A stretch of DNA of 34,196 nucleotides, taken from positions 1 through 34,196 of the forward strand of contig JAUSIH010000039.1 of the NCBI GenBank assembly GCA_030648205.1, given 5' to 3'. This document shows positions 1 through 34,196 of the stretch, in pieces; position 1 is the first letter of the stretch; the number at the start of each line of letters is the position of its first letter. The notes beneath the pieces are model-generated. The model was not told where the DNA came from, made no database searches, and worked only from the letters and a program-made list of their open reading frames with translations. This DNA comes from Dehalococcoidia bacterium. GTDB taxonomy: Bacteria > Chloroflexota > Dehalococcoidia > JAUSIH01. Made by a program: the position numbers and the translations under genes.

Positions 1-60
1 GGGGCAAAACCGCTGATGGTTTTTCCAGCAAAATCCCAACACATACTTTTTCGCTGTTGA
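1..60 (+). other. possible 3' end of an upstream coding frame
   Basis: Frame 1 is open from the window edge to a TGA at 58-60, giving a 19-residue tail with no recognisable motif. It may be the end of a gene that starts outside the window or a chance open frame. Nothing else was seen before the next candidate start at 88. Confidence 0.2.
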
Positions 61-87
61 CTCGCTCTTCACAAGCTGTTCATAGCT

Positions 88-600
88 TTGCAGGTCCATG
101 GCACCATCCTACTCCTGGTGCCAGACCGTACTCAATCACCTATTGTTTTGCCAATCGCACCCTTGTACGCATTCCTCGCAACCGTGGCGCAGGGGCCTCA
201 AGTGCAAGTGGCGTTCAGAGACATGATTCTGGCTTCCGAATTTAGGTCTTCCGAGCATTTCGTAAGCAAAGATCACCTGAAGAAATTTTTCGCCGTAACC
301 ATAAACGACGCCGAACAGGCGTATGCGAGTGAGCTTTCGGACTTCCAGAAACACCTCGACCAGACTCTGACACCAGACCACCTGGACAAGTTCGACGACC
401 TCGAAAGGCCCAGGCTATTGCGGCGAATGCAAGTGAAAATGACCGGCGACGCGGCTTACTGGAAGGCTGTGGCAACTGAAAAGGCTCAAAAGCTTGCCGA
501 TTTTGAAGAAAAGGAACGTAAACGCAAAGCGTTCATTCGGAAGCAAAAGACCGCGAAAAGGACCAAGCCCTCTTCTAGCGATCAAAAGCGCCGTTTCTGA
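88..600 (+). CDS. hypothetical protein, basic C-terminus
   Basis: This is an open frame of 170 residues with a TTG start at 88; an in-frame ATG at 223 would give a shorter product. I do not recognise the family. The first 40 residues are hydrophobic, the middle is mixed charged and probably helical, and the last 40 are strongly basic (Lys/Arg-rich), which suggests nucleic-acid binding or a disordered tail. Codon third positions are more AT-rich than in the housekeeping genes, so it may be acquired or decaying. No convincing ribosome binding site precedes the TTG. It ends about 45 bp before the convergent SDR-like gene. That it is a real gene is likely but not certain. Confidence 0.45.
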   Translation: MQVHGTILLLVPDRTQSPIVLPIAPLYAFLATVAQGPQVQVAFRDMILASEFRSSEHFVSKDHLKKFFAVTINDAEQAYASELSDFQKHLDQTLTPDHLDKFDDLERPRLLRRMQVKMTGDAAYWKAVATEKAQKLADFEEKERKRKAFIRKQKTAKRTKPSSSDQKRRF

Positions 601-644
601 TGGGACTTTACGCCGCTCATCCCAGGATGGGCGCGTGAAGCCCC

Positions 645-1439
645 CTACCCCGGATACGATATGCCGCCGTTCACGCTCAGGGTCATGCCCGTGATCTGGT
701 CCGACTCCGGCGAGGCCAGGTACAGTATGGCGTAGGCCACGTCGTCCGGCAGGTTGAGTCGCCCCAGCGGCACCCGCTCCTCGATCTTCTTGAACGCCTT
801 GGCGATGACCTCGCCCGACTCCCGGATGCGCGAGAAGTTTTCGTACGCGGGGGTGTCGGCGGTGAGCGTCGTGGACACGGTGTTGACGCGGATGCGCCAG
901 CGGGAGAACTCGCGCGCCAGGGTCTTCGTCGCCATGATGAGACCGGCGGCCGCCGCGCCGATGAGCGACTCGCTGGGCGTGGGATGCCGTCCCGCATCGG
1001 TGGTGACATTCACGATCTTGCCGTACTCGCGCTCCCGCATGTGGTCCAGCACGGCGCGGACGCAGTACAGCCGGCTGATGAGCCGCATGCGGATGTAGTC
1101 CTCGTAGCTGGCGGGGTCGGTCTCGGCGAACGGGAGAGGGCGGACGTGCTTCCAGCGCGGACTGCCGTTGGCGACCATGATGTCCACCTTGCCGAAGTCC
1201 TTGACGACCTTCTGGACCATCTCCTGGCAGCTCGCATAGCTGGTGATGTCCACCGGCGCGTGGGCTGCCCTGCGGCCCATTGCCTGTATCTGCCGCACCA
1301 CCAGCTCGGCCTTCTCGGCGCCGCGAGTGGCGATGGCGACGTCCGCGCCGCTCGCCGCCATCAGTAGCGCCGCGGCCTTGCCGATGCCCTCGCTGCCGCC
1401 GGTGACGATGGCGACGCGGCCCTGCAGGTTTGTCTTCAT
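645..1439 (-). CDS. SDR-family protein lacking the catalytic Tyr and Lys
   Basis: The 264-residue product has the short-chain dehydrogenase/reductase fold. The Rossmann motif TGGSEGIG lies near residues 13-20, the NAG-like motif is altered to ANGSP (90-94), and a KIVNVTTDAG strand lies at 141-150. The family's YxxxK catalytic pair falls at residues 160 and 164, which here read Ile and Ala (SLIGAAAAGLIMATK); the catalytic Ser is Thr. The C-terminus (GMTLSVNGGISYPG) is typical of the family. It probably binds NAD(P) but may not be an ordinary oxidoreductase. The ATG at 1439 is chosen because homology begins there; the frame is open 80 codons further upstream but that part has no family similarity and overlaps the dUTPase-side promoter region. 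It is divergent from the dUTPase-like gene. Confidence 0.85.
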   Translation of the reverse strand: MKTNLQGRVAIVTGGSEGIGKAAALLMAASGADVAIATRGAEKAELVVRQIQAMGRRAAHAPVDITSYASCQEMVQKVVKDFGKVDIMVANGSPRWKHVRPLPFAETDPASYEDYIRMRLISRLYCVRAVLDHMREREYGKIVNVTTDAGRHPTPSESLIGAAAAGLIMATKTLAREFSRWRIRVNTVSTTLTADTPAYENFSRIRESGEVIAKAFKKIEERVPLGRLNLPDDVAYAILYLASPESDQITGMTLSVNGGISYPG

Positions 1440-1687
1440 GTCTGATTCTGTCCCCTTTCCGCTGAAGTCATGGAGGCGCAAGGGTGTTATAGCACATCCG
1501 CTGCCCGTGTGTGAAGCGGGCGTCTCATGGACATCTCGCGGGCGGGATTGAAGCTCGCATCTGTTTCTGCTACAGTTGACCTCGCCGCCGCAGCGCACGC
1601 GCACGGCGCGGTCGCGCTTCTGTCCGTCGGCGTTTGCGTATGATGCGGGCCTCGGCCCAGACTCGTCGTTGTGGAGCATTGTGTCAG

Positions 1688-2221
1688 ATGGGGAAAGAGA
1701 TGCACGGGTCGGCGCTGGGCCGCGAGACGCTTCAGGAGATGCTGTCGGCGACGCCGCCGCTGGTCGCCGACATGGTGGACGCCGCGGCGCAGCTTCAGCC
1801 CAACGGCATTGACTTTACGGTGCGCGGCGTTGCGCGCTTCACGTCGGCGGGGCGCATTGGCCAGGCGGCGGACGACCGCGTCCTTCCTGTGCCGGAAGGA
1901 CCGCTGGAGCCGTCGCCCGCGGGGTACTGGGAGCTGACGCCCGGCCCGTATCTCGTCACGTACAACGAGGTGGTGAGCCTCCCGCGTGACGTGATGGCGC
2001 TGGGCAGGCCGCGCTCCAGCCTGGGCCGCTGCGGGGTCAGCGTGCACACTGCGGTCTGGGACGCGGGCTACTCGGGCCGCTCGCAGTCGCTGCTGGTGGT
2101 GTACCATCCGGCAGGCTTCCGGCTGGGGCGGAACGCGCGGGTGATGCAACTCGTGTTCTTCCGCCTGGACAGGCCGGTGGGACAGGGCTACGCGGGCGCG
2201 TACCAGGGAGAGAACAAGTAA
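1688..2221 (+). CDS. dUTPase / dCTP deaminase-fold protein
   Basis: This 177-residue protein has the trimeric dUTPase/dCTP deaminase jelly-roll motifs: RSSLGRCGV (nucleotide phosphate binding), then VWDAGYSG, in which the Asp matches the dUTPase catalytic Asp, then RNARVMQLVFF, and a Gly-rich C-terminal arm (GYAGAYQGEN). In dCTP deaminases a Glu about seven residues after the GF/GY motif drives deamination; here that position is hydrophobic (SQSLLVV). Hydrolysis of dUTP to dUMP, limiting uracil in DNA, is therefore more likely than deamination. The start at 1688 is preferred because GGAG lies at 1673-1676; ATG 1700 is an alternative that removes four residues. Confidence 0.8.
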   Translation: MGKEMHGSALGRETLQEMLSATPPLVADMVDAAAQLQPNGIDFTVRGVARFTSAGRIGQAADDRVLPVPEGPLEPSPAGYWELTPGPYLVTYNEVVSLPRDVMALGRPRSSLGRCGVSVHTAVWDAGYSGRSQSLLVVYHPAGFRLGRNARVMQLVFFRLDRPVGQGYAGAYQGENK

Positions 2222-2247
2222 GGCGCGCGGTAAAACGATACGTAAAA

Positions 2248-2252
2248 GGAGG
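2248..2252 (+). promoter_or_regulatory. strong Shine-Dalgarno for the ABM-like gene
   Basis: GGAGG lies within AAAAGGAGGA, four bases before ATG 2257. It fixes that start and indicates that the small gene is genuinely translated. Confidence 0.7.
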
Positions 2253-2256
2253 ACTT

Positions 2257-2589
2257 ATGGACGACATCATGAATCAGGGCGTGGTGGGGGCGCTGGCCTT
2301 CGGCAAGGCGAAGGCGAAGACCCAGGAGGAGTGGGCCAGGGACCTGGAGAGGATATGGGACAGGTCCACGGGCATGCTGCTCAAGCAGAAAGGGTTCCGC
2401 GGACTGCGCGCGTTCTGGGCCGCCGACGGCAGCCGCGACACGATGGTCATGGGCATCTGGGAGACGATGGATGACCGCATGGCCTACGAGCGGAGCGTCT
2501 CCCCGGGTGTGCAGGGCGCCTTTGACGAGATATTGGAGGCCCGCGCGCGTCGGCAGAAGTTCATCCTGGTCAAAAGGACCGTTTACTAG
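2257..2589 (+). CDS. small dimeric alpha/beta-barrel (ABM-like) protein
   Basis: The 110-residue protein shows the pattern of the antibiotic-biosynthesis-monooxygenase/EthD-like fold: an N-terminal strand (VVGALAFGKA), a helix with EEWARDLERIWDR, a GFRGLRAFWAADG turn and strand, MVMGIWET, a second helix and a final strand (KFILVKRTVY). Such proteins usually form dimers and act as small oxygenases, haem-binding or signal proteins; no substrate can be assigned. It lies 35 bp after the dUTPase-like gene on the same strand and is followed by a terminator-like hairpin, so the two genes probably share a transcript. Confidence 0.7.
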   Translation: MDDIMNQGVVGALAFGKAKAKTQEEWARDLERIWDRSTGMLLKQKGFRGLRAFWAADGSRDTMVMGIWETMDDRMAYERSVSPGVQGAFDEILEARARRQKFILVKRTVY

Positions 2590-2621
2590 CCTGCGCTGCT
2601 TCCAGAAGCAGCCCGAAAATG

Positions 2622-2667
2622 GTTGGGGGAATCCAGCCCTTCCCGGGAACGACAGGACTCCCCCAAC
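2622..2667 (+). terminator. terminator-like hairpin
   Basis: The arms GTTGGGGGAATCC (2622-2634) and GGACTCCCCCAAC (2655-2667) pair over 13 positions with one G-U, with a 20-nt loop. A T-rich tract (ATTCTTTTCC) follows at 2671-2680. It sits 32 bp after the stop of the ABM-like gene and would end that transcript. Confidence 0.6.
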
Positions 2668-2829
2668 CTGATTCTTTTCCCTCTGATAACATCCCCCCGG
2701 CGCTATAGTGAACAGCGTCCCAAGTACAAGGCGGCGGCGTTCTGTACGTCCAACCGTTCAGCCGCCATCCACAACCAGTTACGCCGATCATTACAACGGA
2801 TTGCTGACGGCGGGAAAAGTGTAGGCCGT

Positions 2830-3840
2830 ATGGGTGCTGACTTCAGTTTGGTCCTCACCGGCGACTCGTTCCCGGACTGGAAAGAGTACGTGCGGGCCGC
2901 CGACGAGTGCGGTTTCTGGGGTCTTGGCATCGGCGACTCCCAGTCGCTGTACATGGACGTGTACGTCCGCGCAAGCGTCGCCGCAATGCTGACGAAGAAC
3001 CTGCGCGTCGGCCCGTGGGTCACGAACCCGCTGACGCGGCATCCCGCCGTCGCCGCCGGAGCAATCGCCAGCGTGGACATCGTGTCGGACGGACGCGCCG
3101 TGTTGGGCATCGGCAGCGGCGACAGCGCGGCGCTCAACATCGGTCTGCGTCCGTCGCCCGTCGCGTCCCTGGAGGACTACGTGCGCACGGTGCGGACGCT
3201 GCTGCGCGATGGCCTCGCCGAGTGGCAGGGCCGTGAGATTAAGCTCGCCCTCGCGCCGCGTCGGGTGCCCGTGTACGTGGCCGCGTCCGGCCCGAAGACG
3301 GTGCGCATGGCGGGGCGCGTCGCGGACGGCGTGATCATCGCGATGGGGGTGACGCCGGACGTCGTGCGCGATGCGCTGGCCGAGCTGCAAGCGGGCGCGG
3401 AGGAGGCGGGCCGCCGGGTGGATGACATAGACGTGTGGTGGGCCGTCATGGCGAACCTGGCGGAGGACGATGAGACGGCGCTCAACGAGATGAAAGGCTC
3501 GCTGGTGACGCGCGCGCATCACGCCTTTCGCTTCACTACGGAGGGCAAGCACCTGCCGCCGGAGTACGTACCCGCCATGCAGCGCATTCAGGAGGAGTAC
3601 CGGCCCATGGAGCACACCAAGTTCGGGCCGAGTCACCACGCGCGTCTGGCGGACGACCTGGGTTTGACGCCCTATCTGGCGCGGCGCTTCGGGTTATATG
3701 GCTCGCCGGAGGGGTTCGTGCAGCGAGCCCAGGAGGCGCACGCGGCGGGCGCGCGGAAGATCGCCCTCCACGTGCGCGTGGCCGATAAGCGCCGCTTCCT
3801 GCGCCTGTGGCGGGACAAGGTGATGCCGCACTTCGCGTAA
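2830..3840 (+). CDS. LLM-class F420-dependent oxidoreductase
   Basis: The 336-residue protein is a luciferase-like monooxygenase-fold (TIM-barrel) oxidoreductase of the F420-dependent type. Visible family features are the N-terminal barrel strand, AADECGFWGLGIGD, RVGPWVTNPLTRHPAVAAGAIASVD (the typical LLM T-N-P-x-T-R-H-P element), RAVLGIGSGDSA, and VPVYVAASGPKTVRMAGRVADGVI (cofactor-site loop). Members transfer hydride to or from coenzyme F420 or FMN; the substrate is unknown. The frame is open upstream to 2623, but the homology starts at ATG 2830 (MGADFSLVLTG). There is no neighbour that would define a pathway. Confidence 0.85.
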   Translation: MGADFSLVLTGDSFPDWKEYVRAADECGFWGLGIGDSQSLYMDVYVRASVAAMLTKNLRVGPWVTNPLTRHPAVAAGAIASVDIVSDGRAVLGIGSGDSAALNIGLRPSPVASLEDYVRTVRTLLRDGLAEWQGREIKLALAPRRVPVYVAASGPKTVRMAGRVADGVIIAMGVTPDVVRDALAELQAGAEEAGRRVDDIDVWWAVMANLAEDDETALNEMKGSLVTRAHHAFRFTTEGKHLPPEYVPAMQRIQEEYRPMEHTKFGPSHHARLADDLGLTPYLARRFGLYGSPEGFVQRAQEAHAAGARKIALHVRVADKRRFLRLWRDKVMPHFA

Positions 3841-3959
3841 ACGGCGCGGCTCTCCGCCGCACCGAGGGAGCGCGGCGCAAGCGAGACCCCTGTGGTATGC
3901 GCGCGCGTGTCATCCCGCCGCAGGGCGGGGCTGCGAGCGACGAGCCTCCTGAGAGGGCG

Positions 3960-4655
3960 CTACGCCTGGGCCACCGCTGCCGTAGCTACCTTGGGGGAAA
4001 TGCCCTGCTGCGCCAGTACGGTCTGGAACACTTCGTAATAGTGCCAGCCGATGATCTTTGCGCGGCCAAGGAACACCGTGGGCGTTGCGGTGACGCCTAT
4101 CTTCGCCGCCGTCATGACCGCCTCCAGCGCCCGGAGCGCGTACGTCCGCTCGTGGAGCGCGCGGCCCAGTTCCTCCGCGTCCAGCCCCACCTTATCGGCG
4201 GCTTCCATCAGCGTATTCGCCTGGCCGATGTCCTTGCCCTCCACCCACAGCGCGTCGAAGACCGCCGACTTGAACGGCAGGGCCAGGCCGTGGTCCTCCG
4301 CATAGTCCAGCGCCTCGAATGCGTGGAAGCTGAACTGCTGCTTGTCCGGCAGGCGCATGGACGCGGCCTTCTCCGGCTCCATCTCGTGGAGCCACGCCAG
4401 TGTGGCCTTGCGGCGCTCCGGGTCGGCGGCGTACGGCCTGCCCTCCGACGGCATATCCGGATGGAGCCAGTGGGGACGCCACAGCGGCTGTACGCCGTAG
4501 TCCCGGATGAGATTGTCCACCTGCGCTTGGGCGATGTAGGAGTACGGGCAGGTGAAATCGGCGAAGAACACAACCGGGAATGGCTGCATCCCCTTGTCTC
4601 CCGCCCCACTCTCGGTTTCCGTGGCGCTCTGCGTTTCCTGGATCACGTTTGTCAT
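3960..4655 (-). CDS. DsbA-family (FrnE-like) thioredoxin-fold protein
   Basis: The 231-residue protein has a thioredoxin fold with a helical insertion, like FrnE and 2-hydroxychromene-2-carboxylate isomerase. The strand PVVFFADFTCPYSY places the active site at C36-P-Y-S39, so the second redox Cys of CxxC is Ser. The cis-proline loop GVTATPT has Pro at about 192. A monothiol site suggests isomerase, glutathione-dependent or chaperone chemistry rather than disulfide formation. No signal peptide is apparent, so it is probably cytosolic. GGAGGGAG lies just before ATG 4655. It follows the cupin-like gene by 18 bp on the same strand, so the two are probably co-transcribed. Confidence 0.8.
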   Translation of the reverse strand: MTNVIQETQSATETESGAGDKGMQPFPVVFFADFTCPYSYIAQAQVDNLIRDYGVQPLWRPHWLHPDMPSEGRPYAADPERRKATLAWLHEMEPEKAASMRLPDKQQFSFHAFEALDYAEDHGLALPFKSAVFDALWVEGKDIGQANTLMEAADKVGLDAEELGRALHERTYALRALEAVMTAAKIGVTATPTVFLGRAKIIGWHYYEVFQTVLAQQGISPKVATAAVAQA

Positions 4656-4673
4656 GTTCTCTCCCTCCGACGA

Positions 4674-5444
4674 CTAGATCGCTTTCGCCATCGCCTCGGC
4701 CCCGAGCATCGAGAGCGCGTCGCCCGTGAGCCCGCCCTCCCGCGCATCCTTGTCAAACGAGAAAAACATTACGGTCGCGCCCTCCGGGCCCGCCGTCAGC
4801 GGCGAAGGTTGCTCGTCGCCCTCCACGTAGCGGAGCCCGGGCGGCCCAAGGGAGCGGCCCTCAATCACCACGGTACCTTTCAGCACCACCTCGTAGCGTC
4901 CGTAGAGCGGCGCCCCCACGGGAATCGTCATGTTGGGTGGGCACTCCAGCATCAGCGCCTCGGGCCCCGCCATGGACGGTATGAGGAACTTGCAGCGGGC
5001 GCCTTCATGCCCGGGAATTGGGAACCACTCGGTGTCCTTCTCCATGCCGGGTATTTGGCGCCCGGTCAGGTTGATCAACTTCCGAGCGTCCCGGTTGCCC
5101 ATGGTCACAAGGCCGGCGCGCTTGGGGTGCAGCACGAGGACGTGATGGTCGCCGCCCACGGAGAAGGGACCGTACGGCACGTTATGGTCCGTGTAGAGCA
5201 CTCCCACGGGGCGCATCTTCATCGTCTCTTTGGGGAGGTCCATCATCCCGCCCAGCAGGACCTGAAACTGGGACGTAAGGTGCATGTGCGCGTAGACCTT
5301 GATACTGGGGTCGAACTTGAACCGGAACGCCTCCGGCCCGCCGTCCTCTCCACTCAACAGGACCTGGCCACGGAACGTGACCCCCTCCGTGTCGCCGTTC
5401 TTCCACGGCATTTCGGCGGGATCAACCACGTACTGCTTCAACAC
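4674..5444 (-). CDS. cupin-like hypothetical protein
   Basis: The 256-residue product looks like a two-part cupin. The first part has RFKFDPSIKVYAHMHLTSQFQVLLGG (HxH followed by a Gln-rich strand and GG turn) and GPFSVGGDHHVLVLHP; the second has NMTIPVGAPLYGRYEVVLKGTVVIEG. His-rich clusters could bind a metal. No enzyme family can be assigned. The start is the GTG at 5444 with AGGAGG about 7 bases upstream. It is the first gene of a likely two-gene operon with the DsbA-like protein. Confidence 0.65.
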   Translation of the reverse strand: MLKQYVVDPAEMPWKNGDTEGVTFRGQVLLSGEDGGPEAFRFKFDPSIKVYAHMHLTSQFQVLLGGMMDLPKETMKMRPVGVLYTDHNVPYGPFSVGGDHHVLVLHPKRAGLVTMGNRDARKLINLTGRQIPGMEKDTEWFPIPGHEGARCKFLIPSMAGPEALMLECPPNMTIPVGAPLYGRYEVVLKGTVVIEGRSLGPPGLRYVEGDEQPSPLTAGPEGATVMFFSFDKDAREGGLTGDALSMLGAEAMAKAI

Positions 5445-6105
5445 GCCAGGCCTCCTGTGACCGCTCCGGTCTGATGGCCGCGCCGCTCATTTAGATGCAA
5501 GTGATACTCCCCCAGTAGCATCTTAATCAGGGGGCGGGCACGATGTCAACACGCGTATGTGCGCCCGTTGCACAAGCCGACGGGCCAGCCCCGTCGGACG
5601 GAGCGTACCCGGCGTTGGACAAGACCCGCTGGTGGTGGAGAGCGACCTCACCCCCTGACCCCCTCTCCAGTCAGGAGAGGGGGAATGTAGATAGATAGAT
5701 TCTGGGAGGACGCCCTTCGGCTGCGCTCAGGGCAGGCTCTCCCAGGCCCTCCGGCGGGCCGCCCTGCGGCCCTGCACCTTCCCTCGGCGGTGACTCCGTC
5801 CGCGTGCAGGACTAGTGCGATGCCCAGCGCTACTGCTCAACAAGGGCAGCTTCAGCCCCTGCGTTCCGTGGTTGGCACAGGACATGCCCGCTCATGGTGA
5901 GCCAGTCGAATCCATGAGCGGGCATCTGTCATTCCGAGCGGAGCGAGGAATCTCTCTAAGGAACGTCCTGCGGGAAGACCATTCGCTGCGCGTTACCGTA
6001 GAAGGAATGCGCTCAGCGTGACGTCTGGCCCCTTGTCATTCCGAGCCCTTCGGCTATGCTCAGGATATACTTTGCGAGGAATCTGCCTCAGCGTGCAGTC
6101 GGGCG
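5445..6105. repeat. intergenic region with dispersed repeats
   Basis: This stretch of about 660 bp has no credible gene. It holds a C-rich then G-rich tract (5640-5690), a short GATA tandem (about 5689-5700), a 14-bp palindrome at 5884-5925, and two copies of a TGTCATTCCGAG...GCGAGGAATCT unit (about 5928-5954 and 6034-6085, the second with an insertion). The same unit recurs at about 27295-27321. The pieces look like remnants of a repeat family scattered in intergenic regions. Confidence 0.6.
5884..5925. repeat. palindromic intergenic repeat, copy 1
   Basis: The perfect 14-bp arms ATGCCCGCTCATGG (5884-5897) and CCATGAGCGGGCAT (5912-5925) enclose the loop TGAGCCAGTCGAAT. Arms and loop resemble those at 22972-23004, indicating a dispersed REP-like family. 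Confidence 0.7.
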
Positions 6106-7056
6106 CTACGTCGGTGGGCTGACGGGCGCGGGCGTGGGCGCGACGCGGCGCTGCTTCCACTTGTACACGCGATCCACCATGCGACAGTAGGCGCAGACCT
6201 CCGCCGTCGTCGCTTCGCCGCAGGTGGCGCATTCCCGCAACTCCACCTTCTGGCCCGTGGACGCCAAAGCCGGACGCAGGTTCTTCAGATAGCCCTGGAA
6301 AAACCGCAGCTTGGTCCCGTGGGACTCCGCCTCAATCCGGTTCAGCACGTCCTTGTACAGCAGCGAGAGCGCGCCCGTGGAGTTGGGGCACTCGTCCACC
6401 ACATAGTCTATGCGCCGGAGGACGGCGTAGCTGGCCGTCTCCTTCTCCGAGAAGGTGTACAAAGGCTTGACCTTGCGTCCCAGCTTAGGGTGCGTTGACT
6501 CCAGCGCGGGGGCCTGCCGTCCGAGGCTGTCCATCTGCCAGTGGAGAATGCCGCCCATGAGCGTCGCCGCCTCGTCGTCCAGGTTGTGGCCCGTCGCCAG
6601 GACGGGAAAGCCTTGCTGGCGGGCGGTGCGGTTCATCAGGTAGCGCTTGGTCAGGCCGCAGCCGGAGCACGGCACCCGCCGGAGCGCCGTGGACACCTCG
6701 GGGATCGTCGCGCCGACCGCTTCCTCGACTTCCACCACGATAAGCTCGACGTTGTGCGCGCGGGCGTAGGACTCCGTCTTTTCGCGGGAGAGGTCCGAGT
6801 ATTCGCCGATGCCCAGATGGAGGTGGAAGCCAGTCGTCTTGTAGCCCAGGCGGATGAGCGTTTCCCACAGGGCGAGGCTGTCCTTCCCTCCGGATACGGC
6901 CACAAGGACGCGCTCGTCCGTGGTGAACATTTTCAGGCTGCGGATGTTGTGCCCGACCTCGTACTCGAAGTGCTCGAGGTAATGCGGAGCGCAGTACGCG
7001 GCGTTGCGGCTAGGCAGGTCCACCGAGGCTGTCTCGTGGCACTTCACGCAACGCAT
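6106..7056 (-). CDS. ttuA: TtuA-like tRNA 2-thiouridine synthase
   Basis: The 316-residue protein is a PP-loop ATPase of the TtuA/Ncs6 family. The order is an N-terminal zinc site (C3, C6, C22, H25), the PP-loop SGGKDS at 55-60, the PCSGCG motif with C130 and C133, a further Cys at 223, and a C-terminal zinc ribbon CATCG...CAYC (C276, C279, C288, C291). In Thermus/Thermotoga TtuA the three central Cys hold a 4Fe-4S cluster, and the enzyme adenylates and thiolates U54 of tRNA. All corresponding Cys are present. It starts 2 bp after the gene for a ubiquitin-like sulfur carrier, which supports the TtuA-TtuB assignment. A related Ncs6-type target (U34) cannot be excluded. Confidence 0.85.
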   Translation of the reverse strand: MRCVKCHETASVDLPSRNAAYCAPHYLEHFEYEVGHNIRSLKMFTTDERVLVAVSGGKDSLALWETLIRLGYKTTGFHLHLGIGEYSDLSREKTESYARAHNVELIVVEVEEAVGATIPEVSTALRRVPCSGCGLTKRYLMNRTARQQGFPVLATGHNLDDEAATLMGGILHWQMDSLGRQAPALESTHPKLGRKVKPLYTFSEKETASYAVLRRIDYVVDECPNSTGALSLLYKDVLNRIEAESHGTKLRFFQGYLKNLRPALASTGQKVELRECATCGEATTAEVCAYCRMVDRVYKWKQRRVAPTPAPVSPPT

Positions 7057-7058
7057 GG

Positions 7059-7256
7059 CTAGCCTCCCGAAATGGCGGGCCGGACTTCTATGGTGTCCGT
7101 GTCCTCCACCACTGCGTCCCGCGTCAGCAGGTCGTCGCCGCGAATGACCAGGTGCGACTCCAGGTTAAAGCCAAGCTCCCTGGCCAGCTCGCTGACGCGG
7201 CGTCTGCCCTGGAGCTCCACCTGGTGAGGCTTGGGGATGCGGAAGATGACTTTCAT
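7059..7256 (-). CDS. ttuB: MoaD/ThiS-like sulfur carrier, TtuB candidate
   Basis: The 65-residue protein has a ubiquitin-like beta-grasp fold and ends in the diagnostic Gly-Gly (RPAISGG) that is adenylated and converted to a thiocarboxylate. It directly precedes ttuA with a 2-bp gap, so it most likely supplies sulfur for tRNA thiolation rather than for thiamin or molybdopterin. Homology begins at ATG 7256; the frame is open further upstream through hairpin sequence that is not protein-like. The ribosome binding site is weak (AAAAGAGC). Confidence 0.82.
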   Translation of the reverse strand: MKVIFRIPKPHQVELQGRRRVSELARELGFNLESHLVIRGDDLLTRDAVVEDTDTIEVRPAISGG

Positions 7257-7290
7257 GATGCTCTTTTCAAGAGTCAAAGTGCGCGTTTTG

Positions 7291-7371
7291 GGGTGTCCCC
7301 ACCCCATCCATAAGAATGGGGCGGGGGGACACCCCCCACTCCCCTCTGTCAGGAGGGCAGCGCCCTCCTGA
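7291..7371. repeat. two strong hairpins between ccmH and ttuB
   Basis: The first hairpin has outer arms GGGTGTCCCC (7291-7300) and GGGGACACCC (7325-7334) and inner arms CCCCAT (7302-7307) and ATGGGG (7316-7321). The second pairs 7349-7358 (TCAGGAGGGC) with 7362-7371 (GCCCTCCTGA) around a 3-nt loop. They could terminate the ccmH transcript or be a repeat insertion; neither has a clear U-tract in the minus-strand direction. Confidence 0.55.
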
Positions 7372-7440
7372 ACTTCCGCTATAAGACTGGGCCACCGCCA
7401 TGACATGAGTCCATTGCAACTGTCCGTCTGACGTGCGGCG

Positions 7441-7944
7441 TTAGGTCTTGGCCTGGCGCTGCGCCATCTCCCGCGCCACGCGCTCACGGTAGCGCCGCGC
7501 CTCGCTCTCCGGCATGTCGGCGGGGGGCGTCTCCGCGTCGCTCGCGGGGGCCCGAGGCCGGACGGCGCGGCGCACGGCGATGAAGACGATGGCCGCTCCC
7601 GCCGCCAGGACGGCGAAGGGCGCGAGCCACACGGCCAGGTTGAACCCCTGACGAGGCGGCGCGGCCAGCACAGCCTCGCCGTAGCGCTCGACGAAGAATG
7701 CGAGGACCTGTTCCCTGGTCTCGCCGTCGGCGAGCTTCTTGCGGATGATCGCCTTCATCTGCCGGGATATCTCGTTGTCCGCCTGCGCGATAGTCTGGCC
7801 CGGGCAGATGGGGCACATGAGTTGGAGTTCCAGATCGCGCGCCGCGGCCTCCGGCCCATCGGCGAGGGCCGGGCGCCACGGCAGCAGCGCGACAGAAGCC
7901 GCCGCCAGGAGGCACAAGAAGGCCAGTCGTGTCCACGCTGTCAT
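7441..7944 (-). CDS. ccmH: cytochrome c-type biogenesis protein CcmH
   Basis: This 167-residue membrane protein has a signal-anchor segment (residues about 5-28), the periplasmic CcmH/NrfF domain with LMCPICPGQTIAQADNEIS (the LRCxxCQ-type redox motif, C44 and C47), and a second membrane helix near 104-125 followed by a charged tail. CcmH reduces or presents apocytochrome c for haem attachment. The Gln after the second Cys is shifted by a Pro, a mild variant. GAGGAAG precedes ATG 7944. No other ccm genes are in the window; the peroxiredoxin upstream is 45 bp away on the same strand. Confidence 0.85.
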   Translation of the reverse strand: MTAWTRLAFLCLLAAASVALLPWRPALADGPEAAARDLELQLMCPICPGQTIAQADNEISRQMKAIIRKKLADGETREQVLAFFVERYGEAVLAAPPRQGFNLAVWLAPFAVLAAGAAIVFIAVRRAVRPRAPASDAETPPADMPESEARRYRERVAREMAQRQAKT

Positions 7945-7988
7945 GGCTTCCTCGAGGGGCGACCCTCATCGTCGCCTGGGAGGACTGA

Positions 7989-8465
7989 CTACTTGGGCAG
8001 CTTTGCCAGCTCGGCTGTAATCTGGTCGTACGCCGGCTCAATGCCCGGCTTTTCGGCGACCCACTTCCAGTGAACGACGCCGTTCTTGTCCAGAATAAAG
8101 ACGGCGCGGTTGGCGACGTTGTAGCCCTCGATGCCGCCGAGGCCCTTCCAGAGGACGTCGTACTTGGCGATGACCTCGCGGTTGAAATCGGTGAGCAGCG
8201 GGAACTGCAGCTTGTACTGGTTGGCGAATGCCTTGAGCGCGGCGTACGAGTCCACGCTGATGCCGACGACCTGCGCGTTCAGACCGTTCAGCTTGTCCAT
8301 GCTGTCGCGGAAGGCGCACATCTCTTTGTCGCAAACGCCGGAAAATGCGCCGGGGAAGAACGCCAGAACAACGTTCTTGCCCTTGAACTGGCTCAGCGAA
8401 CGCTTCTGCTTGTCGGCGTCGTGGAGTGTGAAGTCCGGCGCCGGCTGACCGATAGTGACTGCCAT
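7989..8465 (-). CDS. peroxiredoxin (AhpE/BCP-like)
   Basis: The 158-residue thiol peroxidase has the active-site motif P38-GAF-S42-GV-C45, with C45 as the peroxidatic Cys and C50 as a possible resolving Cys (C45DKEMC50). The strand pair around VVGISVDSYAALKAFANQYKL and the RAVFILDKNGVVHW element are typical. It reduces hydroperoxides using thioredoxin-like donors. ATG 8465 is chosen over 8480 because GGGAGG lies 7 bases upstream of it. Its promoter region now abuts the IS1-like insertion whose left end is at 8562. Confidence 0.88.
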   Translation of the reverse strand: MAVTIGQPAPDFTLHDADKQKRSLSQFKGKNVVLAFFPGAFSGVCDKEMCAFRDSMDKLNGLNAQVVGISVDSYAALKAFANQYKLQFPLLTDFNREVIAKYDVLWKGLGGIEGYNVANRAVFILDKNGVVHWKWVAEKPGIEPAYDQITAELAKLPK

Positions 8466-8553
8466 TAAACAACCTCCCAATTAAGAGCGGGCGCGTAGTC
8501 GCGCCCGAGTTCGTTCCAAACATACATGTTAGCACGGAGGCGTAAATACAGGC

Positions 8554-8561
8554 AACACGTC
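8554..8561 (+). repeat. target-site duplication, left copy
   Basis: AACACGTC immediately before the left terminal inverted repeat is repeated exactly at 11380-11387, just after the right end. An 8-bp duplication fits the 8-9 bp made by IS1-family transposases. Confidence 0.9.
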
Positions 8562-8578
8562 GGTAGTGTCCTAATTTG
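8562..8578 (+). repeat. left terminal inverted repeat
   Basis: GGTAGTGTCCTAATTTG, the exact reverse complement of 11363-11379. Confidence 0.93.
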
Positions 8579-8864
8579 AATCCGTGAGAATTGTCTCCAG
8601 ATAGTCTAGTTCCTCGGCGATGGTCTCCTCAGCCACTTCTTTTGGAGACTGCCCTGGTTGTCTCCGTTTGCCCCTGTAGTTGTCCCAAAGCCGGTTTGCC
8701 GAGGGGCTTATTAGTTTCTGTCGTTGCAATTTGGACAGGGAGTTCCCGCGTTCCTTCAGCACATAGCTGACGAGATGGCCCGCGACGATGGCGGCACGCC
8801 TCTTATAACGGTCACTGACGTGTATGCCAGACAAAAGGGTCACTAGGTCGTCATGACTAGGCAT
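8571..8864 (-). CDS. hypothetical protein, third cargo gene
   Basis: The 97-residue protein is not recognised. It is mostly helical and charged, with a basic middle (KLQRQKLISPSANRLWDNYRGKRRQ) and an acidic C-terminus (EEELDYLETI-like). The ATG at 8864 overlaps the end of the preceding cargo gene by 8 bp, suggesting translational coupling; GAGGAG lies about 10 bases upstream. Its TAG stop is inside the left terminal repeat. Confidence 0.65.
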   Translation of the reverse strand: MPSHDDLVTLLSGIHVSDRYKRRAAIVAGHLVSYVLKERGNSLSKLQRQKLISPSANRLWDNYRGKRRQPGQSPKEVAEETIAEELDYLETILTDSN

Positions 8865-9159
8865 TACGAGCACGCTCCTCTGCCGCTATCGCTGCCCTCA
8901 CTGCCTTCTCCGGCGAGTCCACAGGCCCTTGGTGGAGCACGGCCACAAATCGGCGTTTCCGGCCCGTTGTGGCGTGTGACCATGCATAGCAGCGCGTCGC
9001 CGTCGGATGGCCCTTTAGGTCGAATACCTGAACGACGCCATCCCATACCATCCGCCCCTGGAACGTCTCTATGACTGGAACGGACTCGACCCACACGGAC
9101 TCGCACCCATGCAGATTCCGGATGGTTTTCTTTAGGGCTTCCTTAGAGGTTTCAGACAT
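8857..9159 (-). CDS. hypothetical protein, second cargo gene
   Basis: The 100-residue protein has alternating strands (ESVWVESVPVIETFQG, VVQVFDLKGHPTATRCYAWSH, RRFVAVLHQGPVDSP) and a C-terminal helix (EKAVRAAIAAEERARNA), consistent with a compact alpha+beta fold. No family or active site could be assigned. It starts 7 bp after the P63C gene and overlaps the next gene by 8 bp, so it is the middle member of a three-gene operon. Confidence 0.7.
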   Translation of the reverse strand: MSETSKEALKKTIRNLHGCESVWVESVPVIETFQGRMVWDGVVQVFDLKGHPTATRCYAWSHATTGRKRRFVAVLHQGPVDSPEKAVRAAIAAEERARNA

Positions 9160-9166
9160 AGGTGAC

Positions 9167-10297
9167 CTAAGCTCTCGTTTTGCTATTGCGTAGAGGTATG
9201 GGGACTCCCCAAGCGATGTCAGCGAAGGACATTTGCAATGGCGTCTTTTTGAAGACGTGGGAGAACTTCGCCTTGAAGTCGTCCATATCGTGGCACAATT
9301 TCATAATCGTAATGACACGTTCGATTTGGATGGTCACCTGATCACGTCCGTATTTTTTTAGCCACATATGGTGGTTTTGGAGAAAATGGGGGTTTGGGTT
9401 TTTTTTGCGAAGTTCGCGGCCCACATCTGCGTCAATAGCGTCATAGACGAACATCATCACATATTTACCCCATCGAAGCGGGCGGGAATGTGGTGAGTAG
9501 TGTACTGACTCCAATCGAGCTAGCTCAAACCAAAACTCCTCAGGAAACATCCTAGCCCACTCCTGCATTTCCTCAGCGATGAACGCTTGTAGCTTGATTT
9601 GAAGGTCTTGCTTCTTCTTAACCTTGTCATACCCTGTCGCTTCATCTACAAGAGCCGTGATGCCAACACGGGCGAATCCACGCATGAGTATGACGCATTG
9701 TTCAGCGATGTGTACCTGTTGGGGTTGCAACGTCCCCGCCTGCCGCGCAGCTAAGACAGCTTCGCATATGTCACCGAGCACGTCAGCTTCATAGCTATAC
9801 GCCGACTGTCTCCGAAGCGTTTTGAAGACGACTGGATTCCCGGTCACCTTATAAAGTGCATCCGACACGAATGGCTTCAGTGTCTTTTGCCCTACGAAGA
9901 AGGCAAGCCGGTCACCACCTCCCCTACTACTACCACCTCGCGCCATTCCCAGGGCTTGCACCATAGCGCGTTGGTGAAGAACGCGCCGGCCATCATTCAA
10001 CACATGGCACGGAATCTCGGCTCCGCCAATCTTCACCACGCCTGAAAACAATGCATATGGCATTGTTGGTTCGCCTAATGTGCCCATCGGGGCAAGGGAC
10101 TTGGGCTGGTCACCTAGCGACTCGGAGGTTGCGTCGGTCGTAATTACCTTGCCTGCCTTCTTCCATCTTGTCAGAACAGCTTTGCGCGCAATCTCGCTTC
10201 GCTGTTCTGGTGTTGTGCTGGATACTCTTGCCCTACCTCCCTTTGACGCACCTAGTTTACTTAGTGCCCTAGCGTTTTCATTAATAGGTTCAGTCAT
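9167..10297 (-). CDS. P63C-domain protein, first cargo gene
   Basis: The 376-residue protein has a basic N-terminal motif (residues 14-45: KLGASKGGRAR, TPEQRSEIARKA, TRW), a middle region with GRRVLHQRAMVQALGMARGG and FFVGQKTLKPFVSDAL (about 103-148), and a C-terminal P63C domain (about 215-335: LVDEATGYD, EWARMFPEEFWFELARL, RWGKYV, LRKKNP, HHMWL). P63C is a domain known from phage and mobile-element proteins, of unclear biochemical role; the basic N-terminus suggests DNA or RNA contact. ATG 10297 is chosen for GGAGG 7 bases upstream. It is transcribed divergently from the transposase. It may regulate the element or benefit element or host; this is not shown. Confidence 0.85.
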   Translation of the reverse strand: MTEPINENARALSKLGASKGGRARVSSTTPEQRSEIARKAVLTRWKKAGKVITTDATSESLGDQPKSLAPMGTLGEPTMPYALFSGVVKIGGAEIPCHVLNDGRRVLHQRAMVQALGMARGGSSRGGGDRLAFFVGQKTLKPFVSDALYKVTGNPVVFKTLRRQSAYSYEADVLGDICEAVLAARQAGTLQPQQVHIAEQCVILMRGFARVGITALVDEATGYDKVKKKQDLQIKLQAFIAEEMQEWARMFPEEFWFELARLESVHYSPHSRPLRWGKYVMMFVYDAIDADVGRELRKKNPNPHFLQNHHMWLKKYGRDQVTIQIERVITIMKLCHDMDDFKAKFSHVFKKTPLQMSFADIAWGVPIPLRNSKTRA

Positions 10298-10325
10298 GTC
10301 TTGTCCTCCTCTGGTCACCACCAAC

Positions 10326-10354
10326 ACAATACTCCTTTTAACCTAGAGAGTCAA
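10326..10354 (-). promoter_or_regulatory. promoter of the cargo operon
   Basis: On the minus strand the -35 box TTGACT (10354-10349) and -10 box TATTGT (10331-10326) are 17 bp apart and lead into the P63C gene, with a short leader. Confidence 0.65.
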
Positions 10355-10377
10355 TACGTGCCCGACTAAGTATTGAC
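10350..10377. promoter_or_regulatory. inverted repeat joining the divergent -35 boxes
   Basis: GTCAATAC (10350-10357) and GTATTGAC (10370-10377) are perfect inverted copies with a 12-bp spacer and overlap both divergent -35 boxes. A related CAATACG unit recurs at about 10378-10384. A protein bound here could control cargo and transposase together; otherwise it simply reflects two similar -35 boxes facing apart. Confidence 0.5.
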
Positions 10378-10401
10378 AATACGTGCTGGGGCAAGTATAA
10401 T
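10373..10401 (+). promoter_or_regulatory. consensus promoter of the transposase leader
   Basis: TTGACA (10373-10378), a 17-bp spacer and TATAAT (10396-10401) match the sigma-70 consensus exactly. Transcription would begin near 10408, about 140 nt before the transposase ATG, producing a long structured leader. Confidence 0.8.
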
Positions 10402-10415
10402 ATTGGCAATGAAAA

Positions 10416-10444
10416 GCCCCAAGGTGTAGCGAGCACCTTGGGGC
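10416..10444 (+). other. perfect hairpin in the transposase leader
   Basis: GCCCCAAGGTG (10416-10426) pairs with CACCTTGGGGC (10434-10444) around the loop TAGCGAG. It lies close to the predicted transcript start. With no U-tract it is not a standard terminator; a role as a stability, attenuation or binding element is possible. Confidence 0.7.
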
Positions 10445-10450
10445 GGATAT

Positions 10451-10520
10451 GGGGCGGCGGGACGGTTCCCAGGCTGGACTCTACACCCTGGCCCACGGGG
10501 TTCGACTCCCCACCGCTCCA
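10451..10520 (+). ncRNA. tRNA-like sequence in the transposase leader
   Basis: GGGGCGG (10451-10457) pairs with CCGCTCC (10513-10519) over seven positions with one G-U, followed by a discriminator-like A. A T-arm-like hairpin has loop TTCGACT (10501-10507) with GGGG/CCCC stem. A small D-like hairpin (GGGA 10459-10462, TCCC 10467-10470) and a central stem CAGG/CCTG (10470-10473, 10487-10490) occupy the rest. There is no regular 7-nt anticodon loop and no encoded CCA, so it is not an ordinary tRNA gene. It could be a tRNA or tmRNA remnant or a tRNA mimic. Confidence 0.4.
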
Positions 10521-10548
10521 CACTCCATTATACAAGAGAGGTAGCAGA

Positions 10549-11370
10549 ATGAATAGACTCAGTTCCGACCTCCAGGCAACCGTACTCGGAGCGCTTGTTG
10601 AAGGGGCATCAATCCGCTCAGTGGAACGCATGACAGGGGTTCACAGAGACACAATCATGCGGCTCGCCGCGCGCGTGGGCAACTCCTGCCATCAAATGAT
10701 GGACGAGTCAATGCGCGGGCTTCAATGCCGTCGCCTTGAACTGGACGAGATATGGTGCTTCGTCGGGAAGAAGCAGCGGCATGTGACGGCGGATGACGAC
10801 CGCACGCAGGTCGGCGACTTCTGGACATGGGTCGCAATTGACGCAGATACAAAGCTGGTTCCGAGCTACCGCGTGGGCAAGCGGGATGCGGCAACGGCCC
10901 AAGCATTCGTCGCCGACCTGGAATCCCGTCTCGCCAACCGCGTCCAACTCAACTCCGATGGGTTGCGCTTCTACGTGGAGGCTGTTGAAAGGGCCTTTGG
11001 TGCGGACGTGGACTATGCCCAGATTGTAAAGTCATACGAGGCGGAGCCTATTGGACCTGGTAGGTACAGCCCGCCCAAGGTCGTCTCAGTGGAGAAAGAA
11101 TTGATGGTCGGTAGCCCTGATATGGACGTGGCTTCTACGTCCTACGTTGAACGCCAAAATCTCACGATGCGGATGTCCATGCGTCGCTTCACCCGACTCA
11201 CCAATGGATTTTCCAAGAAGTCTGATAACCTACGCTCGGCGGTTGGGCTGCATTTCGCCTATTACAACTTCGTGCGCCGACACGCGACGCTCAAGACTAC
11301 TCCCGCGATTGCGGCGGGTGTGGCTGACCGCCAGTGGACGGTGCGGGATTTGGTGGAGCGGGCAAATTAG
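10549..11370 (+). CDS. IS1-family-like transposase
   Basis: The single-frame, 273-residue DDE transposase begins with a helix-turn-helix segment (GASIRSVERMTGVHRDTIMRLAARVG, residues 19-44). The likely catalytic residues are D66 (ELDEIW), D137 (NSDG) and E201 (YVERQNLTMRM). The C-terminal AYYNFVRRHATLKTTPA is characteristic of the IS1 group. Unlike classical IS1 it needs no programmed frameshift. AGAGAGG precedes ATG 10549; the frame is open upstream to 10438, but that part lies in the structured leader. Its stop lies within the right terminal repeat. Confidence 0.9.
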   Translation: MNRLSSDLQATVLGALVEGASIRSVERMTGVHRDTIMRLAARVGNSCHQMMDESMRGLQCRRLELDEIWCFVGKKQRHVTADDDRTQVGDFWTWVAIDADTKLVPSYRVGKRDAATAQAFVADLESRLANRVQLNSDGLRFYVEAVERAFGADVDYAQIVKSYEAEPIGPGRYSPPKVVSVEKELMVGSPDMDVASTSYVERQNLTMRMSMRRFTRLTNGFSKKSDNLRSAVGLHFAYYNFVRRHATLKTTPAIAAGVADRQWTVRDLVERAN

Positions 11371-11379
11371 GACACTACC
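11363..11379 (-). repeat. right terminal inverted repeat
   Basis: Reverse complement of GGTAGTGTCCTAATTTG, identical to 8562-8578. Confidence 0.93.
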
Positions 11380-11387
11380 AACACGTC
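11380..11387 (+). repeat. target-site duplication, right copy
   Basis: AACACGTC, identical to 8554-8561. Removing the element and one copy restores a short intergenic region between the peroxiredoxin and peptidase C26 genes. Confidence 0.9.
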
Positions 11388-11404
11388 ATGCCCGGCTCGG
11401 CAGC

Positions 11405-11410
11405 TATAAT
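11405..11410 (+). promoter_or_regulatory. -10 box for a leaderless C26 transcript
   Basis: TATAAT ends 6 bp before GTG 11417, so the transcript would begin at or near the start codon. The matching -35 position falls on the target duplication at the insertion edge, so the insertion may alter this promoter. Confidence 0.6.
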
Positions 11411-11416
11411 GGCCCC

Positions 11417-12181
11417 GTGCCCTTTCTCGTTATCGGCGTCGCCCAGTCGGCGAAGCGCAGCCGCAAGGCCGGCCAGAGCGTCGCGTGGAAGTACCACGAC
11501 GCGACGCAGGCGTGTGTGCGCGCCGCTGGCCTGCCGGGGGAGACGCGGGTCCTTCCGCTTCCGGAAGGACTCCCTCCGGACGCGGGCGCGGCAAGCGGCT
11601 CCGCCTTCGAGCGGGCTGTGCGGGACGCGCTGCGCGGCCTCTCCGGCCTGCTCCTCACCGGCGGCGCGGACGTGGACCCGCGCTTCTACGGCGAGTCGCC
11701 CGACCCCGAGGCGGGCCTGCACGTGGACACGGAGGGCAGGGACGCCTTTGAGATCGCGCTTGTGCGGGCCGCGCTGGACAGGGGCCTGCCGGTGCTGGCC
11801 GTCTGCCGGGGGATGCAGGTGTTGAACGTGGCCCTGGGCGGGAACCTGGTCCAGCACATCGGGGGGCACCAGAATACGCGGCATGTCCTGACCTTGCGGC
11901 CCGCCAGCTTCCTGGCCGAGCTTCTGGCATCGGGGACGCCCATCGAGACGAACAGCTACCACCATCAGGCGCTCAAGGCCGTTGCGCCCGGCCTTATCGT
12001 GACGGCGCGCGCCCCGGACGGCACGGTGGAGGCGGTGGACGGGGTCGGGCTGCCCGGCTGGGTCCACGGGGTGCAGTTCCACCCGGAGAAGATGGGCGAC
12101 CATCCGGACGGGCATCCGGCGCGGGAGCTGTACCGCCGCATCTTCGCCGCGTTCGTGGAGGCCGCGGCAGGAAAGTCGTGA
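11417..12181 (+). CDS. peptidase C26 / gamma-glutamyl-GABA hydrolase-like
   Basis: The 254-residue class I glutamine amidotransferase-like hydrolase resembles PuuD. Motifs are LLLTGGADVDPRFYGE (79-93), the nucleophile elbow VLAVCRGMQVLNVALGG with C130, and the catalytic His/Glu in VQFHPEK (H222, E224). The NSYHHQ segment (179-184) is typical of this family. Members cleave gamma-glutamyl amide bonds, for example of gamma-glutamyl-GABA or folate polyglutamates; the substrate is not known here. The GTG start is set by the homology start and by the TATAAT just upstream. The longer open frame runs back into the transposase and is not used. Confidence 0.88.
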   Translation: MPFLVIGVAQSAKRSRKAGQSVAWKYHDATQACVRAAGLPGETRVLPLPEGLPPDAGAASGSAFERAVRDALRGLSGLLLTGGADVDPRFYGESPDPEAGLHVDTEGRDAFEIALVRAALDRGLPVLAVCRGMQVLNVALGGNLVQHIGGHQNTRHVLTLRPASFLAELLASGTPIETNSYHHQALKAVAPGLIVTARAPDGTVEAVDGVGLPGWVHGVQFHPEKMGDHPDGHPARELYRRIFAAFVEAAAGKS

Positions 12182-12184
12182 CTT

Positions 12185-12201
12185 GGTAGTGTATCAGTTT
12201 G
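12185..12201 (+). repeat. possible relic end of a related IS
   Basis: GGTAGTGTATCAGTTTG matches the 17-bp terminal repeat of the complete element at 13 of 17 positions, including the first eight. No matching right end was found before 14 kb, so it is a solo or decayed end, or chance. Confidence 0.4.
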
Positions 12202-12214
12202 GAGTCAAGAGCCG

Positions 12215-12243
12215 TTGACCATGCTTGAGCGGCATGGTATCGT
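12215..12243 (+). promoter_or_regulatory. promoter of the small basic gene
   Basis: TTGACC (12215-12220) and TATCGT (12238-12243) are 17 bp apart. The -10 box ends 6 bp before ATG 12250, predicting a leaderless transcript. Confidence 0.55.
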
Positions 12244-12249
12244 GAAGGC

Positions 12250-12468
12250 ATGGAAAAGAAGAAGCAGCGCAAGCCAAAGAAGGAACACGAATTCGCCGCC
12301 AACGCTTTTCGCGTGGTTCAAGAGGCGACAAGGCAGTCTACCCAACAAACCGAAGCGGGCAGACTCGGCGGGCTAAAGGGCGGGAAGGCGCGGGCCGCGA
12401 AGCTAACGCCAGAGCGACGGCGGGAGATAGCGCGCAAGGCAGCGCAATCTAGATGGAGTCGGGTTTGA
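12250..12468 (+). CDS. small basic protein sharing the P63C N-terminal motif
   Basis: The 72-residue, highly basic protein has a C-terminal half (LGGLKGGKAR, TPERRREIARKA, SRW) that closely parallels residues 14-45 of the P63C cargo protein 2 kb away. The N-terminus is Lys-rich (MEKKKQRKPKKE). Such motifs are common in small mobile-element proteins and suggest nucleic-acid binding; the function is unknown. A promoter ends 6 bp before the ATG. Its 3' end overlaps that of the convergent gene at 12449 by 20 bp. Confidence 0.6.
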   Translation: MEKKKQRKPKKEHEFAANAFRVVQEATRQSTQQTEAGRLGGLKGGKARAAKLTPERRREIARKAAQSRWSRV

Positions 12469-12880
12469 CAAGACCCTTCTCTATAACATAACTGCCATGC
12501 GGCGTTGACAGGTAGCCAATCTCCGCTATACGTCCAATTAGTTCGTGCAAGTTGTCGGTTTCGCCTCCTCGCTCCATGTACTCGGCAAGACCTTCTGTAA
12601 CTTCCGTCAGACGTTCGAGAAGTACGCCAAATGACGCCTTGTTCAGAGCCGCAGGTGTAGGTTGTGCCCTCTGTGTAAGAGTGGAGTGAGTTGCCTGCAA
12701 TACCCAATGCAATAGAACAAGGTCCCTGTTCCAATACCAGTTCAGGTTCCGGCTGAGTTCAGTGAACAAGGCACTGAAGAAGAAGACCTTGCGGAGCGGG
12801 TCAGACTCCTCGCGCATCTTAGTGGCGGCGAATCGGTACTCCTTAGCTAGGCGTTTCTGGACATCAGGCGGGAATCGCAA
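12449..12880 (-). CDS. hypothetical third gene of the TA-like operon
   Basis: The 143-residue protein is predicted all-helical, with a basic N-terminal helix (PPDVQKRLAKEYRFAATKM) and a long amphipathic part rich in aromatic residues (FFFSALFTELSRNLNWYWNRDLVLLHWVLQ). No family is recognised. The TTG at 12880 is preferred because AGGAGG lies 9 bases upstream; another TTG at 12904 would add eight residues. It overlaps the HTH gene by 17 bp, so translation is probably coupled. It may be a third toxin-antitoxin component or an unrelated passenger. Confidence 0.6.
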   Translation of the reverse strand: MRFPPDVQKRLAKEYRFAATKMREESDPLRKVFFFSALFTELSRNLNWYWNRDLVLLHWVLQATHSTLTQRAQPTPAALNKASFGVLLERLTEVTEGLAEYMERGGETDNLHELIGRIAEIGYLSTPHGSYVIEKGLVKPDSI

Positions 12881-13340
12881 CTTTTTGTTCCTCCTGTTTT
12901 TCAATATTCGTCAAGTTGCTGGCGTGTTTGGAGTAGTAGTCGCTAATCAAGGACAAAGGGGACACGTGTTCCATGTGGCGTTGCTCTTGTTCTTCGGCAT
13001 AACTCGGCGGCACGAGCTTTTCGGGATTGACGCTAACAACCCAATCCAAGAACTCGTTGAATGGAGCTAACTGAATAATCAAGCCTAGGTCAAATGCCCG
13101 CGCCACACGCTTCAGTGAATTCAAGCTAACCCCTGAGTAATCGGGGTTCTCCAATCGTGAGACTTGGACCTGTCTCATGCCATCGGCAGCCTCGCCTAAT
13201 TGTTCCTGCGTCCATTTCCGTTGCTCACGAATGGCTCTGATCTGAGTCGCTACCATCTCCTGAACATAGTCGGCAACGAATTGGCTACGGAAGTTGGGGT
13301 CTCGCAGAAGATTCTCTAGCTGTTGTTTTCTAGTAAGCAT
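12864..13340 (-). CDS. XRE-family HTH protein, likely antitoxin
   Basis: The 158-residue protein has a Cro/CI-type helix-turn-helix at about residues 30-90 (ATQIRAIREQRKWTQEQLGEAADGMRQVQVSRLEN, then LNSLKRVARAFD). The C-terminal 60 residues are longer than in minimal antitoxins. It follows a HigB/RelE-like gene with a 25-bp overlap, the order seen in toxin-first HigBA-type modules, so it should bind and neutralise the toxin and repress the shared promoter. ATG 13340 has a weak GTGAGG upstream. Confidence 0.82.
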   Translation of the reverse strand: MLTRKQQLENLLRDPNFRSQFVADYVQEMVATQIRAIREQRKWTQEQLGEAADGMRQVQVSRLENPDYSGVSLNSLKRVARAFDLGLIIQLAPFNEFLDWVVSVNPEKLVPPSYAEEQEQRHMEHVSPLSLISDYYSKHASNLTNIEKQEEQKVAIPA

Positions 13341-13735
13341 GTCGGCCTCACCTGGCTTGTTCGGTTCAGTATACGTGTTCGGCGTTCAATGGCTGTATCT
13401 AGGATTCCTTGGGGTCTATACTGGTCATTTTGTTCCTGCCCTCCTGCCAATAACCAGATTTCGCCACGTCCTTTATTTCCGTAGCACGCGAATACTCTGT
13501 ACTGTGTGTTGTTGATCTTGAACCTAATCGCAATCAAGTCGTTGTGTTTGCCATGAAGCACTTCATATCTGGGCGGGTTAGGCCGTCCCTCAGCATTCGG
13601 CAGTTGAAATATCGCCACAAGCCTTGATCTAATTTTGCCCACCGTTGGTTCTCTGAATTCGTTGAGCCATTGACTAATTAAGTTGTCGCCACTGGAGTCC
13701 ACATAATCCCAAAACGTCCAAGTGACAGTAGACAT
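13316..13735 (-). CDS. HigB/RelE-like (Gp49-type) toxin
   Basis: The 139-residue protein resembles phage-derived Gp49-like/HigB toxins of the RelE superfamily, which cut mRNA on the ribosome. Features are an N-terminal helix region (SQWLNEFREPTVGKIRSRLVAIFQL), the RYEVLHGKHNDLIAIRFKINNTQYRVFACYG strand series with basic residues, and a following hydrophobic strand (GEIWLLAGG). The C-terminal 30 residues are an atypical extension. It is the first gene of a three-gene overlapping operon. AT-rich third positions suggest transfer. Confidence 0.78.
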   Translation of the reverse strand: MSTVTWTFWDYVDSSGDNLISQWLNEFREPTVGKIRSRLVAIFQLPNAEGRPNPPRYEVLHGKHNDLIAIRFKINNTQYRVFACYGNKGRGEIWLLAGGQEQNDQYRPQGILDTAIERRTRILNRTSQVRPTCLLENNS

Positions 13736-13955
13736 CGTATCACAAATTTGCTATACTGACAAGTCGGGAGTCCATAACAAAATTGTTATTAGCCTCCTTG
13801 GCAGCGATTGACCGGCCACGCCTGACCTAGCTGACATGAGTCGACTAAGCCTACAACGCGAAGCAAAGGGCGTCAAGACATGGTATGTGTCTTTGGGTCT
13901 CGCAAATGCATAGGATTCATTGGAAAGACAGCCCAAAACCCGTGAAGTCCGCCAT
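13736..13955. other. AT-richer intergenic gap, possible operator
   Basis: No gene is seen between the toxin and the exporter promoter. TAACAA (13775-13780) and TTGTTA (13783-13788) form a short inverted repeat about 40 bp upstream of the toxin start, a reasonable place for autoregulation by the HTH protein. TATAGC on the minus strand (13751-13756 region) could be a -10 box. Confidence 0.3.
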
Positions 13956-13985
13956 TTGACCAAAAGACACGCCGTCCCCTACAAT
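13956..13985 (+). promoter_or_regulatory. promoter of the DHA2 exporter
   Basis: TTGACC (13956-13961), an 18-bp spacer and TACAAT (13980-13985) precede GTG 13994 by 8 bp, predicting a leaderless or nearly leaderless mRNA. Confidence 0.65.
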
Positions 13986-13993
13986 TAGCGATT

Positions 13994-15682
13994 GTGTCTT
14001 CAGTTAATGCCGCGCGAAAACCCCTCCCTCAGACCGGTCCCGCGTCCGCTCCTCCGGAGCAGACACCGGCCCGGCTGCCCCGCTCACGTCTGATCATCAG
14101 CCTGGCGGGCATCATGCTGAGCCTGCTTCTGGCCGCCATGGACCAGACCATCGTCAGCACCGCGCTGCCCCGGATTGTCGCCGACTTGCAGGGCCTGGAG
14201 CACTATGCCTGGGTGGTGACCGCCTACCTGGTGGCCTCGACGGCGGTGACGCCGGTGGTGGGCAAGGTATCAGACATGTACGGACGCAAGCCCCTGTTCA
14301 TCATCGGCATCATATCCTTCCTGGCCGCTTCCGCCCTCTGCGGCCTGTCCCAGTCCATGACCCAGCTCATCATCTTCCGAGGACTGCAGGGCATAGGCGC
14401 GGGCATTCTCATGGCCAGCGTGTTCTCGTCCATCGCCGACATCTTCCCGCCCCGCGAGCGCGGCAAGTGGCAGGGCTTGGTGGCGGCGGTCTTCGGGCTG
14501 GCGGGCGTCGTGGGGCCGGCGGCGGGCGGCTACATCACCGACAACCTGACGTGGCGGTGGATATTCTATGTCAACATCCCACTGGGCCTGCTGGCGCTGG
14601 CGGTCGTGGTTATGGGGCTGCCCTATGTCCGCGGACACGGACGCAAGACCATTGACTATCCGGGGGTCGCGTTCCTCATCCTGACCGTTGTCCCGTTCCT
14701 GCTGGCGCTGTCGTTGGGCGGGCGTGATCTGCCCTGGTCCTCCGCGCAGGTCCTGGGGCTGCTGGGCCTGTCGGTGGTGAGCTTCGTTGCGCTGCTCCGT
14801 GTGGAGTCCCGGGCGGCGGAGCCTATCGTGCCGCTGGGGCTTTTCCGCAACTCCATCTTCGTCGTCTCGATAGGCGCCACGTTGCTGACGGCGATGGGGA
14901 TGTTCGGCTCGCTGATCTTCGTGCCACTCTACGTTCAGGCCATCCTGGGCGGAACGCCGACGCAGGCCGGGTTTATCCTGATGCCGATGACCCTCAGCAT
15001 GGTGGTGGGCAGCGTGATCAGCGGACAGCTCATATCCCGCTGGGGACGCTACCGGCTCGTAGCTCTCAGCGGGATAGCCATCATGTCCCTGGGTATGTTT
15101 CTGCTGACGCGGCTGACGCCGGGAGTGGACTTCATGACCGTCACCCGGGACGGCGTGCTGGTGGGCTTCGGCCTGGGCATCACGATGCCCCTCTATGTCA
15201 TCGCTGTGCAGAACGCCTTCCCGCACCAAGTCCTGGGCCAGGTGACGGCGTCGTTGCAGTTCTTCCGAAGCATCGGCGCCACCGTCGGCGTCGCCGTCAT
15301 GGGCGCGCTGATGGTCACTCGCTTCCAGGGCGAGCTGCAGTCTCGGCTGGCGGGCGTCGCGACGGCGCGGATTTCTCCTGAGCAGTTGGCCCGGCTGGCG
15401 CAGCCGGAGGCCCTGCTGACCACCGACGCGCTCGGCCAGCTCACGCAGCAGATCGGGGCCGGGGCGCCCGGCGCGTCGGAGCTGGCGGGCCAGCTCCTGG
15501 CGGTGGTGCGCAATGCTCTGGCGTCCTCTCTGCAAGACGTTTTCCTGGCTGGCTTTATTGTGACTCTCCTGTCCTTTGCCATCACCCTTTTCCTCAAGGA
15601 GATTCCCCTGCGCAAGACCCATCATGAGGCGGTGCAGACCGCCGGTGACGCCCGACCCGGCGGGAATGGCGGTCGGTCGTAG
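13994..15682 (+). CDS. DHA2-family MFS drug exporter
   Basis: The 562-residue membrane protein is of the 14-helix drug:H+ antiporter family (EmrB/QacA). Motifs include AMDQTIVSTALPRI in helix 1 (motif D1), GKVSDMYGRKPLF (motif A, about residues 93-105), RGLQGIGAGILMASVFSSIADIFPPRERGKWQG (motif B), and GLAGVVGPAAGGYI with TWRWIFYVNIPLG (motif C). It would expel drugs or other hydrophobic compounds in exchange for protons. A Pro-rich cytosolic N-terminus of about 30 residues precedes helix 1. The GTG start is supported by a promoter 8 bp upstream. No regulator gene of the TetR/MarR type lies next to it. Confidence 0.92.
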   Translation: MSSVNAARKPLPQTGPASAPPEQTPARLPRSRLIISLAGIMLSLLLAAMDQTIVSTALPRIVADLQGLEHYAWVVTAYLVASTAVTPVVGKVSDMYGRKPLFIIGIISFLAASALCGLSQSMTQLIIFRGLQGIGAGILMASVFSSIADIFPPRERGKWQGLVAAVFGLAGVVGPAAGGYITDNLTWRWIFYVNIPLGLLALAVVVMGLPYVRGHGRKTIDYPGVAFLILTVVPFLLALSLGGRDLPWSSAQVLGLLGLSVVSFVALLRVESRAAEPIVPLGLFRNSIFVVSIGATLLTAMGMFGSLIFVPLYVQAILGGTPTQAGFILMPMTLSMVVGSVISGQLISRWGRYRLVALSGIAIMSLGMFLLTRLTPGVDFMTVTRDGVLVGFGLGITMPLYVIAVQNAFPHQVLGQVTASLQFFRSIGATVGVAVMGALMVTRFQGELQSRLAGVATARISPEQLARLAQPEALLTTDALGQLTQQIGAGAPGASELAGQLLAVVRNALASSLQDVFLAGFIVTLLSFAITLFLKEIPLRKTHHEAVQTAGDARPGGNGGRS

Positions 15683-15716
15683 CGCGTTTTCGTCGGTAAC
15701 GCAAGGCTCCGTCGGT

Positions 15717-15746
15717 TTGACAAAGCCCTTTTCCGAGTGCTAGAGT
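15717..15746 (+). promoter_or_regulatory. promoter of the etf operon
   Basis: TTGACA (15717-15722), an 18-bp spacer and TAGAGT (15741-15746) lie about 85 bp before the etfB start. Confidence 0.6.
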
Positions 15747-15831
15747 TCAGGGCTGGCGTGTGGCCCGCGTCGGCTCGTTATACGCGCCCGCGCCAGGCGT
15801 ACCCCATTCCTATCCGCGCAGAGGGAATCGC

Positions 15832-16635
15832 ATGCACATCATTGTCTGCGTCAAGCAAGTCCCCGACCCGGAAGCCCCCTTCGCGAACTTCAAGATTGAC
15901 TCCGCGACCAACAAGGTCATTCCGCCCCAGGGCGTCTCGCCCGTCATTAATGGGTTTGACGAGCAGGCTGTGGAGGCGGCGCTTCGCATCAAGGACAGCC
16001 AGGCAGGTGTCAAAATCACCGTTATCAGCGTGGGCAACGATCTGGTCATGGACGTCATCAAGAAGCCCCTGTCTATGGGCGCCGACGAGCTTGTCCTGGT
16101 CCAGGACCCCGCCATTGAGAACGGTGACAGCCATACGACAGGCGCGGTCCTGGCGGCGGCCATCAAGAAGGTGGGCGCGTTCGACCTGGTGCTCTGTGGC
16201 CGGCAGGCCTCCGACTGGGACCAGGGGCAGGTCCCACTTGTGCTGGCGGAGCTTCTGTCCATCCCTGTGGTCACCATTGCGAAGAAGGTGGAGATGGCCG
16301 GAGCCGCGGTGAAGGTGGAGCGCGTCGTGGTGGACGGCTTTGAGACGGTGCAGGCGCCGCTCCCGGCGTTGGTCACAATCAGCAACGAGCTCGGCGAGGC
16401 GCGCTATCCCACGCTGAGGGGCATCATGGCCGCGGGGCGCAAAAAGCCCACGGTCTGGTCCGCCAAGGACCTGGGGCTTGAGTCCGGCCAGGTCAGCCAG
16501 AACGCCAACCGGGGTAGGATGCTCAAGGTGTTTGTCCCGGAGAAGCGCAGCAAGTGCGAGGTCATCTCCGCGGACAGTCCCGCCGAGGCCGGCGTCAAGC
16601 TGGCCGCCCGCCTGCGCGAAGACAAGGTTATCTAG
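15832..16635 (+). CDS. etfB: electron transfer flavoprotein, beta subunit
   Basis: The 267-residue protein has the ETF-beta nucleotide-binding fold: MHIIVCVKQVPDPEA at the start, NGFDEQAVEAALRIKD, and DLVLCGRQASDWDQGQVPLVLAELL (family signature region, about 120-145). ETF carries electrons from acyl-CoA and related flavin dehydrogenases to the respiratory chain. ATG 15832 is where homology starts, with a GAGGG upstream. It is followed 44 bp later by etfA, the obligate partner. Confidence 0.95.
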   Translation: MHIIVCVKQVPDPEAPFANFKIDSATNKVIPPQGVSPVINGFDEQAVEAALRIKDSQAGVKITVISVGNDLVMDVIKKPLSMGADELVLVQDPAIENGDSHTTGAVLAAAIKKVGAFDLVLCGRQASDWDQGQVPLVLAELLSIPVVTIAKKVEMAGAAVKVERVVVDGFETVQAPLPALVTISNELGEARYPTLRGIMAAGRKKPTVWSAKDLGLESGQVSQNANRGRMLKVFVPEKRSKCEVISADSPAEAGVKLAARLREDKVI

Positions 16636-16679
16636 ACACAGCGCGGCGCGTACCCTCAGTCGCCGCCTCCGGAGGACGC

Positions 16680-17681
16680 ATGAGCGAGGTCAAAGGGGTG
16701 CTGGTCATCGGCGAGGTGTCCGATGGCAAGTTGCTCGGCGTAACGCGTGAGCTGCTGGGCATTGGCCGCAAGCTGGCGGATACTCTCGGAGAGCACCTCT
16801 CCGCCGCCATCCTTGGCGCGCAGTTGGGGGATCTGGGCAAAGAGCTTGTCGCCTATGGGGCCGACAAGGCCTACCTGGTGCAGGACCCTCTGCTCGCGCA
16901 GGAGAACGCGGATGCCTATGTGGCGGCCGCCGAGAAGGTGGTGCGCCAGGTCCAGCCGAACGTCCTGCTGCTGGGTCAGACTGTCCTGGGCCGGGATATC
17001 AGCCCGCGTCTGGCCACCCGCCTGGGAACAGCCCTGGCGCCGGACTGCGTGGAGTTGGCTATTGACCCCGCGACGAAGCTGCTGCATATGACCAGGCCGG
17101 TGTACGGCGGAAACGCGCGGGCCATTTACGTCTGCGAGAAGGCGCGGCCCCAGATGGCCACCGTGCGGCCCAAGGCATTCTCCGTCCTGGAGCGCAACGA
17201 CGCCCGCGCGGGCGAGGTGGTGCAACTGGCCGCGGGCCTGGACCCCGCGCAGGTGAGAGTGAAGGTGCTCGACCGGCAGAAGAAGGCGTCCGAGGGCTTG
17301 CGCCTGGAGGACGCCCGCGTCGTCGTCACCGGCGGACGTGGCATGGGTGGGCCCGAGAACTTCAAGTACCTGGATGAACTGGCCAAGACGCTCAAGGGCG
17401 CGGTGGGCGCCAGCCGCGCCGTCTGCGATGCGGGATGGGTCTCTCCGAGCCTGCAGATCGGCCTGACGGGCAAGGTGGTGACGCCGGACCTGTATATCAC
17501 CGTGGGCATCTCCGGCGCCAGCCAGCACATGGCGGGTTGCTCCGGCTCCAAGGTCATCGTCGCCATCAACAAGGACCCGGACGCGAACATCTTCAAGGAA
17601 GCCCGCTACGGTGTCGTAGGCGACTGGAAGCAGGTCCTTCCCGCCCTCACGGAGAAAGTCAAGGAACTGGTGCAGGGCTAA
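16680..17681 (+). CDS. etfA: electron transfer flavoprotein, alpha subunit
   Basis: The 333-residue FAD-binding subunit has an N-terminal domain (VKGVLVIGEVSDGKL) and the C-terminal FAD domain with VVTGGRGMGG, ASRAVCDAGWVSPSLQIGLTGK, PDLYITVGISGASQHMAGCSGSKVIVAINKDPDANIF (ETF-alpha signature). The SGASQH segment corresponds to the flavin-binding loop. GGAGG lies 4 bases before ATG 16680. It forms the ETF heterodimer with etfB and probably serves acyl-CoA oxidation, consistent with the CoA-transferases elsewhere in the window. Confidence 0.95.
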   Translation: MSEVKGVLVIGEVSDGKLLGVTRELLGIGRKLADTLGEHLSAAILGAQLGDLGKELVAYGADKAYLVQDPLLAQENADAYVAAAEKVVRQVQPNVLLLGQTVLGRDISPRLATRLGTALAPDCVELAIDPATKLLHMTRPVYGGNARAIYVCEKARPQMATVRPKAFSVLERNDARAGEVVQLAAGLDPAQVRVKVLDRQKKASEGLRLEDARVVVTGGRGMGGPENFKYLDELAKTLKGAVGASRAVCDAGWVSPSLQIGLTGKVVTPDLYITVGISGASQHMAGCSGSKVIVAINKDPDANIFKEARYGVVGDWKQVLPALTEKVKELVQG

Positions 17682-17731
17682 GCCCCCAGCCCATCGGTGA
17701 GCGCGCAGCCAGAGGCATAAACAGGAGACGC

Positions 17732-18169
17732 ATGGACGGGGACTTTCGCCTGGACCTGAGCGAGGTTACAAAGAACATTGACACGGCCCAGATCATCTGC
17801 CTTTACTTCCCGCTGTTGCGCAAGACCCTGCTGGTTGACACGCGCTTTGATGTAGAGGACGGGCCGCTGGTCAAGGTCGTGCCCATGGTGGACTCGGTGG
17901 AGGAGCGGTTCCGCACCCTGCGGCGGCTTCGCCCCCGCTTCCCCAAGCCGGACAGCCTCACGGTCATCCCCTGGCCCAAGTACGTGGACAGCCTTGCGCG
18001 TCTGGGTGTTTGGGACAGGCTGCTTGAGCGCGTCATCGCCACCGGCGACAAGTCCGCCGTCCGCCGTTGCCGGGAGGCGCTGGACGAACTGCGGCGATTG
18101 GAGCGAGAGGAGTTCTCCCACGTCATCAAGGGGGAGAGCTATCACACCGTCTGGCAGCAGAAGCGCTAG
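17732..18169 (+). CDS. hypothetical protein in the etf operon
   Basis: The 145-residue protein is not recognised. It begins with an acidic segment (MDGDFRLDLSEVTKNIDTAQIICLYFPLLRKTLLVDTRF), then VEERFRTLRRLRPRFPKP and LTVIPWPKYVDSLARLGVWDRLLERV, and ends with a charged helix (CREALDELRRLEREEF). No Cys cluster or catalytic motif is visible. AGGAG lies 5 bases before ATG 17732 and the gene is 50 bp after etfA, so it is probably co-transcribed and may be functionally linked to ETF. Confidence 0.75.
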   Translation: MDGDFRLDLSEVTKNIDTAQIICLYFPLLRKTLLVDTRFDVEDGPLVKVVPMVDSVEERFRTLRRLRPRFPKPDSLTVIPWPKYVDSLARLGVWDRLLERVIATGDKSAVRRCREALDELRRLEREEFSHVIKGESYHTVWQQKR

Positions 18170-18262
18170 CGCGCCAGCGCGGGCGCTCCCCTGAGACGGG
18201 CGAAAAAGGCTCGTTCCGTGCCTCCGGCAAGCAGCTAAGCCCGCGCACTCGCCTGTCAGCGA

Positions 18263-20308
18263 CTAGACCTTCACCGCCTGCGCCGCCTTCGCTAGTTCGA
18301 TGATCTTCTGCGCTATGGGGGCGGGCACTTCCTGGTAGCGCTCGAACTTCGTGGTGAAGACGCCCCGCCCCTGGGTGAGCGAGCGCAGCGTCACAGCATA
18401 CCGCTGGATTTCCGCCATCGGGACCAGCGCCTCGATGGTGGTGACGCCGTCGCCGGGCACCATGCCCAGCACATGGGCGCGGCGGCTGTTCAGGTCGCCG
18501 ATGATGTCGCCCATGAAGGCGTCCGGCACGGTCACGCGCACCAGCACGATGGGCTCCAGGAGCTTGGGGTGGCCCTCTGTCAGGCCCTTTCTGACGCACT
18601 GGTGGGCGGCTATTTTGAAGGCCATCTCAGAAGAGTCCACCGCGTGGTAGCTGCCGTCGTAGAGCGTGATGCGCAAGTCCACGACCGGGTACCCGGCGAG
18701 GATCCCCGCGTGCAACGCCTCGTGCACGCCTTTCTCGACCGCGGGGTAGAAGTTTTTGGGCACCGCGCCACCCACTACCTTCTCAATGAACTCGAAGCCG
18801 CCGGTCGGCAGAGGATCGAAGGCCAGGAGCACGTGGCCGTACTGTCCGTGGCCGCCCGTTTGCTTCTTGTGCTTGTACTCCGCCTTCGTCGCCCTGCCTA
18901 TCGTCTCCCGGTACGGCACCTTGGGCACGCTCAGCACGACCTCCGCGCCGAACTTGCGCTTCATCCGCTCCACCGACACGTCCACGTGCACGTCGCCCAT
19001 GCCGGAGAGAATGACCTCGCCGGTGGCCTGGTCTTTGACCACGTGCAGGCTGGGGTCTTCCTCCAGCAGCCGCGCGAGGGCCGAGCTGATCTTGTCCAGG
19101 TCGGCTTTGGTCTTGGGTTCCACGGCCACGCTGTACAGGGGGTCCGGGAAGTGAATGGGGTCCAGCCGCAGGGGCTTGTCCTTCTGGCCCAGGGTGTCGC
19201 CCGTGTGGGTGGCGGCCAGCTTGGCCACCGCGCCGATATCCCCCGCGGTCAGCGAGGGCACGTGTTCCTGAGACTTGCCCCGCGGCACAAAGATGGTGCC
19301 GACCCGCTCCTGCGTGTCCCGCGAGATGTTCCAGACGTGCGAGTCCGCCTTCATGGCGCCGCTGAAGATGCGGTAGTAGGTCACCTTGCCCACGTAGGGG
19401 TCCGCCGTCGTCTTGAAGACCAGGGCGCACAGCGGGCCGTTGGGATCCGGGGGGACCTTCACGCGCTGGTTGCCATGTGCGTTAACGGCTTCCACGGGCG
19501 GGCGCTCCGCGGGCGCGGGCATGTACGCGGCGATGGCGTTCAGCAGCTCCCGCGCCCCCTTGTTCTGGGTGCCGGCGGTTGCCAGGACAGGCACGACGCT
19601 GCCCGCCAGCACTCCCGCGCGCAGGCCGCGGATTAGCTCCTCACGGCTCAGATCCTTGCCGTCCAGGTACTTGGCCATCAGGCCGTCGTCTGCTTCGGCG
19701 ACAGCCTCCACCAGCGCCTCGCGCAGCTTCTGCGCCTGCTTCTTGTCCACGCCGACGGCCTCGGCGCCGGAGTCCAGTATGTCCACGACGCCCTTGAAGT
19801 CCGCCTGGGCGCCTGACGGGAGCTGAATGGGGATGCACTTCTTACCCAGCCGAGACTGCACCGACTGCAACGCCCGGAAGAAGTCGGCGTTCTCCCTGTC
19901 CATTTTGTTCACAACGACGAAGCGGGGCAGGCCGAGCTCTTCGGCGTAATTCCAGACCATCTCCGTGCCCACTTCCACGCCCACGGCCGCGTCCACCAGG
20001 ATGACGGCGGCGTCCACGGCGCGGATGCACGCCTTGACCTCGCCGACGAAGTCCAGGTATCCCGGCGTGTCCAGCACGTTGATCTTGAGGCCCGTCCATT
20101 CGCAGGGGAGGAGGGCACACTGAATGCTGCTTCGGCGCTTGGCCTCTTCAGGCTCATAGTCGGACGTGGTGGTCCCGTCCTCTACGCGGCCTTGCCGGGT
20201 GACGGCGCCGGCGGTGAAGAGCATGGCCTCCGCCAGCGACGTCTTTCCCGCGCCACCATGGGAGAGAAGAATCACGTTGCGGATTTTATCCGTGGCGTAG
20301 GCCTGCAT
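18263..20308 (-). CDS. elongation factor G-like GTPase (EF-G paralogue)
   Basis: The 681-residue translational GTPase has the full EF-G domain order: G domain with G1 SHGGAGKTSL (about 16-25), G3 DTPGY, G4 NKMD; domain II; domains III-V with GMGDVHVDVSVERMKRKFG and the C-terminal MGDIIGDLNSRRAHVLGM and MAEIQRYAVTLRSLTQGRG. G1 differs from the canonical AHIDAGKTT and the protein is slightly short, pointing to the EF-G2-like class (cd04170 type) rather than the main FusA. That class is associated with ribosome-linked GTPase activity, but its physiological role is uncertain. GGGGG lies just before ATG 20308. It is convergent with the etf operon. Confidence 0.9.
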   Translation of the reverse strand: MQAYATDKIRNVILLSHGGAGKTSLAEAMLFTAGAVTRQGRVEDGTTTSDYEPEEAKRRSSIQCALLPCEWTGLKINVLDTPGYLDFVGEVKACIRAVDAAVILVDAAVGVEVGTEMVWNYAEELGLPRFVVVNKMDRENADFFRALQSVQSRLGKKCIPIQLPSGAQADFKGVVDILDSGAEAVGVDKKQAQKLREALVEAVAEADDGLMAKYLDGKDLSREELIRGLRAGVLAGSVVPVLATAGTQNKGARELLNAIAAYMPAPAERPPVEAVNAHGNQRVKVPPDPNGPLCALVFKTTADPYVGKVTYYRIFSGAMKADSHVWNISRDTQERVGTIFVPRGKSQEHVPSLTAGDIGAVAKLAATHTGDTLGQKDKPLRLDPIHFPDPLYSVAVEPKTKADLDKISSALARLLEEDPSLHVVKDQATGEVILSGMGDVHVDVSVERMKRKFGAEVVLSVPKVPYRETIGRATKAEYKHKKQTGGHGQYGHVLLAFDPLPTGGFEFIEKVVGGAVPKNFYPAVEKGVHEALHAGILAGYPVVDLRITLYDGSYHAVDSSEMAFKIAAHQCVRKGLTEGHPKLLEPIVLVRVTVPDAFMGDIIGDLNSRRAHVLGMVPGDGVTTIEALVPMAEIQRYAVTLRSLTQGRGVFTTKFERYQEVPAPIAQKIIELAKAAQAVKV

Positions 20309-20523
20309 AGCTACCCCCTTCGACGCTCCTCGACAACGTGGGCTGCGGAGGGATCAGGATACTCGCAGGGTCCCGTGCACAGGGTGGATCGAAACCCTGC
20401 GCGTGCAGAGTAACAAGGGCCGCTGTGCGTGTCAAGGCGAGGGATTACGTTGGTCAGCCGCAATTCGTGGGGCATAGCGCCGAACATGGAGCCTGCCGCT
20501 GCTTTATACTAAGGGGGATACGT

Positions 20524-21771
20524 ATGCAATCGTTCGTTCTGCTGCTGCCCCTCCTGCTGCTGGCGCTGGCCGGGCGGCCCGCGCAACAGGACACGCTGGG
20601 CGCGCTGGCCGCTCCGTACGACTACAACCTGGTCAGGTATGAAGTGAGCGCGCTGACCGAAAAGCTGTCTTTTCGTCTGCTCGCGTCGCTGCGGGGAGAC
20701 ATCCCGGACGAGCGGCGGGGTCGGGAGAGCGCGGTGCGGTTTTTCCAGTTGCGGGGCGACGCGAACCGCGCCCACCGCGAACTGGATGCGGCTGTCGCTT
20801 TGAGACGGGCGCCAGAAGACATCGCGCCCATCGAGGCTCGGCTGGCCGCTCTGGAGCGGCAGATTGAGGCCGTGCGGCCCCAGGTGGAGTACGTGCTGGA
20901 GCGAGACCTGCGGCAGACTCTTGTGGAGCAGGGGCTGGGCGGCTCTTTTCTGGGGACGCGGGCCTTGTTTCCCCCGGTGCAGGTACACTTCGCCAGCCTG
21001 CCGAACGTCCTGATCGTGTCCCCGCGTGACCGCATCCAGTTGAAGCGCACCTTCCTGCTGGACGACAGCCTCTCCCTGGCGCAGATGGAGCAGATGGAGG
21101 CGCAGGTGGCCCGCGAAAACCTCTCCGGTCTTGTGGAGCGCGTCGGCGGGCTCGCCACCTACCCGGCCATCATACCGGACAGCGCACGCCTGGACTCCAC
21201 GCTGACCACCTCCGCCCACGAGTGGATGCATCACTTCCTGGCTTTTCATCCGTTGGGGCGCGCGTACTGGTCCAACGAGACGATGACCACCCTCAACGAG
21301 ACGGTGGCCGATACCGTGGGTGGGGAGATAGGGCGGGAGGTGCTGCGAGCGTATGCACCGCGACCCGCTCAGCCACCCGCGCCGACGCAGCAGGATGGCG
21401 CTTCCGCGGCACCCCGCGAGCGCGACGTCTTCTCTTTCTCCCGCGAGATGCGAGCCACTCGTCTGCAGGCGGACACCCTGCTGGCGCAGGGCAAGGTGGA
21501 CGACGCGGAGCGCTATATGGAGCAGCGAAGGCAGTTTCTGGCGGAGCACGGTTACTACATACGGAAGCTGAACCAGGCCTATTTCGCCTTCCACGGCACG
21601 TACGCGGACTCCGCGGCGTCGGCCAGTCCCATCGGGGGGCCGCCCATCGGGGCGCAGCTCGCCGCCGTGCGCGCCCGCAGCGCCAGCCTGGCGGATTTCC
21701 TTCGGACCATGGCGTCCGTCGGCAGCGTGGACGACTACAACCGGCTGCTCATACGGATGAGAGTGCAGTAG
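20524..21771 (+). CDS. secreted or anchored HExxH metallopeptidase-like protein
   Basis: The 415-residue protein has a clear N-terminal signal sequence (MQSFVLLLPLLLLALAGRPAQ). A coiled-coil-prone region (about 60-140) is followed by TSAHEWMHHFLAFHPLG, where H-E-W-M-H matches HExxH, and by NETVADTVGGEIG about 30 residues later, which could give the third zinc ligand Glu as in gluzincins. The C-terminal 120 residues contain charged helices (LLAQGKVDDAERYMEQRRQFL). No established peptidase family can be named. It would act outside the membrane. A TATACT box (20505-20510) and AGGGGG lie before ATG 20524, so the longer open frame upstream is not used. Confidence 0.7.
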   Translation: MQSFVLLLPLLLLALAGRPAQQDTLGALAAPYDYNLVRYEVSALTEKLSFRLLASLRGDIPDERRGRESAVRFFQLRGDANRAHRELDAAVALRRAPEDIAPIEARLAALERQIEAVRPQVEYVLERDLRQTLVEQGLGGSFLGTRALFPPVQVHFASLPNVLIVSPRDRIQLKRTFLLDDSLSLAQMEQMEAQVARENLSGLVERVGGLATYPAIIPDSARLDSTLTTSAHEWMHHFLAFHPLGRAYWSNETMTTLNETVADTVGGEIGREVLRAYAPRPAQPPAPTQQDGASAAPRERDVFSFSREMRATRLQADTLLAQGKVDDAERYMEQRRQFLAEHGYYIRKLNQAYFAFHGTYADSAASASPIGGPPIGAQLAAVRARSASLADFLRTMASVGSVDDYNRLLIRMRVQ

Positions 21772-21894
21772 GCGGGCGGTGGGCCGGCGCGACGAGCGCC
21801 GCGCTTCTGCACCTTGATCCTGGCCCGCGTCTTCGTTTTCTCCTCAGGACACCTTCTCCGTCGTTTCAATGGCGGCGTCCCGCAACGTCCGCCC

Positions 21895-21923
21895 TTGTCA
21901 CTTGCGGCGTCGTGGGGTATGCT
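21895..21923 (+). promoter_or_regulatory. promoter of ribF
   Basis: TTGTCA (21895-21900), a 17-bp spacer and TATGCT (21918-21923). The predicted transcript starts about 35 nt before ATG 21965. Confidence 0.55.
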
Positions 21924-21964
21924 ACGCTTCGACAGCCCTGCGATGGCAGGGCATACCTGTCTGT

Positions 21965-22939
21965 ATGGCCTGTGTGGAGCAGAGGCAGCCTGTTGTGAGC
22001 AAATCCTTGGTCGAAGAGCTAGAGGCCATCGTGCCCCAGGGTGACACAATGGTCACCATCGGCGTTTTCGACGGCGTTCATCTGGGGCACCAGCGCCTCC
22101 TGCAGCGTCTCCTCCAGCGCGCCCGTGGGCGCGGGCTTCACTCCGCCGCGCTCTTCTTCGTGCAGCACCCGTCCACCGTCCTGTCGCCGGGCACGCGCAT
22201 CCCGCTCATCACCCTGCCGGAGGAACGGGCGGCGCTTCTGCGCGGCTTGGGCGTCCAGTACGTGAAGGGCATCAGCTTCCACGCGGACGTGTCCCTGCTC
22301 ACGGCCCGGCAGTTCGTCGAGCTGCTCCAGCAGCACCTGCGCATGCAGGGACTCATCGTGGGGCCGGACTTCGCGCTGGGTCACAAGCGCGAGGGGACTG
22401 TGGAGCGGCTGTCCGTCCTGGGGCGGGAGATGCAGTTCACGGTGGAGGTGGTGCCGCCGCTGACGCAAAGCTCCACGGTGGTGAGCAGCACCGCCATCCG
22501 GCAGGCCCTTGCCGCGGGGGACGTGCGCGGCGCGGCGCGCATGCTCGGCAGGCCGTTCAGGCTGACCGGCCCCGTCGTGAGGGGAGAGGGCCGCGGCAAG
22601 ACGCTGGGCTACCCCACCGCCAACGTCGCGTTCGACACGGAGCGCGCGCTGCCCGCCGACGGCGTGTACGCTACGCGCGCCGTCATCGGAGACGGCGCGT
22701 ATGACTCGGCGACGAACGTGGGGCTGCGGCCCACCTTCGCCGGGAAGCAGCGCACCGTAGAAGCCTACATCATGGACTTCAGCAGAGACATCTACGGCGA
22801 GACGGTGGGCCTGGACTTTGTGGACATGCTCCGTCCGGAGGAGCGCTTCTCTTCGGTGGAGGCGCTCAAAGAGCAGATAGCCCGTGACGTCCAGGACGCG
22901 CGGGCGCGGCTCAAGGCGCTGGCGGCGGAGAAGCGCTAG
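21965..22939 (+). CDS. ribF: bifunctional riboflavin kinase/FAD synthetase
   Basis: This 324-residue enzyme converts riboflavin to FMN and FMN to FAD. The N-terminal FAD synthetase domain has TIGVFDGVHLGHQRLL (31-46), VGPDFALGHKREG and STVVSSTAIR (the ISSTxIR motif). The C-terminal riboflavin kinase domain has GRGKTLGYPTANV (GxPTAN) and TNVGLRPTF. Length matches the family (about 310). ATG 21965 lies downstream of a good promoter; GTG 21995 is an alternative start, and the upstream frame to 21869 contains the promoter. It would supply FAD and FMN to ETF and LLM-type flavoenzymes. Confidence 0.93.
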   Translation: MACVEQRQPVVSKSLVEELEAIVPQGDTMVTIGVFDGVHLGHQRLLQRLLQRARGRGLHSAALFFVQHPSTVLSPGTRIPLITLPEERAALLRGLGVQYVKGISFHADVSLLTARQFVELLQQHLRMQGLIVGPDFALGHKREGTVERLSVLGREMQFTVEVVPPLTQSSTVVSSTAIRQALAAGDVRGAARMLGRPFRLTGPVVRGEGRGKTLGYPTANVAFDTERALPADGVYATRAVIGDGAYDSATNVGLRPTFAGKQRTVEAYIMDFSRDIYGETVGLDFVDMLRPEERFSSVEALKEQIARDVQDARARLKALAAEKR

Positions 22940-22971
22940 TACTCGGTTGCGAAAAGGCGCGGCATGAAAAG

Positions 22972-23004
22972 CCGCTCATGGTGAGCCTGTCGAACCATGA
23001 GCGG
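22972..23004. repeat. palindromic intergenic repeat, copy 2
   Basis: CCGCTCATGG (22972-22981) and CCATGAGCGG (22995-23004) enclose TGAGCCTGTCGAA. It is nearly the same as copy 1 at 5884-5925, and its core is repeated in inverse orientation at 27257-27277. It sits between ribF and tyrS. Confidence 0.7.
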
Positions 23005-23080
23005 GCCTGGGGCGAACCTGGTGTACGCGAACTCACGCAACCGAGCACTGGCCAAGGGAAAGCAGAGGACACAGGGAACC

Positions 23081-24292
23081 ATGGGCCTGGACGAAAAGAC
23101 ACTGGCGACAATTGTCCGGCGCGGCGTCGCCGAGATCATTCCGCAGGACGAGTTCGTCCGCGAGCTTCAGTCGGGGCGCAAGCTCCGGCTGAAGCAGGGG
23201 TTTGACCCCACGCGGCCGGACCTGCACCTGGGGCACGTGGTCGGGCTGCGCAAGCTGCGCCAGCTTCAGGCGCTGGGGCACCATGTTGTCGTCATCGTGG
23301 GCGACTGGACGGCCCAGATCGGCGACCCTTCGGGCCAGTCCGCCACGCGCCAGATGCTCTCCGCCGAGGATGTCCGGGCCAACGCCGAGACCTACATGCG
23401 CCAGTTCTTCAAGGTGGTTGACCGGCAGCTCACGCAGGTGGTCTGGCAGAGCGAGTGGTTCGGCAAGTTCTCCCTGACGGACGTCATCCGCTTGACGAGC
23501 AGGTTCACCGTCGCACAGATCCTGCAGCGGGACGACTTCGCCAAGCGCTTCAAGGAGAACAGACCCATCGCCGTGACCGAGATGCTGTACCCGCTGCTTC
23601 AGGCGTATGACTCCGTGATGGTCGAGGCGGACGTGGAGTTCGGCGGGACGGACCAGCGCTTCAACTGTCTGCTGGGCCGAGAGCTTCAGGGCATGATGGG
23701 CCAGAGGCCGCAGCAGGTATTCATGGTGCCTATCCTGCCCGGCACGGACGGCGTCCAGAAGATGAGCAAGAGCTTGGGCAACTACATCGCGCTGGAGGAG
23801 CCGCCGGAGGACATGTTCGGCAAGGTGATGTCGCTGCCGGACAGCCTCCTGGTTACGTATTTCGAGCTGCTGACGGACGTGCCGGACGACGAGCTGGTCC
23901 GCATCAAGACGGACGTGGAGGGCCAGCGGGTCAACCCCATGTCGCTCAAGAAGCGGCTAGGCTGGGAGATTGTCGCCCAGTTCCACTCCCGGGACGCCGC
24001 CGACAAGGCCCAGGCCCAATTCGAGCGCGTTTTCCAGAAGCGCGAGGCGCCGGAGGACGTGCCCACCTATCGCCTGCCCGCTCCTTCCGCGGAAGGACAG
24101 CTCCGGCTCAGCCGGGTGCTCGTGGACGCGGGGCTTGCGCCCAGCGCGAGCGAGGCGCGCCGGCTCATCGCGCAGGGCGCGGTGGACATAGACGGCGAGA
24201 AGCTGTCTGCGGACGGCCCCGCCGAGCGTTTGCGGCCCGGCGCGGTCATCCGGGTGGGGAAGCACAAGTTTGTCAAGGTTGTGGGACCATAG
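23081..24292 (+). CDS. tyrS: tyrosyl-tRNA synthetase
   Basis: The 403-residue class I aminoacyl-tRNA synthetase has the HIGH-type motif DPTRPDLHLGHVVGL (about 41-55), GDWTAQIGDPSG, EFGGTDQRFN, and the KMSKS loop (QKMSKSLGN, about 226-234). A C-terminal S4 domain (LRLSRVLVDAGLAPSASEARRLIAQGAVDIDG, about 338-370) binds tRNA-Tyr. The sequence resembles the TyrZ-type branch. ATG 23081 starts the homology, with AGGGAA nearby; the longer frame crosses the palindrome and is not used. It charges tRNA with tyrosine. Confidence 0.95.
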   Translation: MGLDEKTLATIVRRGVAEIIPQDEFVRELQSGRKLRLKQGFDPTRPDLHLGHVVGLRKLRQLQALGHHVVVIVGDWTAQIGDPSGQSATRQMLSAEDVRANAETYMRQFFKVVDRQLTQVVWQSEWFGKFSLTDVIRLTSRFTVAQILQRDDFAKRFKENRPIAVTEMLYPLLQAYDSVMVEADVEFGGTDQRFNCLLGRELQGMMGQRPQQVFMVPILPGTDGVQKMSKSLGNYIALEEPPEDMFGKVMSLPDSLLVTYFELLTDVPDDELVRIKTDVEGQRVNPMSLKKRLGWEIVAQFHSRDAADKAQAQFERVFQKREAPEDVPTYRLPAPSAEGQLRLSRVLVDAGLAPSASEARRLIAQGAVDIDGEKLSADGPAERLRPGAVIRVGKHKFVKVVGP

Positions 24293-24293
24293 G

Positions 24294-24323
24294 TTGCGAG
24301 TGCGTTGGCTTTTGTGCTATAAT
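24294..24323 (+). promoter_or_regulatory. promoter of the aminotransferase-serA unit
   Basis: TTGCGA (24294-24299), an 18-bp spacer and consensus TATAAT (24318-24323), about 55 bp before GTG 24378. Confidence 0.6.
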
Positions 24324-24377
24324 TCACAAACGTAAGTGCAGAGGCGCCGTAACGCGGCAGCCTGCCAGGAGGGGATT

Positions 24378-25490
24378 GTGAACCTTCGCGTACCAGGGCC
24401 GACACCGTGCCCGCCGGAAATCCTTCGGGCCATGAGCCAGCAGATGATCAACCACAGGGGCCCGGAGTTCAAGGAGCTTATGACCCGCGCGGCAGCGGGC
24501 CTCAAGCAGGTCTTTCAGACCAAGAATGACGTCGTCATCCTGACTGCCTCTGGCACGGGCGGTATGGAAGCCGCCGTCGTTAATATGTTCTCGCCGGGAG
24601 ACAAGGCGCTTGTCGTGTCCATCGGGTCCTTCGGCGACCGCTTCGCGCAGGTCGCTGAGAAGTACGGCGCGCAGGTCACGCGGCTGAACGTCACGTGGGG
24701 CAAGGCCGTTGACCCGCAGCAGATCCGCGAGGCCCTGGGGAAGGACGCGGGCATCAAGGCCGTCCTTGTCACCCACAACGAGACCTCCACCGGCGTCACC
24801 AACGACCTGAAGTCCATCAGCAAGGTCGTGAAAGACGAGTTCGACAAGCTGTTCATCGTGGACTCGGTGAGCGGCGTCAGCGCCATCCCGCTGCTCACCG
24901 ACGAATGGAAGATTGACGTGGCAATCTCCGGCTCGCAGAAGGGCTGGATGGTGCCGCCGGGCTTTTCCTTCGTGAGCGTCAGCGAGCGGGGCTGGAAGGC
25001 CGCGGCGCAGGCCAAGATGCCGCGCTTCTACTTTGACCTATTGAAGCACAAGACATCGCTGGAGAAGGGCGAGACCCCGTGGACGCCGGCTGTGGCCGTC
25101 ATGTTCGGCCTGGCGCCCGCCCTGGACATGATCCTAAAGGAGGGCCTGCCCAACGTCTTCGCGCGGCACGCCCGCATAGGCCAGAGGACGCGCGATGGCG
25201 TGAAGGCGCTCGGGCTGTCGCTTCTGGCGGATGAGCGCTACGCCTCCAACACGGTGACCGCGGTGAAGGTGCCGGAGGGCGTGGACGGCAAGAAGATCAC
25301 CAAGGTGCTCCGCGAGGAAGAGAAAGTCGTGGTCGCGGGCGGGCAGGGCCAGTTGGACGGCAAGATCTTCCGCATCGGCCACATGGGCTATGTGACCGAG
25401 CAGGACATTGACGATGTGCTGCGGGCGGTGAAGGCCGTGCTTCCCCGGCTGGGCTTCAAGGGCGGCGTAGCCGCCGCTCCGCGCTCCTAA
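24378..25490 (+). CDS. class V aminotransferase (alanine/serine-glyoxylate type)
   Basis: The 370-residue PLP enzyme has N-terminal VPGPTPCPPEIL and NHRGPEF, the phosphate-binding LTASGTGGMEAAV (about 54-66), HNETSTGV, FIVDSVSGVSAIPL (cofactor-Asp strand), and SGSQKGWMVPPGF with the Schiff-base Lys (about 193). It belongs to the alanine-glyoxylate/serine-pyruvate aminotransferase group. Its position directly before serA suggests it transaminates phosphohydroxypyruvate, hydroxypyruvate or glyoxylate in serine/glycine metabolism, standing in for SerC. GGAGG lies 5 bases before GTG 24378; the frame is open upstream but lacks a signal. Confidence 0.9.
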   Translation: MNLRVPGPTPCPPEILRAMSQQMINHRGPEFKELMTRAAAGLKQVFQTKNDVVILTASGTGGMEAAVVNMFSPGDKALVVSIGSFGDRFAQVAEKYGAQVTRLNVTWGKAVDPQQIREALGKDAGIKAVLVTHNETSTGVTNDLKSISKVVKDEFDKLFIVDSVSGVSAIPLLTDEWKIDVAISGSQKGWMVPPGFSFVSVSERGWKAAAQAKMPRFYFDLLKHKTSLEKGETPWTPAVAVMFGLAPALDMILKEGLPNVFARHARIGQRTRDGVKALGLSLLADERYASNTVTAVKVPEGVDGKKITKVLREEEKVVVAGGQGQLDGKIFRIGHMGYVTEQDIDDVLRAVKAVLPRLGFKGGVAAAPRS

Positions 25491-25506
25491 ACTTTCCGTA
25501 CTCGGT

Positions 25507-25540
25507 GCGCGTGGGCTTTCAGGCCCACGCGCTGTCATTT
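25507..25540 (+). terminator. hairpin between aminotransferase and serA
   Basis: GCGCGTGGGC (25507-25516) pairs with GCCCACGCGC (25523-25532) around TTTCAG and is followed by TGTCATTTT. It may terminate or attenuate transcription between the two genes, so serA expression could be set by read-through. Confidence 0.55.
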
Positions 25541-25566
25541 TCTCCGGGGAGGCGAAAGAGAAGCCT

Positions 25567-27156
25567 ATGTGGAAAATCCTGGTTGCGGACCCCATCGCCA
25601 AAGAGGGCATCGATCTGCTGAAGCCCCACGCTCAGGTGGACGTGCGGCTCAAGTTGAAGCCCGAGGAACTGAAAGCCATCATGGGCGACTACGACGCCCT
25701 GCTGGTGCGTAGCGAGACGAAGGTCACCGCCGACATCATCGAGGCGGGCAAAAAGCTCCAGACCATCGGCCGGGCGGGCGTCGGCGTTGACAACATTGAC
25801 CTGAACGCGGCCACAGCTCGCGGCATCGTCGTCGTCAACGCCCCCACATCCAACGTCATCGCCGTCGCCGAGCTGACGCTTGCCCTGATGCTTGCGCTGG
25901 CCCGGAACATTCCTTCAGCCAACGCATCGTTGAAGAAGGGCGAGTGGCGCCGCTCCGATTTCATGGGCAGCGACCTTCGCAACAAGGTCCTGGGCATTAT
26001 CGGCCTGGGCAAGGTCGGGTCCGAGGTCACCCGGCGAGTCAAGAGCTTTGAGATGCGGGTCGTCGCCTATGACCCGTTCGTGCCCGCCGACTACGCCCGC
26101 AACCTGGGCGTGGACATGGTCTCGATGGAAGAGCTGCTCAAGCAGTCCGACTATATCACCGTGCACACGCCCATCACGGACACGACGAAGGGGCTGATCG
26201 GCGCGAAAGAGCTGGCCTTGGTGAAGTCAGGCGTCCGCATCATCAACACGGCCCGCGGCGGCATTGTGGACGAGGAGGCGCTGGCCAAGGCGGTCGAGGA
26301 GGGGCGCGTCGCCGGAGTGGCGCTGGACACGTTTACGGAGGAGCCGCCCAAGAAACCCATTCGGGTTATGGGCATGGACAAGGCCCTGGTCACGCCGCAT
26401 CTGGGCGCGTCCACGGCGGAGGCGCAGACGGGCGTCGCCATCGAGGTCGCGGAGCAGGTGCTGGCGGTGCTGGAGGGCAGGCCGGCGCGCTACGCGGTCA
26501 ACGCGCCCATCGTGGTGCCGGAGGCGCTGCGGGTGCTGGAGCCGTACGTGGACACCGCCACCGTGTTGGGCAACCTCGCGACGCAGCTTGCCGACGGCCA
26601 GTTGCAGAGCATCCTCATCCGCTACGACGGCGATATCGCCAGGTATGACACCACTATCCTGAAGGCGGCGGTCGTGCGCGGCCTGATGTCCTCCATCTCG
26701 GAGGAGCGGGTCAACGTGGTCAACGTGAACCTGGTCGCGGCGCGCCGGGGCCTGCGCATCACGGAGCAGAAGCAGGCCGAGGACTCGCACAACTACACCA
26801 ACTTGCTGACCGTGGAGCTGACCACCAGCGCGGGCAAGACCATCCTGGCTGGCACGAGCATGCGCGACGAGACGCACATTGTGCGCATCAACGACTACTG
26901 GATGGACGTGGTGCCGACGACCCCGTACATGCTCATTACGGACCACCGCGACAGGCCGGGGCTGATCGGCATGGTGGGGACAATCACCGGTATGCATGAC
27001 ATCAACATCAGCTTCATGGAGGTGGGCCGCCGCGAGGTGCGCGGGCGCGCCATGATGGTGCTGGGCCTGGACGACCCCATGCCGGAGTCGGTGCTCAGGA
27101 AAATCACGGCCTTTCCGGACATGTTCAGCGTGAAGCTCGTCCACGTTCGGAAGTAG
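25567..27156 (+). CDS. serA: D-3-phosphoglycerate dehydrogenase
   Basis: The 529-residue long-form enzyme oxidises 3-phosphoglycerate to 3-phosphohydroxypyruvate, the first step of serine synthesis. The order is a substrate domain, the NAD-binding GIIGLGKVGSEV (about 140-151), catalytic Arg in NTARGGIVDEEAL, the Glu region, the catalytic His in TPHLGAST (about 278), then an intervening ASB domain (about 320-450) and a C-terminal ACT domain (MLITDHRDRPGLIGMVGTITG, about 455-529), which usually senses serine. GGGGAGG lies about 15 bases before ATG 25567. The preceding aminotransferase probably supplies the next step. Confidence 0.95.
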   Translation: MWKILVADPIAKEGIDLLKPHAQVDVRLKLKPEELKAIMGDYDALLVRSETKVTADIIEAGKKLQTIGRAGVGVDNIDLNAATARGIVVVNAPTSNVIAVAELTLALMLALARNIPSANASLKKGEWRRSDFMGSDLRNKVLGIIGLGKVGSEVTRRVKSFEMRVVAYDPFVPADYARNLGVDMVSMEELLKQSDYITVHTPITDTTKGLIGAKELALVKSGVRIINTARGGIVDEEALAKAVEEGRVAGVALDTFTEEPPKKPIRVMGMDKALVTPHLGASTAEAQTGVAIEVAEQVLAVLEGRPARYAVNAPIVVPEALRVLEPYVDTATVLGNLATQLADGQLQSILIRYDGDIARYDTTILKAAVVRGLMSSISEERVNVVNVNLVAARRGLRITEQKQAEDSHNYTNLLTVELTTSAGKTILAGTSMRDETHIVRINDYWMDVVPTTPYMLITDHRDRPGLIGMVGTITGMHDINISFMEVGRREVRGRAMMVLGLDDPMPESVLRKITAFPDMFSVKLVHVRK

Positions 27157-27176
27157 CGCCCACGTAATCGGAACCC

Positions 27177-27206
27177 ACAGGCCCCTTCCAACGCGGAGGG
27201 GCCTGT
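27177..27206 (+). terminator. terminator-like hairpin after serA
   Basis: ACAGGCCCCT (27177-27186) pairs with AGGGGCCTGT (27197-27206) around a 10-nt loop, 20 bp after the stop codon. The following T-run is short (CGCTTTAA). Confidence 0.55.
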
Positions 27207-27468
27207 CGCTTTAACGCGGGGGCGTTGACTTGTAAACCGTTCGTGATGAGCCGCCCTGGTTCGACAGGCTCACCATGTGGGGCGATACAATTTTGTCATT
27301 CTGAGCGAAGCGAAGAATCTAGGTCTGCTCAGACAAGCGTAAACCCTTCGCTCTGCTCAGGGTGACAAGAGAACATTCCGCTCACCCTGAGCTTGTCGAA
27401 GGGCGAGCGGAATGGGGAATCGGTTTACGGACTAGTGAACGGCTGTGTAATACGGCTTTCCCGCGACG
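27207..27468. repeat. intergenic dispersed repeats
   Basis: No gene is seen here. The region contains an inverse copy of the copy-2 palindrome core (27257-27277), a TGTCATTCTGAG...GAAGAATCT unit (about 27295-27321) like those near 5.9-6.1 kb, and a palindrome with arms ATTCCGCTC (27375-27383) and GAGCGGAAT (27405-27413) around a CTTGTCGAA-containing loop. Confidence 0.65.
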
Positions 27469-28842
<1,374 letters not shown>

Positions 28843-28877
28843 GTGGTGTTTCTCTCTGCTAGAATGGACTGACGTTC

Positions 28878-28907
28878 AGTATAGCGAGAAGATTGGCCCG
28901 CGGTCAA
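28878..28907 (-). promoter_or_regulatory. promoter of the DUF1015 gene
   Basis: On the minus strand TTGACC (28907-28902), an 18-bp spacer and TATACT (28883-28878) lead to ATG 28842 with a leader of roughly 30 nt. Confidence 0.65.
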
Positions 28908-28986
28908 AGGGCGCCGCCGTTCACCGGTGGGCTGGTTCGCGACCCGCGGGATGATTCAGGACGGCCTCGCAGCAGGAGCGCAAGAG

Positions 28987-29409
28987 ATGGACCAGAGGCT
29001 GAGCATGGTAACACTGGGTGTGGCGGACGTGACCGCGAGCAGGCGGTTCTATGAACGCCTCGGCTGGAAGGCATCATCCGCGGGCGACGGAAAGGTTGCA
29101 TTCTTCCAGGCGGGAGGCGTTGTCGTGGCAATCTGGGGACGGGCCGACCTTGCCAGAGACGCGTGTCTGGAGACCCAAGGGGGCGTCGGCGGCGTGGCGC
29201 TTGCCCACAACGTTTCTCGGAAACAGGACGTTGATACCGTTCTCGCGGAGGCGGAAAAGGCGGGTGCGCGAATCCTCAGACCGGCCAAGGACGCGTTTTG
29301 GGGCGGATACTCCGGTTACTTCGCCGACCCCGACGGCCATCCGTGGGAGGTAGCGTGGAACCCTGGATTCCCGCTGAGCAAAGACGGTAACATTATCCTG
29401 CCGACGTAA
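28987..29409 (+). CDS. VOC (glyoxalase-like) family protein
   Basis: The 140-residue protein has the vicinal-oxygen-chelate fold with two beta-alpha-beta-beta-beta units: MVTLGVADVTASRRFYERLGWKA, VAFFQAGGVVVAIW, then ALAHNVSRKQDVDTVLAEAEKAGARIL and GYSGYFADPDGHPWEVAWNP. Such proteins include glyoxalases, dioxygenases and resistance proteins; the closest pattern is the uncharacterised glyoxalase-like group. AGGAG lies about 8 bases before ATG 28987. Confidence 0.88.
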   Translation: MDQRLSMVTLGVADVTASRRFYERLGWKASSAGDGKVAFFQAGGVVVAIWGRADLARDACLETQGGVGGVALAHNVSRKQDVDTVLAEAEKAGARILRPAKDAFWGGYSGYFADPDGHPWEVAWNPGFPLSKDGNIILPT

Positions 29410-29520
29410 ATCGGCGGGCCTGTGCCGCGACAATGAGTCCTGGCGCACTGCCAATCGTCTGTCTGCGCGAGAGCGGCCACGGGGACGCCCGCATCCCTCG
29501 CGTCGCATCGGAGGAGCAGC

Positions 29521-29967
29521 TTGAGGAACACGGGAAAGACATCCGGCGCTCTCAGGGCGTTGTACGTGCTTGTTCCGCTGGCCCTCGTTGCCTTCATGGG
29601 GTTCGTTTTCTACCAGCAGATGGCGCGCGCCCCGTCCCGCGAGATGATAGTCGGCAGCGGCAACAACGAGCTGCGCGTCCAGCTCTGGATGAGTCCAGAC
29701 CCGCCCAAGACGGGAACTGTGCCCGTTGAGGCGCGCCTGGCCACGCTGGCGGGCACGCTGGTGCAGGTGGACAGGACGCTCATCTCCTACGGGCAGGATG
29801 GCAAGGAGGCGGCGGCCTCCGTGGAGGCGGAGCGCCAGCCGGACGGGGCCTACCGGGCGTCGGCCACGTTCACCGCCGTCGGCGACTGGTGGATTGAGGT
29901 GACGGTGCTATACGGGCCGCTGAAGATGGTCGCGCGGTTTCCCGTGTACGTGGCGCCTAATATCTAG
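29521..29967 (+). CDS. FixH/YtkA-like membrane-anchored protein
   Basis: The 148-residue protein has one N-terminal membrane helix (ALYVLVPLALVAFMGFVFY, about 13-32) and an external beta-sandwich domain with NNELRVQLWMSPDPPKTGTVPVEARL, YRASATFTAVGDWWIEVTVLYG and a final strand, matching the YtkA-like/FixH pattern. These are linked to copper or cytochrome oxidase biogenesis in some bacteria, but no such genes lie here. The TTG start at 29521 has GGAGGAG about 6 bases upstream. The next gene starts 2 bp after its stop, so they are probably co-transcribed. Confidence 0.7.
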   Translation: MRNTGKTSGALRALYVLVPLALVAFMGFVFYQQMARAPSREMIVGSGNNELRVQLWMSPDPPKTGTVPVEARLATLAGTLVQVDRTLISYGQDGKEAAASVEAERQPDGAYRASATFTAVGDWWIEVTVLYGPLKMVARFPVYVAPNI

Positions 29968-29969
29968 CC

Positions 29970-30611
29970 ATGCCTACCACCGTGTACTTTGTCCGGCACG
30001 GCGAAAGCGCCTGGAACGCCGAGGCGCGCTATCAGGGCCGACTTGATGCGCCCCTCTCGGAGCTGGGGCTGCGCCAGGCCGACCTGCTGGCCCGGCGCTT
30101 CGCCTCCGTCCGGCTGGACGCGGTCTACTCCGCGCCCCTTGAGCGCGCGCGGGTGACGGCGGAGCGCGTCGCGGCGACCCACGGCCTGCCCGTGACCGAC
30201 GAGCCTCGCCTTACCGAGATAGACCACGGCGAGTGGAACGGCATGCCGCGCTCGGACGTGGAGAGCCGCTATCCGGAGATGGCGCGCCTCTGGCGGGAGT
30301 CGCCTGACAAGGTACGGATGCCGGGCGGCGAGTCCCTGGAGGACGTGCGGCGGCGGGCGACGGCGGCGCTGGACGCCATTGCGCTGGCCCACCCGAATCA
30401 CGCCGTACTGGTGGTGTCCCATCACGCCGTGCTCAAGGTGGTGCTGGGGACGCTCCTGGGCATGGGACTGGACGGGTTCTGGGCGTTGGAGGCGGACCAT
30501 GCGTCGGTTAACATCGCTGACCTGGGCGGGCCGTGGCCGCTGGTGACGCTCGTGAACGACACCTGCCACTTGGGGGACGCGCGCGCCGCGACGCCGGAAA
30601 CCTCCGTATGA
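29970..30611 (+). CDS. histidine phosphatase (phosphoglycerate mutase-like)
   Basis: The 213-residue protein has the RHG motif (VYFVRHGESAWNAEARYQGRLDAPLSELGLRQA, His 10 as nucleophile), YSAPLERARVTAE, the general-acid region EIDHGEWNG, and the second catalytic His in LVVSHHAVLKVVLG (about 150-163). It belongs to the histidine phosphatase superfamily, in the CobC/GpmB-like branch. Substrate could be alpha-ribazole phosphate, a sugar phosphate or another small phosphoester. It starts 2 bp after the FixH-like gene. Confidence 0.88.
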   Translation: MPTTVYFVRHGESAWNAEARYQGRLDAPLSELGLRQADLLARRFASVRLDAVYSAPLERARVTAERVAATHGLPVTDEPRLTEIDHGEWNGMPRSDVESRYPEMARLWRESPDKVRMPGGESLEDVRRRATAALDAIALAHPNHAVLVVSHHAVLKVVLGTLLGMGLDGFWALEADHASVNIADLGGPWPLVTLVNDTCHLGDARAATPETSV

Positions 30612-30612
30612 A

Positions 30613-30641
30613 TTGACTCTTTACGATAATCGGTGTATAGT
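30613..30641 (+). promoter_or_regulatory. promoter of the CRP-like gene
   Basis: TTGACT (30613-30618), a 17-bp spacer and TATAGT (30636-30641). ATG 30652 lies 10 bp after the -10 box, predicting a very short or absent leader. Confidence 0.7.
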
Positions 30642-30651
30642 TGACTTTGAC

Positions 30652-31176
30652 ATGATGGATATCGAAAAGCGCGCTGCAGCTATTGCCCAAAGCGAGATGT
30701 TCCAGGGCGTCCCTGACACTCTGGTGCGCCGGCTTGCTGAGATAGCGGAGGTCCAAAAGATAGAAGCAGGCACCATCCTTGCAGAGCAGGGCAGTGCCTC
30801 CAACAAAATATGTCTTATTGTTGAAGGGAAGGTGGCTGTAAGCGCGGTCATCAACGGACTGGAGAGCGTAGTCAATATGCTGGACCACGGCTCCTGGTTC
30901 GGTATCTTCGCCCTCACCGACAAGCAGCACGCCGGCGGGCGCATGCGCGCTGCCTTCCCGTGCAGAGTGTTATGGCTGGACGCCGCCGAGGTGAAGCGCG
31001 CTCTGGAGCAGGACCCGCGTGTGGGGGTGATGGTGATGACCAGGGTTGCAACCGAAATCGGCGACCGCTACCGCGCCCTTATTCAATCCATTCAGCGCAA
31101 CCTGCGCGAAGAGTGGAAGGGCTTAGAGGTGCAGCTCCTACAGCAGGAGGCCTTACAGAAGCAGGCCAAGCCCTAG
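30652..31176 (+). CDS. cyclic-nucleotide-binding-like sensor without HTH
   Basis: The 174-residue protein has a CRP/FNR-type jelly-roll domain (residues about 15-125: FQGVPDTLVRRLAEIAEVQKIEAGTILAEQGSASNKICLIVEGKVAVS) and a long C-terminal helix (about 125-174), but no helix-turn-helix. The phosphate-binding cassette is degenerate: WFGIFAL replaces the usual FGE-A-L, and the RS/TA position reads RMRAA, so cAMP binding is doubtful. It may sense another ligand or act through partners. ATG 30652 is preferred over the TTG at 30613, which lies inside the -35 box; ATG 30655 follows immediately. Confidence 0.78.
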   Translation: MMDIEKRAAAIAQSEMFQGVPDTLVRRLAEIAEVQKIEAGTILAEQGSASNKICLIVEGKVAVSAVINGLESVVNMLDHGSWFGIFALTDKQHAGGRMRAAFPCRVLWLDAAEVKRALEQDPRVGVMVMTRVATEIGDRYRALIQSIQRNLREEWKGLEVQLLQQEALQKQAKP

Positions 31177-31270
31177 ACCGTACGGCCTCCCACCAGCCGC
31201 ATCCTGATATCGTCTCCTGCCCCTCCTCTGCTATACTACGTAGCGCGATTCTCTCTCCACGGAGTGCGCC

Positions 31271-32506
31271 ATGACCACTCTGCCGCTCGAAGGCTACCGC
31301 GTTATTGACTTCGGCACCGCCTGGGCCGGGCCGCAGGTGGCCCAGATCCTCTCCGACTTCGGCGCCGAGGTCATCAAGATCGAGTCCCGCGCGCGCATGG
31401 ACGGCCTGCGCATGGGCCGTCCCATCGTCAGCGACAAGGTCGCCGCGGGTGACCAGGGACAGGAGCCGGAGCTGCAGCCTCTCTTCCACGCCCTCAACCG
31501 GGGCAAGCTCAGCGTCACGCTGGACTACAAGAACCCCAAAGGGCGCGAGCTTCTGCTGAAGCTGGCAGCTAGGAGCGACGTGGCGACGGAAAACTACAGC
31601 CCGGGCGTCCTGGACCGCGCGGGCCTGGGCTACGACGACCTGAAGAAGGTCAAGCGGGACATCGTCATGCTTTCGCTCTCCGCGGCGGGCGCCACCGGCC
31701 CGCTCAGCGACGTGGTCGCCTACGCGCCGACGATGATGGCGCTGGGCGGCATGATGGGCCTGACGGGCTACGAGAACGAGCGCGTGCTCATGCCGTGGAG
31801 CGGCTACGGCGACGCCAACGCCGCGCTGCACGGGGTCTTCGCCATCATGGCGGCGCTGCGCTACCGCAACCAGACAGGCAAGGGCCAGCACATTGACCTC
31901 TCCGAGGTGGACGCCTGCGCCAGCCTGCTGGCGTATCCCATCATGGACTACGTGATGAACGGGCGCGTCACCCAGCCCCAGGGCAACCGCAGCGTGCTCA
32001 TGGCGCCGCACAACATCTACCGTTGCCTGGGCGACGACGCGTGGGTCGCCATCGCCGTCGCGACGGACGCGGAGTTCCGCAGCCTGTGCGGCGTGATGGG
32101 CAGGCCGGAACTGGCGAAGGACCCGCGCTTCGGCGACACGTACCTGCGCATAAAGAACCGCGCCATGTTGGACGACGCCGTGGCCGCGTGGACGAATGGG
32201 CGGGAGCCGCGCGACGCCGCGGACACCCTGCAGGCCGCGGGCGTGGCCGCCGAGCCGGTCATGAACATCCAGGACAACTACTTCGACCCGCACCTGCAGG
32301 AGCGGAAGTCGTTCGTGGAGATAGAGCACTCGGTCATCGGCGCCATCACGCTGCCCGCGGTGCCGTGGCGGCTCTCGGAGACGCCCGGCCGTATCCGGCG
32401 GCCCGCTCCCACGCTGGGCCAGCACAACGAGCACGTCTGCCGCGAAGTCCTGGGCCTGTCCGCCGACGAGTTCCAGGCGCTGGAGCGCGAAAAGGTGTTC
32501 GGCTAG
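31271..32506 (+). CDS. family III CoA-transferase (CaiB/BaiF type), first copy
   Basis: The 411-residue protein has the family start LEGYRVIDFGTAWAGPQVAQILSDFGAEVIKIES, the NRGKLSVTLDYKNPKGRELLLKLAARSDVATENYSPG block, and the catalytic-Asp region GKGQHIDLSEVDACAS (the second Asp corresponds to the acyl-CoA-forming Asp of formyl-CoA transferase). It moves CoA between carboxylic acids. Substrates are unknown. It is slightly longer than FRC because of an insert after the first block. GGAG lies before ATG 31271; TATACT at 31232-31237 is a candidate -10 box. Confidence 0.93.
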   Translation: MTTLPLEGYRVIDFGTAWAGPQVAQILSDFGAEVIKIESRARMDGLRMGRPIVSDKVAAGDQGQEPELQPLFHALNRGKLSVTLDYKNPKGRELLLKLAARSDVATENYSPGVLDRAGLGYDDLKKVKRDIVMLSLSAAGATGPLSDVVAYAPTMMALGGMMGLTGYENERVLMPWSGYGDANAALHGVFAIMAALRYRNQTGKGQHIDLSEVDACASLLAYPIMDYVMNGRVTQPQGNRSVLMAPHNIYRCLGDDAWVAIAVATDAEFRSLCGVMGRPELAKDPRFGDTYLRIKNRAMLDDAVAAWTNGREPRDAADTLQAAGVAAEPVMNIQDNYFDPHLQERKSFVEIEHSVIGAITLPAVPWRLSETPGRIRRPAPTLGQHNEHVCREVLGLSADEFQALEREKVFG

Positions 32507-32636
32507 CGTCCTGCTTAGGAAATACGTTCCCTATTCCATGTCATACCGGCGGAAGCCGGTATCCAGAGAAGCATCGGGGAACGCTGGATTCCGGCCCCGT
32601 ATCGGGTACGGGGCAAGCTTTTCGCCGGAAAGGCGG
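32507..32636. repeat. REP-like palindromic region
   Basis: This stretch contains ACCGGC...GCCGGT (about 32546-32561) and CCCCGTATCGGGTACGGGG-type inverted elements (about 32595-32613). It is non-coding; similar units are common as dispersed repeats. Confidence 0.5.
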
Positions 32637-32799
32637 TAAGAGCCTACCCAACAACCGTGCGTCCGAAGAGAGTGCAGAGAGGGCAACGCCCTTTCTGCTG
32701 TGGGTCTGGGGGTGACCCACGGGGTTGTTTCCCATCCCCCGGCTCCCTTGCCAAGGGAGCGGGGGACACAGGGGGTGAGGGTTGTTGGACAGGCTCTTA
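32637..32799. mobile_element. MITE-like element, 163 bp
   Basis: TAAGAGCCTACCCAACAACC (32637-32656) and GGTTGTTGGACAGGCTCTTA (32780-32799) are 20-bp terminal inverted repeats matching at 18 positions. Both ends begin in TA, consistent with a TA target duplication of an IS630/mariner-type element. The interior has no gene but contains C/G-rich hairpins (e.g., GGGTGACCC around 32708-32720). No transposase is present, so it would move in trans. Confidence 0.65.
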
Positions 32800-32846
32800 T
32801 TTGGAGAATGGAAGCCGCTCTGGGAGCAAGCGCCAGACTGTCCGCG

Positions 32847-32875
32847 TTGACACCCGCCGCGCGCTTCGCTATGCT
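32847..32875 (+). promoter_or_regulatory. promoter of the second CoA-transferase
   Basis: TTGACA (32847-32852), a 17-bp spacer and TATGCT (32870-32875). Transcription would begin near 32882. Confidence 0.65.
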
Positions 32876-32911
32876 CCGGCGTGCCGAGACGTTACGCACG
32901 GAGGCGCGGCC

Positions 32912-34135
32912 ATTCCGACGCGACGCACGCCCAGGGCAGGCGCCCTCCAGGGCACCCTCGTCCTGGACCTGACTTGGATTCTCTCCGGCCCCTTCTGCAC
33001 CATGACCCTCGCGGACATGGGCGCTCGCGTCATCAAAGTGGAGCGCCCTGATGGCGGCGACATGGCGCGGGGCAACGGGCCGTTCATCCACGGCGAAAGC
33101 TCGTACTTTCTGAGTGTCAACCGGGGCAAGGAGAGCATCGCGCTCAACCTGGCGTCGCCGGAGGGGAAGGAGCTGTTCCTGCGCCTCGTGGACAGGGCCG
33201 ACGTGGCGGTGGAGAACTTCGTGCCCGGGGCCATGCGCAGGCTGGGCCTGGACTATGCAGTCCTGCGCCGGCGCAATCCCCGCCTGGTCTATTGCGCCAT
33301 CTCGGGCTTCGGCCAGACAGGGCCGTACGCTGAGCGCCCCGCCCTTGACGTCATCGTGCAGGGCATGGGTGGTATCATGAGCATCACGGGCGAAGGGCCG
33401 GGACGGCCGCCCGTGCGGCCCGGCGCGTCCATGGGCGACATCTCGGCGGGACTCTTCGCCGCCGTCGCCATCCTCGCGGCCCTGCGCGAGCGCGACCGCA
33501 GCGGACGGGGACAGATGCTCGATATCAGCATGCTGGACTGCCAGCTCGCCATCCAGGAGAACGCCTTCACGCGGTACTTCGCCACCGGCGAGGTCCCCCA
33601 GCCGCTGGGCACGCGTCATCCCATCTTCACGCCGTTCCAGGCGTTCCAGACACGCGACGGCTGGATTGTGGTGGCCGTGGTGGGCGGCGTCAACGACCAG
33701 TGGCCCCTCTTCTGCGCCGCCATTGACCACGTGGAGCTTATAGACGACCCGCGCTTCAAGGACGGCTATGCGCGCACGCTGAACTACGCGGCGCTGGAGC
33801 CCGCGCTGAACGAGGCCATGCGCCGACGCACCTCCGAGGAGTGGCTCGCGGAGTTTGCAAAGGCGGGCATCGCGTGCGGGCCGGTGAACACCATCGCGCA
33901 GGTTGCGCATGACCCGCAGGTGGCGGCGCGAGGTATGTTCGTTGACGTGCCGCTCAAGACGCGCAGCCGGCGCAAGGCGAAGGTGGTCAACTCGCCGATC
34001 AGGATGTCGCGGACACCGCCGCGCGTCGCGCGCGGGTGCCCGGCGCTCGGCGAGCACACGCAGGCGGTCCTGGGCGAGTTCCTGGGCCTGACGCCGGACG
34101 ATGTAAATGCTCTGCACACAAGGGGCGTGGTGTAG
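32912..34135 (+). CDS. family III CoA-transferase, second copy, probable ATT start
   Basis: The 407-residue protein is a CaiB/BaiF-type transferase: LQGTLVLDLTWILSGPFCTMTLADMGARVIKVERPDGGD, NRGKESIALNLASPEGKELFLRLVDRADVAVENF, YCAISGFGQTGPYAERPALDVIVQGMGG, and the catalytic-Asp region GRGQMLDISMLDCQLA. No ATG, GTG or in-frame TTG lies at the expected start between the promoter and the homology. ATT 32912 has GGAGG (32900-32904) 7 bases upstream and begins 12 residues before the conserved block, so it is the best candidate. The next upstream in-frame option is TTG 32801, which would precede the promoter. Confidence 0.85.
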   Translation: MPTRRTPRAGALQGTLVLDLTWILSGPFCTMTLADMGARVIKVERPDGGDMARGNGPFIHGESSYFLSVNRGKESIALNLASPEGKELFLRLVDRADVAVENFVPGAMRRLGLDYAVLRRRNPRLVYCAISGFGQTGPYAERPALDVIVQGMGGIMSITGEGPGRPPVRPGASMGDISAGLFAAVAILAALRERDRSGRGQMLDISMLDCQLAIQENAFTRYFATGEVPQPLGTRHPIFTPFQAFQTRDGWIVVAVVGGVNDQWPLFCAAIDHVELIDDPRFKDGYARTLNYAALEPALNEAMRRRTSEEWLAEFAKAGIACGPVNTIAQVAHDPQVAARGMFVDVPLKTRSRRKAKVVNSPIRMSRTPPRVARGCPALGEHTQAVLGEFLGLTPDDVNALHTRGVV

Positions 34136-34196
34136 CGATGAATGAGAAGGCAAGGGAGCCTTTTCAATCGTCAGAAGATTCGTCCTTCGACAAGCT
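34136..34196. other. window end, intergenic
   Basis: No gene is seen in the last 61 bp. The final bases read CCTTCGACAAGCT, the inverse of the CTTGTCGAAGG loop element at about 27391-27402, so another dispersed repeat probably starts here. Confidence 0.4.

Follow-up and report, generated by a model that had tools for sequence, protein, structure and literature searches.

A transposase gene in the genome of a Dehalococcoidia bacterium is preceded by a structured leader, one part of which resembles a tRNA. What is this RNA, and why does a transposon carry it? The gene lies in a window of 34,196 nucleotides, the whole stretch of DNA that was analysed. The original prediction regarded the segment as a tRNA or tmRNA mimic, as a cargo RNA, or as a fragment of a tRNA picked up in an earlier insertion. 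Examples of tRNA mimics exist in tmRNA, in plant viruses, and in a few mRNA leaders. Judged from its sequence, the segment is best read as a transposon-borne RNA that is probably derived from tRNA-Ala and alanylated.

The leader belongs to an intact transposon of 2,818 bp (positions 8562-11379). The ends of the element are perfect 17-bp terminal inverted repeats, GGTAGTGTCCTAATTTG on the left (8562-8578) and CAAATTAGGACACTACC on the right (11363-11379), flanked by identical copies of the 8-bp target-site duplication AACACGTC at 8554-8561 and 11380-11387. As expected for the IS1 family, the repeats begin with GGT and the duplication is in the range of 8-9 bp. The same terminal repeat bounds the related elements at L026, L027, L069, and other loci, again with 8-bp duplications.

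Three genes of the element lie on the minus strand. A small passenger ORF (8571-8873), whose stop codon falls inside the left repeat, has no match in Pfam or NCBIfam. Gene B (8857-9159) codes for a small accessory protein with no Pfam match and with tblastn matches at most related loci. The third is a P63C-domain passenger gene (9167-10297; Pfam PF10546, 57.5 bits; PHROG 2384) that runs divergently from the tRNA-like structure (TLS). On the plus strand, the TLS is followed by an IS1-like DDE transposase (10549-11370), present as a single copy in the genome, which scores 33.1 bits against Pfam PF03400 (cutoff 24.1) and 67.8 against the NCBIfam IS1 model (cutoff 100). Most of these transposases come with protein B (LHGC...VWEG...CYAWS), whether a TLS is present or absent, and the protein may be a core accessory factor. 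The predicted folds of P63C and gene A have no significant match in the PDB, and a partnership of the TLS with either was rejected, since each also occurs without it. Outside the element, a second repeat end, GGTAGTGTATCAGTTTGG, lies at 12185-12202. It is of the type that bounds L130 and is followed by genes that look like toxin-antitoxin genes (12449-13735); no right-end partner for it was found up to position 16500.

The leader itself is largely as first described. A sigma-70 promoter, TTGACA-17-TATAAT, occupies 10373-10401 on the plus strand and matches the consensus at 12 of 12 positions; L014 has an equally perfect promoter at the same distance. The perfect 11-bp hairpin, GCCCCAAGGTG-TAGCGAG-CACCTTGGGGC, was found at 10416-10444, and most relatives have a strong hairpin of different sequence 5' of the TLS or tRNA. 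A plus-strand intrinsic terminator was rejected, the hairpin having no run of T after it; a weak one may exist on the minus strand.

The TLS extends from the acceptor to A73 (10451-10520, plus strand). Its acceptor strands, GGGGCGG (10451-10457) and CCGCTCC (10513-10519, with the discriminator A73 at 10520), pair at seven of seven positions, and the third pair is G-U (G3 with U70). The T arm (10496-10512) carries the loop TTCGACT at 10501-10507 and has a C-A mismatch as its outermost stem pair. The two further arms that had been noted are also present. One is D-like (GGGA-CGGT-TCCC, 10459-10470), as drawn in a constrained fold, and varies among relatives. The other closes a loop of seven nucleotides, CTCTACA (10479-10485). 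Thus the view that the segment has no proper anticodon loop does not hold: an anticodon-like loop exists and is conserved in the family as YUYUACA. The transposase start codon follows 25 nt after the 73-nt TLS core (10451-10523).

Thermodynamic folding and standard tRNA searches leave the copy in the window poorly recognized. The 146-nt leader is more stable than chance (z = -3.1). Its free minimum-energy fold as a single sequence (-35.2 kcal/mol) is not a cloverleaf, the constrained cloverleaf reaching -31.8 kcal/mol, so that proof of the TLS has to be comparative. ARAGORN, and Rfam at its curated thresholds, gave no match in the window. Covariance models for tRNA and tmRNA, which had been proposed as a check, both score the segment below threshold (29 bits for RF00005; 14.2 bits against a threshold of 47 for tmRNA), and the best of the below-threshold Rfam matches are tRNA-like families and tmRNA.

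Such scores, together with D and anticodon arms that are weak and variable, are what would be expected of a degenerating tRNA or a functionless remnant of an insertion site. The comparison of relatives tells against this. A transposase search yielded 90 related loci, taken with 1.5-kb flanks, so that TLSs farther off may be missed; many of the loci come from metagenome bins and may carry a wrong organism name, and the transposase tree is a quick version. In an alignment of 12 close relatives that was not fitted to any model (A2), 95.6% of cells are paired and there are 15 double changes. None of 500 shuffles did as well, and slid versions of the alignment paired at less than 64%.

A model built from A2 was then used to find more distant TLSs. 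They were recovered from Verrucomicrobiota, Planctomycetota, Myxococcota, Chloroflexota, and viral contigs, and most lie 250-450 nt upstream of the transposase. The model R1 found TLSs in relatives beyond its training set at E <1e-9, these E-values being rough. Altogether 31 homologues are known from six phyla and viral contigs, nearly all of them adjacent to this IS1-like transposase or a remnant of it. Their alignment is 95.7% paired, with 90 double-change cells against 27 in shuffles, an acceptor paired at 100%, and compensatory changes at 11 of 15 pairs; being fitted to the model, it favours the model's own structure. The 7-bp acceptor and the T arm, with its TTCRANY loop, both covary. The concern that 10451-10520 might show no covariation, or might align to nothing beyond this copy, is thereby answered by both alignments and by the number of homologues. 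A protein-coding cause of the conservation was rejected, because the frame of the TLS relative to the start codon differs and several relatives contain stops.

A pattern scan of 400 Chloroflexota genomes returned, besides the window, mostly tRNA-Val-like genes. In a pattern scan of viral contigs most hits were ordinary tRNA-Val, the real TLSs being those of L157, L166, and L184, with a partial one in L175. In L157 (2731-2808) and L166 (3476-3552) an intact TLS is followed by a mere remnant of a transposase (MNRL... start).

The identity of the mimicked tRNA can be read from the acceptor. Alanyl-tRNA synthetase (AlaRS) classically recognizes its tRNA by a G3:U70 pair, with no need to read the anticodon. 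This pair is present in 29 of the 31 TLSs and A73 in 30, the window having both; acceptor pairs 5, 6, and 7 have changed on both sides in 12, 15, and 15 of the 31, respectively. When a model of the TLS alone was run on 251 Chloroflexota genomes, its best ordinary matches were tRNA-Ala genes at 24 of the 25 loci checked. The host's own tRNA-Ala has the acceptor GGGGCTG/CAGCTCCACCA. In addition, six relatives (L067, L078, L080, L058, L059, and L030) exceed the Rfam tRNA threshold with 34-51 bits. The identity pair, the model matches, and these six relatives indicate that the TLS descended from, or converged on, the acceptor half of tRNA-Ala. With the covariation, and with tRNA-Ala as the nearest ordinary family, they bear out the idea of a tRNA mimic: there is little doubt that the TLS is a mimic of tRNA-Ala conserved in the transposon, and it is likely, to judge from its identity elements, to be alanylated.

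The idea of a captured tRNA fragment is refuted. The TLS lies within the element at a depth of about 0.9 kb, and in six phyla transposases of this family come with this same RNA. Being internal to an intact transposon, the TLS is not an end of the element, nor is it a piece of target that was captured. Repeats with exact duplications enclose the TLS or tRNA in the window, L057, L069, L086, and L130. Many relatives have no TLS, as a remnant would allow: in an Acidobacteria clade of 32 loci, elements of the same type have no detectable TLS, which shows that it is dispensable. Nevertheless, the covariation, the near-invariant G3:U70, the internal position in intact elements, and the survival of the TLS beside decayed transposases in L157 and L166 make a functionless remnant very improbable. 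A search of the Acidobacteria elements for 8/4 or 9/3 tRNAs found none near the transposase; L075 has an ordinary tRNA gene far upstream.

Another reading is that the TLS acts only in cis. AlaRS, EF-Tu, or ribosomes would bind it and tune translation of the transposase, and no separate RNA would be made. Binding of ThrRS at the thrS leader is a precedent for a synthetase that tunes translation in this way. In the clade of the window all 12 members have the TLS, including L003, where a small divergent gene sits between it and the transposase, and 11 of the 12 share the leader arrangement of the window. The distance from TLS to transposase start is 22-46 nt in all 11 loci measured, behind one promoter. 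That TLS and transposase go together is more than chance: across the 90 transposase loci, perfect acceptor-plus-T-arm units lie upstream on the same strand in 26 cases and on the other strand in one, a bias that is partly due to common descent; downstream there are one and two (three in total), and shuffles gave none. Transposase leaders are also known control points. The ISPpu9 transposase has a structured 5' UTR, with two small RNAs and a fold of the mRNA (PMC8450116); it is like the window in having structured RNA upstream of the transposase gene, and the abstract of that study names no tRNA mimic.

The arrangement is different in other clades, which place the TLS separately or on the opposite strand. 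In the Verrucomicrobiota clade the TLS and the transposase are separated by a small regulator gene that runs divergently; L059, L077, and L078 have the TLS on the opposite strand. In neither arrangement can the TLS be a simple leader. Some members also form full cloverleaves. A role purely in cis is therefore rated as distinctly unlikely.

The loop raises the further possibility of decoding. Most members have the usual YUYUACA. Placed by stem geometry, the loop has UUA as its middle triplet in 15 of 31 members and CUA in 9 (YUA in 24), which corresponds to stop codons, and U33 is present in 29. The triplet is different in some distant members (UGG, UAG, UAA, UUC, AUA). An alanine anticodon (NGC) occurs in at most two of 31 under either reading, those under the shifted one described below, and the window is without it. 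The TLS could thus be a tRNA that works in trans, charged with alanine and reading non-alanine codons. By stem geometry it would read UAA or UAG and be a natural alanine suppressor or mistranslator. The independence of AlaRS from the anticodon and the variation of the triplet between members would fit such a role. So would the near-normal cloverleaves of L067, L078, and L080, which ARAGORN calls tRNA-Stop, and the tRNAs of odd body and anticodon pairing that other clades carry some 200 nt upstream of the transposase.

Several observations speak against decoding. By the same stem geometry 29 of 31 loops have C37, which is abnormal for a tRNA. If the loop is instead aligned to those of tRNA-Ala, the triplet shifts by one and becomes UAC; position 37 is then normal, and nine members have C33. 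No ORF with an in-frame stop in need of suppression was found in the window's element or in TLS-bearing relatives, and of the long chromosomal ORFs in the window, a GC-rich Chloroflexota segment, more end in TAG than in either other stop codon, so that suppressing amber codons efficiently would come at a cost. In L148, the sole checked case of an in-frame-TAG transposase beside a TLS, the TLS would read CCA. A decoding tRNA in trans is accordingly considered unlikely. The same low rating applies to the broader proposal that a multi-phylum DNA transposon family carries mobile mistranslator tRNAs, alanine-charged and with wrong, mostly stop-reading anticodons, which alter decoding in the host or in the element's own transcripts.

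Single in-frame TAG codons occur in several transposase copies (L148, where the transposase is on the minus strand, G133, G181, and G354). They are probably due to decay, and would be relevant if suppression were real. Read-through of the transposase stop was rejected: neither the type of stop nor the extension behind it is conserved, and genes ending in TAG are normal for the host. Pairing between hairpin and loop was also considered. In the window GGTGTAG of the hairpin complements CTACACC of the TLS; L014, L016, and L087 lack such a match, which was therefore put down to chance.

The preferred reading remains a tRNA-Ala-derived RNA that would be processed from the transposase transcript. 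It would be transcribed from the strong promoter at 10373-10401, behind the 5' hairpin. Host enzymes would handle it as a tRNA, with a 5' cut by RNase P, 3' trimming, and addition of CCA, and AlaRS would alanylate it via G3:U70 and A73. In the clade of the window, excision would yield a transposase mRNA with a leader of 22-46 nt. Since only a short leader would be left, the module would couple transposase expression to the tRNA machinery and free a small alanylated RNA. The conserved non-alanine YUYUACA loop hints at one more contact, for which the ribosome is the simplest candidate. An alanine shape and charging signal combined with a wrong anticodon suggest that the element borrows the tRNA machinery of its host. 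Taken as a whole, the scheme of a functional TLS, descended from tRNA-Ala and standard in an IS1-like passenger-bearing transposon, with this course of transcription, processing, and loop contact, is somewhat more probable than otherwise. Against it stand the separate or opposite-strand placement of the TLS in other clades and the Acidobacteria elements in which no TLS is detectable. That the TLS serves mainly to process or regulate the transposase transcript is a tentative suggestion; control of transposase expression, as first envisaged, is possible.

The TLS can be compared with several known RNAs. With tRNA-Ala, the best ordinary match of its model, it shares the acceptor and T arm, G3:U70, and A73; it differs in its short D arm, its non-alanine loop with C37, the 5' hairpin, and its carriage by a transposon. 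The tRNA-like domain of tmRNA (ssrA) likewise has an alanine acceptor half on a divergent lower half, but the TLS lacks a tag reading frame and a long insert, falls below the RF00023 threshold, and is not called by ARAGORN. Tymovirus 3' tRNA-like structures, a weak Rfam match at 19.6 bits, also join the top half of a tRNA to an mRNA. The TLS, in contrast, is bacterial, lies 5' of the gene, and has alanine rather than valine identity. Allo-tRNAs and allo-tRNA-like sequences have been described near transposon genes, and some of them overlap an ORF related to transposons (Mukai et al. 2017, as summarized in the review PMC7609411). As that review presents them, they are of the 8/4 or 9/3 type and serine-type, whereas the TLS is 7/5 with alanine identity.

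Literature searches, in which Mukai et al. 2017 was covered through the review alone, returned no published description of a transposon-borne tRNA-Ala mimic. If the reading is true, such a mimic, as a conserved part of DNA transposons in six phyla, would be a new route by which a mobile element uses host tRNA enzymes, and mistranslation in nature might arise from it. It also makes the irregular tRNAs near transposon genes of soil bacteria, so far described only loosely, a concrete subject of study.

Other members of the transposase family have RNAs of their own. In L086 (1297), L088 (1298), and L130 (1281), tRNA genes lie 200 nt upstream of the transposase, and in L075 (602) about 900 nt. These tRNAs combine serine anticodons (GCU, ACU) with bodies that lack the long variable arm typical of tRNA-Ser, and L041 has a long-variable-arm tRNA with G73 and the anticodon CAA. 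All five are possible mis-decoding tRNAs. Finally, different leaders that appear structured by eye are found in other subclades: L057 and L063 (about 130 nt before the transposase), L006 and L083, and L075, L089, and L090. These could be further RNA families.
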